Both the position numbers and the translations under genes were made by a program. A model generated the notes under the pieces. It worked only from the letters and a program-made list of their open reading frames with translations. It had not been told where the DNA came from and searched no databases. 64,000 bases of DNA, taken from contig NZ_JAGHZZ010000002.1 of NCBI RefSeq assembly GCF_017745095.1, forward strand, positions 372,001-436,000, read 5' to 3'. The stretch comes from Sporocytophaga sp. (GTDB taxonomy: Bacteria > Bacteroidota > Bacteroidia > Cytophagales > Cytophagaceae). Below, in pieces: positions 1 through 64,000 of this stretch; the stretch's first letter is position 1, and each line of letters opens with the position of its first letter.

Positions 1-1354
1 CAAAAAAATCATTACGTTTTCCAGAAACTATGATTTAAAAGAAGTAGAATTTCGACTGACATCTGACGAAAAAGGTCTTCAGCATTATGAAATTGAGGTT
101 GTACCCCTAGAAGGTGAGTTTACTGATAAAAATAATACAGGTCATGCATACATTGATGTTATTGAAGGGAAAGAAGAAATTCTATTGGTAGCTTCCTCAC
201 CTCATCCTGATATCAAAGCGATTAAAAGTGTAACCGATCAAAAAGAAAACTATAGTTTGAATATATATATTCCGGGAATCACGGAATTCAAAAACGAGAA
301 ATACGATCTTATCATTTTTCATCAAATTCCAGATCTACAAAATACAGCAGCTGAAATATTAAATAAATATGGTAAAGATAATAGCTCAATATGGTATATC
401 ACGGGTAACAAAGTAAATTATGCAAGCTTTAATCAGATCAACAATGCTTTAAAGATAAGTCAGAGAGGTCAACAACTAGACCAGGTTACGGCGGTATATA
501 ATCCAGATTTCAACAAGTTCTCACTTACCACTGAAGAAGCCTCTGTTATTTCCAAATACCCTCCAGTATCAGTTCCATTCGGAGAGTTCAAGCCAATGAA
601 TAACGCTGAAGTAATTTTATTTCAGAGATTGGGAAATGTCCAAACAGTAAAACCACTTCTTCTTTTTTCCAACGCTAATGATAAAAAAGTAGCGGTATTT
701 TCCGGCGAAGGACTTTGGGAATGGAGATTGCTTGAATTTAAAGAAACCGGGACTACAAAAGTATTTGACAAACTAATAGGTAATCTCATACAACTTTTAT
801 CTTCAAGAGAAGAAAAAAGAAAATTCAAAGTTTATCCTATAAACTCAGAATTTTATTCAAGTGATCCTGTACTTTTTGAAACAGAAGTGTACAATGACAT
901 CTATGAAAAAATTTATGGCCAAAACATAAATTTGACAGTCACTTCAGAGAAAAATGAAAAAAAACATTATTCCTATGTAAATACTGAAAATTCCAGATTT
1001 GAAATCAAAGGATTAAGTCAGGGGATTTATAAATATGTTGCGAGTACGATTCTTAATGGTAAAAAGGAAACTTCAGAAGGTGAGTTTTTAATTAAAGAAT
1101 TAAATATTGAATTGATAAACGGAACTTCAGATTTTGATTTATTAAGGACTATATCAGACAAAAATAAGGGGGTGTTTCTTCCTGTTACCAAATTATCCTC
1201 ATTACCTGAAATATTAAAAAACTCTTCTCCTCAAAGTATTATTCACAGCAATGAAGAGCTATCTGAAATTATTAATCTAAAATGGGTCTTCTTCCTGTTA
1301 ATCAGTCTCGTTACTTTAGAATGGTTTTTCAGAAAATTTAAAGGAGGTTATTAA
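1..1354 (+). CDS. C-terminal part of a large membrane-anchored protein (VWA/BatA-like family), 5' end outside window
   Basis: The reading frame is open from base 2 to the stop at 1352-1354, so only about 450 C-terminal residues are present and the gene starts upstream of the window. The visible part carries a motif of the form LVASSPHPDIKA near its start, an alpha/beta region resembling the glutamine-amidotransferase-like half of Bacteroidota VWA-domain proteins, a beta-sandwich-like stretch, and a single hydrophobic segment (about LKWVFFLLISLVTLEWFF) followed by a short basic tail. The architecture suggests a protein anchored to the inner membrane by its C-terminus, with its bulk in the periplasm or cytoplasm. 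The family assignment rests on overall resemblance; the function is unknown. A TTG at 185 is in frame but is not a credible start because the coding signal continues upstream. Confidence 0.75.
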   Translation, partial: KKIITFSRNYDLKEVEFRLTSDEKGLQHYEIEVVPLEGEFTDKNNTGHAYIDVIEGKEEILLVASSPHPDIKAIKSVTDQKENYSLNIYIPGITEFKNEKYDLIIFHQIPDLQNTAAEILNKYGKDNSSIWYITGNKVNYASFNQINNALKISQRGQQLDQVTAVYNPDFNKFSLTTEEASVISKYPPVSVPFGEFKPMNNAEVILFQRLGNVQTVKPLLLFSNANDKKVAVFSGEGLWEWRLLEFKETGTTKVFDKLIGNLIQLLSSREEKRKFKVYPINSEFYSSDPVLFETEVYNDIYEKIYGQNINLTVTSEKNEKKHYSYVNTENSRFEIKGLSQGIYKYVASTILNGKKETSEGEFLIKELNIELINGTSDFDLLRTISDKNKGVFLPVTKLSSLPEILKNSSPQSIIHSNEELSEIINLKWVFFLLISLVTLEWFFRKFKGGY

Positions 1355-1424
1355 GCTTAAGTTAATCTTTAAATAAGACTATAACATTTTAGCGTTTATT
1401 TCGCTATAGTTCTAGTCTATTCTT

Positions 1425-1432
1425 TAAATTTG
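1425..1432 (+). promoter_or_regulatory. Bacteroidota -7 box (TAAATTTG) of the TIR gene
   Basis: TAAATTTG matches the TAnnTTTG -7 consensus of the Bacteroidota primary sigma factor. It ends only 5 nt before the ATG at 1438. With the usual 5-8 nt from box to start site, the transcript would begin at or next to the initiation codon, giving a leaderless mRNA. No good TTG -33 element is seen at the expected spacing. Confidence 0.45.
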
Positions 1433-1437
1433 TATTG

Positions 1438-2136
1438 ATGAAAGAGGTTAATTTTTTACTAAAACGATTCCAGGATTTTGGGTATAAGGGAGAGTGGAAA
1501 GAGCAATATTATCATTTGTATGAAAAGTCCTATGAACTGTTAAACAACTCTCTTTATCCTAAAAGAAACATTTACATAAAGTCACTTGATGAATTCAATG
1601 GCATAATGATGGATCTACCTCACAGCCTTGGTCATGAAGAGAAACTAACCTTCAGAAGAAACCAGAAGCATATTATTGATTTGCTTTATCAAATAAAAGA
1701 AGAGAACAAAAAGATCTTCGTAAGTTTTGGCAGGGAATCAAGAATGAAAGATAAGGTTTGTACTTTTCTTGGTAAAACCAAAATGGATTTTGTAGTTATT
1801 GATGAAGAAGACGTCCCTTATTCTCCCGAAACATTCGTAAAATATGCTAAGGATTGTGAATATGGAATATTCTTATTTTCCGGAGATCAGGAGATTGGAA
1901 CTACAGGTAAATTTCAGACCAATTCTAATGTAATGCTAGAACTTGGGTATTTCATTGGACAATCATCACTTAAAAATTTAATAGCTTTTTATCCAAGTGA
2001 TAAATTCATTGAAACAGGTTTAAATTTTCAGGGCATATCTTATGAAGAATTTAAGCCTAAAGGAGGTTGGAAATTAACTTTGCTTAACCATATGAAAAGC
2101 TCAGGAATATACGTGGATCACATTCTTGAAGAATAA
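1438..2136 (+). CDS. Stand-alone TIR-like domain protein (CAP12/Pycsar-type TIR family)
   Basis: This is a 232-residue protein starting at ATG 1438; a TTG one codon earlier is also in frame. The C-terminal part, from about residue 92, has the pattern of the TIR-like nucleotide-binding family (Pfam PF10137). It has a first strand KIFVSFGRESRMKDKV, a second strand DFVVIDEEDV, the strand GIFLFSGD, the helix motif NVMLELGYFIG, and a closing GGWKLTLLNHMKSSGIYVD-like end. The Glu in LELGYF aligns with the catalytic glutamate of NAD-hydrolysing TIR domains. The first 90 residues are helical and unlike any domain I recognise; they may sense or oligomerise. No cyclase, STING, SAVED or cyclic-nucleotide-binding domain is fused or adjacent, and clpC is convergent. 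TIR membership is fairly sure; NADase activity and a defence role are inference. Confidence 0.75.
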   Translation: MKEVNFLLKRFQDFGYKGEWKEQYYHLYEKSYELLNNSLYPKRNIYIKSLDEFNGIMMDLPHSLGHEEKLTFRRNQKHIIDLLYQIKEENKKIFVSFGRESRMKDKVCTFLGKTKMDFVVIDEEDVPYSPETFVKYAKDCEYGIFLFSGDQEIGTTGKFQTNSNVMLELGYFIGQSSLKNLIAFYPSDKFIETGLNFQGISYEEFKPKGGWKLTLLNHMKSSGIYVDHILEE

Positions 2137-2180
2137 AGATTCTAGTCACTAATCAGACACATTTAAAAATATTGAAATAA

Positions 2181-2205
2181 AAAGGCCCTTAACGGGCCTT
2201 TTTTT
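2181..2205. terminator. Bidirectional intrinsic terminator between the TIR gene and clpC
   Basis: An 8-bp stem (AAAGGCCC at 2181-2188 with GGGCCTTT at 2194-2201) and a 5-nt loop are flanked by T residues to the right and A residues to the left. The hairpin can therefore terminate both convergent genes. Its right side abuts the clpC stop codon at 2204-2206. Confidence 0.85.
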
Positions 2206-4741
2206 ATTCATCAGTTTTCTCAACCTTTTTCTTCTTTACTTTGAAAGTAAGAGTTTCACTCTTTCCATCATAATCAGCAGTAAGAGTATCACCCTCCTGA
2301 ACTTCTCCTTTTAGGATCTCCTCAGCTACAGGATCTTCAAGATACTTCTGAATGGCCCTGTTTAAAGGACGAGCTCCATATTGTGGATCGTAGCCTTTTT
2401 CTGCTAGAAAATCTTTTGCTTTTTCAGTCAATTCAACCGAGTAGCCAAGAGTATTGATTCTTTTGAAAACATTGTTCAATGTGATATCAATAATTCTGTG
2501 AAGATCTTCTCTACCAAGAGAGTTGAATACGATCACATCATCAAGTCTGTTCAGAAACTCTGGAGAAAATGCTTTTCTAAGAGCATTTTGAATAGTTCCT
2601 CTCATCAATTCATCAATATTATCTTGTTTAGCTTTTGTAGCGAAACCGATACCGGCACCAAAATCTTTTAGATCTCTTGCACCAATATTAGATGTCATGA
2701 TGATTATAGTATTTCTGAAGTCAACTCTTCTTCCTAAACCGTCTGTAAGGATCCCATCATCAAGTACCTGAAGCAATAAGTTGAATACATCAGGGTGCGC
2801 TTTTTCAATTTCATCCAAAAGAACAACACTATATGGCTTTCTTCTGATTTTTTCAGTAAGCTGGCCACCTTCTTCATACCCAACATATCCTGGAGGCGCT
2901 CCCACAAGCCTGCTTACGGAGAATTTCTCCATATACTCACTCATATCTATTCTAACGAGTGAATCTTCCTTGTCGAACAGATATGTTGCGAGCACTTTAG
3001 CAAGCTCTGTTTTACCAACCCCTGTAGGACCTAAGAATATAAATGATCCTATTGGTTTTTTAGGATCTTTCAATCCAACTCTTGTTCTCTGAATTGCCTT
3101 TACAAGCTTTTCAATTGCTTGATCCTGACCGATAACTTTGCCTTTAAGCTCGCTACCCATTCCCAGCAGTTTATTACCTTCATTCTGTGCTACTCTGTTT
3201 ACAGGAATTCCTGTCATCATAGCAATTACTTCCGCAACATTTTCTTCAGTAACAGAATATCTCTTTTTACGAGTTTCTTCTTCCCATCTTACTTTGGCAG
3301 CATCTAGCTGTTCAAGGAATTTCTTCTCTTTATCGCGTAATTGGGCAGCTTCTTCGTATTTCTGGCTTTTTACAACCTTGTTTTTCTCCTTCTTGATATT
3401 TTCGATCTGCTCTTCCAGCTTCACGATATCAGCTGGAACGTGAATATTATTAATATGCACTCTAGCTCCCGCTTCATCAAGAACATCTATTGCTTTATCA
3501 GGTAAAAACCTGTCGCTAATATATCTATCTGATAATTTTACACAGGCAGCAATAGCTTCATCAGAATAATTCACATGATGGTGATCTTCATACTTATCCT
3601 TAATATTAGTCAATATCTCTATTGTCTCTTCAGGAGTAGTAGCATCAACCATCACAATCTGGAATCTTCTGGCAAGGGCTCCGTCTTTTTCAATGTATTG
3701 TCTATACTCATCCAGAGTAGTAGCACCTATACATTGTATATCTCCCCTAGCAAGAGCTGGTTTAAACATATTAGAGGCATCAAGCGAACCTGAAGCACCG
3801 CCTGCTCCCACAATAGTATGAATTTCGTCAATAAAGAGAATTACTTCAGGAGATTTTTCAAGCTCATTCATAACGGCTTTCATTCTCTCTTCAAATTGTC
3901 CTCTATATTTGGTTCCTGCGACTAAAGATGCAAGATCCAGAGTTACTACTCTTTTACCGAAAAGTACCCTTGAAACTTTCTTTTGAATAATTCTCAAAGC
4001 CAAACCTTCAGCTATAGCAGTTTTACCCACACCAGGTTCACCAATAAGAATAGGGTTATTCTTCTTTCTACGGCTTAGTACCTGCGCTACTCTTTCGATT
4101 TCTTTCTCTCTTCCCACTATAGGGTCAAGTTTATTCTCTTCTGCGAGTTTTGTAAGGTCTCTGCCAAAATTATCCAAAACAGGTGTTCTGGATTTTTCTG
4201 TGGTTCCTTTGGCCGGCTCTTTGCCAGCACCCGAACCACTACCTCCGAAGATTCTTGAGCTATCTTCGTCGGAATCGTCTGTATCGCCTGATGCCATAGG
4301 ATTTTGCTGATGATATTCTAATAATTCTTTGATCACATCATAACTCACTTCAAATTTTTCAAGAATCTGAGTTGCGATGTTGTCTTCATCTCTTAATATT
4401 GACAGAAGCAAATGCTCTGTCCCTATTAATTCACTCTTAAAAATTTTGGCCTCCAGGTAAGTAATTTTTAATACCTTTTCTGATTGCCTTGTTAGGGGAA
4501 TGTTGGCCAGGTTTTTGACATTGCCTGTAGCAGTACCTTTTGTAGCTTGCTCCACCGCAAGTCTCAACTCTTCAAGAGAAACACCCAGTTTTTTTAACAA
4601 GCTGATTGCAACTCCTTCCCCTTCCCTGATCATTCCAAGCAAAAGATGTTCTGCTCCAATATAATCATGGCCTAAACGAAGTGCCTCTTCCCTGCTTAGG
4701 GAAATTACTTCTTTAACTCGGTTTGAAAATTTTGCTTCCAT
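2204..4741 (-). CDS. clpC: ATP-dependent Clp protease ATP-binding subunit ClpC
   Basis: This AAA+ unfoldase of 845 residues feeds substrates to ClpP in the cytosol. The domains in order are: two Clp_N repeats (about 1-145), an acidic/glycine linker (150-180), AAA-1 with Walker A GEPGVGKT (234-241) and Walker B ILFIDE (301-306), a UVR-type coiled middle region (about 440-480) that marks ClpC rather than ClpA, and AAA-2 with Walker A GPTGVGKT (571-578) and VVLLDE (639-644). The ClpP-docking tripeptide IGF is at about 698-700. Length and motifs are complete. It is monocistronic and convergent with the TIR gene. A ClpS adaptor is encoded about 15 kb away, consistent with N-degron delivery to ClpC in this phylum. 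Confidence 0.97.
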
Positions 4742-4752
4742 ATTATAAAGGA

Positions 4753-4768
4753 GCTATTTAGTAATAGC
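4753..4768 (-). promoter_or_regulatory. Short inverted repeat upstream of clpC
   Basis: GCTATT and AATAGC are separated by 4 nt and lie 12-27 nt upstream of the clpC ATG on the minus strand. It could be a small 5'-leader hairpin or an operator. The arms are only 6 bp, so chance is a real possibility. Confidence 0.25.
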
Positions 4769-4892
4769 GTAAATCTAAATTATTTTTACTATAAATAACC
4801 AACTATTTAATATATTTTATTTTCTCTTAAATAGAGAACAAACTGATTTTTCCCTTTGTTCGATCAGCTTCACTTTTCCCTAATAGAATCCC

Positions 4893-5513
4893 TTATGTAT
4901 TCATAACATTTATTGCATTATTTCCTTCACAAAACAGTAAATCAATTATGCTCATGTTATTTACAAAATTCCTGCCAAACACTTGTTTATACGTTATTCT
5001 GCCAAGTTGGGGGGCTTCCATTTGATTTTTCTTAGGGATAATACGATTTCGCATATCAAAAACGCCCTCATATTCTTTTATATAACTGTTTGTAAAGGAA
5101 ATATTCTTTTCAATTTGAAATAATTTCAGACAAAGTGTCAGAAAATCAAAATTCATATCAAATAAAGACTTGTGATTTTTGGAATAAATACCCTCAAAAA
5201 ACGGCCAGTAATACTCAAAATAAGGAGCATTTCTATAAGCTGAAACAATTGCCCTTTGATGGACCTGAAGCCATTTTTGGGAATAATCGATTTCTACTTC
5301 CGTATATAGCTTTTTACCTTCATGCTTTACAGGAACAGACAATTCCAAAACCTTATCTGCCGTTAATATTTTACAACGATTTCTGTAAGTATGCCTGAGA
5401 TAATTTTCCGAATTTTCAAAAACAACTTCCTTCGCTTTCAATATATTTAAAAAATATTCGATACAGGGAAGGTACTGTAAGTCTAATACTATTCTTTGTG
5501 ATTCTTGTTGCAT
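4893..5513 (-). CDS. WbqC-like family protein
   Basis: The 206-residue product starts LDLQYLPCIEYF after a short leader and carries the family pattern YRNRCKI, LSVPV and the conserved aromatic stretch YFEYYWPFF (Pfam PF08889, WbqC-like). The family is widespread in Bacteroidota and is often encoded near cell-envelope genes; its biochemical role is not established. I chose the ATG at 5513 because the homologous core starts directly after it. An ATG eight codons upstream (5537) is possible. The gene is divergent from the acyltransferase gene that follows. Confidence 0.8.
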   Translation of the reverse strand: MQQESQRIVLDLQYLPCIEYFLNILKAKEVVFENSENYLRHTYRNRCKILTADKVLELSVPVKHEGKKLYTEVEIDYSQKWLQVHQRAIVSAYRNAPYFEYYWPFFEGIYSKNHKSLFDMNFDFLTLCLKLFQIEKNISFTNSYIKEYEGVFDMRNRIIPKKNQMEAPQLGRITYKQVFGRNFVNNMSIIDLLFCEGNNAINVMNT

Positions 5514-5590
5514 TAATATTCTAAAAATTAAATACAATTTTAAAAATGATTTTAATAAATTTATCCATTCCTATTAATTATCTCCCTTAA

Positions 5591-6445
5591 ATGTATTCAA
5601 TATTAAAAGTTGTCTTTTATTTTATCCCAAATTCATGGATTTATTTATTCTCTGATTTTTTAAGCTTTATACTTTATCATATTATCAAATACAGAAGAAA
5701 AGTTGTATTTCAAAACCTTCAAAATTCATTTCCTAAAAAGTCTATTCAAGAGCTAAATAGAATCTCCAGAAAGTTTTATTCTAATCTTACTGATACTATT
5801 TTAGAAACTCTACTAATTCCTTCCCTGACCAAAGAACAATTAAATAAAAAAGTCATACAAAAGAACATTGAGCTTCCTCTGGAATATCTGAGAAATGGCC
5901 ACTCAATTCTAGTTCTCACAGGCCATCAATGTAACTGGGAATGGCTCCTATTAAGTTCCTCTATGCTTTCAGAATACAGTGTTGATGCAATCTACCGACC
6001 TTTAAAAAATAAAAACTCAGATCTTTTTTTCTTAAAAATGAGGTCCAAATTTGGAGCTAACTTAATTCCAATGAAAGATACGTTAAGAAGTATTATCAAG
6101 AGAAAAGACATTACTAGAGGTATTGCGATGGTCGCAGATCAAACACCTCCGGGAGGTGAAATTCAGTATTGGACCAAATTTTTAAATCAAGACACGCCTT
6201 TTTTCGTGGGGGCTGACAAAATAGCACGAAATACGTCCTTTCCTGTGTTTTATCTCAGTATGAAACGAATAAAGAGAGGGTTTTATGAAACAAAATATGA
6301 ACTTTTGGCTGAACCTCCATTTCCTGAAGAAAAATTTTCTCTTGTTGAAAAATACGCTAAAGCACTTGAAAAAACCATAATAGAATCTCCCTCAGACTGG
6401 CTTTGGTCTCATAAACGCTGGAAAAACGTTTGGCTAAAAAGCTAA
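5591..6445 (+). CDS. LpxL/HtrB-family lipid acyltransferase
   Basis: This 284-residue protein belongs to the bacterial lipid A/lysophospholipid acyltransferase family (PF03279). It has an N-terminal hydrophobic segment (residues 5-32) and the catalytic H-x4-E motif seen as HQCNWE (H112, E117). Downstream are the expected blocks MVADQTPPGGE and the FFVGADKIARN stretch. It should work at the inner membrane, transferring a fatty acyl chain to a lipid A precursor or a related lipid. Length fits the family. It ends convergently with the YciO-like gene, sharing a hairpin between them. Substrate specificity cannot be read from the sequence. Confidence 0.88.
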   Translation: MYSILKVVFYFIPNSWIYLFSDFLSFILYHIIKYRRKVVFQNLQNSFPKKSIQELNRISRKFYSNLTDTILETLLIPSLTKEQLNKKVIQKNIELPLEYLRNGHSILVLTGHQCNWEWLLLSSSMLSEYSVDAIYRPLKNKNSDLFFLKMRSKFGANLIPMKDTLRSIIKRKDITRGIAMVADQTPPGGEIQYWTKFLNQDTPFFVGADKIARNTSFPVFYLSMKRIKRGFYETKYELLAEPPFPEEKFSLVEKYAKALEKTIIESPSDWLWSHKRWKNVWLKS

Positions 6446-6476
6446 AAGTATTATAACCAAACAGGTTATAATACTT
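6446..6476. terminator. Hairpin between convergent acyltransferase and YciO-like genes
   Basis: A perfect 13-bp inverted repeat (6446-6458 with 6464-6476) has a 5-nt loop and overlaps the stop codon of the minus-strand gene. The minus-strand side is followed by a broken T-rich stretch, so it probably ends minus-strand transcription. The plus-strand side lacks a U-run. Confidence 0.6.
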
Positions 6477-7095
6477 CCTCAATCTTTCCAAGACCTTCAC
6501 GTAAAATTTCAGGCTCGTCAGTCGTACAATCTACAATAGTAGAAGCCTCAATATTCCCCAACCCACCATCAACGACGATATCCACAAGTCCTTTGAATCT
6601 TTCGTAAATCAATTCAGGGTCTGTTGAATATTCCAGTATTGCATCTTCATCTTTTATTGAAGTTGTAATAATAGGGTTTCCTAATTCCTTAACAATCAGT
6701 CGAGGAATTGTATTATCAGGAACTCTTATTCCTACTGTATTTTTTTTAGTATGAAGAATTTTAGGAACTTTCCCACTTGCATTTAAAATAAATGTAAAAG
6801 GACCTGGTAAAGCCTTCTTCATAATTTTAAAAATGTTTGTTGGTAAATTTTTTGTGTATTCCGAAATATGACTTAAATCGTAGCAGATAAAAGAAAGATT
6901 TATTTTTTGAGGGTTGATATTTTTAATTTTACAAACTCTCTCTACCGCCTTTTGATTATGTATATCACATCCAATTCCATATACAGTATCCGTTGGATAT
7001 ATAATAACCCCACCTTTTTGCAAAACTTCTACCACCTCCGCTATTTTATTCATTTGCGGATTTATTGGGTTAATTTTTATTAATTTAGCTTTCAT
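6466..7095 (-). CDS. L-threonylcarbamoyladenylate synthase family protein (YciO/Sua5/YrdC)
   Basis: This 209-residue single-domain protein has the YrdC-like fold signature [12 protein letters not shown] (about residues 33-44), [17 protein letters not shown] and STIVDCT. These line the nucleotide and threonine-carbamate pocket in this superfamily. TsaC/Sua5 members make threonylcarbamoyl-AMP for the t6A37 tRNA modification; the short YciO branch is similar but of less certain role. The length and the opening of this protein look more like the YciO branch, so I leave the symbol blank. It is divergent from mltG. Confidence 0.85.
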
Positions 7096-7191
7096 CCCTG
7101 CTTTTTAATATAAACCTTATTTTATTTATTAAAAATTCACACTTTAAATAGAACCTCTTAATACCCTTTTCCTGTTTCCAAATGAATTGAT

Positions 7192-7199
7192 TATTTTTG
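7192..7199 (+). promoter_or_regulatory. -7 box (TATTTTTG) of mltG
   Basis: TATTTTTG matches TAnnTTTG and ends 7 nt before the mltG ATG, again predicting a leaderless or nearly leaderless transcript. No clear TTG is present at the -33 distance. Confidence 0.4.
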
Positions 7200-7206
7200 A
7201 AGACTT

Positions 7207-8241
7207 ATGAAAGATAGAAAGTACAAAATTAAAGTCTTTGCAGTTGTTTTTGCAATTTCATTTGTATGCTTTTCATTTTATGCATACCAGATTTTCTTCA
7301 CACCTAATCTGCAGTTTAAAAAAGGTGATACATACTTGTTTATTCCTGAAGGTGCTAATTTCCAAACTGTTTCAGATAGTTTAAAAAAGAATGAAATAGT
7401 AACTGACTATTTGTCTTTCGCATTTATATCCAGGCTTTTAGGTTATCAAGAAGCAGTAAAGCCAGGCATGTATCGTATTTCTGCCAATATGTCAAATTTA
7501 AATGCAGTTCGCATGCTAAAACGAGGCAGACAAGAACCTGCTAAGCTAGTTTTTAATACAATAAGACTTAAGCAAGATTTAGCTGAAAAACTTGATAATC
7601 AATTGTCTCTTTCTAAAGAGGACATTTTAAAATTATTAAATGACACAAAGTTTGTTTCCCAGTATGGTTTTGACACAACAACAATCATTACCATGTTTAT
7701 TCCCAATACTTATGAAGTATACTGGAATATTAAAGGGAAAGAGCTGTTTGATAGGATGAAAAAAGAATACGATAATTTCTGGAACGATGAAAGAAAAGCT
7801 CAAGCTAAAAGTCTTGGATTTACTCCTGTAGAAATTACAATTCTGGCGTCAATCGTTGAGGCTGAAACAAACAAACAAGATGAAAGATCAATCATTTCAG
7901 GAGTTTATATAAACCGACTAAGACAGGGAATGCCGTTGCAAGCAGATCCTACCGTTAAATTCGCTGTAGGAGATTTTACAATTAAGAGGATTTATGATGG
8001 TCACCTTGCTATTGATTCGCCATATAATACATATAAATATACAGGACTTCCTCCAGGACCCATAAATCTTCCTTCAACTAAATGTATTGATGCTGTTCTA
8101 AATACTGCCAATCATAAGTATGTATACTTCTGCGCCAGTGACGATCTTACAGGACACCATAATTTCGCAGAAACATACGAACAACATCAGGTGAATGCTG
8201 AAAAGTATAGAAGAGCTTTAAATAAACTGAATATTAAATAA
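7207..8241 (+). CDS. mltG: Endolytic peptidoglycan transglycosylase MltG
   Basis: This 344-residue YceG-family protein cleaves nascent glycan strands at the outer face of the inner membrane and is thought to terminate strand elongation. It has a cytoplasmic basic N-terminus, one membrane anchor (about 9-30), a LysM-like segment (about 40-110) and the catalytic block ASIVEAET with the key glutamate at position 218, followed by NRLRQGMPLQADPTV and the conserved SPYNTY...GLPPGPI region. It overlaps the downstream thioesterase by one base (stop and start share the A at 8241), so the two are cotranscribed. Confidence 0.95.
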   Translation: MKDRKYKIKVFAVVFAISFVCFSFYAYQIFFTPNLQFKKGDTYLFIPEGANFQTVSDSLKKNEIVTDYLSFAFISRLLGYQEAVKPGMYRISANMSNLNAVRMLKRGRQEPAKLVFNTIRLKQDLAEKLDNQLSLSKEDILKLLNDTKFVSQYGFDTTTIITMFIPNTYEVYWNIKGKELFDRMKKEYDNFWNDERKAQAKSLGFTPVEITILASIVEAETNKQDERSIISGVYINRLRQGMPLQADPTVKFAVGDFTIKRIYDGHLAIDSPYNTYKYTGLPPGPINLPSTKCIDAVLNTANHKYVYFCASDDLTGHHNFAETYEQHQVNAEKYRRALNKLNIK

Positions 8242-8660
8242 TGATTGAATTTGAAGTTCAGGTAAGGGTCAGATATGCTGAAACTGACAAAATGGGCTAT
8301 GTTTACTATGGCAATTACGCTGCTTTCTATGAAGTAGCCCGCGTGGAGATGATGCGTCATTTAGGATTAAGTTACAAAAGTTTAGAAGAAAGCGGTATCA
8401 TGATGCCCGTGCTAGAATATAAAACAAAGTTTATCAAACCAGCACTATATGATGATTTGCTAAGGATTAAAGTTTTTATCAAAGAAATACCGAAAGTCAG
8501 AATAAAATTTGAATACGAAACCTATAATGAAAAGAATGTTCTGCTGAATATTGGCGAAACAACATTGGTATTCGTGAATTCTGAAACCGGCAAACCATGC
8601 TTGGCTCCGGAAGAATTTGAAAGAACAACAAGCAGTTATTTTCTTAAGGAAAAAATTTAA
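8241..8660 (+). CDS. Acyl-CoA thioesterase, YbgC/4HBT hotdog family
   Basis: This is a 139-residue single hotdog domain. The N-terminal strand and loop RYAETDKMGYVYYGNYAAFYE contain the family aspartate (D16) in the ETDxMG context, followed by the long helix with ARVEMMRHLG. Members hydrolyse short acyl-CoA or acyl-ACP thioesters in the cytosol. The gene is translationally coupled to mltG by an ATGA-type one-base overlap. Exact substrate is unknown. Confidence 0.9.
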   Translation: MIEFEVQVRVRYAETDKMGYVYYGNYAAFYEVARVEMMRHLGLSYKSLEESGIMMPVLEYKTKFIKPALYDDLLRIKVFIKEIPKVRIKFEYETYNEKNVLLNIGETTLVFVNSETGKPCLAPEEFERTTSSYFLKEKI

Positions 8661-8679
8661 AAAAAATTGCTCTAATTAT

Positions 8680-8709
8680 TTGGACACAAAATCATTTTAC
8701 CTATCTTTG
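8680..8709 (+). promoter_or_regulatory. Consensus promoter of tRNA-Ser (TTG-N19-TATCTTTG)
   Basis: TTG at 8680-8682 and TATCTTTG at 8702-8709 are separated by exactly 19 nt, an exact match to the Bacteroidota primary-sigma consensus. The tRNA begins 13 nt after the -7 box. Confidence 0.88.
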
Positions 8710-8722
8710 CAGTCCAAATCAC

Positions 8723-8807
8723 AGAGAGATGGCAGAGCGGTCGAATGCGGCGGTCTTGAAAACCGTTGACTGTAACAGGTCCGGGGGTTCGAATCCCTCT
8801 CTCTCTG
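8723..8807 (+). tRNA. tRNA-Ser (anticodon UGA)
   Basis: The cloverleaf folds by eye. The acceptor stem is AGAGAGA (8723-8729) with TCTCTCT (8800-8806) and discriminator G8807. The anticodon arm is CGGT-CTTGAAA-ACCG, with anticodon TGA in the loop. A long type II variable arm follows. The T-arm is GGGGG-TTCGAAT-CCCTC. The 85-nt length is typical of serine tRNA. The 3' CCA is not encoded. Confidence 0.96.
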
Positions 8808-8810
8808 CAG

Positions 8811-8845
8811 AAAACCTCAGTTTGAAAAAACTGAGGTTTTTTTTT
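8811..8845 (+). terminator. Intrinsic terminator of tRNA-Ser
   Basis: A 13-bp stem (8811-8823 with 8828-8840) encloses a GAAA loop and is followed by an uninterrupted T-run, immediately after the tRNA 3' end. Confidence 0.92.
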
Positions 8846-8938
8846 CTATTCGTCTTAATGACCTTTGGTTATAAAATATTTTAAAAATAGGTGCATATAA
8901 CTATATTAACATTAAGCTCCCTAATCTCCTTTTTTAAT

Positions 8939-9783
8939 TATCATCAAACTTTAAAATTTGTGGAAAGAATACCTTATGCGGTCATTAATCAAATGATTCT
9001 TGAACTCCTCCCGATCTCTATATCGACAATTTGAAAAATGACCTACCTTACAACATACCTTGTGAGTGCCATAAAATACCATATGCACAGGAAGTTTAGA
9101 TTATGAAGACTGAAGCCAAGCAAGTCTAACACCTTATTTCTTTATGAAGAAATATTTGGAAGACGGGAAATTAAAGAAGGCATGGTTATTCTCTTCCCTA
9201 TTCATGATTCGAATGAAGAAGCCACTTCTGGTATTGGCTTTCGTGCTTCTGACTTAAAAAGGATGTTGGGTCATGATTACTATAAGCTTTACCACAATTA
9301 TAGATTATACTGGGGAGCTAATGAAACAACCTATTTTTTCTTCCCAGATCAGAAAGAATTGTTTTTGTATGAACATCCCGGCAGCATTACTCATATCAAC
9401 TTGAATACCATCAATCTTCAGACAGGACCACATTATCCTTTAATGATTAATAATATGCTATTCAATTATTTTTCGACACTGAAAAAGGGATGAAATCAAT
9501 TTGTTTCTTTTTCTGAAGAATATTGTGTTGAAATAAATAAGAAACTTTATGAATGTACTTCTATTCATAGTATTTCAAAATTTGGTAAACCAACGTTAAA
9601 TGAAGGTCACATGTTCATTACTATTACAAACATTTCTGAGAAAGATTATGAATGTATATTAAATTCTATTCAAGAAAACTATGTAGGGATTCAGAAATGA
9701 GAGTCTTCTTTATATGAAGACAGATTTTAGGAGAATTAGAAGAAGGTATTTGTCCAAGAGATACTAATTTATTAGCTCTATAG
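8939..9783 (+). pseudogene. Decayed protein-coding gene of unknown family downstream of tRNA-Ser
   Basis: Protein-like sequence runs through this stretch but is broken. Frame 2 is open from 8939 to about 9030 and frame 1 from 9004 to 9099 (including DLPYNIPCECHKIPYAQEV). Frame 2 resumes from 9107 to the TGA at 9491-9493 (including SNTLFLYEEIFG and EHPGSITHINLN), and then continues in the same frame after that stop to 9708 (including SKFGKPTLNEGHMFITITN). Frame 1 carries a last piece to 9783 (GELEEGICPRDTNLL). The coding texture continues across stops and shifts, so this is most likely one or two disabled genes. The longest intact piece is an open frame of about 100 codons at 9182-9493. I do not recognise the family. 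Confidence 0.55.
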
Positions 9784-9869
9784 ACCTTTACAAATAAACT
9801 GCTTAGGCTCTGGCTCAGCTAAATTTTAAATTTTATAATAAAAAACTAATTCAGTCTGGTATAAAAAGA

Positions 9870-9898
9870 AAGCGGCTGCCCTTATAAGGCAGCCGCTT
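9870..9898 (-). terminator. Intrinsic terminator of the GH8 gene
   Basis: An 11-bp GC-rich stem (AAGCGGCTGCC at 9870-9880 with GGCAGCCGCTT at 9888-9898) lies 26 nt beyond the GH8 stop codon on the minus strand. It is followed on that strand by a T-rich stretch (complement of ATAAAAAG). Confidence 0.8.
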
Positions 9899-9924
9899 GG
9901 TTTTATTATAATCAAGAAGTATTA

Positions 9925-12900
9925 CTATTGTTTTATCAATCTCTTAACTGCGCTACCTTGCTCAGTTCTGATTTCAAGGAAATAAATCCCAGAAGCAAAA
10001 CCACTTAGATTAACATTGTAATCAGCAGAAGAAGAACCTTTAAATACATTTTCTTCAAGTACTGAAGTACCAAGAGCATTTTTCACAATAATATTAACAT
10101 TTCCAGTAAATACTTCACCTAAAGTAACCACAAAGTCAACTCCAGGGTTTGGCATTACATTAACTGAACTGCTTAACAGTGCAGATATTCCTGCAGGTGT
10201 AACAACCACATTCACAGGGTCAGAATCAGTAGATCCGGCAGGATTTGTTTCGCGAAGCACTATGCTTCCTCCATTAGATCCGAATTTAACAGTGATTGTT
10301 GAATAATCCTGATTGTGATCTACGATTGTGGCGCCCTCAGGAAGTGTCCATGAATAAACAGAACCTTCAGGTGCCGCCTCAGTCGTATAAGTTGCTTGAT
10401 CACCTGCTGTAACTGATGCAGGTCCTATTACATTTTTCTTAGTAGGGGCAACGCAAATATTGGTAGGTGCACTTGCAATTGTAATAACGTTTGAAGTTGC
10501 AGGAGAACCTATTGCACAAGCAAGGTTTGAAGTCATTACAACTTTTACGATATCACCAGGTTTTACCAATGCAGTATATGTTTCAGCGTTAAGTCCAGCA
10601 TTTATATTATTTATTGACCAAGCATAAACAGGGGTAGTGCCTCCACCTTGAGATGTTAATGTGAATGTTGCATTTGTTCCTGCATCACAAGCCTTATCAA
10701 TTGAACTAACAATTGTTACCTTAGCTTCTACTGACGAGCTTACTTTAACCAAAGAAGTTGCTGCAGCACTTTGACAGCTTTTACTATCTGTCACAACTAC
10801 AGAGTAAGTAGTTTCAGCAGTTGGAGAAACTGTTACACTTGCAGTATTTCCCACAACATTTGTCCACTGATAGCTGAATGGTGCAGTTCCACCAGTTACA
10901 GTAGCAGTAAGAACAGCAGACTGTCCAGTGCAAACATCTGTAGATGAAGGTGTAACAGCAACTGAAGGTTTAGCATTTACAACAACTTGTTTAGACGCAG
11001 CTAAAGTGTTTTTGCAATTATTAGCATCTGTTACTTGAACTGAATAAGTAGTAGTTTCAGTCGGACTTAAAGATGATCCAGCATCAGCAGGTTTATTTCC
11101 TACAGAAGATGTCCACACATAAGCATATGGAGCTTTACCATTATTTACTACGGCACTTACATTAACTGATCCTCCATTACAGATTTCTGCAGCTGAAGTA
11201 TTTACTGCTACTGAAGGAAGAGAATTAACTGTAACAGTCGTTGCACTTGAAATAGCAGGAGAACCTGTAGCACAAGCAATGCTTGAAGTCATTTTAACTG
11301 TTACCTGAGCATTGTTTGGAAGTGCTGAAGAAGTAAATTCTCCACCGTTAACACCTGCGGTAACTTTATTTCCATTAACATACCACTCATAAGTCGGAAC
11401 ACCACCATTAGCACTATTAGCAGTTAAGGTAACTGGAGTTCCATCACAAACAGCAACAGTGGCTGGTGAAATAGTAACAGAAGCAACACCACCAGAGGTG
11501 ACATTAACTAAAGCACTTTTCTTGTCACTTGTACAACCATTTGCATCTGATGCAGTCACAAAATAAGTTGATGTTGCAGAAGGCGATGCAGTTGCTTTGT
11601 CATTATTAATAACCAATGCAGGAGCAGAATCCCAAGCATATGAATATGGAGCAGTTCCTCCAGTTGCATTTGCAGTCAATAAAGCAGATCCACCAGAACA
11701 GATGTCTGAAGTTGCAGGAGTAACGGTTAATACAGGTTTTGCATTAACAGAGATTACTTTCTGAACAGCTACGTTTGAACAATTATTCGCGTCTTTAACA
11801 ACTAAAGAATACGTTGTTGTTGTAGATGGGGTAACAGTTGGGATAGCTCCAGTTGGTATTGTACCTGCACTAGCAGTCCAAGTATAAGCATAAGGCTGAC
11901 TTCCGCCAGTTACAGTTGGGAAAAGATCAACAGATCCTCCGGCACAAACTGAAGATACATCAGGGAAAGAAACATTTGGTGTTACATTTCTTGTAATTAC
12001 TACATCGTCAAAGTTTGTTCCGCAAGTATTAGCAATAGTCCATCTTAATGTTACACTTTGACCTGCTGTCAAATTTTCAACTACCGAAGTAGCAGAAGAT
12101 GGAGTTTTAATAGTTGCAGAAGACGTTCCTACAATGGACCAAGTCCCAGTTCCAACAGTTGGAGTATTTCCGGCAAGAGCAACTGATGCATCACAAGTTG
12201 ACTGATCAGGACCCGCAAGAGGTGCCGTAGGTAGTGGACAATCTCCGTTTCCTGTTACTTTGAAAGTATAAGGATTTACAGAAGAATTATTTCCGATATT
12301 GATTACAGCATTTTTAACACCAGAAGTTGTTGGCTTAAATGTTACTGTAAATGTAGTTGTAAGAGCTGTACCTGTTGAAGGGTGTAATTTAGTTACAACT
12401 GGCTGACTTACTGAGAAGTCAGTAGCATTAGTACCAGTTATAGTTACAACAGGGGTACCAGACAATCTAAGAGTATCGTCACCTGTACTTGTAATTGTGA
12501 AAGTAACAGGAGTGGTAGCTGTATTCAACAAAGAAGTACCGAAGTCATATGCAGCAGAAGTAGCATTGTAAAGTGTTGCTCCCTGCTTTACAGACATTGT
12601 AGGCTGTTTCGCCGTTCCGTTTAAATAGATAATGTAAGAGCCTTCATTGCTATCATTATTTTTAATAGTAATTGAAGCAGATCTTGCACCACCAGCAGTT
12701 GGTTTAAATCTTACAACAAAATTACTTGCAGAAAGCGCTCCTACATTAGTAGTATAAGTTGGGCTCTTCGAAATGATAAAATCTCCTGGATTTGCTCCCG
12801 CAATTGCAAGGTCAGGAGTTCCATTTAATAATAAATCAACTAAACCATTATTCTGGATACTGAATGTAATGGCAGCACTGCTATCACCTACACTTATAGT

Positions 12901-15900
12901 ACCCATGTTAAATGACTGCGTAGTAAGTATATTGGTTGGTGTAGCTGTCTGCGCTCTAACATTGATTTCTGGTTGAGCAGGATCATAACCATATCTCAAG
13001 TTATCTACAAGATAAGTACGGGCTCCAACTGAGCTTCCTGCTGCCGAAAACTTAGCATTCGGATCAACTATTACATCAATAAATGCAACATCTGTAGAGT
13101 TCAGAATAGCAGAATGGTCGAATGAAAGTTCTTCCCAAGTACCGGCAGTTCCAGCAGTAGTAGCTTCAACACTACTTAATTGTGTTCCAGCGGCATTTTT
13201 CAGAGACATCACAAATGTAGTACCTACGTTCGGAGAATTTACCATTAAGTTAATAATAGCTTTACCAGCACCCAAGTCAATATTTGATTGACAAGCCTTG
13301 AATCTGAAAGAAGTACCTGTTGTAGTTCCAGCATCTCTTACAAATTGTCCTACAGTTGCACTATTATTGATTCCTGCAGTAACAGGGTTTGGATAGATAG
13401 TATTGAAAGTTCCGGGGAAGGCAATGTCAAGATATCTATTATCATCAAAGTCGTTCAAAATTTTAGTTGCAGGAATTCCTGCTACGCAAGGAGCAGCTGT
13501 TTCATACCTGATATCGTCAAAATAATAAGTTTGAGCGCCTTTAGTTGCTAAAGGGTCTATGAAAATATCAAATGCAAAAATTTGTGATAGTAAACTTGTA
13601 GGAACAGCAGATAGGTCAAAATAAATTCTATGCCATCTATTTGCAAATACAGTTGTAGCTGTAGCCGAAACTGCATCATCAGGATCTATATTACCCGCAT
13701 CAGGCCCGCCAGGTCCCATATCATCCGGAACTTTAGCATTAAAATTGATAGGAGCCCCAGCAACTGAAGAATATACAAGCATACTCACCATTTTCTTTGA
13801 TGAAAGGTCAAAAGTACCTGCACATCCTAAATATCTTATACCATCAGAATAATCTTTCGTATCTGCTTTCTTTGAAAATAGCGCAACGTTGGAACTGGTA
13901 TTCGGAAGTATAGAAGATGGATTCGCTATAGGAGCTGACAATGATGAATTATCATAAGCTAAAGATACATTGTTATGATTATCAAAATCAAGGAGTACTT
14001 GAGAAGTCGGAAGATCATTTACGCAAGGTAATCCGGCATATCTGATATCATCTATATAGAAAGTCGCAGGCAACCCAGTATATTTACGCAATGGGTCTAT
14101 TTGAATATCTAAAATTGTAAACTGATTTACTTTATTACTCTTTAATAGCCATGAAAAATCAAAAGTAATTCTCTCCCATTGATTAGCTTTAGTAGTATAC
14201 ATTTCTACATTGCTTTTATAATTAGTAGGATCAATTGGAGCAACAGTTTTATTAGCTTCAGACCCTGTTTGAGCAGCAACTGTAATTTTCACTCCCACAC
14301 CAGGCGAATAAACCAACATACTTATCGCTGGTGTTGCTGCTGTAATTCCGTCAAATGTAGTACCCGCACATGGGTAATATCTTATAATTTCATAATCTCC
14401 CGTTGCTGGTCTTGTATAGCTGGCAACAGTCGCACTTAAATTCAAACCAGTTACTGATGGGTTTGCCGTTGTTTGGCTAAAAGCATTTACAGGATTAGGA
14501 TCCCAGGTATGTTTAACATTGAGATTTCCGTCGTAATCATTTAAAACTTTTGATGCTGTTAGAGATGTAGCGCAATCTACTATCTTAGCCTTTAAATTTA
14601 AAGTAAAGGTTGCATTAGATGGATCATCTGTTGCAAATTTAAGAGTTGTTGTAGCGACTGGGTCTGTAGGTATAGTACCTGGGGCTACGAATTTAATTGT
14701 AATATATGCAGAGTCTCCTTTAGCGATTGTTAAAGGCAAAGTGTTAGTGACAGAATAACTTGTAGGATGAGTTCCTCCTAAAATAAAATCAGTTACCGGG
14801 GTTGGTTTACTTAAATTCAGAGGTGCATCACCTTTGTTGATTATCTTTAGCTTCTGAGTACCTGTTGCACCTGCTGTTACATTTCCTAAATTAAATGTGC
14901 CATTATTTACAATAACGACATCTGAAACGTCTTTTGCAATTAACTTTGGAGCTGTAGCATTTGTAGTACCTGTTCCAACTAAAGTTATTTTATATGTTCC
15001 TTCGTCGGCATCATTACTTGCAATAGTAATTGTAGCAGTTTTCAATCCTGCTGATGTTGGGTTAAATTTAACAGTAAAAACCGTATTGGCGTTCAGAGCA
15101 AGTGGACTACTTGCTGGCTGAGTCGTTACAGTAAAATCTGTAGTAGGAGTCAAAACAACTATTGGTGAACCAGAAAAGGTTAAAGGTGCAAAACCAAGGT
15201 TTTCTATTGTAAAATTAATAGATTTACCAACACCGATCTGTCCATTTTGGAAATCAAAAGTAGCATTGTTTTCTATATTAACTGATCCTTGTCTAACATT
15301 TATCTCTTGTTCAGAGGTCGTGCCATAAGGCCAGAAGTTACCAGTCATCATGAAAAGAGAAATACAACGTAACGTATTTCCATAATAACCTGACAACGTT
15401 TGATTTTGAATCAGATCTTTAGTATTTACAGTTTCAGTATACATCTGATCCATTAAAGTCTGATTCGTAGACCCCATCACAGCAACAGCAAATGTAGAAA
15501 CGAATGTTGCATTATGTGCGTTTCCAGTGTAAAGTCCACCATCCTGATATAAAGGTCCTCTTACATTTGATGCACCCTTTCCTGCTAAATAAGTAGTTAT
15601 TTTACCAAGTATACTTTTAGCTTTCGTTTCATTATTCCAGATTACATCCTGAGCCATTCTCCAAGGGTTACGGCATGCATCATAACCATAGCCATCAGTA
15701 GGAGAAGAACCAGTACCTGAATTATTACATGTATTTCTTACTCCAGTGTTACTCGACCAGTCAGAAACAAGACCAGTTGTTGCATGAGCGTTGGCATTGA
15801 TCAAGTTATAACCACCATTTACAGCGTTATCCCATGAGTTATCTTTCGTATAATCTTTAAAAACCTTATAATATGCAGGCGATTGGTAACTTGGATTAAC

Positions 15901-16542
15901 GCAAGCTTGTCTTCCGTTAGATCCATCCACAGATCCCATTCCCCAGCCATTACCATTGTTTGCAATCCCAGAAGAATGTATTTCGGATTGTTTGATAGCA
16001 TTAATCAAGTTTGTCGCATCTGTTCCATATGTTCCTGATGGCCACTGTGTTTTGGCAATTAATAAGGCAAATGCTACATCAAGATCAGCATCTGTAGCTC
16101 CTCCAGTTGTTTCTGGGTTGGCCACACATCCATTTGTTTTCCAATTCATAAAGCTAAATCCATTATTTGAATTCGCTTTATAAAAAGCCCAAAGTCCGTC
16201 GAAAAGAGCCTTATCTGCAGCATAAGCAGATAACAACATACCATAAGCGATACCCTCAGAAACCGTTTTAGACGGATCATCAAATTTCACACGCCATTTA
16301 CCGCTTCCACAACTTTCAGTGTATTTCTCCTTCCATTCATTGTAAGCGTTAGCCGCATCTGTTGATTTGCCAAACGCTCCTGAAGTGGGCAGGTTTTTAG
16401 GCATTATACCATTCGCATACTTAGGGTTTGCATTAAATGGTACAACCGCCCCTGCCGGTGTATTAATCTGAGCTATTGCCCCAAGGGAGAAAAAGCAGCA
16501 AATCAAAAACACACAAAGTCTGAGACTGTATTGTTTTATCAT
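9925..16542 (-). CDS. Secreted multidomain glycoside hydrolase family 8 enzyme with T9SS sorting domain
   Basis: This 2205-residue exoenzyme probably attacks beta-1,4-glucan (cellulose-type) chains outside the cell. A signal peptide (1-25, ending GAIAQ) is followed by a GH8 catalytic domain (about 35-405). SEGIAYGM places the general acid at E96, ATDADLDVAFAL carries D153, and YDACRNPWR carries D288; these match the spacing of known GH8 active sites. Then come two choice-of-anchor-D-type beta domains (about 412-655), three tandem CBM-like modules each opening with Cys (656, 839, 1019), and two more anchor-D domains (about 1192-1430). These are followed by a run of Ig/PKD-like repeats (to about 2030), a PKD-like domain (about 2037-2115), and a C-terminal T9SS type A signal (about 2122-2205, with PNPG and GIYFLEIRTEQG). 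All catalytic motifs are intact. It is monocistronic. Confidence 0.93.
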   Translation of the reverse strand: MIKQYSLRLCVFLICCFFSLGAIAQINTPAGAVVPFNANPKYANGIMPKNLPTSGAFGKSTDAANAYNEWKEKYTESCGSGKWRVKFDDPSKTVSEGIAYGMLLSAYAADKALFDGLWAFYKANSNNGFSFMNWKTNGCVANPETTGGATDADLDVAFALLIAKTQWPSGTYGTDATNLINAIKQSEIHSSGIANNGNGWGMGSVDGSNGRQACVNPSYQSPAYYKVFKDYTKDNSWDNAVNGGYNLINANAHATTGLVSDWSSNTGVRNTCNNSGTGSSPTDGYGYDACRNPWRMAQDVIWNNETKAKSILGKITTYLAGKGASNVRGPLYQDGGLYTGNAHNATFVSTFAVAVMGSTNQTLMDQMYTETVNTKDLIQNQTLSGYYGNTLRCISLFMMTGNFWPYGTTSEQEINVRQGSVNIENNATFDFQNGQIGVGKSINFTIENLGFAPLTFSGSPIVVLTPTTDFTVTTQPASSPLALNANTVFTVKFNPTSAGLKTATITIASNDADEGTYKITLVGTGTTNATAPKLIAKDVSDVVIVNNGTFNLGNVTAGATGTQKLKIINKGDAPLNLSKPTPVTDFILGGTHPTSYSVTNTLPLTIAKGDSAYITIKFVAPGTIPTDPVATTTLKFATDDPSNATFTLNLKAKIVDCATSLTASKVLNDYDGNLNVKHTWDPNPVNAFSQTTANPSVTGLNLSATVASYTRPATGDYEIIRYYPCAGTTFDGITAATPAISMLVYSPGVGVKITVAAQTGSEANKTVAPIDPTNYKSNVEMYTTKANQWERITFDFSWLLKSNKVNQFTILDIQIDPLRKYTGLPATFYIDDIRYAGLPCVNDLPTSQVLLDFDNHNNVSLAYDNSSLSAPIANPSSILPNTSSNVALFSKKADTKDYSDGIRYLGCAGTFDLSSKKMVSMLVYSSVAGAPINFNAKVPDDMGPGGPDAGNIDPDDAVSATATTVFANRWHRIYFDLSAVPTSLLSQIFAFDIFIDPLATKGAQTYYFDDIRYETAAPCVAGIPATKILNDFDDNRYLDIAFPGTFNTIYPNPVTAGINNSATVGQFVRDAGTTTGTSFRFKACQSNIDLGAGKAIINLMVNSPNVGTTFVMSLKNAAGTQLSSVEATTAGTAGTWEELSFDHSAILNSTDVAFIDVIVDPNAKFSAAGSSVGARTYLVDNLRYGYDPAQPEINVRAQTATPTNILTTQSFNMGTISVGDSSAAITFSIQNNGLVDLLLNGTPDLAIAGANPGDFIISKSPTYTTNVGALSASNFVVRFKPTAGGARSASITIKNNDSNEGSYIIYLNGTAKQPTMSVKQGATLYNATSAAYDFGTSLLNTATTPVTFTITSTGDDTLRLSGTPVVTITGTNATDFSVSQPVVTKLHPSTGTALTTTFTVTFKPTTSGVKNAVINIGNNSSVNPYTFKVTGNGDCPLPTAPLAGPDQSTCDASVALAGNTPTVGTGTWSIVGTSSATIKTPSSATSVVENLTAGQSVTLRWTIANTCGTNFDDVVITRNVTPNVSFPDVSSVCAGGSVDLFPTVTGGSQPYAYTWTASAGTIPTGAIPTVTPSTTTTYSLVVKDANNCSNVAVQKVISVNAKPVLTVTPATSDICSGGSALLTANATGGTAPYSYAWDSAPALVINNDKATASPSATSTYFVTASDANGCTSDKKSALVNVTSGGVASVTISPATVAVCDGTPVTLTANSANGGVPTYEWYVNGNKVTAGVNGGEFTSSALPNNAQVTVKMTSSIACATGSPAISSATTVTVNSLPSVAVNTSAAEICNGGSVNVSAVVNNGKAPYAYVWTSSVGNKPADAGSSLSPTETTTYSVQVTDANNCKNTLAASKQVVVNAKPSVAVTPSSTDVCTGQSAVLTATVTGGTAPFSYQWTNVVGNTASVTVSPTAETTYSVVVTDSKSCQSAAATSLVKVSSSVEAKVTIVSSIDKACDAGTNATFTLTSQGGGTTPVYAWSINNINAGLNAETYTALVKPGDIVKVVMTSNLACAIGSPATSNVITIASAPTNICVAPTKKNVIGPASVTAGDQATYTTEAAPEGSVYSWTLPEGATIVDHNQDYSTITVKFGSNGGSIVLRETNPAGSTDSDPVNVVVTPAGISALLSSSVNVMPNPGVDFVVTLGEVFTGNVNIIVKNALGTSVLEENVFKGSSSADYNVNLSGFASGIYFLEIRTEQGSAVKRLIKQ
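10453..12045 (-). repeat. Tandem Ig/PKD-like repeats within the GH8 protein
   Basis: Residues about 1500-2030 consist of units of 75-100 residues sharing the pattern C-G-G-S followed by TGGTAPYSYAW-like and TYSVVVTD-like blocks. At least three units are close copies (around 11000, 11170 and 11700) and two longer variants carry the form VTMTS/VKVVMTS. Such repeats usually act as spacers or adhesins in gliding Bacteroidota. Boundaries are approximate. Confidence 0.7.
12973..14577 (-). repeat. Three tandem CBM-like modules within the GH8 protein
   Basis: Modules at residues about 656-838, 839-1018 and 1019-1190 each begin with Cys and a variant of KVLNDYD / QVLLDFD / KILNDFD. Each ends with FYIDDIRY / YYFDDIRY / YLVDNLRY. 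This opening and closing resembles the galactose-binding-like beta-sandwich CBMs (CBM11/CBM30 type), so glycan binding is a reasonable inference. They are diverged paralogues, not identical DNA repeats. Confidence 0.65.
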
Positions 16543-16872
16543 AGTTTAATTATAAAAAGATTTAGTTTTTGCATTTTTTATTTAAAAAATTGACTACAAA
16601 TTAAGAAAGATCCGAATGGAAGACAAATAAATTATAAAATTGGCTAAAAAATCCAATCCACATTTTGTACATTAAAATGGAAAGCTAAATATTGTACTTG
16701 AGTTCTGGAAGCTTATAGGAAAACCCTCTTAAATAGGCCAAAAATATTCAACGAAAAGTACTATTAAGTATCTCTTACAAAGAGCAAATCCCCTCATATT
16801 TTCATTTTTTTTCAAAAAAATTTAACAAAATAGCTCTTCACGGGTAGTTGTACCAAACAAATCAGAACTACT
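16543..16872. other. Intergenic region between divergent GH8 and 64-aa genes
   Basis: This AT-rich 330-bp stretch must hold the promoters of both divergent genes. The only -7-like match for the minus strand is TATTTTTG (complement of 16739-16746), about 197 nt from the GH8 start and without a -33 TTG. I see no small gene or strong hairpin. Confidence 0.4.
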
Positions 16873-17067
16873 ATGCCATTCAGCTACAAAAACAAAAAAG
16901 GAATTACCTACTATCTTCATTTAAGAGGTCCGGCAAAACAAGAAGGTAAAGGTAAACTTTATTTTTTTTCCAAAAGCCAGGGAACCGATGTCATTGAAGA
17001 CATGCCAGATGGCTATACAATTATTGAAAATGAAAAAACAGGCTTACCTATTCTGAAAAGAAAATAG
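16873..17067 (+). CDS. Small conserved protein of unknown function (64 aa)
   Basis: The protein begins MPFSYKNKKGITYYLH and ends TGLPILKRK, with an aromatic LYFFSKSQG centre and DMPDGYTIIENEKTG. This resembles a small family found in diverse bacteria and archaea with the pattern KNSKGVTYYLH ... LPEGY-E-TGLPVLKKK. No membrane segment or signal peptide is visible, so it should be cytosolic. It lies 60 nt upstream of the Hsp20 gene and, with no promoter visible between them, is probably cotranscribed, which hints at a stress-related role. Function is not known to me. Confidence 0.7.
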   Translation: MPFSYKNKKGITYYLHLRGPAKQEGKGKLYFFSKSQGTDVIEDMPDGYTIIENEKTGLPILKRK

Positions 17068-17081
17068 GATTCCTGGGAAAG

Positions 17082-17127
17082 AATTATATTCCATAACCCG
17101 TTGTTTTTTATATGGAGGAATATAATT
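17082..17127 (+). promoter_or_regulatory. Possible RNA thermometer: hairpin masking the Hsp20 Shine-Dalgarno
   Basis: AATTATATTCC (17082-17092) is perfectly complementary to GGAATATAATT (17117-17127). The latter contains the 3' half of the GGAGG Shine-Dalgarno (17114-17118) and the bases directly before the ATG at 17128. An alternative fold pairs 17082-17095 with 17111-17116 plus 17120-17127 (14 bp, 3-nt bulge in the Shine-Dalgarno, 15-nt loop). The stem is mostly A-U, as expected for a heat-melting element. Thermosensing is inference. Confidence 0.55.
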
Positions 17128-17562
17128 ATGGGAATTGTTAAATTTAATAAATCCAGGGCCCCTGGTATCACAAACGTATTGGAAGACTTTTTTGGAAGAG
17201 ATGTCTCTGATTTTCTCGGCACTTCTGCTGACATTGTGCCAGCTGTAAATGTGAAAGAGGAAGATAAAGGATTTCATGTGGATGTGGCTGCTCCTGGTAT
17301 GGAAAAGGGTGATTTTAAGGTTAATATCGATAATGATACTTTAACCATTTCTGCTGAAAAAGAGGTAAGTGAAGAAGAATCGAATGAAAAATATAGTCGA
17401 AAAGAATTCAGCTATTCAAGTTTTTCAAGGTCTTTTGTATTACCAAAAACAGCAGATAAAAATAAGATAGAAGCAAAATATGAAAATGGAATTTTAGCAT
17501 TATATATTCCTAAAATAGCCGACAAGGATATTAAAAATGTTAAATCTATCGAAATTAAATAA
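17128..17562 (+). CDS. Hsp20/alpha-crystallin family small heat-shock protein
   Basis: This 144-residue chaperone holds unfolding proteins in an ATP-independent way. The alpha-crystallin domain spans about residues 34-130 (PAVNVKEEDKGFHVDVAAPG, then SYSSFSRSFVLP, then the A-x-x-x-N-G-I-L motif in YENGILALYIPK). The C-terminal tail lacks a clear IXI beyond the YIPKI segment. The start at 17128 is set by an excellent GGAGG 9 nt upstream; a TTG nine codons earlier is not needed. The Shine-Dalgarno is embedded in a hairpin, suggesting translational heat control. A terminator follows directly. Confidence 0.93.
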   Translation: MGIVKFNKSRAPGITNVLEDFFGRDVSDFLGTSADIVPAVNVKEEDKGFHVDVAAPGMEKGDFKVNIDNDTLTISAEKEVSEEESNEKYSRKEFSYSSFSRSFVLPKTADKNKIEAKYENGILALYIPKIADKDIKNVKSIEIK

Positions 17563-17588
17563 GGTCAGGGCAAATACCCTGACTTTTT
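17563..17588 (+). terminator. Intrinsic terminator of the Hsp20 gene
   Basis: GTCAGGG (17564-17570) pairs with CCCTGAC (17577-17583) across a 6-nt loop and is followed by five T residues, just after the stop codon. Confidence 0.85.
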
Positions 17589-17619
17589 AATTTAATTTTG
17601 TTTCTCCTACTTTTACACC

Positions 17620-17949
17620 ATGCTATCTGAATCTTTCTTTGAAAATGTCTATGAAGTTGTTAAGCTCATTCCTAGAGGTAGAGTTACTTCTTATGGAGCA
17701 ATCGCGAAGTACCTTGGAATAAAATCAGGCGCAAGAATGGTGGGATGGGCATTAAACTCCTCACACATCAAGAAAAATATTCCTGCTCATCGTGTTGTAA
17801 ACAGCTCTGGATTACTTACAGGAAAAATTCATTTCACCCCTCCTACCTTAATGCAGGAAAAGCTTGAAAAGGAGGGAATTCAGGTTATTAATGATAAAAT
17901 AAAAGATTTTAAATCTGTTTTTTGGGATCCTTCAATTGAAATGTTATAA
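17620..17949 (+). CDS. Alkyltransferase-like (ATL) protein, catalytic Cys replaced by Ala
   Basis: This 109-residue protein is the DNA-binding domain of the O6-methylguanine-DNA methyltransferase family. The helix-turn-helix with the arginine finger is present (GARMVGWAL, R39) as is the active-site loop, but the PCHRVV motif reads PAHRVV (A56 in place of the methyl-accepting Cys). The protein therefore cannot accept alkyl groups. By analogy with Atl1/YbaZ it should bind O6-alkylguanine lesions, flip them out and hand them to nucleotide excision repair. The gene starts 58 nt after the Hsp20 stop and converges with the symporter gene. Confidence 0.88.
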   Translation: MLSESFFENVYEVVKLIPRGRVTSYGAIAKYLGIKSGARMVGWALNSSHIKKNIPAHRVVNSSGLLTGKIHFTPPTLMQEKLEKEGIQVINDKIKDFKSVFWDPSIEML

Positions 17950-17951
17950 AA

Positions 17952-19439
17952 TCAAATAACTACTTTTTCTTCCTCTTTTGAAGAGTATGAAATCAGATAT
18001 AATCCAAGAAAACAAATAAATCCGTTCAAAATCAGAGTTTCAAACGAAAATTTATAGCCCCACAATAAAGTATCTGAATTATAACTGATAAGAAGGGTAA
18101 TGAACGGGCTTAAAACACATATAAGTGGCACTAAAGTATCCTTTACCTTTCTTTTAGTCAATATTCCAAAGCTAAATAATCCTAAAAGGGGGCCATATGT
18201 ATAGCTGGCTGCAGACAATACCGCATCAATTACAGAGGTCTGTTTTAATTCTTTAAAAATCACAATAATTATCAAAAATGCCAGAGAAAATCCGACATGG
18301 ACGATCGTTTTTTGCTTTGCTTTAACACTTTCTGGTTTATTCTTAAAATCAAGGAAATCAATACAAAACGACGTTGTTAAGGCAGCAAGTGCCGAATCTG
18401 AACTGGCATAAGAAGAAGCTATAATTCCAAGTAGAAAAAAAACAGCTGCCAAAGTACCAAATTCATTCATCGCCAGAAAAGGATATGCTTTATCGGCACC
18501 TGCAGGGAGTAGAATTCCTTTTTGTGTGGAATAGATATAAAGTAATGCTCCCAGCATTAAAAACATATAGTTTACAATAGCCATGATAATGGAAAAGGAG
18601 AACATATTTTTCTGTGCTTCCTTTATGTTTTTACAAGTTAGATTTTTCTGCATCAGGTCCTGATCAAGACCTGTCATTGCAACTGCGATAAAAATCCCTG
18701 CAATGAATTGCTTAAAGAAGTATTTATCGCTTTTTATATCATCAAAAAAGAAAACTTTAGAATAATCAGTGGTTTGAATCATGGTGAACATTTTAGGTAC
18801 CGATAAACCTAATCTTTGGGAAATCAACACCAAACTGATTCCAACTGCACCAACCAAGAACAGAGTCTGGAAACTGTCTGTCCAAATGATGGTTTTTACA
18901 CCTCCCTTGAAAGTATAGATCCAGATAAGAACAATTGTAATAAGTACCGTCATAAAAAACGGCACATTAAGTTTGTCAAATAAAAACAACTGCAGCACCA
19001 TAGCAGCGAGAAAGAGTCTTAAAGAAGATCCTATTGTGCGGGAAAGTAAAAAGAAAAAAGATCCTGTTTTATAGGCCCAGAAACCGAATCGCTGTTCAAG
19101 ATAAGTATATATGCTAATAAGATTCAAGCGATAGTATAATGGCATTAAGACAGTGGCAATGATAAAATACCCGACCAGGTGGCCAAGGATAATCTGGAAG
19201 TAAGAAAAAGCTTTTAATTCTCCTGCCTGGTTAACCAAGCCAACAGCTCCCGGAACCGAAATGAACGTTACTCCACTGATTGATGTTCCTATCATTCCAA
19301 AAGCCACCAAATACCATGGCGATTTGCGATCGGCAGTAAAAAAAGTTTTCGTGTCAGCATTTTTGCCTGTAAAATAAGCAATTACCAATAATGCGCTGAA
19401 ATAGACTGCTATAATAGTGATAATCAGAGAAGGAGACAT
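17952..19439 (-). CDS. Sodium:solute symporter (SSS family)
   Basis: This 495-residue inner-membrane protein has about 13 predicted membrane helices. The typical SSS opening is followed by the conserved loop FTADRKSPWYLVAFGMIGTSISGVTFISVPG-like region (the N-terminal F-x-A-x-R...W...G-x-S motif), and a middle region TGLDQDLMQKNLTCKN matches the family. It should couple Na+ entry to uptake of an organic solute. The substrate cannot be told from sequence. It is divergent from clpS. Confidence 0.9.
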   Translation of the reverse strand: MSPSLIITIIAVYFSALLVIAYFTGKNADTKTFFTADRKSPWYLVAFGMIGTSISGVTFISVPGAVGLVNQAGELKAFSYFQIILGHLVGYFIIATVLMPLYYRLNLISIYTYLEQRFGFWAYKTGSFFFLLSRTIGSSLRLFLAAMVLQLFLFDKLNVPFFMTVLITIVLIWIYTFKGGVKTIIWTDSFQTLFLVGAVGISLVLISQRLGLSVPKMFTMIQTTDYSKVFFFDDIKSDKYFFKQFIAGIFIAVAMTGLDQDLMQKNLTCKNIKEAQKNMFSFSIIMAIVNYMFLMLGALLYIYSTQKGILLPAGADKAYPFLAMNEFGTLAAVFFLLGIIASSYASSDSALAALTTSFCIDFLDFKNKPESVKAKQKTIVHVGFSLAFLIIIVIFKELKQTSVIDAVLSAASYTYGPLLGLFSFGILTKRKVKDTLVPLICVLSPFITLLISYNSDTLLWGYKFSFETLILNGFICFLGLYLISYSSKEEEKVVI

Positions 19440-19480
19440 ATTTTATCAATAAATAAGCGATAAAATTGTTTATTTTTTTT

Positions 19481-19488
19481 TAAATTTG
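19481..19488 (+). promoter_or_regulatory. -7 box (TAAATTTG) of clpS
   Basis: TAAATTTG matches the -7 consensus and ends 5 nt before the clpS ATG at 19494, giving a predicted leaderless start like those of the TIR and mltG genes. The nearest TTG upstream is only 12 nt away, too close for a normal -33. Confidence 0.4.
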
Positions 19489-19493
19489 CTAAA

Positions 19494-19802
19494 ATGTCAA
19501 TCACATATATGACCACAATTTCTAACATGCGTCCATTTCACGAAGAAGAAATTGAAGTTCTAGAGCTTGAAAAAACTTCAGAAAATTTTGATTTGGTTGT
19601 CTTTAATGATGATGTGAATACTTTTGATCATGTCATTAATACCCTAATCGAAATATGTGAACACTCATCCGAGCAGGCAGAACAATGCACTCTTATTATT
19701 CACTACAAGGGTAAATGCACTGTAAAATCAGGGAATTTTGAAAAGCTCATACCAATGAGGCAAGCCATCTGTAACAGGGGCATTTCTGCAGAAATACTTT
19801 AA
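19494..19802 (+). CDS. clpS: ATP-dependent Clp protease adaptor ClpS
   Basis: This 102-residue adaptor has the ClpS core from about residue 30: LVVFNDDVNTFDHVINTLIEIC, the substrate-pocket signature, then a second half with EQAEQCTLIIHYKGKC. It binds N-terminal hydrophobic residues (N-degrons) and delivers substrates to the Clp_N domain of ClpC/ClpA. The ATG at 19494 is used here; a second ATG at 19509 is possible. It is followed by recR after 67 nt. Confidence 0.92.
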   Translation: MSITYMTTISNMRPFHEEEIEVLELEKTSENFDLVVFNDDVNTFDHVINTLIEICEHSSEQAEQCTLIIHYKGKCTVKSGNFEKLIPMRQAICNRGISAEIL

Positions 19803-19869
19803 TTTTTAGGCTTTATTCGGAAATCATTTCTGTGAAAAACGGGTTGAACCTAAATAATTACATTAAAGT

Positions 19870-20475
19870 ATGATATACCCCTCAAAGCTGATTGAAGACG
19901 CCGTTAATGAAGTTTCAAAACTACCCGGCATAGGGAAAAAAACAGCATTCAGGCTGGTATTGCACTTATTAAAAGAGCAAAGTACTGCTACAGAATCCCT
20001 TAGCTCAGCTTTGCTGACCCTGAGGAAAAATATTACCTATTGTAAAGAATGCCATAATATTGCAGATGATCACCTGTGTAATGTCTGTAATAATCCAAGA
20101 AGAGATCCTTCAGTTCTGTGTATTGTTGAAGATACCAGAGATGTTATGGCTATAGAAAATACGCATCAGTATAATGGAATTTACCATGTACTTGGAGGTA
20201 TAATTTCTCCACTTCAAGGCATAGGTCCTACTGACTTAAAAATTGACGCCCTGACTCGCAGAATACCAGGTTCGGAAATCAAGGAAGTAATATTAGCCCT
20301 TAGTCCAACTATGGAAGGTGACACCACTGCTTTTTACATCACCAAAAAAATTAAGGATTTTAACGTGAAAATAAGTACCATTTCAAGGGGCATTCCCGTT
20401 GGAGGAGAATTGGAGTATACTGATGAAATAACTCTTGGAAGAAGTATTACAGCACGAACAACGTACGAACATTAA
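19870..20475 (+). CDS. recR: Recombination mediator protein RecR
   Basis: This 201-residue protein has a helix-hairpin-helix (LPGIGKKTAFRL, about 17-28), a four-cysteine zinc finger of the form CKECHNI...CNVC (about 57-72) and a Toprim domain (from about 80, with CIVEDTRDVMAIE). It loads RecA with RecO/RecF at gapped DNA. It ends 4 nt before the TTG start I prefer for the glycosyltransferase, so the two form an operon. Confidence 0.97.
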   Translation: MIYPSKLIEDAVNEVSKLPGIGKKTAFRLVLHLLKEQSTATESLSSALLTLRKNITYCKECHNIADDHLCNVCNNPRRDPSVLCIVEDTRDVMAIENTHQYNGIYHVLGGIISPLQGIGPTDLKIDALTRRIPGSEIKEVILALSPTMEGDTTAFYITKKIKDFNVKISTISRGIPVGGELEYTDEITLGRSITARTTYEH

Positions 20476-20479
20476 ATCC

Positions 20480-22420
20480 TTGAAAAAACTTTCCATTATT
20501 ATCGTCAATTATAATGTCTGTTATTTTTTAGAGCAGACTTTGATAAGTGTAAAAAAAGCTCTTTCCGGAATAGACGGTGAAGTTTGGATTGTTGATAACA
20601 ACTCCGCTGACAACTCAGTGGAAATGGTTAAAGAAAAATTTCCTGAATACAATCTAATTGAAAATAAGGTTAATTGCGGTTTTTCAAAAGCCAATAATCA
20701 GGCTATTAGGCAAGCTAATGGCGAATATATTTTATTACTCAACCCTGACACTGTTGTGGAAGAAAAAACATTTGAAAAATGTATTTCTTTTTTGGACAGC
20801 AATCCTGATGGTGGCGGTTTGGGGGTAAAAATGCTGGATGGAAGAGGGAACTTTCTTCCTGAATCTAAAAGAGGTTTACCTACTCCATGGATTGCATTCT
20901 ACAAAATGTTCGGCTTATCTTTCCTTTTTCCTAAATCGAAAAAATTTGGTAAATATCACCTCACTTATCTGGATAAAGATAAAATACATGAAGTAGAAGT
21001 GCTCAGTGGTGCCTTTATGATTGTCCGCAAGTCTGTGCTTGATAAAATCGGCTTACTTGATGAGGATTATTTCATGTATGGAGAAGACATTGATCTTTCC
21101 TATAGAATTCTTAAAGGCGGTTATAAAAACTATTATTATCCAGAAACACGAATAATCCATTATAAAGGAGAAAGCACAAAAAAAACGAGTATAAATTATG
21201 TGTTTATCTTTTATAAGGCAATGATAATTTTTGCTCAAAAGCATTTTCCTGATAGTAAGGCTGGAGCATTTTCATTCTTAATAAAAATTGCTATTTATCT
21301 TAGGGCATTTTTATCTATTTCGTCAAGATTTATACAAAAGTGCTCTATCCCTTTTGCCGAAGCCTCATTAATTTATTTCGGTATGTTTTTATTGAAAACA
21401 TACTGGGAGAACAATCATAAATATGTTCCTTTGCCATATCCTCCTGTATATATGGAGTTTGTTGTACCCGCATACATTGGTGTATGGCTATTAAGCATCT
21501 ATTTCTTTGGGGGATATCGTAAGCTATTTCAACCAAGAAAAATTATTCAAGGGGCTTTAATTGGAACTTTAATTATTTCAGCAGTAAGTAATTTTTTTGA
21601 TGACTATCGCTTTTCAAAAGCTTTAATTGTGCTGGGCGGAATTTTGACAATAGCCTGTTGTTTTTTGATCCGCTTAGTTATCAATATTATTAAGTCAAAG
21701 AAACTACTCCCTGAAAATCTGAATAAAAAAGTAATTATTGCAGGACGTGAAGAAGAGTGTTTACGTGTTATCAGAACATTGAATACCCAGGATTATAACC
21801 TTGAAATACTGGGGTTTGTAAGTCCCGATAAAAGAACCAATAAAGATTTCTGGCTAGGAAATATTGATCGTTTAGACGAAATATGTCTTTTATACAAACC
21901 TCATGAAATTATCTTCTGTTCCAAGGGTTTAGACACCTCCCAAATCATTGAATGGATGCTAACGCATGGAGAAGATATACCAGAATATAAAATTGTCCCG
22001 GATGAAAGTAACTTTGTCATAGGTAGCAATTCATCCAATGCTCCTGGGTCATTTTATACACTTGACATCAAGCTTAATAAGACTGACGATGAAAAGGCAA
22101 AAACTAAAAGAATATTTGACACAGTAATCGCAATATTCTTCTTAATATCTTTTCCATTATTGATTTTTCTGGTCAAAAATCCTGGAAAATTTTTAAGAAA
22201 CATCTTTAATGTTATAAGCGGAAAGATTTCTTGGGTAGGTCTTGAAACTAAAGATTTGCAACAGGGGAAAAATGGTATAATAAACCCTATCACAGGTATA
22301 TCCAGCGAATCCCTGGATGAAGAGACCGTAAAGAGGCTTAATTATTTATATTCCAGGGATTATACACCAATAAACGATATACAGCTTATCTTCAGATCTC
22401 TCAGAAATCTGGGAACTTAA
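20480..22420 (+). CDS. Family 2 glycosyltransferase fused to a degenerate undecaprenyl-sugar transferase-like half
   Basis: This product of about 646 residues has two parts. The N-terminal 230 residues are a GT-A glycosyltransferase 2: KKLSIIIVNYN, DNNSADNS, LLLNPDTVVEE (DxD-like) and EDIDLSYRI. Then come membrane helices, a Rossmann/CoA-binding-like region (NKKVIIAGREEECLRVIRTL) as found in WcaJ-type phosphoglycosyltransferases, another membrane helix, and a C-terminal remnant ending INPITGISSESL...NDIQLIFRSL. The usual catalytic DE pair and the VGPRP motif of the sugar transferase are absent (the site reads WVGLETKDL). I take the TTG at 20480, 4 nt after the recR stop, because it gives the standard GT2 N-terminus; a TTG at 20435 overlaps recR. 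It probably serves surface polysaccharide synthesis. Confidence 0.82.
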   Translation: MKKLSIIIVNYNVCYFLEQTLISVKKALSGIDGEVWIVDNNSADNSVEMVKEKFPEYNLIENKVNCGFSKANNQAIRQANGEYILLLNPDTVVEEKTFEKCISFLDSNPDGGGLGVKMLDGRGNFLPESKRGLPTPWIAFYKMFGLSFLFPKSKKFGKYHLTYLDKDKIHEVEVLSGAFMIVRKSVLDKIGLLDEDYFMYGEDIDLSYRILKGGYKNYYYPETRIIHYKGESTKKTSINYVFIFYKAMIIFAQKHFPDSKAGAFSFLIKIAIYLRAFLSISSRFIQKCSIPFAEASLIYFGMFLLKTYWENNHKYVPLPYPPVYMEFVVPAYIGVWLLSIYFFGGYRKLFQPRKIIQGALIGTLIISAVSNFFDDYRFSKALIVLGGILTIACCFLIRLVINIIKSKKLLPENLNKKVIIAGREEECLRVIRTLNTQDYNLEILGFVSPDKRTNKDFWLGNIDRLDEICLLYKPHEIIFCSKGLDTSQIIEWMLTHGEDIPEYKIVPDESNFVIGSNSSNAPGSFYTLDIKLNKTDDEKAKTKRIFDTVIAIFFLISFPLLIFLVKNPGKFLRNIFNVISGKISWVGLETKDLQQGKNGIINPITGISSESLDEETVKRLNYLYSRDYTPINDIQLIFRSLRNLGT

Positions 22421-22638
22421 TAAGGAAATGACCATTGATAGCAGTTTATTACTTTATTTTTGTAATAATCCTGAATCAGAATATCCGGATTGAATTTAAG
22501 CAGATCAAATACAGAATCATCTTTAGAGAAAAAATGTAATTTGTAATTATATTCTTTAAGATCTTCCGCTATTCTTTTTTGCAAAAGTTTATCATCTTCC
22601 TGAATGAAAACTTTCAATTTATTTCCTTGCATTACCAT
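22417..22638 (-). CDS. Short receiver-like protein (truncated response-regulator domain)
   Basis: The 73-residue frame reads like the first half of a response-regulator receiver domain: KVFIQEDDKLLQKRIAEDL (acidic pair after strand 1, helix 1), then strand 3 with the candidate phospho-acceptor in ILIQDYY, after which it ends. The second half of the fold (Thr/Lys of strands 4 and 5) is missing. A second ATG lies 6 nt downstream at 22632. The stop overlaps the end of the glycosyltransferase gene by 4 nt on the opposite strand. It may be a gene remnant or a small standalone protein; expression is uncertain. Confidence 0.45.
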   Translation of the reverse strand: MVMQGNKLKVFIQEDDKLLQKRIAEDLKEYNYKLHFFSKDDSVFDLLKFNPDILIQDYYKNKVINCYQWSFPY

Positions 22639-22719
22639 AATTCTAAAAATTTATTATTTATTAAATACCTCCCTCAGAAGTAATTTTAAAACGTTTTTTT
22701 TAGACGATTTGTTTTAAAA

Positions 22720-23679
22720 ATGCTAGGGAAAATGCACCGTAATTTCACCAACTTAAGTCACCGGAATAATCCGGAAAACAATCAATTGAATACTAAGTAC
22801 AAAAACTTCTGGGGATCGCTTATCATTTTTATTGGAGCAATATGCTTTTCTTCCAAAGCGGTAATAGTCAAATTAGCATATAATTATCATATAGATTCAG
22901 TTTCTCTTCTTGCCTTGCGCATGTTGTTTTCTTTTCCATTTTTCGTTGGAGCTCTTGCTTATTCAAGTCTCAAAGAACAACCCAAACCTATTGGAAAAAA
23001 TGACTGGCTTTTCTTGATTGTTTTAGGGTTAATGGGCTATTATCTGGCTAGTTACTTTGATTTCAAAGGACTTGAATACATTACTGCCAGTCTTGAGCGC
23101 CTTATCCTCTTTATCTATCCTACTCTTGTAGTTCTTTTATCAGCTGCTCTTTATAAAAAGAAAATTACGCGCAATGAAATTATTGCTTTATTGCTGACAT
23201 ATAGTGGCATAGCAGTTGTTTTTCTGAACGATTTAAAGTTCGATCAAAAAAATGTAATTACTGGAGGACTTCTCATTTTTGGAAGTGCGCTCACTTATTC
23301 ATTTTACCTGGTCGGAAGTGGAAAACTTATCCCTAAAATCGGTGCTGTCAGGTATAATTCCATTTCGATGATCGTATCAACATTGATAGTGTTGATCCAT
23401 TATTTATTGAATGCTGAAGGTAATTTATTCCATTTTGAATGGCAGGTGTATGCACTTAGTATCTTTATGGCTATTGTAGCAACTGTTATCCCAAGCTTTC
23501 TTCTAGCAGAGGGAATAAGACTCATAGGAGCAGGAAAAGCGTCTATCATAGGTAGTATCGGTCCTGTTTCAACAATTATTCTTGCAAACATATATTTGAA
23601 TGAAGAAATTACCCTCCTTCAGATTTTAGGAACTGCCTTCGTGCTTGCCGGAGTTTTACTAGTGAGTAGAAGCAAATAG
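22720..23679 (+). CDS. EamA/DMT-family permease
   Basis: This 319-residue inner-membrane protein has about ten membrane helices in two EamA repeats (about 30-165 and 175-315). Typical are the repeat-1 motif SSKAVIVKLAY, the SLERLILFIYPTLVVLLSA segment, and in repeat 2 the GSIGPVSTIILANIYLNEEIT block. It is likely an exporter or importer of a small metabolite. The 30-residue hydrophilic N-terminus is a little long, and an internal ATG at 22732 could be used. It converges with tamB without a visible terminator. Confidence 0.9.
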   Translation: MLGKMHRNFTNLSHRNNPENNQLNTKYKNFWGSLIIFIGAICFSSKAVIVKLAYNYHIDSVSLLALRMLFSFPFFVGALAYSSLKEQPKPIGKNDWLFLIVLGLMGYYLASYFDFKGLEYITASLERLILFIYPTLVVLLSAALYKKKITRNEIIALLLTYSGIAVVFLNDLKFDQKNVITGGLLIFGSALTYSFYLVGSGKLIPKIGAVRYNSISMIVSTLIVLIHYLLNAEGNLFHFEWQVYALSIFMAIVATVIPSFLLAEGIRLIGAGKASIIGSIGPVSTIILANIYLNEEITLLQILGTAFVLAGVLLVSRSK

Positions 23680-23683
23680 AGAA

Positions 23684-26600
23684 TCACTTAAATAACTCCC
23701 TAAATTCATTAAAAGACTTTCTATGCTGAATACTAACACCTGAACGTGTAGTAATATCATCATAATAGTAATAGTAATAACTCTGATATGTGGTACTGAA
23801 AAACTTCAGATTAACGCTTCCTGAACTATTCAATCTATAAACGACTGTATAGTCTCCTAGGAACTGTCCAGAATTTGGCACATTACCTACATTTACATTT
23901 CCTCCCGCTGTAATCGTTATCCTTTCACTAATCTGTCTACTGGCTTTAAACTGTAAGCTTTGAGCAAGTCCTGGATTATCAGGTGAAAGTGCTTCTATAT
24001 TAACATCAATATCAAATCCTGCTATTGATTCAGGCGCAATTTTATTCAACTCAGAATTAAGAATCTGACTCACGCTTTGATTTGCCTGTTCCATTGCTAT
24101 ACCGCCTCCGGAATTTACATATCCTGTACCTTCCGGAAAAAATCTGTTCAGAACAATCAATCCAAATACCTGCCTCTGTAACTGTTGCTGATCGTTGTTA
24201 ATTTCGTTAATCCTTTGTGAAATTATATTACCTAGAAAAGGATCATTACTTTCTGGCATTTCAATTTGAAAGCTCAGCTCAGGTTCAGCAAGCTCACCGG
24301 TAACATTAAGTTTTACAGTTACAGGATGGTTCCTTTTCGAAGATCTTACGAATTCATCACTTAATGCAGTTGTATAATTACTTATCAAGTCATACCGGGA
24401 CGCCTTGGTTGTATAACTTGCCTTTACATTCAAAAGCCCCTCCATAATATCTCCATTCCAGGACAGCCTACTGCCTTTCTCTATAATAAAATCTTTCTTT
24501 ACAAGGCTTGCAAAAGTAAAAGTGTAATTGCCTTCGCGTATTTGATATGTGCCATAAAGTTCAGGAACATTCTCCTGATCCACCTTTACTTCAAGCCTAC
24601 CGGATCCTCTGGCTGAAATCTTATCTCCATTAGCTGGATCTACAATGATATTTATCTGAGCATCTTTTGTAATCGCAAGATTGCCTGTAAACTTAAATCT
24701 GGATAGATTTATAGGCACTCCATGAAATTCATCTTCAATTGTATCTGACATATCTTCTTCTCCCACAAAAATGATATAACTCGGTGTTTTAAATTCAGTA
24801 TTAGAAGTTTGAAGAGGGATGTTTATTGTAGACTTAGGCCGTGTGGTGAGTTTAAGATTAATTGCAAGGTCATTTGTCGGTCCTTTGAGTTCCATATTAA
24901 TATCAGCAAAGAGAACTCCATAAAAGCCCGCCTGATTCACCTTTTCAGTGTTCATCACTTGAAAATTTGTAGCTTCAAGAGAAAGATTGACGTCAAAGTT
25001 TTTAAAATAATCATGAAGAATATATCCATCAACACGCGCTTTATTTCCTTCAAAATCTCTGAAATCAAGATTATCAAAAATAATTTTGTTATTATTAAAT
25101 GTTATGTGTTGGTTAGCTATCACATATTTGCTTTCAGTAAAATGAAGCCCTAAAACATTTCTTTCTTCAAATGCTAATTTTCCTTTCACATCGGGACGAA
25201 GAAGTTTTCCTTTTAAAGCCATTTTTCCGGACATATAACCATGCATAGCGAATAAATAATTCTTTAAAAACGGTTCAAAAAAATGTAAGCTCAATTTTGG
25301 TATGTCGACGTTTATATTTCCCGTGGCTTCGCTCATCTGCGTTACCTTATCTACAAATCCATGTACATAAGCATTGTTTTCTATACCTGACAAGCTAAGA
25401 TTTATTGAATGTCTTTCCTTGCCAATTGGAGCAGCTAGCAGTGCTAATCTTCCTGCTGCTGTATTTCCAACTATCAAACTATCGATAATAAGATCCACAT
25501 CAATGGCTGGTGATGTAAAAAGGTCTTTTACATGAAGACCTCCATTCAAAGACCCTTTTATAGAATACTTATTTAATGGCGTAAAGTATAGCACAGGTTC
25601 AAGCTTCAGGTTCCATAATTGGGCATCAAGCTCACCTTCTCCAAGCAAATCCTGTGAATGGATCTTTATCTTTTGCGTTCCCTGAGTTAGCAGAATATTT
25701 TGAATAGCAAGGCTTTTGTGATAATATATTACTCTAGCATTACCTTCAGATCTCCATTCTTCTCCTTTTAATTTGAGATCAAGGTCTTGAACACTCAAGT
25801 TCATAGTATCTCCAGGAAAAGTGAGTGCTCCGGTCATACTCAGCGCAGAGTTAGATTGATTCTCATAAAGATTTAAAACGAATGAAGTAATATTTTCCCG
25901 AAATTCTCCTCTGATTGAAGGACTGCTTAAGTATAAACCATTTGAAAGTTTCAACCTGTCCCCTACCAGATCAAATCTTAGACCATCAAATCCTCCCTCT
26001 GCATTGATTGCTAAATTTTCTACAGAGTATTTACTATAATTAAATCGTTCTACAAATCCACTTAAGACTCCAGTTTTGTTATAAAATTCAAAGCTCCCAT
26101 CAACTTCAATATTACTAATGGAAACATCTTTCCGGAACATTGAAATCAATGAAGTAACCTGGCCTGCAGATATATTTAATTCAATATTTTCAGAAATATA
26201 ATTTCTACTATTCTTCTCCTCCTTTAAATAGTCTTTACTTAAAAGCTCCGGTAACTCAGATAAAACAAATTTTCCCTCAGCTACAGCATCAATGCTATCT
26301 GAATGTAATGAAAGCCTCCTGTAACTATTATCACCTTTACATTTTGCAATAACTGTATCAGAGTAATATATTGATTGTGAATTTTGCACATAAAAATTCA
26401 CAATGTTAACTTCTGCATCAAGGTTATCAAGTTTTGATGCTATAATGACTGCATTAAGATCTCCTCCAACAAAAGTCTTTTGCAAATTTTCATCAAATAA
26501 GGAAAGATCAAGTTCACCCAATGTTCCTTTAACTTTGTATTTATTTTGGTTGAGGTCAAGATCAGTCCATAGATCTGCATGAGCATAATTTCCAGCTGAC

Positions 26601-28324
26601 TTCAATTGAAACCTTCCTCTATTTTCGATTAAAGATCCGACCACTGATAGATTAGTCAATGTCTTTTTATTGTATTCAAGTTTCTTAATATCAGATTCCA
26701 GATAGGATAAATTGTTACTTTCAAAATTAAAAATCGCACGAGCTGATAATCTTCCAAATGCATCCAATCCCTTTATTAATTTGGACACATGAACATCACG
26801 ACCTGACAAGCTACCGGATGCACCCTTAAATTTCAAATGGCTATCAGAATTAATATTTACATTTCCATTGACCTCTCCAGCTTTAGTTACTGCAAGCCCG
26901 TTAAACTTAAGGTTTTTAAAGGATCCCTTTAAACTACCCTTTACATGGGATTGCCCCAATTCATTAAGATTGACATTTTGGAATTTGGGTGCTCTTATAA
27001 AAGAAAGAAACCATGGAACATCAAGGTTTAGTCTATGAATATCCGCATTTACTGCAGACTGTTTAAGGTCTGGCAAGCCATATAGAGAAAGATTTCCTTG
27101 GAAATAATTAGAAGAATCAAAGCCTATAAACGCATTGCTAAAAGTGAAACCAGACAAGTAGCCGTTAATATTACCATCAATAAAGATTTCCTTTTTTCTT
27201 TTATCGATAATAGTATATATATCCGGATAGAAGTAATGAATGTCTGTAAGTGATATTTTGTCTTCATTAAAGTTAGTTGCAGTAAAAATACCTGAGGTCG
27301 AATCCGACAGATGATCTACTGAAGGGAATTTAAGTAGTAAACTTCCATTAAACTCAGACTTTTCGGTCATGAATTTTCGAACATAAATATTCATTAGATC
27401 TCCTGGCATTTCAAGCTTGCCACTTAGGTCTTTAACAAAAAAACCATCTGAGTTTTTTAAATTCAGATCATTCAGTGAAAGAAATAATGAGTCACCTGTC
27501 ATTATAAAGCTATTCAGCAAGCCATCAACCGATGTATTAAAATGATTAACATCAAAGCTTTTTTCTGCTAAAGGAAAGTTATGATTATTATAAATGAATT
27601 TTGAATTGCTGACTTTAAGATCTGATATCTGAATATATATTGATTCAGAATTTGCTGATGGAGTATCATTTTGTGCTTGTCTCTCCTTGCTTATCAGGTC
27701 AAGTTTAAAAAATAACCCATCGATCTTTGAACCAGTTACAATTAACTTTTTTGAAGACACGGGCAAATCTTCAAACTCTAGTTTTGCTGATTTTAAAAAA
27801 TAGGAAAACACTACCCCAGAATAAAAATCATCATAAATCATTTGTGTAGTATGTAATTCCGCTTGATTCAAGTTAAAGCCGAAAGTTTGAGCATTCGAAG
27901 AATTATTTTTAAATGCATCAATGAGGAATTGATAATTAAAAGTTTTGCTGTTAGGCTTTCTTTTGATATTCATTATAGCATTGTCCGCTGCAGCATAATT
28001 TATATCAACAGATCTGTTTAGAAGTTTTGGTAAACTGACCCTTCCTTTGAGTTCCTCAGCAAAGATTAGTGTATCTTTGTTTTGATCTTCTATGTAGACA
28101 TTCTTCAAAACAATTTTCCCTGTAAGGTCCAGATAAACTTTTTCTACAGTCGCAACTGTTCCTGTCTTGCCTGAGAAGTAAAGTGATAATTTATTTGCTA
28201 TAACACGTTGAACTGCGGGTAATCTTAAAGAAATGACAATAAGAAAAAATAATATAATTAAGGACCCAATAAAAAATAGGGAGCCTTTAATAAATTGTAA
28301 GGAAAACTTCTTTATGGATTTAAT
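23684..28324 (-). CDS. TamB-type translocation/assembly module protein, apparent non-ATG start
   Basis: This protein of about 1546 residues has the TamB layout: an N-terminal membrane helix (SLFFIGSLIILFFLIVISL), a very long beta-rich repeat region, and the C-terminal TamB domain (PF04357; from about the DISNYTTALSDEF-like stretch to the end, with GQFLGDYTVVYRLNSSG and KFFSTTYQSYYYYYYDD). It spans the periplasm and is involved in outer-membrane protein assembly or lipid transport. The open frame extends to 28345, but no ATG/GTG/TTG precedes the membrane helix. The first conventional start (TTG, 28108) would remove the anchor and about 70 residues. I set the start at an ATT codon (28324) as the best guess. 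A frameshift in the 5' end is the alternative. Confidence 0.8.
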   Translation of the reverse strand: MKSIKKFSLQFIKGSLFFIGSLIILFFLIVISLRLPAVQRVIANKLSLYFSGKTGTVATVEKVYLDLTGKIVLKNVYIEDQNKDTLIFAEELKGRVSLPKLLNRSVDINYAAADNAIMNIKRKPNSKTFNYQFLIDAFKNNSSNAQTFGFNLNQAELHTTQMIYDDFYSGVVFSYFLKSAKLEFEDLPVSSKKLIVTGSKIDGLFFKLDLISKERQAQNDTPSANSESIYIQISDLKVSNSKFIYNNHNFPLAEKSFDVNHFNTSVDGLLNSFIMTGDSLFLSLNDLNLKNSDGFFVKDLSGKLEMPGDLMNIYVRKFMTEKSEFNGSLLLKFPSVDHLSDSTSGIFTATNFNEDKISLTDIHYFYPDIYTIIDKRKKEIFIDGNINGYLSGFTFSNAFIGFDSSNYFQGNLSLYGLPDLKQSAVNADIHRLNLDVPWFLSFIRAPKFQNVNLNELGQSHVKGSLKGSFKNLKFNGLAVTKAGEVNGNVNINSDSHLKFKGASGSLSGRDVHVSKLIKGLDAFGRLSARAIFNFESNNLSYLESDIKKLEYNKKTLTNLSVVGSLIENRGRFQLKSAGNYAHADLWTDLDLNQNKYKVKGTLGELDLSLFDENLQKTFVGGDLNAVIIASKLDNLDAEVNIVNFYVQNSQSIYYSDTVIAKCKGDNSYRRLSLHSDSIDAVAEGKFVLSELPELLSKDYLKEEKNSRNYISENIELNISAGQVTSLISMFRKDVSISNIEVDGSFEFYNKTGVLSGFVERFNYSKYSVENLAINAEGGFDGLRFDLVGDRLKLSNGLYLSSPSIRGEFRENITSFVLNLYENQSNSALSMTGALTFPGDTMNLSVQDLDLKLKGEEWRSEGNARVIYYHKSLAIQNILLTQGTQKIKIHSQDLLGEGELDAQLWNLKLEPVLYFTPLNKYSIKGSLNGGLHVKDLFTSPAIDVDLIIDSLIVGNTAAGRLALLAAPIGKERHSINLSLSGIENNAYVHGFVDKVTQMSEATGNINVDIPKLSLHFFEPFLKNYLFAMHGYMSGKMALKGKLLRPDVKGKLAFEERNVLGLHFTESKYVIANQHITFNNNKIIFDNLDFRDFEGNKARVDGYILHDYFKNFDVNLSLEATNFQVMNTEKVNQAGFYGVLFADINMELKGPTNDLAINLKLTTRPKSTINIPLQTSNTEFKTPSYIIFVGEEDMSDTIEDEFHGVPINLSRFKFTGNLAITKDAQINIIVDPANGDKISARGSGRLEVKVDQENVPELYGTYQIREGNYTFTFASLVKKDFIIEKGSRLSWNGDIMEGLLNVKASYTTKASRYDLISNYTTALSDEFVRSSKRNHPVTVKLNVTGELAEPELSFQIEMPESNDPFLGNIISQRINEINNDQQQLQRQVFGLIVLNRFFPEGTGYVNSGGGIAMEQANQSVSQILNSELNKIAPESIAGFDIDVNIEALSPDNPGLAQSLQFKASRQISERITITAGGNVNVGNVPNSGQFLGDYTVVYRLNSSGSVNLKFFSTTYQSYYYYYYDDITTRSGVSIQHRKSFNEFRELFK

Positions 28325-28393
28325 AATAGTAAAAGAATTGGTACATTATACTAATAAAAATAAAGACCTGATTGTTTAATAAAGTCAAAAATG

Positions 28394-28436
28394 AAAAAAG
28401 CAAATCCAGCAGCATAGTTCATACTACTGGATTTGC
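28394..28436 (-). terminator. Intrinsic terminator of the DUF4136 gene
   Basis: GCAAATCCAG (28400-28409) pairs with CTGGATTTGC (28427-28436). On the minus strand the stem is followed by a run of six T residues (complement of 28394-28399), 18 nt after the stop codon. Confidence 0.82.
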
Positions 28437-28453
28437 CTTAGTGATAAACATGC

Positions 28454-29035
28454 TTAAGAAGGAAATTCCTGAAAAATTTCATCTACATCTTTAGCAAGTT
28501 CTTTTTCGACTTTTTTAGGTTTGATTTCTCTCTCGTCAGACCACCCTCTCCAAACCAGTTTTTTGGTTTCTCTGTCTATGATATCTACAACCAGTGTACC
28601 TTCAGTGTAGGTATAGTCATAGTAGTCATAGGCAAAAGGATAAGAATAATAATATCCGGGGTAAAGTGCGTAATATCCAGGATAATAGAAGTTATAATAA
28701 CTACTATATAGCGGATATCCCACGAGGTCAGTTTTTTTCTCAAAAACTGCTTTTAAAGATACTAGAAAATCTGGATTGACAGTATCTATTGTAAACCCTC
28801 TTGATTGTAATTCGCTATTAATATTATTCTTCACATTTCCCCTTATAATCTGGTTATTATACGCGCTAAATTGCTGGTCCTGATTGGAACCTGAAGTATC
28901 GTTTTCTTCTCTAATCCAGGCATAAGTTTTATAATTCTTAAAATCAGCACCACTTGCAAGATTGGAATGTACTCTTGGCGAACAAGAAGCCAAAAACAAA
29001 CCTAATATCCCTACAATACTCATTAATAGTCTCAT
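28454..29035 (-). CDS. DUF4136 domain lipoprotein
   Basis: This 193-residue protein has a lipoprotein signal with lipobox LASC (Cys18) and a DUF4136 domain. The domain features are FKNYKTYAW near the start, INSELQSRGF, NPDFLVS and the closing EGTLVVDIIDRETKKLVWRGWS. A tyrosine-rich insert (YYPGYYALYPGYYYSYPF type, about 112-140) is common in this family. It should sit in the periplasm or on the outer-membrane inner leaflet; its role is unknown. A strong GGAGG lies just upstream of the ATG, unusual for this phylum. Confidence 0.9.
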   Translation of the reverse strand: MRLLMSIVGILGLFLASCSPRVHSNLASGADFKNYKTYAWIREENDTSGSNQDQQFSAYNNQIIRGNVKNNINSELQSRGFTIDTVNPDFLVSLKAVFEKKTDLVGYPLYSSYYNFYYPGYYALYPGYYYSYPFAYDYYDYTYTEGTLVVDIIDRETKKLVWRGWSDEREIKPKKVEKELAKDVDEIFQEFPS

Positions 29036-29241
29036 ATCCCTCCACTTTCTTTCTCACTATCAATAGAACAATAGAAAATTCAAGAATGTTGATTTTGGCA
29101 AAAAATAGCAAAGGGAACACTAGTAAAAACCTAGATAACTATCTAAAAATCAATAAAAAATAAACAAATCATTGAATAAAAAAAATTTAATAAAATAAAG
29201 AAAAAACCCAAAATTGATTAGCAATATAGGTGGATAATCCA

Positions 29242-29249
29242 TAATTTTG
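29242..29249 (+). promoter_or_regulatory. -7 box (TAATTTTG) of the aspartate aminotransferase gene
   Basis: TAATTTTG matches TAnnTTTG and would put the transcript start about 15 nt before the ATG at 29271. The closest TTG upstream (29214-29216) is 25 nt away, longer than the usual 19-21. Confidence 0.4.
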
Positions 29250-29270
29250 ACCCCGCAAAAAACATCTAAA

Positions 29271-30482
29271 ATGAGTACAATCACAGAAACTAATCTTTTG
29301 TCTGAAAGACTCAGAGCCTTGTCAGAATCTGAAACACTAGCCATGACCAAAAAAGCGCGTGAGCTGGCAGGACAAGGACATAAAGTAATAAGCCTCAGCG
29401 TGGGTGAGCCTGATTTTCAAACACCACAACATATAAAGGATGCAGCAAAGAAGGCCATTGATGATGGTTTTACTTTCTATACCCCGGTTCCAGGTACTGC
29501 AGAACTGAGACAAGCTATTGCAGATAAGCTGAAAAAAGAAAACGGGTTGGATTATACTGCTGAGAATATTGTAGTATCTACCGGAGCTAAGCAGTCTATC
29601 GCAAATGTTCTTTTAAGCATCATCGATCCGGGAGATGAGGTAATAATTTTCGCTCCATACTGGGTAAGTTATGTAGAAATGGTAAAACTTGCTGAAGGTA
29701 AATCTGTAATCGTTGAAGGAACAATTGAGAATGACTACAAAGTAAAACCTTCTGATCTTGAAGCTGCTATCACTCCAAGAACTAAAGCAATACTTTTCTC
29801 TAGTCCATGTAATCCATCTGGTGCAGTATTCTCTAAAGAAGAATTAACAGCTATTGCTAACATCGTTGCTAAAAATGAAAGAATATTTGTTATAGCAGAC
29901 GAAATCTACGAATACATCAATTTTGAAGGAAGCCATTTTAGCATAGGAAGTGTATCTGCCATAAAAGACAGAGTAATCACTGTAAACGGATTCTCTAAAG
30001 GTTATGCAATGACCGGCTGGAGAGTTGGATACATCGGAGCTCCAAAATGGATAGCTGCTGCATGTGATAAAATCCAAGGACAGGTTACTTCAGGTACATG
30101 CTCAATTGCTCAAAAAGCAGCATATGCAGCTGTTACTGGAGATCTTTCTGCAGCAAAAGAAATGGCTGTTGCATATAAGAGAAGAAGAGACCTTGTGACA
30201 GGATTATTAAAAGAAATTCCAGGAGTTAAGGTGAACGTACCTCAGGGAGCATTCTACACATTCCCTGATATCAGCTCATATATTGGAAAAAGCTATAATG
30301 GAACTGTAATCAATAAAGCAAGTGACCTTGCAATGTATCTACTTAATGAAGGACATGTTTCTTCAGTAGGTGGTGATGCTTTCGGTGCACCAAACTGTAT
30401 TCGTATTTCATTTGCAGCTTCTGATGAAAATCTGAAAGAAGCATTGAGAAGAATCAAAGAATGCCTGGCAAAACTAAAATAA
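29271..30482 (+). CDS. Class I pyridoxal-phosphate aminotransferase (aspartate aminotransferase type)
   Basis: This 403-residue cytosolic fold-type I enzyme has the Schiff-base lysine in NGFSKGYAMTGWRVGY (K243 from the ATG at 29271) and further PLP-site motifs SVGEPDF, TGAKQSI, FSSPCNPSGA and VIADEIYEYI. The closest known group is aspartate/prephenate aminotransferase of the AspC I-gamma type. I start at 29271 (MSTITETNLLSERLRAL) rather than an in-frame TTG eight codons earlier that would lie inside the promoter. The 3' end overlaps the next gene by 22 nt, so they are cotranscribed. Confidence 0.93.
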   Translation: MSTITETNLLSERLRALSESETLAMTKKARELAGQGHKVISLSVGEPDFQTPQHIKDAAKKAIDDGFTFYTPVPGTAELRQAIADKLKKENGLDYTAENIVVSTGAKQSIANVLLSIIDPGDEVIIFAPYWVSYVEMVKLAEGKSVIVEGTIENDYKVKPSDLEAAITPRTKAILFSSPCNPSGAVFSKEELTAIANIVAKNERIFVIADEIYEYINFEGSHFSIGSVSAIKDRVITVNGFSKGYAMTGWRVGYIGAPKWIAAACDKIQGQVTSGTCSIAQKAAYAAVTGDLSAAKEMAVAYKRRRDLVTGLLKEIPGVKVNVPQGAFYTFPDISSYIGKSYNGTVINKASDLAMYLLNEGHVSSVGGDAFGAPNCIRISFAASDENLKEALRRIKECLAKLK

Positions 30483-31486
30483 CCAATATTGATTCTATAG
30501 ACGGGCTTTTCAAGGCATTTGAAAGTCTGAAAGTATTAATCTTCGGAGATGTTATGATTGACTCCTACCTTTGGGGTAAGGTCGAAAGAATATCTCCGGA
30601 GGCTCCCGTCCCTATTATTAATGTCCAGAAAAAGGACCAAAGACTTGGAGGAGCGGCCAATGTTGCATTAAACGTGCAATCATTGGGCGCTACACCAATT
30701 CTATGTAGTGTAATAGGTAACGATACCGAAGCCAAAGATTTCATCACACTTTTGGAGCAAAATAACCTTTCCACGGAAGGGATTATTAAAAGCGATTCCA
30801 GGATTACTACGATTAAACACAGGGTAATTTCCGGTTCCTATCACATGTTAAGAGTGGATCAAGAAATTGACACTCCCATTAACAAAGAAGAAACCATTCT
30901 TCTAATTGAAAAAGCAAAAAAATTAATTCAGGAAGCAGATGTCATCATTTTTGAAGATTACGACAAAGGAACACTGCATAAAGATCTGATTGCTGAAATT
31001 GTAAAACTGGCCAAAGAACACAACATTCCAACAGTTGTAGATCCTAAGAAACGAAACTTCCTGCATTATAAAGAAACAACTCTTTTTAAACCCAATAAAA
31101 AGGAAATGAAAGAGGGATTAAAACTTGATGGAGATCTTGATAATATCAGTGAGCTTAAAAGCTCTATTGATCTGTTAAGGACCGCATTGAATGCAGATAC
31201 AATATTAGTTACCCTGTCAGAAAAAGGTGTGATAATTGCCAATTCAGAAGAAACACATCATATACCAGCACATCTTCGCGAAATTGCAGATGTTTCCGGA
31301 GCTGGAGACACGGTAGTAAGCGCTGCTGCATTGTGTTGTGCCTTAAATGTAAACCATAAAGGTTTGGCTGAATTATCTAACCTTGCAGGTGGAATCGTTT
31401 GCGAACATGTAGGAGTCGTTCCTATCGACAAAAAAATGTTAATTGCAGAAGCCAAAAGGTTGAATGTGCAGGTAAGCAATAGCTAA
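30461..31486 (+). CDS. D-glycero-beta-D-manno-heptose-7-phosphate kinase (RfaE/HldE kinase domain, PfkB family)
   Basis: This 341-residue sugar kinase has the PfkB N-terminal motif GGAANVALNVQSLG and the C-terminal catalytic motif DVSGAGDTVVSAA. The opening VLIFGDVMIDSYLWGKVERISPEAPVPII is characteristic of the RfaE domain I. The cytidylyl/adenylyl transferase domain of bifunctional HldE is absent, so the adenylyltransferase must be a separate gene. It supplies ADP-heptose for LPS core. It overlaps the aminotransferase gene by 22 nt and ends at a strong terminator. Confidence 0.92.
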   Translation: MPGKTKITNIDSIDGLFKAFESLKVLIFGDVMIDSYLWGKVERISPEAPVPIINVQKKDQRLGGAANVALNVQSLGATPILCSVIGNDTEAKDFITLLEQNNLSTEGIIKSDSRITTIKHRVISGSYHMLRVDQEIDTPINKEETILLIEKAKKLIQEADVIIFEDYDKGTLHKDLIAEIVKLAKEHNIPTVVDPKKRNFLHYKETTLFKPNKKEMKEGLKLDGDLDNISELKSSIDLLRTALNADTILVTLSEKGVIIANSEETHHIPAHLREIADVSGAGDTVVSAAALCCALNVNHKGLAELSNLAGGIVCEHVGVVPIDKKMLIAEAKRLNVQVSNS

Positions 31487-31506
31487 TAAAAATCTTAACA
31501 CCAAAA

Positions 31507-31540
31507 AAAATGGAGTTCTTAATTTAAGAACTCCATTTTT
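31507..31540. terminator. Bidirectional terminator between the heptose kinase gene and hemE
   Basis: A 14-bp stem (31507-31520 with 31526-31539) and a 5-nt loop are flanked by A-run and T-run on opposite sides, serving both convergent genes. Confidence 0.92.
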
Positions 31541-32581
31541 TTATCTCATCTTAGAACTGTATTCCTTGACAGTTTCAATAAAACACTTAACCTTTTCAGG
31601 ATCTGTATCGGGATAAACTCCATGCCCCAAATTCGCTATATGTTTATAAGGCCCAAAAGCATTTAGCATTTTATGAGTTTCCTTTTTTATATCATCAAAT
31701 GAGGCGTATAATACACAAGGGTCAAGATTTCCCTGAAGCGTTTTTGAATCTCCTATAATTGCCCTGGATTCTTTAATGTCCATATTCCAATCCAGACCAA
31801 TTGTATTACACTTTAATGCCGCCATTTCCTTTCTTGCAAAGAAAGCACCTTTCGCAAATACTGTAATGGGCACTTCATTTATCGCATCGCAGATATCACT
31901 GATATACTTTAATGAAAATTCGTTATATACGTCTGGAGCGAGTATGCCCGCCCATGAGTCAAATATCTGGAGCATATCAGCTCCGGCAGCAACTTGTCTT
32001 TTCAGATAGGCAATTGTTGCAGAAGTAATTCTGCTCAATAATGCATGAGCCAGGGAAGGTTCTGCATAAAGCATCTTTTTGGTTTTGCTGAATGTCTTTG
32101 AGCCACCACCATCAACCATGTAAGCCATTATAGTAAAAGGTGCTCCCGCAAAACCAATCAAAGGCACTCTCCCATCTAGCTCCTTTTTGGTAATTTTTAT
32201 CGCATCGTATACATACTGAAGCTCATCAGCTGCAGCCTCTTTTTCCTTCAATTGCTGAATGTCACTTTCAAATTGTATAGTTTTAGGAAACAGAGGGCCT
32301 TTTGCTTCAATCATCTCATAAGGAAGCCCCATCGCTTCGGGAATTACCAGAATATCTGAAAAAATGATTGCGGCATCTACCCCTAATATATCAACAGGCT
32401 GTATGGTAACTTCTGCTGCCAAAGCTGGATTTGTTACCAGTTCTTTAAATCCACTTAAACTTTCCCTTACTTTTCTGTATTCAGGAAGAATTCTACCTGC
32501 CTGCCTCATAAGCCATACAGGAGTTCTTTCTGTTTTTTCTCCTTTGGCTGTTCGCAGGATTAAATCATTTTTCAATTGCAT
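31541..32581 (-). CDS. hemE: Uroporphyrinogen decarboxylase HemE
   Basis: This 346-residue enzyme decarboxylates uroporphyrinogen III to coproporphyrinogen III in heme synthesis. The first signature [10 protein letters not shown] (21-30) is intact, as are the second signature region [14 protein letters not shown] and the [13 protein letters not shown] block. The start at 32581 fits the family ([15 protein letters not shown]). A -7 box ends only 4 nt upstream of the ATG. Confidence 0.97.
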
Positions 32582-32585
32582 GCCG

Positions 32586-32593
32586 CAAAGATA
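32586..32593 (-). promoter_or_regulatory. -7 box (TATCTTTG on the minus strand) of hemE
   Basis: The minus-strand sequence reads TATCTTTG, then CGGC, then the hemE ATG. The expected start of transcription falls on the start codon, predicting a leaderless mRNA. No clear -33 TTG is seen. Confidence 0.4.
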
Positions 32594-32635
32594 TAAAAGA
32601 AAAATACAGATATCAGATTAAAAAACTAATAGCTT

Positions 32636-32962
32636 CTAATCCAATACCATTTTTTTCACAAAGGATTTTCCTTGAAATAGCAATTCGATAAAATAGACAC
32701 CCCGTTCAAGCTTTTCAACACCAATATTGAAATTATTAAAGCCGGACTTAAAGTACTTTTTAGCATGAAAAACCGTTTTTCCTAAAACATTCAAAACTGA
32801 GAAGTTCATTTCACCCTCATTTTTTAAAGTAAGATCAAGGTTAACATTTCGGGTATTTTCCAGTTTTATCTTCTTCAAACAAAATGTTATCAAATCAGAA
32901 TCATCAAGGGAAATACATTCCTGACCTGGTCTGGAAGTAATATATCTATATCTTTTATCCAT
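32636..32962 (-). CDS. Orphan T9SS-type C-terminal-domain-like small protein (108 aa)
   Basis: From about residue 40 this 108-residue protein resembles a T9SS type A sorting domain: VNLDLTLKNEGEMNFSVLNVLGKTVF, then a strand pair, then KLERGVYFIELLFQGKSFVKKMV at the end. It has no signal peptide, and the usual PNP motif at the start of the sorting domain is missing. The N-terminal 40 residues contain two Cys and no recognisable domain. It could be the detached tail of a lost cargo gene or a protein that uses the fold for something else. Coding status is likely but not proven. Confidence 0.5.
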   Translation of the reverse strand: MDKRYRYITSRPGQECISLDDSDLITFCLKKIKLENTRNVNLDLTLKNEGEMNFSVLNVLGKTVFHAKKYFKSGFNNFNIGVEKLERGVYFIELLFQGKSFVKKMVLD

Positions 32963-33201
32963 TATTTAAGTAATTAGGCGTGTAATTTCATACAAAAGTT
33001 ACCATAAAAAAGTTCGACAAAAACCTAATTATTCACATTTAACTAATTAAAAACTAAGATTAAATACAATTAAAAATGTTTCATAACTGTTTTTTTTCTT
33101 ACCTTAGCTCTCGTAAAATTTTATCAATAATTAAATAAAACTGAAGTACTTATAAAGCTGATTTTTATAATTTATTTTGTATTTATTTGCATTTTTTCTC
33201 T

Positions 33202-33231
33202 TTGAGCTAAAGTGCAAAAATTGTAAGTTTG
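33202..33231 (+). promoter_or_regulatory. Consensus promoter (TTG-N19-TAAGTTTG) of the sugar permease
   Basis: TTG at 33202-33204 and TAAGTTTG at 33224-33231 are spaced by 19 nt, an exact consensus. The transcript should begin about 50 nt before the ATG at 33288. Confidence 0.75.
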
Positions 33232-33287
33232 TAAAATTGGATTTGTAGAATCTAATCTTTTTCACCCAAAACGATCTAATAAATTTT

Positions 33288-34748
33288 ATGGCCGGAATTA
33301 GTGCACCTGTGAGCAATGCTGTTAAAGACAATACCTCATCGTCCAATGTGCAGAAGGACAATAAAAACTATAAGGTACCACTTATAGTAATTACCTCGCT
33401 ATTTTTCATGTGGGGGTTTATCACCTGCTTAAACGACATTTTGATTCCAAAATTCAAAAGTCATTTTGCTTTACAAGGTTGGGAAGCAATGCTTGTGCAG
33501 TCTGCCTTTTTCAGTGCCTATTTCTTAATATCATTTATTTATTTTATTGCCTCAGCAGGTGGATTCGATCTTATTTCTAAGATCGGTTACAAAAATGCTA
33601 TAATCTTAGGTCTATCAATTTGCGGAGCCGGTTGTCTGCTTTTCATCCCTGCAGCGGACAATGAAAGTTTCTATCAGTTCCTTGGAGCTCTTTTCGTGTT
33701 AGCTTCAGGTATAACAATACTTCAAATGGGAGCTAACCCATACGTGGCACTTCTTGGCCCGGCGGAAGGAAGTTCTTCACGTCTAAACATGACACAAGCA
33801 TTCAATGCCTTAGGAACAACTATCGCCCCTGTGATCGGTGGTATGCTTATATTTGGAGGTGGACTAGAAACAGTTAAAATGCCTTATGTTGGTCTTGCCT
33901 CTGCTCTTTTTGGTCTAGCTTTGATAATAGCTATTATCCCTCTACCTAAGGTAAGTGGAGAAGTTTCTTTGGAAAAAGGAATTGGCGCATGGAAATATTC
34001 TCACCTGATCTTGGGTGTGCTTTGTATATTCTTCTACGTTGGTGGTGAAGTTTCGATAGGCTCTGCAATAATCAATTTCCTTGAATTAGATAATATTGCT
34101 GGATTACCCGCTGAAAAAGCTGATAAATTCCTTTCATTCTATTGGGGCGGAGCTATGGTAGGTCGATTCTTCGGAGCTGTTTTCCTTGACGAAAAAACTG
34201 ATATCAGTAAGCAAAAGGGAATTATCGTTTCTGTAATTATGCTTTCTTACGCCTTGGGAGTATTCCTGATGAACAAACACTTTATCATAGGCACACCTGA
34301 AGCTGGAGAAGTTCTTGATTTTACTACCCCAGTTATTTTCATGGGCGTTGCAGTTTTAAATTTAATTGCATTTTATATTGGCAAGAATAAGCCAGGATTC
34401 ACATTAGGTCTTTTTGCTTCTATAGTTGTAGGGTTACTTTTAATAGGAATTGTTGGAAAAGGCAACATTGCAATGTGGTCAGTTCTTTCAATAGGGTTAT
34501 TTAATTCTATCATGTTCCCTACTATCTTTACTCTTGCAATCAAAGACCTTGGAATTGATACATCTCAGGGAGCTTCACTACTTATCATGGCAATAGTTGG
34601 AGGAGCAATCATCCCTCCGATACAAGGATTACTTTATGGTGAAGCCAATAGTGGACTTCAGTTCTCATTTGTTATACCATTATTATGTTATCTGTATATT
34701 GCTTATTATGGCTTTGTTGGTTCAAAACCAAAAAGGGTTAGTCAATAG
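33288..34748 (+). CDS. Sugar MFS transporter (FucP / glucose-galactose permease family)
   Basis: This 486-residue major-facilitator protein has about 12 membrane helices. The motif FFMWGFITCLNDILIPKFK in helix 1 is diagnostic of the FucP/GluP group of proton-sugar symporters, and GANPYVALLGP and RLNMTQAFNALGTTIAPVIGG follow as expected. The central hydrophilic loop and the last helices are complete. It likely imports a monosaccharide (glucose, galactose or fucose), consistent with the extracellular polysaccharide enzyme in this window. It is monocistronic with its own promoter and terminator. Confidence 0.93.
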   Translation: MAGISAPVSNAVKDNTSSSNVQKDNKNYKVPLIVITSLFFMWGFITCLNDILIPKFKSHFALQGWEAMLVQSAFFSAYFLISFIYFIASAGGFDLISKIGYKNAIILGLSICGAGCLLFIPAADNESFYQFLGALFVLASGITILQMGANPYVALLGPAEGSSSRLNMTQAFNALGTTIAPVIGGMLIFGGGLETVKMPYVGLASALFGLALIIAIIPLPKVSGEVSLEKGIGAWKYSHLILGVLCIFFYVGGEVSIGSAIINFLELDNIAGLPAEKADKFLSFYWGGAMVGRFFGAVFLDEKTDISKQKGIIVSVIMLSYALGVFLMNKHFIIGTPEAGEVLDFTTPVIFMGVAVLNLIAFYIGKNKPGFTLGLFASIVVGLLLIGIVGKGNIAMWSVLSIGLFNSIMFPTIFTLAIKDLGIDTSQGASLLIMAIVGGAIIPPIQGLLYGEANSGLQFSFVIPLLCYLYIAYYGFVGSKPKRVSQ

Positions 34749-34766
34749 TAACAACTTACCAAAAAT

Positions 34767-34806
34767 AAAAAGCGGCTCCTTTCTAATGAAGGGAGCCGCT
34801 TTTTAT
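34767..34806. terminator. Bidirectional terminator after the sugar permease gene
   Basis: The stem AGCGGCTCCTTTC pairs with GAAGGGAGCCGCT (one G-T) around a short loop, with A-run on the left and T-run on the right. It can serve both the permease and the convergent aminotransferase gene. Confidence 0.88.
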
Positions 34807-34824
34807 TTTAGACGATTTAAAATT

Positions 34825-36003
34825 CTAAGCCTTTGTCATCACTTTTTCCAGTCTTTCATAAGCTTCTTTCATTTTCTCAGCAGGTACGCAGAGAGATAGC
34901 CTCAGAAAGTTTTTTCCATTGGAACCAAATATTTCACCAGGAGTAAAGAATACATAAGAAGAGTACAGAATCTGATCCACAAAAGCTGCTATATCCGGAA
35001 CAGCTACCGGATCCTTGGGCTTTGCCCAGATAAATAACCCTACCTGATCTTTGCTGTATTCGAAATTAAGTAAATCCAGAATTTTATAAACCCAATCTCT
35101 TCTTTCTCTATAAACGTCATTTCTTTTAGCATGCCAAGCATCATCATTATCCAAAGCTTTTATAGCAGCTTGCTGAATGCCAAGAAACATACCAGAATCA
35201 ATATTGCTCTTAATTGCTAATGCGGCATCAAGATATTCCTTTTTTCCTAACATCATTCCAACTCTCCATCCCGCCATATTATGAGATTTACTGAAGGAAT
35301 TCAACTCTACTGCAACTTCCTTAGCTCCTTCTATCTGCAAAATACTGAATGGTTCTTCTTTATTGAGAACAAGACTATAAGGATTATCATAACAGATGAG
35401 AATCTTTTTCTCTTTTGCAAATTCGATAAGCTTTTTCAGCATATCCTTATTCGCTACTGTCCCAGTTGGCATATGAGGATAGTTCACCCACATTATTTTA
35501 ACTTTGGATAGGTCAGCCTTTTTTAATGTTTCAAAGTCAGGAAACCAGTTATTTTCTTCTTTCAAATCATAATAACGGATTGTACCTCCAGCAAGCATTG
35601 TCAGCGAGGAGTATCCGGGATATCCTGGATTCGGTACCAGTACCTCTTCGCCTGGATTCAAAAAAGCCATTGTAAGATGAAGAATCCCCTCTTTAGAGCC
35701 TAGCAAAGGCAATACTTCATCATTGGGGTTTAGCTCTATCTTATAGGTCTTTTTATACCATTCAGCAATTTTTTGTCTGAATTCTGGAATCCCTCTGTAG
35801 GGCTGGTATCCGTGGGTATTATCTTTTTCAGCAGTAGAAACAATTGCAAGTACAGTTTCTTTGGAAGGCGCTAGATCAGGACTGCCGATTCCAAAGCTGA
35901 TTACATTTTTGCCCTCCTTGTTGAGTTTGGCAATTTCTTCTAATTTTCTTACGAAATAATATTCTTTTACAAGATTAAGCCTGTCTGCTTTTGGTATAAT
36001 CAT
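34825..36003 (-). CDS. Class I/II aminotransferase in the pheA operon (probable aromatic/prephenate-type aminotransferase)
   Basis: This 392-residue PLP enzyme has the lysine motif NSFSKSHNMAGWRVG and the sites GIGSPDLAPS, VPNPGYPGYSS and WVNYPHMPTG. The overall pattern resembles the LL-diaminopimelate aminotransferase-like branch. The start overlaps the pheA stop by 29 nt, so it is the second gene of an operon controlled by the Phe/Tyr attenuator. That context suggests it makes phenylalanine/tyrosine from the keto acids, or aminates prephenate. Family sure; substrate inferred. Confidence 0.9.
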   Translation of the reverse strand: MIIPKADRLNLVKEYYFVRKLEEIAKLNKEGKNVISFGIGSPDLAPSKETVLAIVSTAEKDNTHGYQPYRGIPEFRQKIAEWYKKTYKIELNPNDEVLPLLGSKEGILHLTMAFLNPGEEVLVPNPGYPGYSSLTMLAGGTIRYYDLKEENNWFPDFETLKKADLSKVKIMWVNYPHMPTGTVANKDMLKKLIEFAKEKKILICYDNPYSLVLNKEEPFSILQIEGAKEVAVELNSFSKSHNMAGWRVGMMLGKKEYLDAALAIKSNIDSGMFLGIQQAAIKALDNDDAWHAKRNDVYRERRDWVYKILDLLNFEYSKDQVGLFIWAKPKDPVAVPDIAAFVDQILYSSYVFFTPGEIFGSNGKNFLRLSLCVPAEKMKEAYERLEKVMTKA

Positions 36004-36823
36004 GAATAGTTTCTCCTTTTCTATACTCTCCCAGTATTCTGAGATTTTCTACGATATTTTTTATTTCAATTGACTTTTTGAAATCTTCATAATTGAAAAA
36101 TTCACAGTCTACATAAAATGTGTATTCATTGGGTCTGCCGATAATGGGCAATGACTGAATTTTAGTCAGGTTAATATTATTCTCAACAATAACTCTAAGC
36201 ACATCTGCCAAAGCTCCTACCCTATTCGGAAGATGAAAGCTAATAGTTGCTTTATTTTTATTTTCAGTTTTAAATCTTTTATCTCTGGAAAGAATAAGAA
36301 ATCTTGTATAGTTTTTCTTTTCTGTTTCAATGCTTTCAGCCAGAATATCCAGATTATACAGCTCTGCGGCGTATCTTCCGGCTATAGCAGCAACATTCTT
36401 CTCCCCATTTAATCTGATATCACGAGCACTATCAGCTGTGTCATGGTACTCTTCCAGTTTTATATGAGGGTATTTCTGAAGAAAGTCCTGGCACTGAAGC
36501 AATGCCATATAATGAGATCTCGCCTTTTCAATTTTATCAATGGTAGTCCCAGGCAAGGCCATCAGATTTTGTTCAATCCTTAAATAAATCTCCCCAATTA
36601 TTAAAAAATCAAATTTCTGCAACAGTGCATAGTTGGGCAGAATGCTTCCTGCAATCGAATTTTCAATTGCCATGACAGCATAATCTGCATCTTCGTTTTT
36701 TAAAGTCTCACATAAGATTGGGAAAGAGCCACATTCTATCATCTCCACCTCCTCTTTAAAATAATTTCGAGCCGCTATCTCATGAAATGATGCTCTGCCG
36801 CCTTGTATTGCAACTTTTACCAT
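35975..36823 (-). CDS. pheA: Prephenate dehydratase with ACT domain
   Basis: This 282-residue enzyme converts prephenate to phenylpyruvate in phenylalanine synthesis. The catalytic domain runs from VAIQGGRASFHEIAA (start) through the conserved NYTRFLIL motif (TRF at about 175). The ACT regulatory domain is at about 200-275 (KATISFHLPNRVGALADVL). The ACT phenylalanine-site ESRP motif reads QSLP here, with GRPNEYTFYVD following. There is no chorismate mutase domain. It is preceded by a leader peptide and an intrinsic terminator and followed by an overlapping aminotransferase gene. Confidence 0.95.
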   Translation of the reverse strand: MVKVAIQGGRASFHEIAARNYFKEEVEMIECGSFPILCETLKNEDADYAVMAIENSIAGSILPNYALLQKFDFLIIGEIYLRIEQNLMALPGTTIDKIEKARSHYMALLQCQDFLQKYPHIKLEEYHDTADSARDIRLNGEKNVAAIAGRYAAELYNLDILAESIETEKKNYTRFLILSRDKRFKTENKNKATISFHLPNRVGALADVLRVIVENNINLTKIQSLPIIGRPNEYTFYVDCEFFNYEDFKKSIEIKNIVENLRILGEYRKGETIHDYTKSRQA

Positions 36824-36843
36824 ACTCTGTTTAAACCATATAT

Positions 36844-36868
36844 AAAAAAAAAGTCCCTAACGGGACCA
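36844..36868 (-). terminator. Attenuator terminator upstream of pheA
   Basis: On the minus strand GTCCC (36866-36862), loop GTTA and GGGAC (36857-36853) are followed by nine T residues (36852-36844), 20 nt before the pheA ATG. The stem is short but GC-rich. Its 3' arm is also complementary to the end of the leader-peptide coding region (36896-36904), which would form an antiterminator. Confidence 0.75.
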
Positions 36869-36896
36869 TCAACAATAGCAATTCTGATCCCTCCGG

Positions 36897-36932
36897 TTAG
36901 GACTGATAGAAATAGTAAAATGCAAATAACAT
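36897..36932 (-). CDS. Phe/Tyr-rich leader peptide of the pheA attenuator (11 aa)
   Basis: A 12-codon frame on the minus strand encodes MLFAFYYFYQS and a TAA stop. Three Phe and three Tyr lie among eleven residues, in a row of control codons. It sits 15-50 nt downstream of a consensus promoter and directly before a pairing region and terminator. This is the standard layout for transcription attenuation by ribosome stalling at low charged tRNA-Phe or tRNA-Tyr. Translation of the peptide is inferred, not shown. Confidence 0.75.
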   Translation of the reverse strand: MLFAFYYFYQS

Positions 36933-36952
36933 TAAACCCCGGACCATACTTT

Positions 36953-36983
36953 CAAATTTAATTTGTTCTTGTAAAGAAACCAA
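36953..36983 (-). promoter_or_regulatory. Consensus promoter (TTG-N20-TAAATTTG) of the pheA operon
   Basis: On the minus strand TTG (36983-36981) and TAAATTTG (36960-36953) are separated by 20 nt. The transcript should begin near 36947, about 15 nt before the leader-peptide ATG, so the whole attenuator lies in the 5' leader. Confidence 0.8.
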
Positions 36984-37005
36984 AATTTTCGTCTAAGATA
37001 TAAGC

Positions 37006-37161
37006 TTATTTTTTTAAAACCTTTGAAATGAAATAGTCGATGAAAACGATTAGAATGAATGTAACCGGAACAAAAATCAACAAAAAAATATAAAATGACG
37101 CATAAGAAAAAAACGAATCTCCGGCAGTTTGAGAGTTTAAGAGGTCTCTTAGAAAGTCCAT
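37006..37161 (-). CDS. Small single-span membrane protein (51 aa)
   Basis: An uninterrupted frame starts at ATG 37161 and encodes 51 residues: a polar N-terminus MDFLRDLLNSQTAGDSFF, one strongly hydrophobic helix (about 22-44, with IFLLIFVPVTFILIVFI), and a basic tail ISKVLKK. The inside-positive tail suggests a C-in orientation. It follows the 180-aa membrane protein gene in the same direction. No homologue is known to me. A long hairpin ends 3 nt before its start codon. Confidence 0.6.
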   Translation of the reverse strand: MDFLRDLLNSQTAGDSFFSYASFYIFLLIFVPVTFILIVFIDYFISKVLKK

Positions 37162-37164
37162 AGA

Positions 37165-37235
37165 TATTGAAGTTTACTTGTTTAAAATTTTATAGGTGTA
37201 AATACATTATCACCTATAAAAAGTAAACTTCAATA
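37165..37235 (-). repeat. Long inverted repeat just upstream of the 51-aa gene
   Basis: Outer arms of 15 nt (37165-37179 and 37221-37235) and inner arms of 11 nt (37188-37198 and 37211-37221) fold into one long hairpin with an 8-nt one-sided bulge and a 12-nt loop. No T-run follows on the minus strand, so it is not a standard terminator. On that strand its 3' arm covers the ribosome-binding region of the 51-aa gene. Confidence 0.7.
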
Positions 37236-37249
37236 CTCCTATTTCTTAT

Positions 37250-37792
37250 TTAAAATGCTTGTCTTATCTCATTTTTAAGGAATCTAAGAGCATTATTTAC
37301 AGGATCTTCAGTTCTGGTAGATAGCAGCTCAAAAATATTTTTAGCAAGTTCAATGCTCCTCGATTGAGGATTGGTTTTATCTGCTGCCAAATTTATCGTT
37401 GAAATAATATCATCCATGGCTTTCTTCACATTGTCCCAAGCTTGATCGCTCATATACACCTGTTGAGAAAGGTTATGGCTGAATTCTTCACGGATTTCAT
37501 GCAATAGTTGCTGATGGAAAGCCACAGAACTAAACGAAGCGTCATTAACCCTTACAACCAGATTTGCAGGCGAGATTCTTTCAAGGAATAGTGCCATTCT
37601 TTCATATGCCTGAAGTCTGATCGGCAGGACGGTCTCCGTATTTTTGATTTTTATATCAATAAGCTTTTTTTCAAACTCCTTATTCAAAAAAGCTTTAACG
37701 GTCAGGTACATACCATACAAAACAACTCCGGCAGGCAATAAAATTTTTAAAAGATCAACAAACTCTTGCATATTATTTACTTTAATTATCAA
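37250..37792 (-). CDS. Conserved Bacteroidota membrane-anchored protein of unknown function (DUF7935-like)
   Basis: This 180-residue protein has one N-terminal membrane helix (about LLKILLPAGVVLYGMYLTV), a short charged linker, and a cytosolic helical domain that begins with the highly typical VLPIRLQAYERMALFLERISP. It ends near a proline and RFLKNEIRQAF. The family is common in Bacteroidota and, as far as I know, uncharacterised. It is the fourth gene of the divIVA-folB-chaN-like minus-strand run, 21 nt after the chaN-like stop. Confidence 0.75.
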   Translation of the reverse strand: MIIKVNNMQEFVDLLKILLPAGVVLYGMYLTVKAFLNKEFEKKLIDIKIKNTETVLPIRLQAYERMALFLERISPANLVVRVNDASFSSVAFHQQLLHEIREEFSHNLSQQVYMSDQAWDNVKKAMDDIISTINLAADKTNPQSRSIELAKNIFELLSTRTEDPVNNALRFLKNEIRQAF

Positions 37793-37812
37793 TACTTAAC
37801 CTAATATCTGAT

Positions 37813-38673
37813 TTATTTAGTTCTGATCATGTCTTCAGGAAAACAAATTATATAATCTGCTATATTTAAATTCTCTTTATCCAGAACTGACAAATTTTTC
37901 TGTTCTTTAGAACTTACTGTAATTATTTTTTGAGAAGGATTTTTCTTTTTTAAATACCAATAAATTCCCTCAAAGCCGTCAGAATGGTAGCTCCCGTTGA
38001 TATGGAAGAATATTTTTTCTGCTCTATTCAGATTGATAAAATGGGCCATCGTGGCATCCTTTATCGCTTGAGCTTCAATCATAAAAGGAAGACTAAATGC
38101 ATGTCCTTGTGATGATGATTCTGCAAGCTGTTTGTATCCGGGTAAGTTTTTATCAATATCAAATGGCAAAGGAACAATCCATTTAAAAGCTTCACTTTGC
38201 AAGAGTTGAAGAGAATCTATCCCCTTTTTAGCTACCAGAGATGCATATCTTCTTGGGATATTCGTAGCAATAAAAGTTAGATGTTTTTCTTTAGAAAACT
38301 GAATGATCGGAAGATACGCCTGTTCAAAATTACTCCAGGTTTTTGCCTCATCTTTAAAATTGGTTAGAGAAAAATAACCCTTTAAATATTCATCAATGAT
38401 GATCTGGTCATCTGCTTCAAAGAACTCTCCTCCCACAACTACCTTTCCTTTTTTAACTGCTTCAAGGCTCTTCAAAACCTGAAGTTGAAGCCAGTGACAC
38501 AGGGCATTATCGTGAATCTCTCCAAACAAAATAATATCCGCGCTTTCCATCCCACTAAGAAATTTATCATAGGAAACCTTTTTACCCTGTTTATCAAACA
38601 AAGTATACGCATCCTGAGCAAATATATTTAATGGTAAAAGTGTAAAAAGTAAATAAAAAACTAACCTATTCAT
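37813..38673 (-). CDS. ChaN-family heme-binding-like protein
   Basis: This 286-residue exported protein has a signal peptide (1-19, ending NIFAQ) and the ChaN/PF04187 core: DIILFGEIHDNALCHWLQLQ at the start, VVVGGEFFEADDQ, and the His-containing HINGSYHSDGFEGIYWYL near the end. ChaN-type proteins are iron-regulated and bind heme in some bacteria. No lipobox Cys follows the signal, so it is probably periplasmic rather than a lipoprotein. It overlaps folB by 8 nt. Confidence 0.87.
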   Translation of the reverse strand: MNRLVFYLLFTLLPLNIFAQDAYTLFDKQGKKVSYDKFLSGMESADIILFGEIHDNALCHWLQLQVLKSLEAVKKGKVVVGGEFFEADDQIIIDEYLKGYFSLTNFKDEAKTWSNFEQAYLPIIQFSKEKHLTFIATNIPRRYASLVAKKGIDSLQLLQSEAFKWIVPLPFDIDKNLPGYKQLAESSSQGHAFSLPFMIEAQAIKDATMAHFINLNRAEKIFFHINGSYHSDGFEGIYWYLKKKNPSQKIITVSSKEQKNLSVLDKENLNIADYIICFPEDMIRTK

Positions 38674-39031
38674 TGACTCTTCTGATAGTTACCTTTGACT
38701 TATTGCAAAGACTTCCAAATGGAGGATTCATTTTTGATACTGCTGCTTCTGCAGAGGTAATATTAGGATATAAATTAAAAATGGCATCTACGATTTTCTG
38801 AGCTACTATTTCAAGTAGCTTGCTTGGTATCTCCATTTCGCGTTTAACAATCTGAAAAAGCTTTACATAATCCACTACTTCACTTATATCATCCCTCAGA
38901 TAATTGGTTTTAGGATAACTCACCTTCAGATCAACGATAAAACGATTACCCGTTCTGGTTTCTTCCTCATACAAGCCATGATAAGCATAGAACTCTAATC
39001 CTTCCAATGCTACCTCAATTTCTTCTTTCAT
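38666..39031 (-). CDS. folB: Dihydroneopterin aldolase FolB
   Basis: This 121-residue enzyme of folate synthesis cleaves 7,8-dihydroneopterin to 6-hydroxymethyl-dihydropterin. It shows the family core LEFYAYHGLYEEETRTGNRF (substrate-side Tyr and Glu) and the C-terminal lysine block SKVTIRR. Length is normal. The start shares one base with the divIVA-like stop (39031) and the stop overlaps the chaN-like gene, so translational coupling is likely. Confidence 0.94.
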   Translation of the reverse strand: MKEEIEVALEGLEFYAYHGLYEEETRTGNRFIVDLKVSYPKTNYLRDDISEVVDYVKLFQIVKREMEIPSKLLEIVAQKIVDAIFNLYPNITSAEAAVSKMNPPFGSLCNKSKVTIRRVNE

Positions 39032-39747
39032 CAGAGTGAATCAAAAAATGAACCGTCACCTTTTTTTCCCTGTTCCGGTGCATTATTAGCAGGTTTTGGA
39101 GGTTCCGCTTTCTTAACTGGATTTTCAATAGGTTTAATTTCAGGAAGAGGTATCTGATCCTGTTTCTTTTTCTCAAAACCTAAGCTTCTTCTGAATTCTT
39201 TCAGCTTTGTGTCAAGTCTTTCCTGAGAACCAGACTTGGCAATAGCTCTCGAAACCTTTTCATTAGTATCATTGACCAGACTTTTTAATTCGGAATGCAA
39301 GTTATCTCTCTGGTCAGCTATATAGTTGTATTCTCTTTCTACTGCTTTTACCTCATCCTGGAGTGAATCCATGATATCTTTGGCCTTCTCTTCTGCATCT
39401 TCCAAAATAGACTTAGCTTTAAAACTAGCATCATTCAGCAAAGCCTCAGCTTTCATCTGAGCTTCTCTCAAGTGTAGCTCTGCAGATTTATTAGCTGCAT
39501 CTATCATATGAGCCCCTGTATCTTCGGCAGTCTTGAGTGTACGGAATAAAGAATGCTCAACCTCACGCAATCTGGAAACCTCTTTTTCAGAAGTGTCCAA
39601 CCTTCTCTTCAGTTCTTTATTTTCTTCGAGCAGTCGCTCCCATTCCTGAGACAGAGAAAGTAAAAAAGCATCAACCTCTTCCTTTTCATACCCTCTGAAA
39701 GCTTTCTCAAATTCTTTCTGCCTGATTTCAATTGGGGTTATTTTCAT
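39031..39747 (-). CDS. DivIVA-domain coiled-coil protein
   Basis: This 238-residue protein has an N-terminal DivIVA domain (TPIEIRQKEFEKAFRGYEKEEVDAFL pattern, about 1-45), a long alpha-helical coiled coil (about 40-175) and a proline- and lysine-rich C-terminal tail (about 195-225). In Gram-positive bacteria DivIVA/GpsB senses membrane curvature and organises cell poles and division. Its role in Bacteroidota is less clear. It heads the four-gene run to the DUF7935-like gene. Confidence 0.9.
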   Translation of the reverse strand: MKITPIEIRQKEFEKAFRGYEKEEVDAFLLSLSQEWERLLEENKELKRRLDTSEKEVSRLREVEHSLFRTLKTAEDTGAHMIDAANKSAELHLREAQMKAEALLNDASFKAKSILEDAEEKAKDIMDSLQDEVKAVEREYNYIADQRDNLHSELKSLVNDTNEKVSRAIAKSGSQERLDTKLKEFRRSLGFEKKKQDQIPLPEIKPIENPVKKAEPPKPANNAPEQGKKGDGSFFDSL

Positions 39748-39805
39748 TTTGGATACTTATTTAAAACTTAACTGTTCAGCCCTTCAACCTTTCGTCAGGG
39801 TATTT

Positions 39806-40714
39806 TTATAAATTTTTCACTTTCCAGACAGAGATTGATCTGTCATCACTACAAGAGACAATGGTATCTAAAGAAGACCAGAGTACTTTATTAACTGAAG
39901 TACCGTGTCCCGCATGTCTGGATTTATCAATAACTTTTATAAGGGAAAAAGTTCCAGCATCCCATACTTTCACTGACTTATCCATGCTGCAAGTAGCAAA
40001 ATATTTTCCATCTTCCCTAAATGCGATATTGTTTATCGCAAACAAGTGAGCGGCTATTGATTCTACAAACTCCAGTTTTTTTTGCCTTATTGCCCATACT
40101 TTCAATTTGGCATCCCTACCTCCGCTTAGCAAATATATCCCATCAGGAGAAAATGCCAATGTAAAAACAGAATTTTCATGTGCTTCTTTCTGATCAGTCA
40201 ATTGTAATGATGGAAGATCAAAAACGCTGATTGTAAAATCACTGGATCCTACCACAAGCAAATTATCAGCTTCATTAATGGCAATTGTTCTAAGGCTTTT
40301 ATCAGAGACTTTAATCTTTGCAATGGTAGACAAATCTTCAGCATCCAAAACAACCAAAGTACCATCGCCACAAGCTAAGTAGACATTCTTTCCCGCAGAT
40401 TTGACATCAAAAATCTGGGAACTGCTCACAGAAGTGGAGAATTCCTCTTTTTTAATGTCTGGATTTATGAGATGGATACCATTAAAATTATGCCCGACCA
40501 ACAGTTTTCCCTGCAGATATCTGAGAGCGTAAACAGAGTTTTCTACCTTCGCTACCAACTTACCCAAATCTGGTTGATCAAGGTCCCACTTGACAACCAT
40601 TCCATCTCCACCTGCAGAATAAATCACCTTATCTGATTCGCCCTTTTCAATTGTATAAATGCAGTCTTTATGACCAGTTAAGGAAGCTATCTTTTCTACC
40701 TCAATTTTTGTCAT
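39806..40714 (-). CDS. WD40 repeat protein
   Basis: This protein of about 302 residues consists of WD40 repeats forming one seven-bladed propeller. Blades are recognisable from LTGHKDCIYTIEKG near the start, through AHENSVFTLAFSPDGIYLLSGGRDAKLKVW, to AHLFAINNIAFREDGKYFATCSMDKSVKVW. No signal peptide or catalytic domain is present, so it is likely a cytosolic interaction scaffold. I use the ATG at 40714 (MTKIEVEKIASL). A TTG twelve codons upstream is in frame but adds nothing typical of the family. Confidence 0.87.
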   Translation of the reverse strand: MTKIEVEKIASLTGHKDCIYTIEKGESDKVIYSAGGDGMVVKWDLDQPDLGKLVAKVENSVYALRYLQGKLLVGHNFNGIHLINPDIKKEEFSTSVSSSQIFDVKSAGKNVYLACGDGTLVVLDAEDLSTIAKIKVSDKSLRTIAINEADNLLVVGSSDFTISVFDLPSLQLTDQKEAHENSVFTLAFSPDGIYLLSGGRDAKLKVWAIRQKKLEFVESIAAHLFAINNIAFREDGKYFATCSMDKSVKVWDAGTFSLIKVIDKSRHAGHGTSVNKVLWSSLDTIVSCSDDRSISVWKVKNL

Positions 40715-40792
40715 GGAATGTACTTTTGGAATTTTGTCTAAATTTAGCAATTAAATAAACGATTTTACACATATAAAAAATTCAACTTCCTG

Positions 40793-41422
40793 ATGCCCTT
40801 AGTTTCTATTTCTTCTATTGATGATAATTCCTGCTGGGGAATCTGGAAAATTGAAGAAAATCTTGATGAACTCCTCCAAATGTATACTCCAGAAAATAAA
40901 TGTGATGAAACCTGGAGTGAAAAAAGAAAAAAAGAATGGCTAGCTTCTAGAATACTTTTAGAGAAGTTATGCTCATTTAGCGGGATTGAATTCCATGATA
41001 TTCATAAAGACGAGCTTGGAAAACCGGTTTTAGTACCGTTCAATGCGGAGGTTTCCTTAAGCCATTCAAAGTCAATGTGCTGTGCAATTTTAAACAAATC
41101 GGGAAAAGTTGGTATAGATATTGAACTTTCTTCAGAAAAAATTATACGAGTCAAGGATAAATTTCTGAGTGAAACAGAATTAGCAGAAGCAGGTGATAAC
41201 CTTGATGTATTGTCTGCGTATTGGTGCGTGAAGGAAGCAGTATATAAAATGTTTTCCGAACTTAAGCTGAATTTTAAAGAGTCAATCAGAATTAAACCTT
41301 TTGATTTTTCTAATAAAGATGCGTATTGTTTATGTGAGATTAAAAGTAATGATGTTGTAGTCAACACAATTCCAATGAAAATTTCAAGATTTGGAAATTA
41401 CATTTTAGCTTTTAATTATTAA
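40793..41422 (+). CDS. 4'-phosphopantetheinyl transferase superfamily protein
   Basis: This 209-residue enzyme transfers phosphopantetheine from CoA to carrier proteins. The pseudo-dimeric PPTase fold shows VSLSHSKSMCCAIL, the Mg-binding motif VGIDIE (106-111) and WCVKEAVYKM (144-153). Length fits a Sfp/AcpT-like short form. It is divergent from the WD40 gene, starting within 80 nt of it, and is followed after 26 nt by the redoxin gene. The target (fatty-acid ACP or a secondary-metabolism carrier) is unknown. Confidence 0.9.
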   Translation: MPLVSISSIDDNSCWGIWKIEENLDELLQMYTPENKCDETWSEKRKKEWLASRILLEKLCSFSGIEFHDIHKDELGKPVLVPFNAEVSLSHSKSMCCAILNKSGKVGIDIELSSEKIIRVKDKFLSETELAEAGDNLDVLSAYWCVKEAVYKMFSELKLNFKESIRIKPFDFSNKDAYCLCEIKSNDVVVNTIPMKISRFGNYILAFNY

Positions 41423-41448
41423 ATTAGTAGCACTAATCCGGGAAAAAG

Positions 41449-42045
41449 ATGAAAATTATCGGGACTATTTTCTTTTCTTTTTTTACCTTAAATTTATTTG
41501 CTCAGACAGGTTACAATGTTGGAGACAAGGTAAAAAACTTTACTGCAAGTAATGTAACAAGTCAGAATAAGATCAGTTTGGCTGAGTATTCAGAAGACAA
41601 AGGTATAGTCATTGTTTTCACAAGTCAGGATTGTCCTTATTCTAAATTATATGAAGAAAGGATTATTCGTTTAGCAAGTGAATTTGAAATCAACAAAGTT
41701 AAATTCATATTGGTAAACCCTAACAATCCTGCAGCTTGTCCATCTGACGGAGTAAACGAGATGACTAACAGGGCTAAGGAAATGGCCTACAATTTTCCAT
41801 ATTTACCAGATAAAAATTTTGAAATTTCTAATGCATTCGGTGCCACAAAAACACCGGAGGTATTTGTCTTAAAAAACATCAACAAGTCCTTCGTACTATT
41901 TTATAAAGGAGCTATAGATGACAATCCTCAGGTCCCAAAAGATGTTCACTATCATTATCTGAGAGATGCTTTACTTGCATTGGTTCAGGATAATGCACTT
42001 AAGGTTTCAGAAAAAAGAGCTATCGGTTGTATTGTTAAAAGATAA
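41449..42045 (+). CDS. Exported redoxin/thioredoxin-like protein
   Basis: This 198-residue protein has a signal peptide (1-18, ending NLFAQ) and an AhpC/TSA-type redoxin fold: VGDKVKNFTASNV, then the strand IVIVFTSQDCPYSKLYEER with the active Cys62 in a CPYS (CxxS) motif, and the cis-proline segment ATKTPEVFVL. With a single active-site cysteine it resembles a peroxiredoxin or monothiol redox protein in the periplasm rather than a CxxC disulfide exchanger. A second conserved Cys is in NNPAACPSDG. Confidence 0.85.
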   Translation: MKIIGTIFFSFFTLNLFAQTGYNVGDKVKNFTASNVTSQNKISLAEYSEDKGIVIVFTSQDCPYSKLYEERIIRLASEFEINKVKFILVNPNNPAACPSDGVNEMTNRAKEMAYNFPYLPDKNFEISNAFGATKTPEVFVLKNINKSFVLFYKGAIDDNPQVPKDVHYHYLRDALLALVQDNALKVSEKRAIGCIVKR

Positions 42046-42056
42046 ATACTCAGAAA

Positions 42057-42908
42057 TTAATCTATTATTTCTCTTCCATCAGAAATGGAATCTAATAACT
42101 GTTTAATTTCTTCCACTTTTACTGCGTCACCCAGTTTTTCGAAAGAAACTGATAGATTTCTTAACATTCTTCTAACAATATCCAGGTTTGAACATGGTTG
42201 GTAAAAAATATCCAATGGATTAATGTTAAGGTGAGACAAATAGTTGTCAATATCAGCTTTAGAAAAAATCAATCCCTTGTTAAATGCATTAATATAAAAC
42301 TGAACAGATTCAGATTTATATGTGAGTATGAATAAATTAGGGAGATTTACCCCATATACTGGCATATTCAGTTTTTGTGCAATTAGAAGATAAATAACAC
42401 AAAGCGTAATTGGATTTCCCTTTTTACTTTCTAAAACAATGTTAATCATTGAATTAGAGGGAGAATGAAAGTTTTTAGTATTAGCTGAAAACCTATATTG
42501 ACTGAAAATTACATTGTTTAAAATTTTGACCTGATCAAACGGATGAATTTCATTTTTCATATTTGTCCAGGCTTCAAAGTATATCTGATCAAGCTCTGAC
42601 TTTAGCTTGCCTATTTCAAGATCAGGATATTGGTAAGTAGCAATAATCCACATCCCTTCAAGCAAATCCTTACCTCCACCATCTTTCCAGGCAGCGAGTC
42701 TCACCTTCAACAAATCATAATGTACAGTATGAATCAGTTCTTCAATTCTTTTCTGAACAATAGGGTTAAAATTATTTTCCCATTCATTTTCCAAAAATGG
42801 AATAATTCCTTCTCCCAAGGCAAGAATTTCTTTCTCCACATGCAATAGCACCTCTGTATCTTCATCATCCAAAAGTGAAATTAAAGCTTTGATCTTCTTA
42901 TTGTCCAT
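42057..42908 (-). CDS. SirB1-like transglutaminase-fold protein
   Basis: This 283-residue protein belongs to the Transglut_core2/SirB1 family (PF13369). It has helical N-terminal repeats (about 1-60, armadillo-like), a linker, then the core with LESKKGNPITLCVIYLLIAQKLNMPVYGVNLPNLFIL. The nucleophile-position Cys is in the LCVIY segment, but the His/Asp partners are not obvious, so activity is doubtful. SirB1-type proteins are of unknown function. It converges with the redoxin gene (11 nt apart). Confidence 0.85.
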   Translation of the reverse strand: MDNKKIKALISLLDDEDTEVLLHVEKEILALGEGIIPFLENEWENNFNPIVQKRIEELIHTVHYDLLKVRLAAWKDGGGKDLLEGMWIIATYQYPDLEIGKLKSELDQIYFEAWTNMKNEIHPFDQVKILNNVIFSQYRFSANTKNFHSPSNSMINIVLESKKGNPITLCVIYLLIAQKLNMPVYGVNLPNLFILTYKSESVQFYINAFNKGLIFSKADIDNYLSHLNINPLDIFYQPCSNLDIVRRMLRNLSVSFEKLGDAVKVEEIKQLLDSISDGREIID

Positions 42909-42979
42909 TACTAACTACCTTCTTACCTATATATTAACCAATTTTCAAACTATAAAGATATACAGGAAACCTGAGAACA

Positions 42980-44608
42980 TCATGTTTGAAGGATTCCGGG
43001 GTTGAACTTTTTTTCAATTGGAGCATTGTTAGAAGCTTCAATGCCCATGGAAATTGATGTTCTGGTTTCTTTCGGATCAATTATCCCATCCACCCAGATG
43101 CGGGAAGCTGCATAATAGGGAGAAAGCTTTTCATTATATTGAGCCAATATTTCATCAAGGATTTTCTTCTCCTCTTCTGGAGTAATGGTTTGACCTTTTG
43201 CTTTCATTGAAGATACTTTAATCTGCAGAAGCGTTTTGCCAGCCGAAGCCCCACTCATAACCCCCAATTGCGCCGTTGGCCAGGCAAATATCAGTCTCGG
43301 ATCATAAGCCTTCCCGCACATTGCATAGTTTCCTGCACCAAAAGAATTACCAATGATCAACGTAAACTTAGGTACTACAGAATTTGCCACTGCATTTACC
43401 ATCTTAGCACCATCTTTTATAATCCCACCATGTTCGGATCTGCTCCCCACCATAAATCCTGTAACGTCCTGAATGAACAATAATGGAATTTTCTTTTGAT
43501 TACAATTCATGATAAAACGAGCCGCTTTATCAGCGGAATCTGAATATATAACCCCTCCCATCTGCATCTCATCTTTTTTATTTTTGACCATTTTGCGCTG
43601 ATTGGCTACAATTCCCACTGACCAACCATCTATTCTCGCAAGTCCGCACAGAATCGTCTTTCCATACAATTCTTTATATTCTTCAAATTCAGAATTATCA
43701 ACCAGGCGCTCTATTATCTCCCGCATGTCATAAGGCTTTACTCTATCCGCAGGCAAGACTCCATATATCTCATCAGGGTTCTTTGCTGGTTGTTTTGGTT
43801 CTACCCTGTCAAATCCTGCTTTGTCCGAATGCCCAATTTTGCCGATGATGCTTCTTATCTTCTCCAAGCACTCCTCATCATTGGCACACTTATAATCTGT
43901 CACTCCTGAGATTTCCGAATGAGTAGACGCGCCGCCAAGTGTTTCATTATCTACTGTTTCACCAATGGCGGCTTTTACCAGGTATGGTCCGGCAAGGTAG
44001 ATGGAACCTGTGTTCTCAACAATTAAAGCTTCGTCAGACATAATTGGAAGATATGCTCCACCAGCGACACAGCTGCCCATAATGGCTGAAATCTGCACAA
44101 TTCCTGATGAAGACATGATGGCATTGTTTCTGAATATACGGCCAAAGTGTTCTTTATCCGGAAAAACTTCATCCTGCATAGGCAAGAAAACACCTGCACT
44201 GTCTACCAGATATATAATAGGTAATTTATTTTCCATTGCTATTTCCTGAGCACGGAGATTTTTCTTCGCTGTGATTGGAAACCAGGCTCCGGCTTTCACA
44301 GTAGCATCATTGGCAACAATCATACAAAGACGTCCATGAATATAACCCATCCCAGTTACCACGCCAGCAGAGGGACAACCTCCCACCTCTGAATACATGC
44401 CGTCTCCCGCCAAAGCTGCTATTTCAAGAAACTGAGAATTCTTATCAATTAGCTTTTCAATTCTTTCTCTTGCTGTAAGCTTCCCTTTTTCATGTTGCTC
44501 CTCTATCTTCTTTTCTCCTCCACCTAGTTTTACTTTTTGCAATCTTGTTTTTAACTGAAAGGAAAGTTGTTTGAAAACGTCTTCATTTTTGTTGAACTCA
44601 ATATTCAT
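42980..44608 (-). CDS. Acyl-CoA carboxylase, carboxyltransferase (beta) subunit, methylcrotonyl-CoA type
   Basis: This 542-residue enzyme moves a carboxyl group from carboxybiotin to an acyl-CoA. It has two crotonase-like halves: the N-terminal CoA site with GGGEKKIEEQHEKGKLTARERI and ASTHSEISGVTDY, and the C-terminal half with FIQDVTGFMVGSRSEHGGIIKDGAKM and the biotin-pocket GNSFGAGNYAMCGKAYDPR. The phrase GGAYLPIMSDEALIVENTGSI and the length point to methylcrotonyl-CoA carboxylase (leucine breakdown) rather than propionyl-CoA carboxylase. No biotin-carrier subunit is adjacent. Confidence 0.9.
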   Translation of the reverse strand: MNIEFNKNEDVFKQLSFQLKTRLQKVKLGGGEKKIEEQHEKGKLTARERIEKLIDKNSQFLEIAALAGDGMYSEVGGCPSAGVVTGMGYIHGRLCMIVANDATVKAGAWFPITAKKNLRAQEIAMENKLPIIYLVDSAGVFLPMQDEVFPDKEHFGRIFRNNAIMSSSGIVQISAIMGSCVAGGAYLPIMSDEALIVENTGSIYLAGPYLVKAAIGETVDNETLGGASTHSEISGVTDYKCANDEECLEKIRSIIGKIGHSDKAGFDRVEPKQPAKNPDEIYGVLPADRVKPYDMREIIERLVDNSEFEEYKELYGKTILCGLARIDGWSVGIVANQRKMVKNKKDEMQMGGVIYSDSADKAARFIMNCNQKKIPLLFIQDVTGFMVGSRSEHGGIIKDGAKMVNAVANSVVPKFTLIIGNSFGAGNYAMCGKAYDPRLIFAWPTAQLGVMSGASAGKTLLQIKVSSMKAKGQTITPEEEKKILDEILAQYNEKLSPYYAASRIWVDGIIDPKETRTSISMGIEASNNAPIEKKFNPGILQT

Positions 44609-44830
44609 GACCTTTAGGGTTAAAATGAAATTATCTGAAAATTTACTATTTAGGATTAACAGTGTGAACTTAACAGAATTTTAAACAAGCCACACATCCT
44701 ACTTTAAAATTGAAAATGCTGAATAAAAATTTTTATCTGACTTTTCAAAGTCCAAGTTATCCTTAGGATACTTTTATTGAATATTTACTTAGTATAAAAA
44801 ATTTTGTTCTCTTTTAAGTCTAGTAATTTA
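44609..44830. other. Intergenic region upstream of the carboxylase gene
   Basis: The stretch is AT-rich and should hold the minus-strand promoter of the carboxylase gene, but no clear -7/-33 pair is seen. It contains no small frame, tRNA or strong hairpin that I can support. Confidence 0.4.
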
Positions 44831-44858
44831 AAACAAAAAATCCCGCAGATGCGGGATT
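44831..44858 (-). terminator. Intrinsic terminator of the amidase-MCE operon
   Basis: AATCCCGC (44839-44846) pairs with GCGGGATT (44851-44858) around an AGAT loop. On the minus strand a T-rich run (complement of 44831-44840) follows, 34 nt after the MCE stop. Confidence 0.85.
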
Positions 44859-44891
44859 CTTAATTTCTTTTCAATAAATAATCTCTTGTAA

Positions 44892-45827
44892 CTATTCAGG
44901 AGCTACATAGCCCTTTTTGGGTTTTTGGCCTAAAGGAGAGAAGTAATGCTTTGGATTATTTCTAAGATCTGTAACCAGTTTATCCATATTCTTTACTGCA
45001 TTATTAAGATTATCAATAAATGCTTTGTCATTAACCAGGGCACCGATGCTACCTTGCCCTGAGTTAATTTTATTGGTAATAGAGCTAAGATTTGCCATTG
45101 CTTTGTTTGCATTTGCTACAGTAGCCTTCAACTCAAGGTCATTTAATGAATCAGCAAAGTGATTCATTTTAGCAATCAGTGGCTTTAATTCTTTCTCTGT
45201 TTGCGCCAAAGAAGTTGTCATTGCTGACAAATTTGAGGTCATAGCATAAAGATTCTTTCTGTTTTCACCGATTAGTAATTTCAAATCTCCGGAGGCAAGT
45301 TCAAAGTTGTGCAAGGTCGTCTTTACACTCATTCCCAACTCATCCCCAAAAATCTTGTTAAGATTTACAACAGTGGAATCAAGGTTAGTTAAAATAGGAA
45401 TAGCTTTTTCGCTAAGCATCTCAGTGATATTTTTTTCGATGTTACCTTTAAGCGTATCACCGTTTTCAAATGTCCTGCTATTCTTTCCAAGTTTAAGGTC
45501 AATAGATTTACCTCCCAATAAATCGGTGTTAGAAATGAAAGCGCTTGTAGAATCTCCTAAAACTATGTGTTCATCTACCTGAATCTGAACAACAATCTTA
45601 TTGTTTTGGGAAGTCACCATTTTAAGTCCATCTACACGGCCGATCGTCATACCATTCAGAGTAACAGGATTTGAAACAGTGAGTCCGTCAATCTGATTGT
45701 AAACGATGAAGTATTTTTTTGTAGGAGAAAAAAAGTCAACTCCTTTTAAAAAATTAAATCCGATATATAGTATCACACCAGCAACCAAGGCCAGGAGTCC
45801 TACCTTTACTTCTTTAGATATTTTCAC
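44892..45827 (-). CDS. MCE/MlaD-family lipid-transport protein
   Basis: This 311-residue protein has a single N-terminal membrane helix (about 8-27), one MCE domain (about 38-115, with VSNPVTLNGMTIGRVDGLKM and LLGGKSIDLKLG) and a long coiled-coil C-terminus that can form a periplasmic tunnel or shaft. It is a candidate substrate-binding part of an Mla-type ABC phospholipid transporter. The permease and ATPase genes are not adjacent here. It starts 2 nt after the amidase stop, so they are in one operon. Confidence 0.9.
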   Translation of the reverse strand: MKISKEVKVGLLALVAGVILYIGFNFLKGVDFFSPTKKYFIVYNQIDGLTVSNPVTLNGMTIGRVDGLKMVTSQNNKIVVQIQVDEHIVLGDSTSAFISNTDLLGGKSIDLKLGKNSRTFENGDTLKGNIEKNITEMLSEKAIPILTNLDSTVVNLNKIFGDELGMSVKTTLHNFELASGDLKLLIGENRKNLYAMTSNLSAMTTSLAQTEKELKPLIAKMNHFADSLNDLELKATVANANKAMANLSSITNKINSGQGSIGALVNDKAFIDNLNNAVKNMDKLVTDLRNNPKHYFSPLGQKPKKGYVAPE

Positions 45828-45829
45828 TT

Positions 45830-46612
45830 TTATTTATTCATTGATTCAAGTTCGGATTTATATTCTTTCAAAGCTCTATAAATTCCTGAAGCTATATAAA
45901 CCTGACTTGTTTTGTTTTTTAAATACTTTTCTTCAGCAGGGTTTGTTAAAAAACCAATTTCTATCAAGGCGCTTGGCATAGCACTTTTCCACAACACTAC
46001 CAATCCTGCCTGTTTTACCCCTCTGCTAGTTCTTCCGATTCTTGAAGAGAATTGTTTTTCTACCTTTTGTGCAAATCTAAGACTATTTTCGATAAAAGCA
46101 TTCTGGTAAACTGAAAACAGGATATGTGCCTGAGGAGAGTTTGGGTCAAAGCCTTGATAATTTTTTTTATAATTTGTTTCTTTCAATATTACAGAATTTT
46201 CCCTTTTGGCCACTTCCAGATTATCTTCTGATGTATGCAACCCCATTGTATATGTCTCAGTACCAAAGACATGCTTAGGGCCGGAGTTACAATGGATTGA
46301 GATAAACAAATCTGCATTGTTCCGGTTTGCAATACCGGCGCGGTCGTGAAGCTCAACAAATTCGTTTTTTGTTCTGGTATAGATTACCTTTACGCCCGGA
46401 AGATTCTCTTTGATGATTCTGCCTAGTTCAAGTGCAGTAGCGAGAGTGATTGCCGACTCATGGGAGTTTTTTCCATGACAACCGGGATCTTTGCCTCCGT
46501 GACCTGCATCAATTACAACTGTCTTAAGCTTGTATTGTTTGACCTCAACAGGACTGAAGGAAGTTAGCACAATAATTGCTGAGAGGAGGATGGTCAATAC
46601 AATATTGTTCAA
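45830..46612 (-). CDS. N-acetylmuramoyl-L-alanine amidase (Amidase_3 family)
   Basis: This 260-residue enzyme cleaves the muramoyl-peptide bond for daughter-cell separation. A signal/anchor sequence (about 1-21) is followed by an Amidase_3 zinc domain: VVIDAGHGGKDPGCHGKN gives His38, Glu52 follows, the third ligand is in SIHCNSGP (H107), and the catalytic Glu is in ALIEIGFLTN. No inhibitory helix or SPOR domain is seen. It is the first gene of the amidase-MCE operon and is divergent from lptD. Confidence 0.92.
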   Translation of the reverse strand: MNNIVLTILLSAIIVLTSFSPVEVKQYKLKTVVIDAGHGGKDPGCHGKNSHESAITLATALELGRIIKENLPGVKVIYTRTKNEFVELHDRAGIANRNNADLFISIHCNSGPKHVFGTETYTMGLHTSEDNLEVAKRENSVILKETNYKKNYQGFDPNSPQAHILFSVYQNAFIENSLRFAQKVEKQFSSRIGRTSRGVKQAGLVVLWKSAMPSALIEIGFLTNPAEEKYLKNKTSQVYIASGIYRALKEYKSELESMNK

Positions 46613-46639
46613 AATATTCGATTTTAAAAGTTATTACGA

Positions 46640-46647
46640 TAACTTTG
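46640..46647 (+). promoter_or_regulatory. -7 box (TAACTTTG) of the lptD-like gene
   Basis: TAACTTTG matches TAnnTTTG and would start transcription near 46653, 20-25 nt before the predicted N-terminus of the lptD-like protein. This supports translation starting at 46675-46678 rather than at the GTG at 46771. No TTG is found at -33 spacing. Confidence 0.4.
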
Positions 46648-46677
46648 CACACAAAAATTGTAAATTTTTAATAAATT

Positions 46678-49362
46678 CTGAAAAAACTAGTACAAAATTT
46701 AGGGGTATTTTTTCTGACGATCTTCCTGCTTTCTAGCAGAACTGCTTTTTCTCAGTCAGATACTACCGAGGTGCTGGCTCCGGCAGAGAGCACGGAAGCC
46801 GCTGCAGTAACGGATACTACAGGCACTTCTGATTCGCTTAATGTGAAACACAAAGGCGACATTGAAACTACTATTAAATATTCTGCAAGAGATTCCATAC
46901 GTCTTGACGTAGTAACTCAAACAGCATATTTATATGGTGATGCAAAAATTAATTATGGGGATATTACTCTGGAAGCCGAGCAGATTGAAATTAACTGGGC
47001 GACTTCTACTCTGACAGCAGTTGGTGTTCCTGATTCTTTAGGAAAGGTAAAAGGAGTTCCTTTATTTAAAGAGAAGGAAGATAAATATTCTGCAAATATC
47101 ATCAAATACAACTTCAAAACCCGCAAAGGAATTATATCCGACATTGTCACTCAACAAGGTGAAGGTTATATCCAAGGTGAAAAAGTTAAAAGGACAGATG
47201 AAGCACTGTTTATAAATAGCGCTATTTATACGACCTGTAATCTCGCTCATCCGCATTTCCATATAAGTGCAAACAAATTAAAAGTAATACCTCAGGACAA
47301 AATTGTAACAGGACCATTCAACCTTTATGTTGCGGACGTCCCTACCCCTTTGGGTTTTATTCTTGGAATATTTCCTGTACCTAAAAAGAACAAATCCGGA
47401 TTGATTTTTCCAATGTACGGAGAGTCTCGCGACAGAGGATTTTTCCTGAGAAACGGAGGATATTATTTTGCAATTAATGACTATATCGGTTCAAGGCTAA
47501 TTGGGGAAGTTTATACTTTAGGTAGTTATGGATTGCAATCTCAAACAGATTATATAAGCAGGTATAAATTCCGTGGAAATTTGGATTTGGCATTCAATCA
47601 CAGAAAAAGCACCAATCCTAATTTTGGTGTAGCAGAGGGTGCCAAAGAATTCTATTTTGTTGATGATTATAAAATAGTCTGGAACCATCAGACTGTATCT
47701 AAGAAAAACAGTAAACTTTCCGCCGGGGTTAATTTTGGAAGTACAACTTTTAACAGAAATAACTCTTACAACCCGGCAGCTTATTTAACTAATACAATGA
47801 CCTCCAGTATTTCTTATTCGAAATTCTTTGGAGGAACACCTTTCAATTTATCACTTGCTGCAAGATCTACTCAGAACAATAATACTGGTGTTTACGATTT
47901 TACATTCCCGGATTTTGCATTTAACATGAACAGGATTTATCCATTCAAGAAAAAAATCGGAGATGGAAACAGTTGGTATGAAAAAATAAACATCTCTTAT
48001 AGTTCTGTAGGTTCAATCCAGGCCAGGAACGTGAGTGGTGTACCAAGAGGTAGAAATGCAGAAGGTGAAAATCTTGATACCCTTAAACTAAACTTTAACA
48101 ATCTTGGTAAAATATTCGCTCCTCCTTACGCCAAAAGCGGACTTAGACATTCTGCAAGCTTAGCTACCACTATTAAGGCTTTGAAATACTTCAACCTGAA
48201 CCCTTCTGCGAACTTTAATGAGTACATGTATTTTAACAGACTTAATTATAGAACAATTGGTCCTGATACCAATCAAACCATAACCTTTGATACTCTTAGA
48301 AGATTTTCAAATGCATATGATTTCAATTTTAGTACTGATTTAACTACAAGAGTTTTCGGATCTGTTTATTTCAAAAAAGGACGATTAATGGGTGTTCGCC
48401 ATACATTGATCCCTACATTAAATTATACATACCGTCCTGATTTTTCAAAACTATTTGGAGGTCCGTCCTACCAGGTTGTTCCAGTAGGAACTTCCGCTGG
48501 CGAAGTTACCCAAAGTCTTTCCAGATATAATGGATTTCTTTACGGCGCACCCGGCCAAGGAACATCCAATCTTTTATCTTTCAGCTTAAATAATACATTA
48601 GAAGCAAAAGTAAAAACGAAAAACGACAGCGTTAATCCTACTAAAAAAGTACCAATTCTGGAAAACGTATCTATGAATGGTAGTTATGACTTCACAGCAG
48701 ACTCATTAAATCTTAGTCTGATCAACTTTTCTGCAAGAACAAAGCTATTTAACAGGTTAGATATAAACTTTAATTACACCTATGATCCTTATGTTTATCA
48801 GTTGGATAGTATAATCGGAACCACTGTTTATCAAAGGAGAGTCGATGAATTGCAGACTGTAAAAGGTTTTAGGTCAAGATCTCAGCTGTATTCCCTAATG
48901 CTTAGTACCAACCTGAACCCAACAGCTAAAAAGAAAAATTACAAAGACCCTAAAGCCAGTCAGGCCGACCTTGACGTAATCAACGCCAATCCGGAAATGT
49001 ATGTAGACTTCAATATTCCATGGAGTATGTATGTAAGCTATAACCTCAGTTATTCGAGAGTTGGTTTTAATCTAGGCAATACGATACAAACACTTTCTTT
49101 CAATGGTGACTTGAGGATTTCAGAAAAATGGAAAATCGGTTTCAACTCCGGATATGATATAACCAATGCAGCTGTAACCTATACTCAGATTAATGTTTAC
49201 CGTGACCTGCACTGCTGGGAGATGCGTTTTAACTGGATACCATTCGGATACAGACAATCCTATAGTTTTGACATAAATGTAAAAGCTTCCGTGCTTCAAG
49301 ACTTGAAGCTGAACAGAAAACGTGACTGGTACGACAACTCACTCAGAACGGCTCCACGGTAA
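46678..49362 (+). CDS. LptD/OstA-like outer-membrane LPS assembly protein, apparent CTG start
   Basis: This protein of about 894 residues has the Bacteroidota LptD layout: a signal peptide (KKLVQNLGVFFLTIFLLSSRTAFSQ pattern), an OstA/LptA-like domain (about 55-200, with DVVTQTAYLYGDAKINYG and the GEGYIQGEKVKR block), and a beta-barrel of LptD_2 type ending in DVNVKASV-like strands. It inserts LPS into the outer leaflet. The signal peptide is preceded in frame only by ATT (46675) and CTG (46678) after two TAA codons. The first conventional start, GTG at 46771, would remove the signal. I give CTG 46678. A sequencing error in the start codon is possible. Confidence 0.83.
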   Translation: MKKLVQNLGVFFLTIFLLSSRTAFSQSDTTEVLAPAESTEAAAVTDTTGTSDSLNVKHKGDIETTIKYSARDSIRLDVVTQTAYLYGDAKINYGDITLEAEQIEINWATSTLTAVGVPDSLGKVKGVPLFKEKEDKYSANIIKYNFKTRKGIISDIVTQQGEGYIQGEKVKRTDEALFINSAIYTTCNLAHPHFHISANKLKVIPQDKIVTGPFNLYVADVPTPLGFILGIFPVPKKNKSGLIFPMYGESRDRGFFLRNGGYYFAINDYIGSRLIGEVYTLGSYGLQSQTDYISRYKFRGNLDLAFNHRKSTNPNFGVAEGAKEFYFVDDYKIVWNHQTVSKKNSKLSAGVNFGSTTFNRNNSYNPAAYLTNTMTSSISYSKFFGGTPFNLSLAARSTQNNNTGVYDFTFPDFAFNMNRIYPFKKKIGDGNSWYEKINISYSSVGSIQARNVSGVPRGRNAEGENLDTLKLNFNNLGKIFAPPYAKSGLRHSASLATTIKALKYFNLNPSANFNEYMYFNRLNYRTIGPDTNQTITFDTLRRFSNAYDFNFSTDLTTRVFGSVYFKKGRLMGVRHTLIPTLNYTYRPDFSKLFGGPSYQVVPVGTSAGEVTQSLSRYNGFLYGAPGQGTSNLLSFSLNNTLEAKVKTKNDSVNPTKKVPILENVSMNGSYDFTADSLNLSLINFSARTKLFNRLDINFNYTYDPYVYQLDSIIGTTVYQRRVDELQTVKGFRSRSQLYSLMLSTNLNPTAKKKNYKDPKASQADLDVINANPEMYVDFNIPWSMYVSYNLSYSRVGFNLGNTIQTLSFNGDLRISEKWKIGFNSGYDITNAAVTYTQINVYRDLHCWEMRFNWIPFGYRQSYSFDINVKASVLQDLKLNRKRDWYDNSLRTAPR

Positions 49363-49425
49363 TCGGGAAATATACTTACGATCTATTGTAACTACTAAAT
49401 CTTCAAACTGTTTTTCAACAACTTG

Positions 49426-49461
49426 CCCCCAAAGAGGATTAAACAATTCTCTTTTTGGGGG
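49426..49461 (+). terminator. Imperfect hairpin downstream of lptD
   Basis: CCCCC-AAAGAGGA and TTCTCTTT-TT-GGGGG pair imperfectly (49426-49438 with 49448-49461). The T-run afterwards is weak. It is the only terminator candidate for the lptD-like gene. Confidence 0.45.
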
Positions 49462-49587
49462 TTATATATTGAAAATAACAGGATGAATTGATACCATAAA
49501 TTTTCTAAAATCCGTTATTGAAATAGCATACCTTCATAAGGCTTGCTAAAAAAATTTCAGGTTGATCTTGTAAAAAGTCAGTTTTGA

Positions 49588-49618
49588 TTGATTTTGGATC
49601 ACCAAAATAATAACTTTA
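49588..49618 (+). promoter_or_regulatory. Promoter of ilvE (TTG-N20-TAACTTTA)
   Basis: TTG at 49588-49590 and TAACTTTA at 49611-49618 have 20-nt spacing and differ from the -7 consensus by one base. It would give a leader of about 22 nt before the ATG at 49648. Confidence 0.6.
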
Positions 49619-49647
49619 CCGTTTAACATTGAGAATTTCCCCTTTTT

Positions 49648-50715
49648 ATGATTAATACTCAGAATATCGCGATTGAAAAGACCAAACAGTCAAAGTTAAG
49701 TCAGACGGATTTTAAAAATCTTGAGTTTGGAGCAGTATACTCAGACCATATGTTTGTCATGGATTACAAGGATAAGCAATGGTGTGGATTGAGAATTGTA
49801 CCTTTCCAGAATATATCAATGAGTCCTGCCACCTCTGTTTTGCACTATGGGCAGTCGATATTTGAAGGTCTTAAAGCATATAGAGCGGACAATGGCGACA
49901 TTCTTCTATTTCGCCCTCTTGATCACCATAAAAGGTTAAACAAATCTGCGAAAAGGCTTTGTATGCCAGAACTGGATGAAAAAGCATACCTAGATGGAAT
50001 CACTGAACTTATCAAGCTGGACAGAGCATGGATTCCTAACCTTCCTGGATGCTCTCTTTATCTGAGACCTTTTATGTATGCTGCAGATGAGTTTATTGGG
50101 GTAAAACCATCTTCTACGTATAAATTCATTGTATTTACTTCACCTGTGGCTGGTTATTACAAAGGGACAGTTAAAGTAATTATCGAAACTGAATATGTAA
50201 GAGCTGCTGAAGGTGGTACAGGTTTTACAAAATCAGGAGGTAACTATGCTGCATCTCTTCTGCCTGCGAAACTTGCTGCAGAAAAAGGGTACCAGCAAAT
50301 TATGTGGACTGACAGCAAAGAGCATAAATATTTTGAGGAATCCGGAACGATGAACCTTATGTTCATCATCGGCGATACTCTTGTTACACCTCCTCTATCG
50401 TCTTCAATCCTTGCAGGTGTTACAAGAGATAGCATTCTTACATTGGCTAAAGACTGGGGTGTAAAAGTTGAAGAAAGAAGAGTATCTGTAGATGAGGTTG
50501 TAAAAGCTCATGAAAACGGAACGCTGAAAGATGCATTCGGAACAGGAACTGCAGCCACTATTACTCATATTTCAACTATCAATTACAAGGGAGCTGACCT
50601 TGTTCTTCCTGGTGAAGAAACAAGAGAACTTTCTAACAAATTGAGTAAAGCACTGAATGATATTAAGCTTGGAAAGACAGAAGATAAATTTGGCTGGATA
50701 TATAGAATAAAATAA
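49648..50715 (+). CDS. ilvE: Branched-chain amino acid aminotransferase
   Basis: This 355-residue fold-type IV PLP enzyme interconverts Leu/Ile/Val and their 2-keto acids. The internal-aldimine lysine is in GFTKSGGNYAAS (K195), with HYGQSIFEGLKAYR, LRPFMYA, EESGTMN and the GTGTAATITHI phosphate-binding loop present. Length and motifs match the BCAT II group. It is monocistronic between its own promoter and a strong terminator. Confidence 0.95.
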   Translation: MINTQNIAIEKTKQSKLSQTDFKNLEFGAVYSDHMFVMDYKDKQWCGLRIVPFQNISMSPATSVLHYGQSIFEGLKAYRADNGDILLFRPLDHHKRLNKSAKRLCMPELDEKAYLDGITELIKLDRAWIPNLPGCSLYLRPFMYAADEFIGVKPSSTYKFIVFTSPVAGYYKGTVKVIIETEYVRAAEGGTGFTKSGGNYAASLLPAKLAAEKGYQQIMWTDSKEHKYFEESGTMNLMFIIGDTLVTPPLSSSILAGVTRDSILTLAKDWGVKVEERRVSVDEVVKAHENGTLKDAFGTGTAATITHISTINYKGADLVLPGEETRELSNKLSKALNDIKLGKTEDKFGWIYRIK

Positions 50716-50732
50716 ATCTGAAGATTTATATC

Positions 50733-50788
50733 AAAAAAGAGTCCTGAATGCGAAGTAAAGATTATTTCAAATTCAGGACTCTTTTTTA
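50733..50788. terminator. Terminator after ilvE
   Basis: The 17-nt arm AAAAAAGAGTCCTGAAT (50733-50749) is complementary to 50771-50787 across a 21-nt loop, with a T-run following. A-run on the other side allows use by the convergent comB gene as well. Confidence 0.88.
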
Positions 50789-50856
50789 TTTGGGGTCAAA
50801 ATAATACTTTTATATAATCCTTCTCAAGAAGAAAGACTATATAATGATGTAAAATA

Positions 50857-51579
50857 TTATGTCAGAACCAATTTTTCCATATCAACCAGCGCATCTTCCT
50901 TAAGCACTGGTATTACATTAAACTGATCTTCATGTAGGCAAAATTCTATATCCTTTTGAATATTCAGATTTTTCAGTCTTTTCACGTGAGAGCATGCTGA
51001 AAGATAAGCCAGCATGTCTTTTTTTGCATGATTGTACAAAGTAGCAGAAGCAATAACAGAATCATTTTCAATTTCAAAATAACCTTTCAAACCTTCTACC
51101 ACCGCACCTGCAAATAACGTATCTTCAAGATTTACTTTACCCTTCCATCCGGCACATACTATAAGTACATCATTCGGCTGGGCTATCAGGTAATTTATAA
51201 CAGCAGTTTTATTTAGAAAAGAACCTACAATTACTTCCTCTGCATCTTTTGATTTTGCAATGGCCAAGGTACCATTGGTGGTGGTCATGGCTATGGTTTT
51301 ACCTGCATAAGCGTTGTTAAGATAAGCAAGAGGAGAATTTCCAAGATCGAAACCTTCTGGCATTTTCCCATCTCTTTCAGCTGCGCCAACACACCCCTTC
51401 TCCCTGAGTGACTGACATTCTTCCAACTTCGCGACAGGTATAATTTTCTCTACTCCATTGGCAATGGCTACTGTCATACACGACGTTGCCCTTAGAATAT
51501 CTACAATTACTACTACTCGCTTTTCCACTTCATATAAGTGAAGCAGTTCAGGAGTAAGGCATACATCCACTTTTCTCAT
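50857..51579 (-). CDS. 2-phosphosulfolactate phosphatase family protein (ComB)
   Basis: This 240-residue protein has the ComB family (PF04029) motifs: VVIVDILRATSCMTVAIANGV, AERDGKMPEGFDLGNSPL, TTTNGTLAI and CAGWKGKVNLEDTLFAGAVV. In methanogens ComB makes sulfolactate for coenzyme M. In bacteria the family is a Mg-dependent phosphatase of less certain role, possibly sulfolactate or related phosphoesters. It ends 10 nt downstream of gcvT and is probably in the same operon. Confidence 0.88.
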   Translation of the reverse strand: MRKVDVCLTPELLHLYEVEKRVVVIVDILRATSCMTVAIANGVEKIIPVAKLEECQSLREKGCVGAAERDGKMPEGFDLGNSPLAYLNNAYAGKTIAMTTTNGTLAIAKSKDAEEVIVGSFLNKTAVINYLIAQPNDVLIVCAGWKGKVNLEDTLFAGAVVEGLKGYFEIENDSVIASATLYNHAKKDMLAYLSACSHVKRLKNLNIQKDIEFCLHEDQFNVIPVLKEDALVDMEKLVLT

Positions 51580-51589
51580 ATTCTACCTT

Positions 51590-52693
51590 TTACTTCTTCA
51601 GGAAAGGAAGCTTTACAACCTTAGCCTTATGTTTTTTATTTCTTATTTCAATAAATATTTCCGAATCTATCTCTGTATACGGAATTGAAACATACCCCAT
51701 TCCAATCCCAACAGACAGAGTTGGGGATTGTGTTCCTGAGGTCACCTCTCCTATTTTATTTCCATCCGCATCGACAATGGAGTAATGACTTCTGGGGATA
51801 CCTCTCTCCTGCATCACAAATCCTACCAGTTTTTTTGATACACCCTTGTCTTTTTGTTCTTTTAATGATTTAGAATTGATAAAATCCTTGTTAAATTTTG
51901 TAATCCAGCCAAGGTTTGCCTCTATTGGAGAAGTATTATCATCTATATCATTTCCATAAAGACAGAAACCCATTTCCAGTCTTAATGTATCACGGGCGCC
52001 CAGACCAATTGGCTTTATACCAAACGCCTTTCCCGCCTCCATAATTTTACTCCAAACAAATACCGCTTTATCATTTGGGACATAAATCTCAAAGCCTCCA
52101 GCTCCTGTATATCCTGTTGCAGATACTATTACATTGGCAACATCAGCAAAATCGACAATTTCAAATGTATAGTATTCCATTGCGGACAAATTCAGACTTG
52201 TAAGTCCTTGAAGTGCTTCGGCAGCTTTTGGTCCCTGAACAGCAAATAGAGCCGTTTGATCGGAAATATTTTCCAGCTGAGCTTCAAATGAATTGTGACT
52301 AGATATCCAATTCCAGTCCTTATCAATATTTGATGCATTTACAACAAGCATATATTTCTCATTGTTTATTTTATAGACGAGGAGATCGTCTACAATGCCA
52401 CCATCAGAATTTGGCAAACAGGAATACTGAATTTTGCCGTTGAAAAGCTTTGACGCATCATTGCTGGTAACCTTCTGAATCAAATCTAAAGCTCCCTTTC
52501 CTCTCACCATAAATTCGCCCATGTGAGACACATCAAATATACCGACAGCTTCTCTCACAGTATTATGTTCATCCAGATCAGATGAATAACGAACAGGCAT
52601 ATTAAACCCTGCGAATGGTACCATTTTAGCACCTAATGCAGTGTGAAGGTCATTCAAAGGGACCTTTTTGAGTATTGTTTCAGTGTTTTCCAT
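51590..52693 (-). CDS. gcvT: Glycine cleavage system T protein (aminomethyltransferase)
   Basis: This 367-residue enzyme transfers the methylene group from aminomethyl-lipoyl-GcvH to tetrahydrofolate. It shows [26 protein letters not shown] at the N-terminus, [14 protein letters not shown], the [21 protein letters not shown] block and the C-terminal [20 protein letters not shown] barrel. All regions are complete. No gcvH or gcvP is adjacent here. Confidence 0.96.
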
Positions 52694-52767
52694 TTAAAAA
52701 TTGTATAAAAATACGATTTTTTATCTTGTGTTTAAAATGCTTGATAATATTGCCTGTCAGTGAATGG

Positions 52768-53376
52768 TCAAAATAAGTTCAATTGAGAATCGGCGCTTGA
52801 TTTATCAAGTTTAAAAGAAAGTCTGTGAAATGGAGATAATCCATTCAGGAAAATTGCTTCTCTGTGTTTCGGAGTTCCATATCCCATATTGTTTTCCCAA
52901 TCATAAACAGGAAATTTTGAAGCAAGTTTAACCATAAGATCATCACGATAGGTTTTAGCCAGCACCGAAGCAGCAGCGATGCTCAGATATTTTGCATCTC
53001 CTTCAACTATACAGTGGTGACTGGTTTTTTTGTAGGGCTTAAACCTATTGCCATCAATCAGAAGAAGCTCAGGCTTGGTTTTAAGTTTTCCAATAGCCTT
53101 GTGCATGGCAAGAAATGAAGCATTCAGAATATTGATTTCATCAATGACAGTATGTGAAACTTCAGCTATTGCCCAAGAAATTGCATCACGTTTTATTTCT
53201 TCGCGCAAAAGCTCCCTTTGCTTTTTAGAAAGCTGTTTAGAATCATTGAGTACAGGATGATGGTAATCTTTAGGCAAAATTACGCTGGCAGCAACAACGG
53301 GCCCGGCAAGGCAGCCTCTTCCCGCTTCATCAACCCCTGCTTCCACTAAGTCTTCAGTATGGTAGGATTTCAGCAT
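52768..53376 (-). CDS. rnhB: Ribonuclease HII
   Basis: This 202-residue endonuclease cuts the RNA strand of DNA-RNA hybrids and single ribonucleotides in DNA. The metal-binding carboxylates are visible in [15 protein letters not shown] (first Asp-Glu), LLIDGN, and the [19 protein letters not shown] region. I take the ATG at 53376 (MLKSYHTED). A TTG three codons earlier is in frame. It is divergent from the Nudix gene. Confidence 0.95.
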
Positions 53377-53446
53377 CAATAACAAATTGCTATTATAAAT
53401 GTAAGGAATAATAATGACTCTCTGAAATCCTTCTTTTAATTATATT

Positions 53447-54031
53447 ATGCTAAATTTATCCACAAATACAAATTCAGAACATATGGAACTAACTCAAAAC
53501 CCGTGGAAAACAGTTTCTTCCAGGCCTATTTATGACAATCCATGGATTTCTGTCCGAGAAGATCAGGTAATTAATCCAAAAGGAGGAAATGGTATTTACG
53601 GGGTAGTAACTTTTAAGAATATAGCCATCGGAATTATCCCGGTGGATGATGAGGGTTATACCTACCTTGTAGGTCAATTTAGATATACACTAAACGAATA
53701 CTCCTGGGAAATTCCTGAAGGAGGCGGACCAATAGGCATTGACCCGCTTGATTCTGCAAAAAGAGAACTCAAAGAAGAAACAGGTTTTACCGCTGATAAA
53801 TGGACAAATATCTGCACTATCCATACTTCAAATAGTGTCACATCTGAAGTTGGATATTTATATCTTGCTCAAGGTCTGAAAGATGGGGAAAGTGAGCCTG
53901 AAGATACTGAAGAATTGCAGGTAAAGAGGGTTCACCTGAAAGACGCAGTGGAAATGGTGATGAACAATGAAATTACTGACAGCTTAAGTATAGCAGGTAT
54001 TTTAAAGGCGGCAAGAATTTTGAATATCTGA
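53447..54031 (+). CDS. Nudix hydrolase, ADP-sugar pyrophosphatase-like
   Basis: This 194-residue enzyme hydrolyses a nucleoside diphosphate linked to another group. The Nudix box is recognisable as SAKRELKEETGF with the REUxEExG core, preceded by IPEGGGP, but the first glutamate of the 23-residue box is replaced by Ile (GIDPLDSAKREL). This may affect metal binding. Members with this arrangement often process ADP-ribose. A second ATG at 53483 (MELTQNPWK) is closer to the usual family start and may be the real one. Confidence 0.88.
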   Translation: MLNLSTNTNSEHMELTQNPWKTVSSRPIYDNPWISVREDQVINPKGGNGIYGVVTFKNIAIGIIPVDDEGYTYLVGQFRYTLNEYSWEIPEGGGPIGIDPLDSAKRELKEETGFTADKWTNICTIHTSNSVTSEVGYLYLAQGLKDGESEPEDTEELQVKRVHLKDAVEMVMNNEITDSLSIAGILKAARILNI

Positions 54032-54060
54032 AGAAAATTCTGAATGAGTCTACTCAAATA

Positions 54061-54098
54061 AAAAAGGCTGATTCTATGTAGGAATCAGCCTTTTTTTT
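54061..54098. terminator. Bidirectional terminator between Nudix and LysM genes
   Basis: A 14-bp stem AAAAAGGCTGATTC (54061-54074) with GAATCAGCCTTTTT (54082-54095) has a 7-nt loop, A-run on the left and T-run on the right. Confidence 0.92.
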
Positions 54099-54115
54099 AT
54101 TTTCTTACCATTACT

Positions 54116-55555
54116 TTATTTCTGATCCGGAGCAGGAAGTTCGGATAATATTCTCTCTGCTATTTTAGGGCAATTATCTGCTACGATTTGGTAGACGTAG
54201 TTAGAATTGGAATTATAGTGTGTCTTAAATTTGTTTCCAGCAACTTGCTTTCCTTCACTGTCATATATAGAGAAATGAGTGGTAAAACTTCTCTCGAAAT
54301 TTAAAGCAGCCCTGTCCAAACAATGCTCGTAGTCTGTTTTAACCTCAAACTGATTAATAAAGACATAATAGTCTACACTGTATTTGGAGTTAAAGTAATC
54401 AAAGAAATCCTGAGGATTTTTGATCTTTACTCCGAAATAGCTTCCATAGTCTTCAGGCACATCGTATTTTTTCTCATTTTGGGGAATCAGCTTTTCTTTC
54501 TGTTTCTCGATCCAGTTCTTAGTTGATTTTGCTTTTGCTTCTTTTACTTCCTGCTGTTGAACGTTAACAGTCGTAACAGATTCCTGGTATGCATAGCTCA
54601 CTGAGCTATAGATTTTATTTAAATCACCTATTGAATCTTTGGCTTTCCCGCCTACCAGGTATATCATTTCATACCCCGGCTTATCTAATAAAGCATTTAA
54701 TCTTCTTCTGAATACCTGACGTACTTTTGTGCGTGGCATATTAGACTTTGCTGCAATTTCATCGTCTGCATCACTGAAATACAAATAAGGGTCAAATGGA
54801 ATGACAAGGATTTGCTTCATCTCCGGATCATATCTGTATTGTTCAGGAGCACTGGTTGGCCAAGCTGTAGCTGCATTATTTGACTGTTCGTTTGTGCTGG
54901 CAGCCATGGGTTGTGGCTTGGCAGATTTTTCTGCTGGAGTAGTTTTTTCTGCAACAGCAATTTGTTTTACAGGTTCTTTTGTTTCTGCAGCAGGAGCAGG
55001 CTTTGCAGACTGAGCATTAGTCGTGTTCACTGTAGGTGTAGTTTTAGGCTGCTCTGTAGTTATGCTTTGCTTCACAGGTTCCGACTTAGGAGTTGCATTA
55101 TGGGCAATCGTCGATGAAGCATTTTGCTGACTTTTATAACCTACAACAATCTCCTGACCGGCTTTAAGTTCCATGCCATTCCATTTCAGAAGGTCATTCA
55201 TGGGGATGTTATATTTTTTGGAAATCCCGAATAACGTTTCACCAGCTGCCACTTTATGTACTATAGCATCTTCACTTTTTCTAATCTGTTGAACAATCTC
55301 AGGGTTATAAGGAATATTAATGATTTGACCGACTTTCAAACCATTTTCCAACTGAGGATTGATTTCCATCAGATCATTAACCGAAACACCATATTTTGTA
55401 GAAATACCATATATAGTTTCGCCCGGAGAGACCAGATATTTTACATGGAGCTTGTCGTCTATTTTGACGACTCCAAGAGAATCAAGCGGGGATGAAAAAA
55501 CAGGAGTATTTCCCAACAAGAACAACAGGCAAACCTGAAAAAACCTTTTAGTCAT
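54116..55555 (-). CDS. LysM-domain secreted protein
   Basis: This protein of about 479 residues has a signal peptide (MTKRFFQVCLLFLLGNTPVFSS) and two LysM peptidoglycan-binding motifs: KYLVSPGETIYGISTKYGVSVNDLM and HKVAAGETLFGISKKYNIPMNDLL. A low-complexity linker rich in Thr, Pro, Ala and Lys follows (about 150-260), then a C-terminal domain of about 220 residues I do not recognise, containing QILVIPFDPYLYFSDADDEI. I use the ATG at 55555; an in-frame ATG 18 codons upstream would hide the signal peptide. It sits downstream of rseP in the same direction (17 nt). Confidence 0.88.
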   Translation of the reverse strand: MTKRFFQVCLLFLLGNTPVFSSPLDSLGVVKIDDKLHVKYLVSPGETIYGISTKYGVSVNDLMEINPQLENGLKVGQIINIPYNPEIVQQIRKSEDAIVHKVAAGETLFGISKKYNIPMNDLLKWNGMELKAGQEIVVGYKSQQNASSTIAHNATPKSEPVKQSITTEQPKTTPTVNTTNAQSAKPAPAAETKEPVKQIAVAEKTTPAEKSAKPQPMAASTNEQSNNAATAWPTSAPEQYRYDPEMKQILVIPFDPYLYFSDADDEIAAKSNMPRTKVRQVFRRRLNALLDKPGYEMIYLVGGKAKDSIGDLNKIYSSVSYAYQESVTTVNVQQQEVKEAKAKSTKNWIEKQKEKLIPQNEKKYDVPEDYGSYFGVKIKNPQDFFDYFNSKYSVDYYVFINQFEVKTDYEHCLDRAALNFERSFTTHFSIYDSEGKQVAGNKFKTHYNSNSNYVYQIVADNCPKIAERILSELPAPDQK

Positions 55556-55571
55556 ACTGGCTAAGTAAAAT

Positions 55572-56894
55572 TTATTGAAACTTTTTAAATATGTCATTGC
55601 CAAAGGCAAATACCATTAAAGACAATAGAATGACCATTCCCACTTTCTGAGCCACTTCAAGAAATTTGTCTGATGGCTTTCTACCTGAAACTATTTCATA
55701 AGTAAGAAACATTACGTGTCCCCCGTCCAATGCAGGTATTGGAAGGAAATTCATAAATGCTAGGACCATAGAAAGTAAACCTGTCATAAACCAGAATCTC
55801 TGCCAGATCCATTGACTTCCAAATTTCGAAGCAATACCAATCGGGCCGCTAACAGATTTGCTTAAAGGAACTTCTCTTTTAAATATCTTCCCAAAACCTC
55901 TCACAGTATTGGTAATTACTGCAAAAGCTTCAGTTGTGCCTTTAGGAATAGACTGCATAAAAGTATAATAGTCAGTTTTGGTCTCCAGAAGCATTTTAGG
56001 CTGGAATCCGATCTTTCCTTCTTTTGATACTTCTGGTTTTAAAGTCAATAACTTTCCATCTCTTTCCACAACAACTTCAGCCCTTTTATTCTTCAATGTT
56101 TCCAATTTGGCTGTCAACTCATGAAAATATCTTATTGAATCTCCATTAATAGAAATGATCTTGTCATTTGGCTTAAGGCCAGCCTTTGCAGCATTAGATC
56201 CGTCTTCAACGGCTTCTACACCGAATGGAGTGATCGCTGAAATGAAATTGTTTTTATCTTCTGAAAGTTTGCCGGCAATATTGCTTGGTATTTTAATAGT
56301 AACTAAAGAATCGCCTCTTTTTACGGTATAAAAGTTATTGTCGGTTAAAAAAACATCTGCATTGATAACATCTTCAGGAAATTTTTCATAAGGTTTTCCA
56401 TTAACATTGATGATTTTATCACCTGTTTTTAATCCGATCTCGCGGCCTAATTCATGAGCAACTATACCATTTTTGTTGATTTCAGAAGCAGGAAAATATT
56501 CTGAACCATATACATATGTAGCTACAATGAAAATAATTATACCAACAACAACATTGACAATGATTCCACCCATCATCACGATTAATCTTTGCCAGGCTGG
56601 CTTAGCTCTAAATTCGTAAGGTTTTGGTTCTTCCGATAGCTCTTTTGTATCAAGCGACTCATCGACCATCCCGGAGATTTTTACAAAACCACCTAGCGGT
56701 ACTGCTCCAAAAGAATATTCTGTTTCACCTTTTTTAAATCCGAAAATTTTTGGAGGAAAACCAATCGAAAATTTTTCGACACGCATTCCGAAATATTTAG
56801 CAGCAAACATGTGCCCTGCTTCGTGAACTCCCACCAAAATAGAAAGTGCCAGCAAAAGCTGACCAACCATAATTAAAATGCCTAATACATCCAT
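55572..56894 (-). CDS. rseP: RIP metalloprotease RseP
   Basis: This 440-residue intramembrane zinc protease has HEAGH (H24-H28) in the first helix, two PDZ domains (about 120-200 and 205-290), and the second zinc motif in PALDGGHVMF near the C-terminus, with several membrane helices. It cleaves anti-sigma factors and signal-peptide remnants within the membrane. Together with dxr (same strand, 58 nt upstream) it forms the usual Bacteroidota dxr-rseP arrangement. Confidence 0.95.
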   Translation of the reverse strand: MDVLGILIMVGQLLLALSILVGVHEAGHMFAAKYFGMRVEKFSIGFPPKIFGFKKGETEYSFGAVPLGGFVKISGMVDESLDTKELSEEPKPYEFRAKPAWQRLIVMMGGIIVNVVVGIIIFIVATYVYGSEYFPASEINKNGIVAHELGREIGLKTGDKIINVNGKPYEKFPEDVINADVFLTDNNFYTVKRGDSLVTIKIPSNIAGKLSEDKNNFISAITPFGVEAVEDGSNAAKAGLKPNDKIISINGDSIRYFHELTAKLETLKNKRAEVVVERDGKLLTLKPEVSKEGKIGFQPKMLLETKTDYYTFMQSIPKGTTEAFAVITNTVRGFGKIFKREVPLSKSVSGPIGIASKFGSQWIWQRFWFMTGLLSMVLAFMNFLPIPALDGGHVMFLTYEIVSGRKPSDKFLEVAQKVGMVILLSLMVFAFGNDIFKKFQ

Positions 56895-56952
56895 TATCTC
56901 TAAGTTCCTTTAAACAATAGTAATCAATAAATATGAAAAATATAAGTAAAAT

Positions 56953-58119
56953 TTATACTTTATAAAGCTTTCTTTTAGCAAGCTGTCTGGTTTCAAGATC
57001 AGTCTGTACAAAATCTTCATAGGTAGGCCTGCAAATAAATGGAATACTGGCCATACAATCTTCTACAACATCAGGAATATCCAGGAAGTTTATTTTATCT
57101 GCCAAAAATTCCTGAACTGCAATTTCATTAGCAGCATTCAAAATACAAGCCATATTGCCTCCTTTTTCCATTGCTTCATAAGCTAGCTTTAAATTTTTGA
57201 ATGTGTCCATGTCTGGCTTTTCAAAAGTCAGAGTAGGGTAATCAAGAAAATTGAATCTTGGAAAATCTGAAGAGAGTCGTTCTGGATAAGCAAGTGCATA
57301 TTGAATCGGCAATTTCATATCTGGCAGTCCCATCTGGGCCTTCATAGAGCCGTCATTAAACTGAACAAGAGAATGAATGATAGACTGAGGGTGCACAATT
57401 ACTTCAATTTGTGAAGCTTCTAGACCAAACAGCCACTTTGCTTCAATCACCTCCAGCCCTTTATTCATCAATGAGGCAGAGTCTATAGTTATTTTTGCTC
57501 CCATGCTCCAATTAGGGTGCTTTAAGGCATCTTGTCTGGTCACATTTTTAAGAAAATCCAATGATTTTCCGCGAAATGGTCCTCCTGAAGCTGTGAGAAT
57601 TATCTTTTCGATTTTTGTATATTCCTCTCCAGCGAGACATTGAAAAATAGCTGAATGTTCTGAATCAACGGGATAGATATTTACCTTACTTATCTTAGCA
57701 GCATGTGTAACTAACTCACCGGCAACTACAAGAGTTTCTTTGTTTGCCAATGCTATGTCTTTTCCAGCAGCAATTGCCTTCAATGTCGGTAATAAGCCTG
57801 AGTATCCCACCATCGCTGTTAATACCAGGTCTATTCTTTCAGACTGGACCACATCAGCAAGTGCGTCTTTACCGCAATATACCTTGATATTCGAAGGTTC
57901 CAGGGCAGATTTCACTTTTTGGAAATGTTCTGCATTCCCAATTACTATCGTTTCAGGTAAAAATTCAAGCCCCTGACGTATAAGTAATTCTGCATTATTT
58001 TCTGCAGAAAGAACATCTATTTTAAATTTATCATGATGGGCTCTGACAACATCCAGAGCTTGTGTTCCGATAGAACCTGTGGATCCTAATATTGCAATAT
58101 GCTTTTTTAAAATACCCAT
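56953..58119 (-). CDS. dxr: 1-deoxy-D-xylulose 5-phosphate reductoisomerase
   Basis: This 388-residue enzyme catalyses the first committed step of the MEP isoprenoid pathway. The NADPH site GSTGSIGTQALDVV is at about 12-25. The catalytic/metal region carries NKETLVVAGELV, PVDSEHSAIFQC and SGGPFRG, and the C-terminal helical domain is complete. The GH3-like gene ends 15 nt upstream. Confidence 0.97.
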   Translation of the reverse strand: MGILKKHIAILGSTGSIGTQALDVVRAHHDKFKIDVLSAENNAELLIRQGLEFLPETIVIGNAEHFQKVKSALEPSNIKVYCGKDALADVVQSERIDLVLTAMVGYSGLLPTLKAIAAGKDIALANKETLVVAGELVTHAAKISKVNIYPVDSEHSAIFQCLAGEEYTKIEKIILTASGGPFRGKSLDFLKNVTRQDALKHPNWSMGAKITIDSASLMNKGLEVIEAKWLFGLEASQIEVIVHPQSIIHSLVQFNDGSMKAQMGLPDMKLPIQYALAYPERLSSDFPRFNFLDYPTLTFEKPDMDTFKNLKLAYEAMEKGGNMACILNAANEIAVQEFLADKINFLDIPDVVEDCMASIPFICRPTYEDFVQTDLETRQLAKRKLYKV

Positions 58120-58133
58120 GAAATCTGTAAAAT

Positions 58134-59633
58134 TTACACTTGCTTAAATTGTTCTATCTGGTCTGCAATCTTGCGATCATTAGCCAGTCTTGGAAGTTTG
58201 TTTTGACCACCAAGCTTTCCTATTGATTTCATGTAATCTATAAATGCACCTTTTTTCATTGGAGTGATTTCCAGTTTTCTTAAAATATTTCCGGAAATCA
58301 AATCGTCATAGTATGTGTTTAGCCTAACCATCTCAGCATCCAGGTCTTCTCTGAAAGCATTGATATCGTTAGGATATTTATTAAATTCTATAAACCATTG
58401 ATGATATGGAAGCCCTTCTTTTGGAGTTACCTGGGGCGCTACTGTAAACTCTATAACCTCTGTTTCTGGATGTTTCGAGACAGCAAATTTTAATGCTTTT
58501 TCAACTTCCTCTCCTATCACATGTTCTCCAAATGCAGAAATGAAATGTTTAATCCTGCCGGTGACAACGATTCTGTATGGATCTTTGGAAACGAATTTAA
58601 TCATATCTCCGATTGAGTACCCCCACAGACCTGCATTTGTATTCATTATCAATGCATAATTAACGCCCAACTGCACTTCATCAATATTTAATCTGGTAGG
58701 ATTTTCATTAAAATACTCATCTGCCGGAATAAATTCATAGAAAATACCGCTGTTAAGCAATAACAAAAGCTGATTGCTATCTTGTTGGTCCTGAAAAGCG
58801 ATAAAGCCTTCAGATGCAGGATAAGTCTCTATAGAATCTATCTTTTTCCCAATTGATTCAAATAATTTGGCTTTGTATGGTTCAAAATTAACACCACCAT
58901 AAACAAACAAAGAAAAATCAGGGAATACGTCTTTGATTTTCTTACCTGTTTTAGCAGTAATACGATCAAAATACATTTGCACCCATGGTGGAATACCCGA
59001 GATAAGAGTCATTCTCTGATCTATGGTTTCTTCAATGATTGTATCAAGCTTTTCTTCCCAATCTTCGATGCAGTTAGTTTCATAACTGGGTTTTTGATTG
59101 GTTCTCAGGTAGCCAGGAACATGATGATTCACAATACCAGAAAGTCTGCCTACATGGATGCCGTTTTTCATTTCCATTTCAGGACTTCCGGAAAGGAAAA
59201 TTAATTTTCCATCAAGAAAAAGTGATTTACCTGTATTGTAAACATAGTTTAACAAAGCATCTCTTGCTCCGCTGATATGATAAGGAATGGATTCTTTGCT
59301 GATTGGGATGTATTTAATACCACTGGTAGTGCCGGAGGTTTTGGCGAAATAAAGAGGTTTGCCCGGCCAAAGTATATCCGGCTCTCCATCTACAACCTTC
59401 TCAATATAAGACTTTAACTCCTCATAATCTCTTACAGGTACCCTTTTTTTAAAGTCCTCATAAGATTTTATTGCAGCAAAATCATGGTCTTTACCAAATG
59501 CAGTATGTTTTGCGTTATCGATTAGGTATTTAAAGACTTTCTGCTGAGTTCCTGACGGATCGGATGCCCACTTTTTTTGTTTTGATACTACAAAATTAGC
59601 GAATGGCTTACTTAATATTGCTCTGATTCCCAT
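58134..59633 (-). CDS. GH3 auxin-responsive promoter family protein
   Basis: This 499-residue protein belongs to the bacterial branch of the GH3 acyl-acid-amido synthetase family (PF03321). Typical motifs are YFAKTSGTTSGIKYIPIS (ATP loop), the YPASEGFIAFQ block and the RIVVTGRIKHFISAFGEHVIGEEVE hinge. In plants the family conjugates acyl acids to amino acids via an adenylate. The bacterial role is unknown, and a common Bacteroidota context is next to dxr/rseP, as here. Confidence 0.92.
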   Translation of the reverse strand: MGIRAILSKPFANFVVSKQKKWASDPSGTQQKVFKYLIDNAKHTAFGKDHDFAAIKSYEDFKKRVPVRDYEELKSYIEKVVDGEPDILWPGKPLYFAKTSGTTSGIKYIPISKESIPYHISGARDALLNYVYNTGKSLFLDGKLIFLSGSPEMEMKNGIHVGRLSGIVNHHVPGYLRTNQKPSYETNCIEDWEEKLDTIIEETIDQRMTLISGIPPWVQMYFDRITAKTGKKIKDVFPDFSLFVYGGVNFEPYKAKLFESIGKKIDSIETYPASEGFIAFQDQQDSNQLLLLLNSGIFYEFIPADEYFNENPTRLNIDEVQLGVNYALIMNTNAGLWGYSIGDMIKFVSKDPYRIVVTGRIKHFISAFGEHVIGEEVEKALKFAVSKHPETEVIEFTVAPQVTPKEGLPYHQWFIEFNKYPNDINAFREDLDAEMVRLNTYYDDLISGNILRKLEITPMKKGAFIDYMKSIGKLGGQNKLPRLANDRKIADQIEQFKQV

Positions 59634-59646
59634 ATACGTGTCTCTA

Positions 59647-59654
59647 CAAATTTA
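59647..59654 (-). promoter_or_regulatory. -7 box (TAAATTTG) of the GH3-dxr-rseP run
   Basis: The minus-strand TAAATTTG ends about 13 nt before the GH3-like ATG (59633), which fits a short leader. No -33 TTG at the standard spacing was found. Confidence 0.4.
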
Positions 59655-59772
59655 ATAAATAAGAGCAATTATCCTTGTTAAATATTCCTATGTTCCAATT
59701 TTAGAAGAAACTTCTTCAAAAAATTGCAGGAATTTTATAATTTTTCGGTCCTAGTTGCGTCAGTTTATTATT

Positions 59773-61182
59773 ATGAAAAAGTTTATACCAATAATTTTTA
59801 TTGGGTTCGCTTCGGGCTTAGCGGGCTCATATACTTTCGGATTGTTTCAGGAGAATGAACCCATTATTGTTCAAGCCTCTAATCCAGCAAATAATGTTTT
59901 TGCCAACTACAAATCTCAGGAAACTATAAATATGACCGGAGATTTTGTAGCAGCTTCTGCGCAAAGTACCCCTTCTGTGGTATTTATTCAAACGGTGGGA
60001 ACTAGTACCCAAACCTCCTGGTTTGACTGGTACTTCAATGGTAATAGTCAGGTTGCCAGCTCCGGTTCGGGAGTGATCTTTTCTGACAACGGTTATATCA
60101 TTACCAACAATCATGTCATTGAAAAGGCTGATAAAATTGAAGTAATTCATGAACGAAAAACTTATCAGGCAAAAGTGGTTGGTACCGATCCAAGTACAGA
60201 TCTGGCGATTCTTAAAGTAGAAGCAGAAGGACTTCCGGCAGTTAAAATTGGTAATTCTAAAAATCTTCAAATTGGAGAATGGGTACTCGCTGTGGGAAAT
60301 CCATTTAATCTGACTTCCACAGTAACTGCGGGAATCGTAAGTGCGAAAGCTAGAAATATTAATGTAGTGAACAGCCAGTTTCCTCTGGAATCTTTTATAC
60401 AGACTGATGCAGCTATTAATCCGGGTAATAGTGGTGGAGCACTTGTAAACTCAAGAGGTGAATTGGTAGGAATAAATACAGCCATACTTTCTAAGACTGG
60501 TTCTTATACAGGATATGGATTTGCAGTTCCTGTTGATATTGTGGTTAAAGTGGTAAAGGATCTTATAAAATATGGATGTGTCCAAAAAGCTTTTATAGGA
60601 GCAGAAGTTTCTGAAGTCAATACCTCTGTGGCAGACAAGTATCATTTAAAAGATTTGTCTGGAGTAATTGTAACCTATCTTCAAAAGGAAGGTGCTGCTG
60701 AAAAAATTGGTTTAAAAAAAGGTGATATTATTTTAAAACTGAATGATGTTCCAGTCAATACCAGAAGTGAATTTGAAGAATTGCTTGCATACCATAATCC
60801 GGGAGACAAAATAAAGATTACTTTTAAAAGTGACTCTAAACAGGCTGATGAATTTGTAACACTTACCAACCGGGAAGGAACTACAGGGATGCTGGTAAAA
60901 CAAGTTACCATTTCTCAGAACCTAGGAGCTTCATTTGAGACTGTTTCAAAAGTTGAAAGAGACAAGCTTGGTATCGCAAACGGAGTTAAGATATCCGGAA
61001 TTAAAAATGGGCTCATTGCAAGAATGGGATTACCTGAAGGTTTTATCATCACTTCTATCAACAAGGTTGCGATCAATTCTCCTGAAGAGTTGATTGAAAT
61101 ATTAGAAAAGATAAAAGGAAGGGTTATGATTGAAGGGTTATCCTCAAATGGTGCAAAAAGCTACTATAACTTTTACTTTTAA
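59773..61182 (+). CDS. DegP/HtrA-type periplasmic serine protease
   Basis: This 469-residue trypsin-like protease has an N-terminal signal/anchor, a protease domain and two PDZ domains (about 270-360 and 375-465). The catalytic triad is visible: His in ITNNHVIEKAD (H114), Asp in STDLAILKVE (D143) and Ser in NPGNSGGALVN (S220). It degrades or holds misfolded envelope proteins. I start at the ATG (59773) because MKKFIPIIFIGFASG is a classical signal; a TTG at 59755 would add six residues. It is monocistronic with a strong terminator. Confidence 0.95.
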   Translation: MKKFIPIIFIGFASGLAGSYTFGLFQENEPIIVQASNPANNVFANYKSQETINMTGDFVAASAQSTPSVVFIQTVGTSTQTSWFDWYFNGNSQVASSGSGVIFSDNGYIITNNHVIEKADKIEVIHERKTYQAKVVGTDPSTDLAILKVEAEGLPAVKIGNSKNLQIGEWVLAVGNPFNLTSTVTAGIVSAKARNINVVNSQFPLESFIQTDAAINPGNSGGALVNSRGELVGINTAILSKTGSYTGYGFAVPVDIVVKVVKDLIKYGCVQKAFIGAEVSEVNTSVADKYHLKDLSGVIVTYLQKEGAAEKIGLKKGDIILKLNDVPVNTRSEFEELLAYHNPGDKIKITFKSDSKQADEFVTLTNREGTTGMLVKQVTISQNLGASFETVSKVERDKLGIANGVKISGIKNGLIARMGLPEGFIITSINKVAINSPEELIEILEKIKGRVMIEGLSSNGAKSYYNFYF

Positions 61183-61205
61183 ACAGGTAGAATAAGTTAA
61201 TTAAT

Positions 61206-61239
61206 AAAAAAGCTGATGACAACTTCATCAGCTTTTTTT
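61206..61239. terminator. Bidirectional terminator after the DegP-type gene
   Basis: AAAAAAGCTGATGA-type arm (61206-61219) pairs with TCATCAGCTTTTTT (61225-61238) around a 5-nt loop, with T-run and A-run on either side. Confidence 0.92.
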
Positions 61240-61268
61240 ATCTTAAAAATAAATAAATGCTAGCCCTG

Positions 61269-62039
61269 TCAAAATGCATACGAAACTCCCATTTCAGCTG
61301 AGAATAGATTTCTTTGTTGAATATATGGTGTTTTACTTTTTGTTACTGTAGTAATATTGCCCCTGTATCCTGGCTCAACAATGAGCTGCAGCCTTTCTGA
61401 AAGATTGTATCCAAAGCGTAATCCAACACCTAGGCTGAATACATAAGTTTTAAAATTATCAGTTTTTATAGGAATTACAGATTTAAAATTTTTTGTTGAA
61501 ATAATTTTACCTTCTGCTTCCATTAATCTGCTAACAATTCCATATCCTTGAATGATACAGCTCAGCTTTCCATTTCCGAGCTTATACCCTGCTGCCAGAG
61601 ATACATCCAGATAATTATAATGGTTTATCAGATCAAAATGGTCTAAAGAATCATTGGCAACAAATCCTTCACGTATTGAAGTAAACGCAAGTCCTGGAGT
61701 TATGTATATTTTTTTCTTTTTGAAAGTAAGATTCAGTCCAACCCTATAGCTGAGCAAAGGATCAATGGCTTTTTTTTGATTTGTCAGAAAATCCTTGCAG
61801 TCCTGACATACATCATAGTAACTCGTATAATATACTGGGGCTCCATAAACTGTTAAAAATCTTGAATTACCTTGTGGTTCATCAATATATACTTCTTTCC
61901 TGATAATATAATCTGCTTTCTTAATAATGACAGTATCAACTTCTTCTTCCGTGGAGAGATTAGTTGAATCTTTCTGAGCAAAAGATAATCCGGCAACAAA
62001 TAAAAATACAATAGAAATTAAAAATGACTTTATATACAT
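61269..62039 (-). CDS. Outer-membrane beta-barrel protein
   Basis: This 256-residue exported protein has a signal peptide (1-21, ending GLSFAQ). Alternating-residue strands follow, such as SYRVGLNLTFKKKKIYITPGLAF, KLSCIIQGYGIV, VFSLGVGLRFGYNL and a C-terminal FSAEMGVSYAF. The final Phe fits outer-membrane insertion. A CxxC (DVCQDCKDF, about residues 77-85) sits in the N-terminal region and is unusual. It is the third gene of the ECF sigma run; role unknown. Confidence 0.8.
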   Translation of the reverse strand: MYIKSFLISIVFLFVAGLSFAQKDSTNLSTEEEVDTVIIKKADYIIRKEVYIDEPQGNSRFLTVYGAPVYYTSYYDVCQDCKDFLTNQKKAIDPLLSYRVGLNLTFKKKKIYITPGLAFTSIREGFVANDSLDHFDLINHYNYLDVSLAAGYKLGNGKLSCIIQGYGIVSRLMEAEGKIISTKNFKSVIPIKTDNFKTYVFSLGVGLRFGYNLSERLQLIVEPGYRGNITTVTKSKTPYIQQRNLFSAEMGVSYAF

Positions 62040-62048
62040 GCCAATAGC

Positions 62049-62690
62049 TTAATACTTTCTTTTGGGTCTTCTTTTACTCAGCGTATCAATAACAACAATA
62101 GTATCCTGTTTAGTAATGTAAACTATTCTTTTATTCTTAACATTTTTTTTCTTTTGTTGCTCAGGCTGACTTAAATCAGTTAATGTAGGATTATCTATCT
62201 TTATTGATTGTTGCAATTTTTCCTTATTCCCCACTGTGTCCTGATTAATGCCTTGAGGAGTAATTGGATTTAAATTTTCGTTATTTTTATTTCCAGTTAA
62301 ATCTTTAGTTTTTATTACTGATTTAGACTTAACCTTTTCTTCTGATACTTTTTGTGATGCTAACGCTTTGTCTTCTTTAATTATTTGCTTTAATCCTGTT
62401 TTATCTTCTTTATGAAATGTCGGATATTCAATTATCCCTTTTTCTCCTGCAACAACTGTCTGAGTTTTAACATTTCTTCCAGATAGAGTATAAATCAATG
62501 ACAAAGCTGAAAATAAAAAACATAGAACAATCAGAGAACAATAATAGATATTGAAATTAACAAAAGAAAATCTGAAAAAATTTAACCTGGGAAGAGCTAG
62601 GTCTACTGCAGACCATTCATCTTCATCCGGCTGAATTTCATAATTTTCAAGCCCTTGTCTAAATATATTTTCTATACTACTTTTTTCCAT
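62049..62690 (-). CDS. Single-pass membrane protein next to ECF sigma factor (putative anti-sigma or sensor)
   Basis: This 213-residue protein has a cytosolic N-terminal segment (about 1-45, SSIENIFRQGLENYEIQPDEDEWSAV pattern), one membrane helix (about 48-70, YYCSLIVLCFLFSALSLIYTL) and a long polar, Lys/Ser-rich periplasmic tail without a folded domain I recognise. It follows the sigma gene by 8 nt and precedes the barrel gene by 10 nt. Position and topology fit an anti-sigma-like regulator, but no zinc HxxxCxxC anti-sigma motif is visible. Confidence 0.65.
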   Translation of the reverse strand: MEKSSIENIFRQGLENYEIQPDEDEWSAVDLALPRLNFFRFSFVNFNIYYCSLIVLCFLFSALSLIYTLSGRNVKTQTVVAGEKGIIEYPTFHKEDKTGLKQIIKEDKALASQKVSEEKVKSKSVIKTKDLTGNKNNENLNPITPQGINQDTVGNKEKLQQSIKIDNPTLTDLSQPEQQKKKNVKNKRIVYITKQDTIVVIDTLSKRRPKRKY

Positions 62691-62697
62691 TTCAAAT

Positions 62698-63276
62698 TCA
62701 CCTTTCCGAAGAATTTACCCATCGTTTGCCAGACAGGTTGATCAGATAATCCTTTAACAACTTTTTCGCTCTGAACAGTCTGGTTCTCGAAGTCTTTTCA
62801 TCCAGAGACAATAATTGAGCGATATCTGCATGAGAATGATTTTCTATGCAGAACAGGTTAAATACCAATTTGTATTGCTCAGGTAAGCTATTCAAAGCTT
62901 TCATTAAATCTTCAGAAGTATATTCTGAATATATTTCTTCAACTTCTTCTTCCTGCTCCAATCCTATCTCTTTTGAATTCATCAGAGAGATATCTTCCAC
63001 TGCATATTTATTTTTACTCTTTTTATAATGAGAAATAGCTGTATTGATCATTATTCTTTTAATCCAACCTTCAAAGCTGCCCTTTCCGTTATATGATTTG
63101 ATGTTTGAAAATACTTTTATAAATCCCTCCTGCATCAGATCTTTTGCCTCTTCCTCATTAGCTGAATATCGTACACATAAAGCTTTCATTTTAGGTGCAT
63201 ATGCTTTGTATAGAGCATTTTGAGCAACTGAATTATACTCTTTACAACCTTTAATTATGTCTGCTTCCTTCAGCAT
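62698..63276 (-). CDS. ECF-type RNA polymerase sigma factor
   Basis: This 192-residue sigma-70 family protein has region 2 (MKALCVRYSANEEEAKDLMQEGFIKVFSN and WIKRIMINTAISHYKK) and region 4 (LPEQYKLVFNLFCIENHSHADIAQLL and KTSRTRLFRAKKLL), joined by a short acidic linker of glutamates. The lack of a region 3 marks it as ECF. It heads a three-gene run with a membrane protein and a barrel. A 13-bp inverted repeat lies just upstream of its start. Confidence 0.92.
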   Translation of the reverse strand: MLKEADIIKGCKEYNSVAQNALYKAYAPKMKALCVRYSANEEEAKDLMQEGFIKVFSNIKSYNGKGSFEGWIKRIMINTAISHYKKSKNKYAVEDISLMNSKEIGLEQEEEVEEIYSEYTSEDLMKALNSLPEQYKLVFNLFCIENHSHADIAQLLSLDEKTSRTRLFRAKKLLKDYLINLSGKRWVNSSER

Positions 63277-63293
63277 CAGTTTTCTGATTCCGG

Positions 63294-63326
63294 ATTATTT
63301 TAGTATGATATTAATACTAAAATAAT
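63294..63326 (-). promoter_or_regulatory. Perfect inverted repeat upstream of the ECF sigma gene
   Basis: ATTATTTTAGTAT (63294-63306) and ATACTAAAATAAT (63314-63326) form a 13-bp perfect palindrome with a 7-nt spacer, ending 17 nt before the sigma start codon. No T-run follows. An operator or a leader hairpin are both possible. Confidence 0.5.
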
Positions 63327-63379
63327 TTAATTACCTGAAATAAAAAACATTTGCAGGCTCAAAGAATAACCTTCATTGT

Positions 63380-64000
63380 CTATTTTTCATAACTTATTGC
63401 TAATTCAGGATGTAAATTTTGATTTGGGTGATCTGAGGAACAGTACCTCATATTTTTCATTGTTTGTTCAGGTAACATTTCAAAATAATCCCGTTTCATA
63501 AAAATCAAAAAACCAAAATAATACTGAGGTTTCTCATATTGCTTTTGTACCAGCTTTGTAATATCTATGTTACAGGAATAATCCGGATTATTGGATGGAA
63601 AATCAGTACGAAATTCACCTGAGGATAACAATCGATCATCTATATCCATACTGTCTTCCTTCCATGGTTGTGTCACCCCCTGAATCCCAAACAAATTTGG
63701 ATTAATTTTCTCCTCAGGAGTAAAATTATTAAAACCTGGTGCTGTGGTGTCGGCATAAAGAGTAAGTATAGCTTTATCAATCTTTGCTCCTTCAGGAATC
63801 CTGGATAAATCAAAATCGAGATAGCCAACATCTATATATACCTGCCTTTTATTCTTCTTATAATAGCCCGTGAGGAAAGGATCATTACCGAAATAAACTC
63901 CACCATATATACTGGTCACAGCGTCTTTGCCTTCAGCTCCAGGTTTGAGATTTAATATCTTTTTCTTTATCTCTATCGCACAATATGGATCAGAGCATCC
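63380..64000 (-). CDS. DNRLRE/CBM-like domain protein, 5' end outside window
   Basis: The frame is open to the right window edge (at least 206 residues). The visible part begins GCSDPYCAIEIKKKILNL, then a beta-rich domain with QVYIDVGYLDFDLSRIPEGAKIDKAILTLYADT and GVTQPWKEDSMDIDDR. This resembles DNRLRE/disaggregatase-like beta domains found in secreted proteins. The GCSDP start suggests a lipoprotein Cys nearby, but the signal peptide itself lies outside. The C-terminus ends normally at 63380 without a T9SS signal. Function unknown. Confidence 0.6.
   Translation of the reverse strand, partial: GCSDPYCAIEIKKKILNLKPGAEGKDAVTSIYGGVYFGNDPFLTGYYKKNKRQVYIDVGYLDFDLSRIPEGAKIDKAILTLYADTTAPGFNNFTPEEKINPNLFGIQGVTQPWKEDSMDIDDRLLSSGEFRTDFPSNNPDYSCNIDITKLVQKQYEKPQYYFGFLIFMKRDYFEMLPEQTMKNMRYCSSDHPNQNLHPELAISYEK

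Follow-up and report, generated by a model that had tools for sequence, protein, structure and literature searches.

The region upstream of pheA in Sporocytophaga sp. raises the question of whether a short reading frame rich in Phe and Tyr codons, together with the terminator that follows it, forms a transcription attenuator, and how far such a system extends in Bacteroidota. The region lies in the window, which denotes here the whole stretch of 64,000 nucleotides that was analysed.

Organization of the pheA upstream region

An earlier note on this DNA had proposed a promoter, a leader peptide, a terminator and pheA with an overlapping aminotransferase gene, in this order on the minus strand. 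Every coordinate was rechecked and is correct; the features, with the regions of the two alternative folds, are as follows:

36953–36983, minus strand: Bacteroidota-type promoter from sequence reading, with TTG (36983–36981), a spacer of 20 nt and the -7 box TAAATTTG (TAnnTTTG, 36960–36953)
36897–36932, minus strand: leader frame MLFAFYYFYQS*, 11 residues with three Phe and three Tyr, ATG 36932–36930, TAA 36899–36897
36896–36904, minus strand: region 1, AGTCCTAAC, the leader end, which pairs with the terminator loop and 3′ arm and lengthens the antiterminator in MFE folds and in folds with a positioned ribosome
36885–36891, minus strand: region 2, GGGATCA, the 5′ strand of the antiterminator, with seven contiguous pairs to TGGTCCC
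36862–36868, minus strand: region 3, TGGTCCC, in the folds common to the antiterminator (with region 2) and the terminator (with region 4)
36844–36867, minus strand: intrinsic terminator, GTCCC-GTTA-GGGAC (36866–36853) followed by nine T (36852–36844); region 4 is GGGACT
35975–36823, minus strand: pheA, prephenate dehydratase with an ACT domain (Pfam PF00800 and PF01842)
34825–36003, minus strand: class I/II aminotransferase gene (Pfam PF00155, Aminotran_1_2), overlapping pheA by 29 nt

The transcript would start just downstream of the TAAATTTG box. The terminator was placed by a terminator scanner at 36867–36852, and the aminotransferase gene and pheA probably form one operon.

Further upstream, a frame of 51 amino acids (37006–37161, minus strand) encodes a small membrane-like protein, which is found in all four genomes of the genus and shows no Pfam match; similar frames also precede pheA in loci L087–L090. 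An imperfect long hairpin (37150–37245, minus strand; -30 kcal/mol over 96 nt) is located between a DUF7935 gene and this frame.

Chance expectation and conservation in the genus and family

The fold of the region as a whole is of ordinary stability (z = -0.29, with 72 of 200 shuffles folding equally well), so that stability alone is no evidence and the case is built on composition, order and conservation. The helix between regions 2 and 3 taken by itself is likewise within reach of chance, its seven contiguous pairs being attained by 11.5% of shuffles and its energy by 18 of 200. When the 400 nt upstream of the window pheA were dinucleotide-shuffled 5,000 times, an ATG frame with at least six Phe or Tyr codons in eight appeared in 96 shuffles, and such a frame with a terminator within 120 nt in 4.

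The leader and the terminator are retained in all four Sporocytophaga genomes compared, that of the window among them. Across the genus the peptide shows two substitutions, Tyr to Phe and Ser to Pro, and GGGATCA and TGGTCCC are invariant. Outside the genus, 13 of 15 genomes of the family were examined, one of the other two having no pheA match and the other only broken pieces of it, and the leader with its terminator was found only at locus L089 (genome G014). The distribution in the window's own family is patchy.

These observations bear on a simpler explanation, according to which the hairpin constitutively terminates transcription of the genes upstream, the Phe/Tyr frame is due to chance and the promoter of pheA follows the hairpin. 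Genes on the same strand do lie upstream, namely the 51-residue frame and the DUF7935 gene, and Phe and Tyr codons are AT-rich, so that frames of this kind do arise in shuffled sequence at the rate given above. However, the promoter box sits between the 51-residue frame and the leader, merely 20 nt separate the end of the T-run from the pheA ATG (36823), and the leader and terminator are conserved far beyond the gene order of the window, as described below. This explanation is very unlikely.

Distribution in Bacteroidota

Loci of pheA were taken from GTDB contigs (the best 80 of 132) as well as from genome samples of the family, phylum and class, and were picked by likeness to the window pheA, for which reason the tallies given here are no census. 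The removal of 12 loci sharing an 80-mer with another locus, some of them from different genomes, gave a set of 151 non-redundant upstream regions, 94 of which contain a leader with a Phe/Tyr run by rule, 86 with an automatically found terminator; among the best 80 of the 132 contig loci, 52 are positive by rule in this tally. Before near-duplicate removal the leader was present in 97 of 158 loci, 89 of them with a terminator. The set of 158 excludes the fragments L097, L099 and L100 and the duplicates L005, L131, L133, L139 and L140, while L166 was kept despite its partial start. Inspection by eye corrects the rule in both directions: L142 was counted and is false and L153 is doubtful, while the TYFWFYP leaders of L141, L144 and L166 were missed. 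Of the eight loci in the 158-locus set scored as having no terminator, seven show one by eye and L142 does not.

The rule was controlled on 121 loci, where at least six Phe or Tyr codons in eight were found in 66 real sequences, in none of the reverse complements and in 4 of 1,210 shuffles. With the terminator required as well, 62 real loci qualify and none of the 121 reverse complements or 1,210 shuffles. A draw of 198 genomes from the class yielded 53 with a pheA match; 52 were examined and 33 have the leader by rule. By eye, one of these 33 is false and one is doubtful, and three of the remaining 19 loci do carry a leader. Ohtaekwangia, Chryseolinea, Solitalea, Wenyingzhuangia and Ochrovirga are among the carriers. 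Leaders typical of the relatives are MKANNSFFYFYYYFFGPQTGL and MITNRFYFFYFFYQSRMGLERESVC, and at least two Phe and at least two Tyr codons are present in 82 of 86 leaders. Leader-peptide attenuation, a mechanism best known from Proteobacteria, is thus probably common in Bacteroidota.

The set of 86 loci used in the tests described here and below excludes L002–L004 and contains three near-copies (L027, L028 and L031). TAnnTTTG, given in PMC9723704 as the -7 consensus of the Bacteroidota-type promoter, is found in 40 of the 86 no more than 75 nt upstream of the leader start codon, and in 29 of these at 15–21 nt from it. The box occurs in only one of the 86 reverse complements and in none of the 86 stretches taken beyond the terminator, which lie mostly inside pheA.

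The genes downstream of pheA were scanned in four relatives. Three (L025, L057 and L064) include a prephenate dehydrogenase gene (tyrA) after pheA, and in the fourth (L009) pheA is followed by genes for DAHP synthase/chorismate mutase and EPSP synthase. A joint Phe and Tyr signal would fit such combined operons. In the genus of the window tyrA is located elsewhere and not with pheA, and no Phe/Tyr leader precedes tyrA in three genomes of the genus.

Two loci of one genus, L122 (G090) and L155 (G305), show tandem Phe/Tyr leaders at about -320 and -175 nt before pheA, each followed by a terminator-like hairpin found by rule or by eye; these are possibly two attenuators in series. A Phe/Tyr leader and terminator also precede pheA at L105 (G084) and L120 (G032), in genomes outside the class of the window. 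The pheA of L105 is 49% identical to that of the window, and transfer is therefore possible.

Pairing between the leader tail and the terminator

In the relatives, region 2 is the segment right after the Phe/Tyr run, for example CGGGACTT. It is complementary to the 5′ arm of the terminator (region 3) and consequently resembles the 3′ arm, region 4. The pairing was scored in 69 of 80 candidate rows, five copies or doubtful cases and six loci with no usable terminator or tail being left out, and was accepted where the own tail was matched by at most 10 of 200 shuffled tails. By duplex energy, 64 of the 69 loci have a leader tail that pairs with the region 3 of the same locus better than 95% of shuffled tails do, with a median z of -3.2. 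A helix between the tail and region 4 is not general, since it beats shuffles in only 9 of 69 loci (median z of -0.27). Both the leader end with the terminator 3′ arm and GGGATCA with its 5′ side had been named as antiterminator partners; the second pairing is conserved, while the first does not hold as a general one. In Sporocytophaga, the folds show the pairing of regions 1 and 4 stacked on that of regions 2 and 3, strengthening the antiterminator.

The cores of the pairing between regions 2 and 3 vary between genera and families (GGGAC, GAGGC, GAGAC, GGGAT and AGGAT), with partners such as CGAGGCTTT:AAAGCCTCG, TTGAGACTTTGTA:TATAAAGTCTCGA and GTCAGGATTGTG:TACAATCCTGAT, and region 4 changes along with them. 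When partners were swapped between loci, the observed mean was reached in 0 of 10,000 trials with all 86 loci and in 0 of 20,000 with 50 distinct cores. In the latter test the own partner is among the best three of 50 at only 15 of the 50 loci, because many cores are alike. Swapping on this wider set was used since, in an alignment of 35 close sequences (A1), the core is nearly invariant and the helix of regions 2 and 3 accordingly shows no covariation (its score was reached by 62 of 500 shuffles); in the same alignment the terminator stem does covary, with a score that 0 of 500 shuffles attained. The comparison with relatives that the earlier note had called for, in which a conserved leader with compensatory changes in the stems would speak for attenuation, is thus positive with respect to the leader and terminator, the pairing and the partner swaps. 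The mutually exclusive antiterminator and terminator folds proposed there also stand, being supported by the pairing of regions 2 and 3 in the relatives and by the folding model described below.

A covariance model built from the 35 relatives ranks the window element only ninth within the window (E = 0.16), and its best match there shows an ordinary terminator. The model does not single out the element, and its homology to the relatives therefore rests on position and architecture; homology at the RNA level is not proved by the sequence.

The existence of alternative folds at the locus would also be in line with a metabolite-binding or tRNA-binding RNA (a riboswitch or a T-box), or with an RNA-binding protein, that switches the terminator. 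The features which are conserved, though, are the Phe/Tyr codon content and the complementarity of the pairing segments, and these argue against such a switch. At the Rfam gathering score the window has no match except one distant tRNA, the region of the element giving only a chance-level hit, and 12 related loci have no match except one tRNA gene. A switch of this type is even less likely than a constitutive terminator.

In the Cyclobacteriaceae-like loci of the A1 alignment (for example L011, L032 and L035), the first leader codons (AACAACA...) look complementary, as seen by eye, to a conserved segment, GTTTGTTG/TGTGTTGTT, which lies after region 2. These loci may form a further, outer helix that encloses regions 1 and 2.

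Ribosome position and modelled termination

The edge of the ribosome was assumed to lie 12 nt from the first base of the A site. Among the 78 of 86 loci in which at least six contiguous pairs form, the median distance from the last Phe or Tyr codon to region 2 is 10 nt, and region 2 would start about where a ribosome stalled with that codon in its A site ends.

In the window, the modelled probability of the terminator is 0.00–0.27 with the ribosome on any Phe or Tyr codon, 0.78 on Gln and 0.97 on Ser and on the stop codon; shuffling the intervening segment 400 times gave a switch of this size in only three cases. The three sister genomes are modelled like the window except for L002, where the probability is 0.96 and 0.69 on the last two Phe/Tyr codons, i.e. 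the model terminates there. In silico, the placement of the ribosome on the regulatory codons or at the stop thus selects the fold in the window and in the genus, more weakly in L002.

For the 86 loci, the state before region 4 exists was modelled as well. Region 3 is paired upstream with a median probability of 0.70 when the ribosome is in the middle of the run and 0.03 when it is at the stop, with a difference above 0.2 in 86 of 86 loci. To some extent the difference is trivial, since a ribosome on the stop codon masks the partner; with shuffled tails, however, the mid-run probability is only 0.40. At equilibrium, a ribosome-dependent switch above 0.2 is seen in only 16 of 86 loci and the terminator mostly wins even on Phe/Tyr codons, so that switching in most relatives must be kinetic.

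In the textbook attenuators of the trp and phe type, the terminator forms also when the leader is not translated. Sporocytophaga appears to differ in this respect: in the ribosome-free equilibrium model the probability of the terminator is 0.00–0.20 in all four genomes of the genus, as opposed to at least 0.5 in 82 of 86 loci. The window RNA from leader codon 11 onward folds with -17.7 kcal/mol, against -9.5 kcal/mol for the terminator hairpin. With the pairing of regions 1 and 4 stacked on that of regions 2 and 3, read-through is predicted in the genus when the leader is not translated. Formation of the terminator in the untranslated state was not counted here as a requirement for attenuators in general.

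Proposed mechanism

The window element is very probably a classical ribosome-mediated transcription attenuator, which would sense charged tRNA-Phe and tRNA-Tyr together. The anatomy, its conservation, the way in which regions 2 and 3 change together from one genus or family to another and the placement of region 2 at the ribosome edge are apparent from the sequences, and leader translation, the coupling of transcription to translation and the response to starvation would complete the mechanism. RNA polymerase would start just past the promoter box and make the 11-codon leader, which is translated by a trailing ribosome. When Phe- or Tyr-tRNA is scarce, the ribosome would pause on one of the six Phe/Tyr codons and leave region 2 free to pair with region 3, a pairing that would be extended in Sporocytophaga by that of regions 1 and 4. 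The antiterminator so formed would block the terminator, and pheA and the aminotransferase gene would be transcribed. When both tRNAs are plentiful, the ribosome would reach the stop codon and cover regions 1 and 2; the terminator would then form from regions 3 and 4, and transcription would end 20 nt before pheA.

The leader frame might instead act on translation, boosting that of pheA through ribosome reinitiation with no control of termination. Reinitiation by short upstream frames has been proposed in bacteria, with a spacing peak at 11–14 bp in Bacteroidetes, as described in PMC4833913. In the window the leader stop lies 73 nt from the pheA ATG with the terminator in between, which speaks against reinitiation, and neither the Phe/Tyr bias nor the pairing of regions 2 and 3 would be explained by it. 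Of the alternatives to attenuation weighed here, this one is the least likely.

Attenuation by a leader peptide requires a ribosome close behind RNA polymerase, and the wide conservation of the element in a phylum lacking Shine-Dalgarno sequences therefore argues for transcription-translation coupling there. The attenuator would provide a ready in vivo assay for coupling in Bacteroidota, its leader would serve as a codon-based reporter of Phe and Tyr supply, and it would give a regulatory logic for aromatic amino acid genes at loci with no Rfam entry.

Relation to known systems

The leader peptide pheL of E. coli has Phe repeats and no Tyr. The pheL-pheA system is similar to the window element in its short leader of product codons, in the mutually exclusive antiterminator and intrinsic terminator and in the prephenate dehydratase gene downstream, while the window leader mixes Phe with Tyr. 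The use of a single leader with codons for several amino acids of a shared pathway is similar to that in the enterobacterial ilvL and thrL, which differ in the amino acids, the genes and the phylum. Unlike the E. coli system, the window element has no match in Rfam and belongs to a phylum which uses TAnnTTTG promoters and has no Shine-Dalgarno sequences, the latter as described in PMC6847099.

For Flavobacterium psychrophilum, PMC9723704 gives strong clues of leader-peptide attenuation at amino acid operons, and a structured 5′ element of pheA that is conserved in Flavobacteriaceae and has no Rfam hit. The window element is likewise a structured pheA 5′ element of Bacteroidota with no Rfam hit. 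The relevant section of PMC9723704 names no peptide or mechanism for pheA and does not reach beyond Flavobacteriaceae; the overlap with the present finding may be larger than this section shows. The remark in the earlier note that such attenuation has rarely been described for these genes in Bacteroidota is thus fair, but the attenuation clues and the pheA element in that section mean that it is not undescribed.

Leader-like small frames in 5′ UTRs of B. thetaiotaomicron are described in PMC7366714. As of 2010, leader-peptide systems were known only in Proteobacteria and Actinobacteria, to which Firmicutes were then added, according to PMC2965389. A comparative study of the same year by Lopatovskaya et al., cited in PMC4833913, may contain Bacteroidetes cases, while the parts of PMC1262725, PMC2864571 and PMC8305728 that were consulted add no Bacteroidota pheA leader. 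No paper found in the open-licence literature describes the Phe/Tyr leader. The dual Phe/Tyr codon signal and the wide spread of the putative attenuator in Bacteroidota merit a full account; the mechanism itself is classical.

Leaders of other amino acid operons

It seems rather likely, as judged from the sequences, that the class Bacteroidia holds an old and largely uncatalogued group of leader-peptide attenuators that initiate with no Shine-Dalgarno sequence, comprising the Phe/Tyr leader of pheA, a Trp leader of trpE and, probably, a Leu leader of leuA. The pheA leader would be a dual sensor heading joint Phe and Tyr operons, and the Sporocytophaga version would be on by default, with termination brought about only by a ribosome that finishes the leader.

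Other biosynthetic genes were inspected in the genus. No His leader precedes hisG in the four genomes. Frames rich in Leu, Ile and Val lie upstream of ilvD in three genomes, with no terminator; ilvD is apparently internal to an operon in the genus. Upstream of leuA, a leader with LLL(L) and a terminator are present in all three genomes looked at (of the four), which is probably a Leu attenuator; the leader reads MFKSFNILFKTLLLLKVKFSVG* in L176 (G000:C11) and also in L175, and contains LLL in L178.

A leader with WWW and a terminator precede trpE in all three genomes of the genus looked at (of the four). These leaders read MSWWWSIS* in L182 (G000:C11) and L180 and WWWSISRKM* in L183. Across the class, a leader with at least two Trp in five codons was found in 16 of 20 trpE loci, in comparison with 0 of 20 reverse complements; the 20 were retained from 30 loci, two at contig ends and eight weak partial matches being left out. 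The sequence CTGTTCA is found in the terminator of five of these 20 loci.
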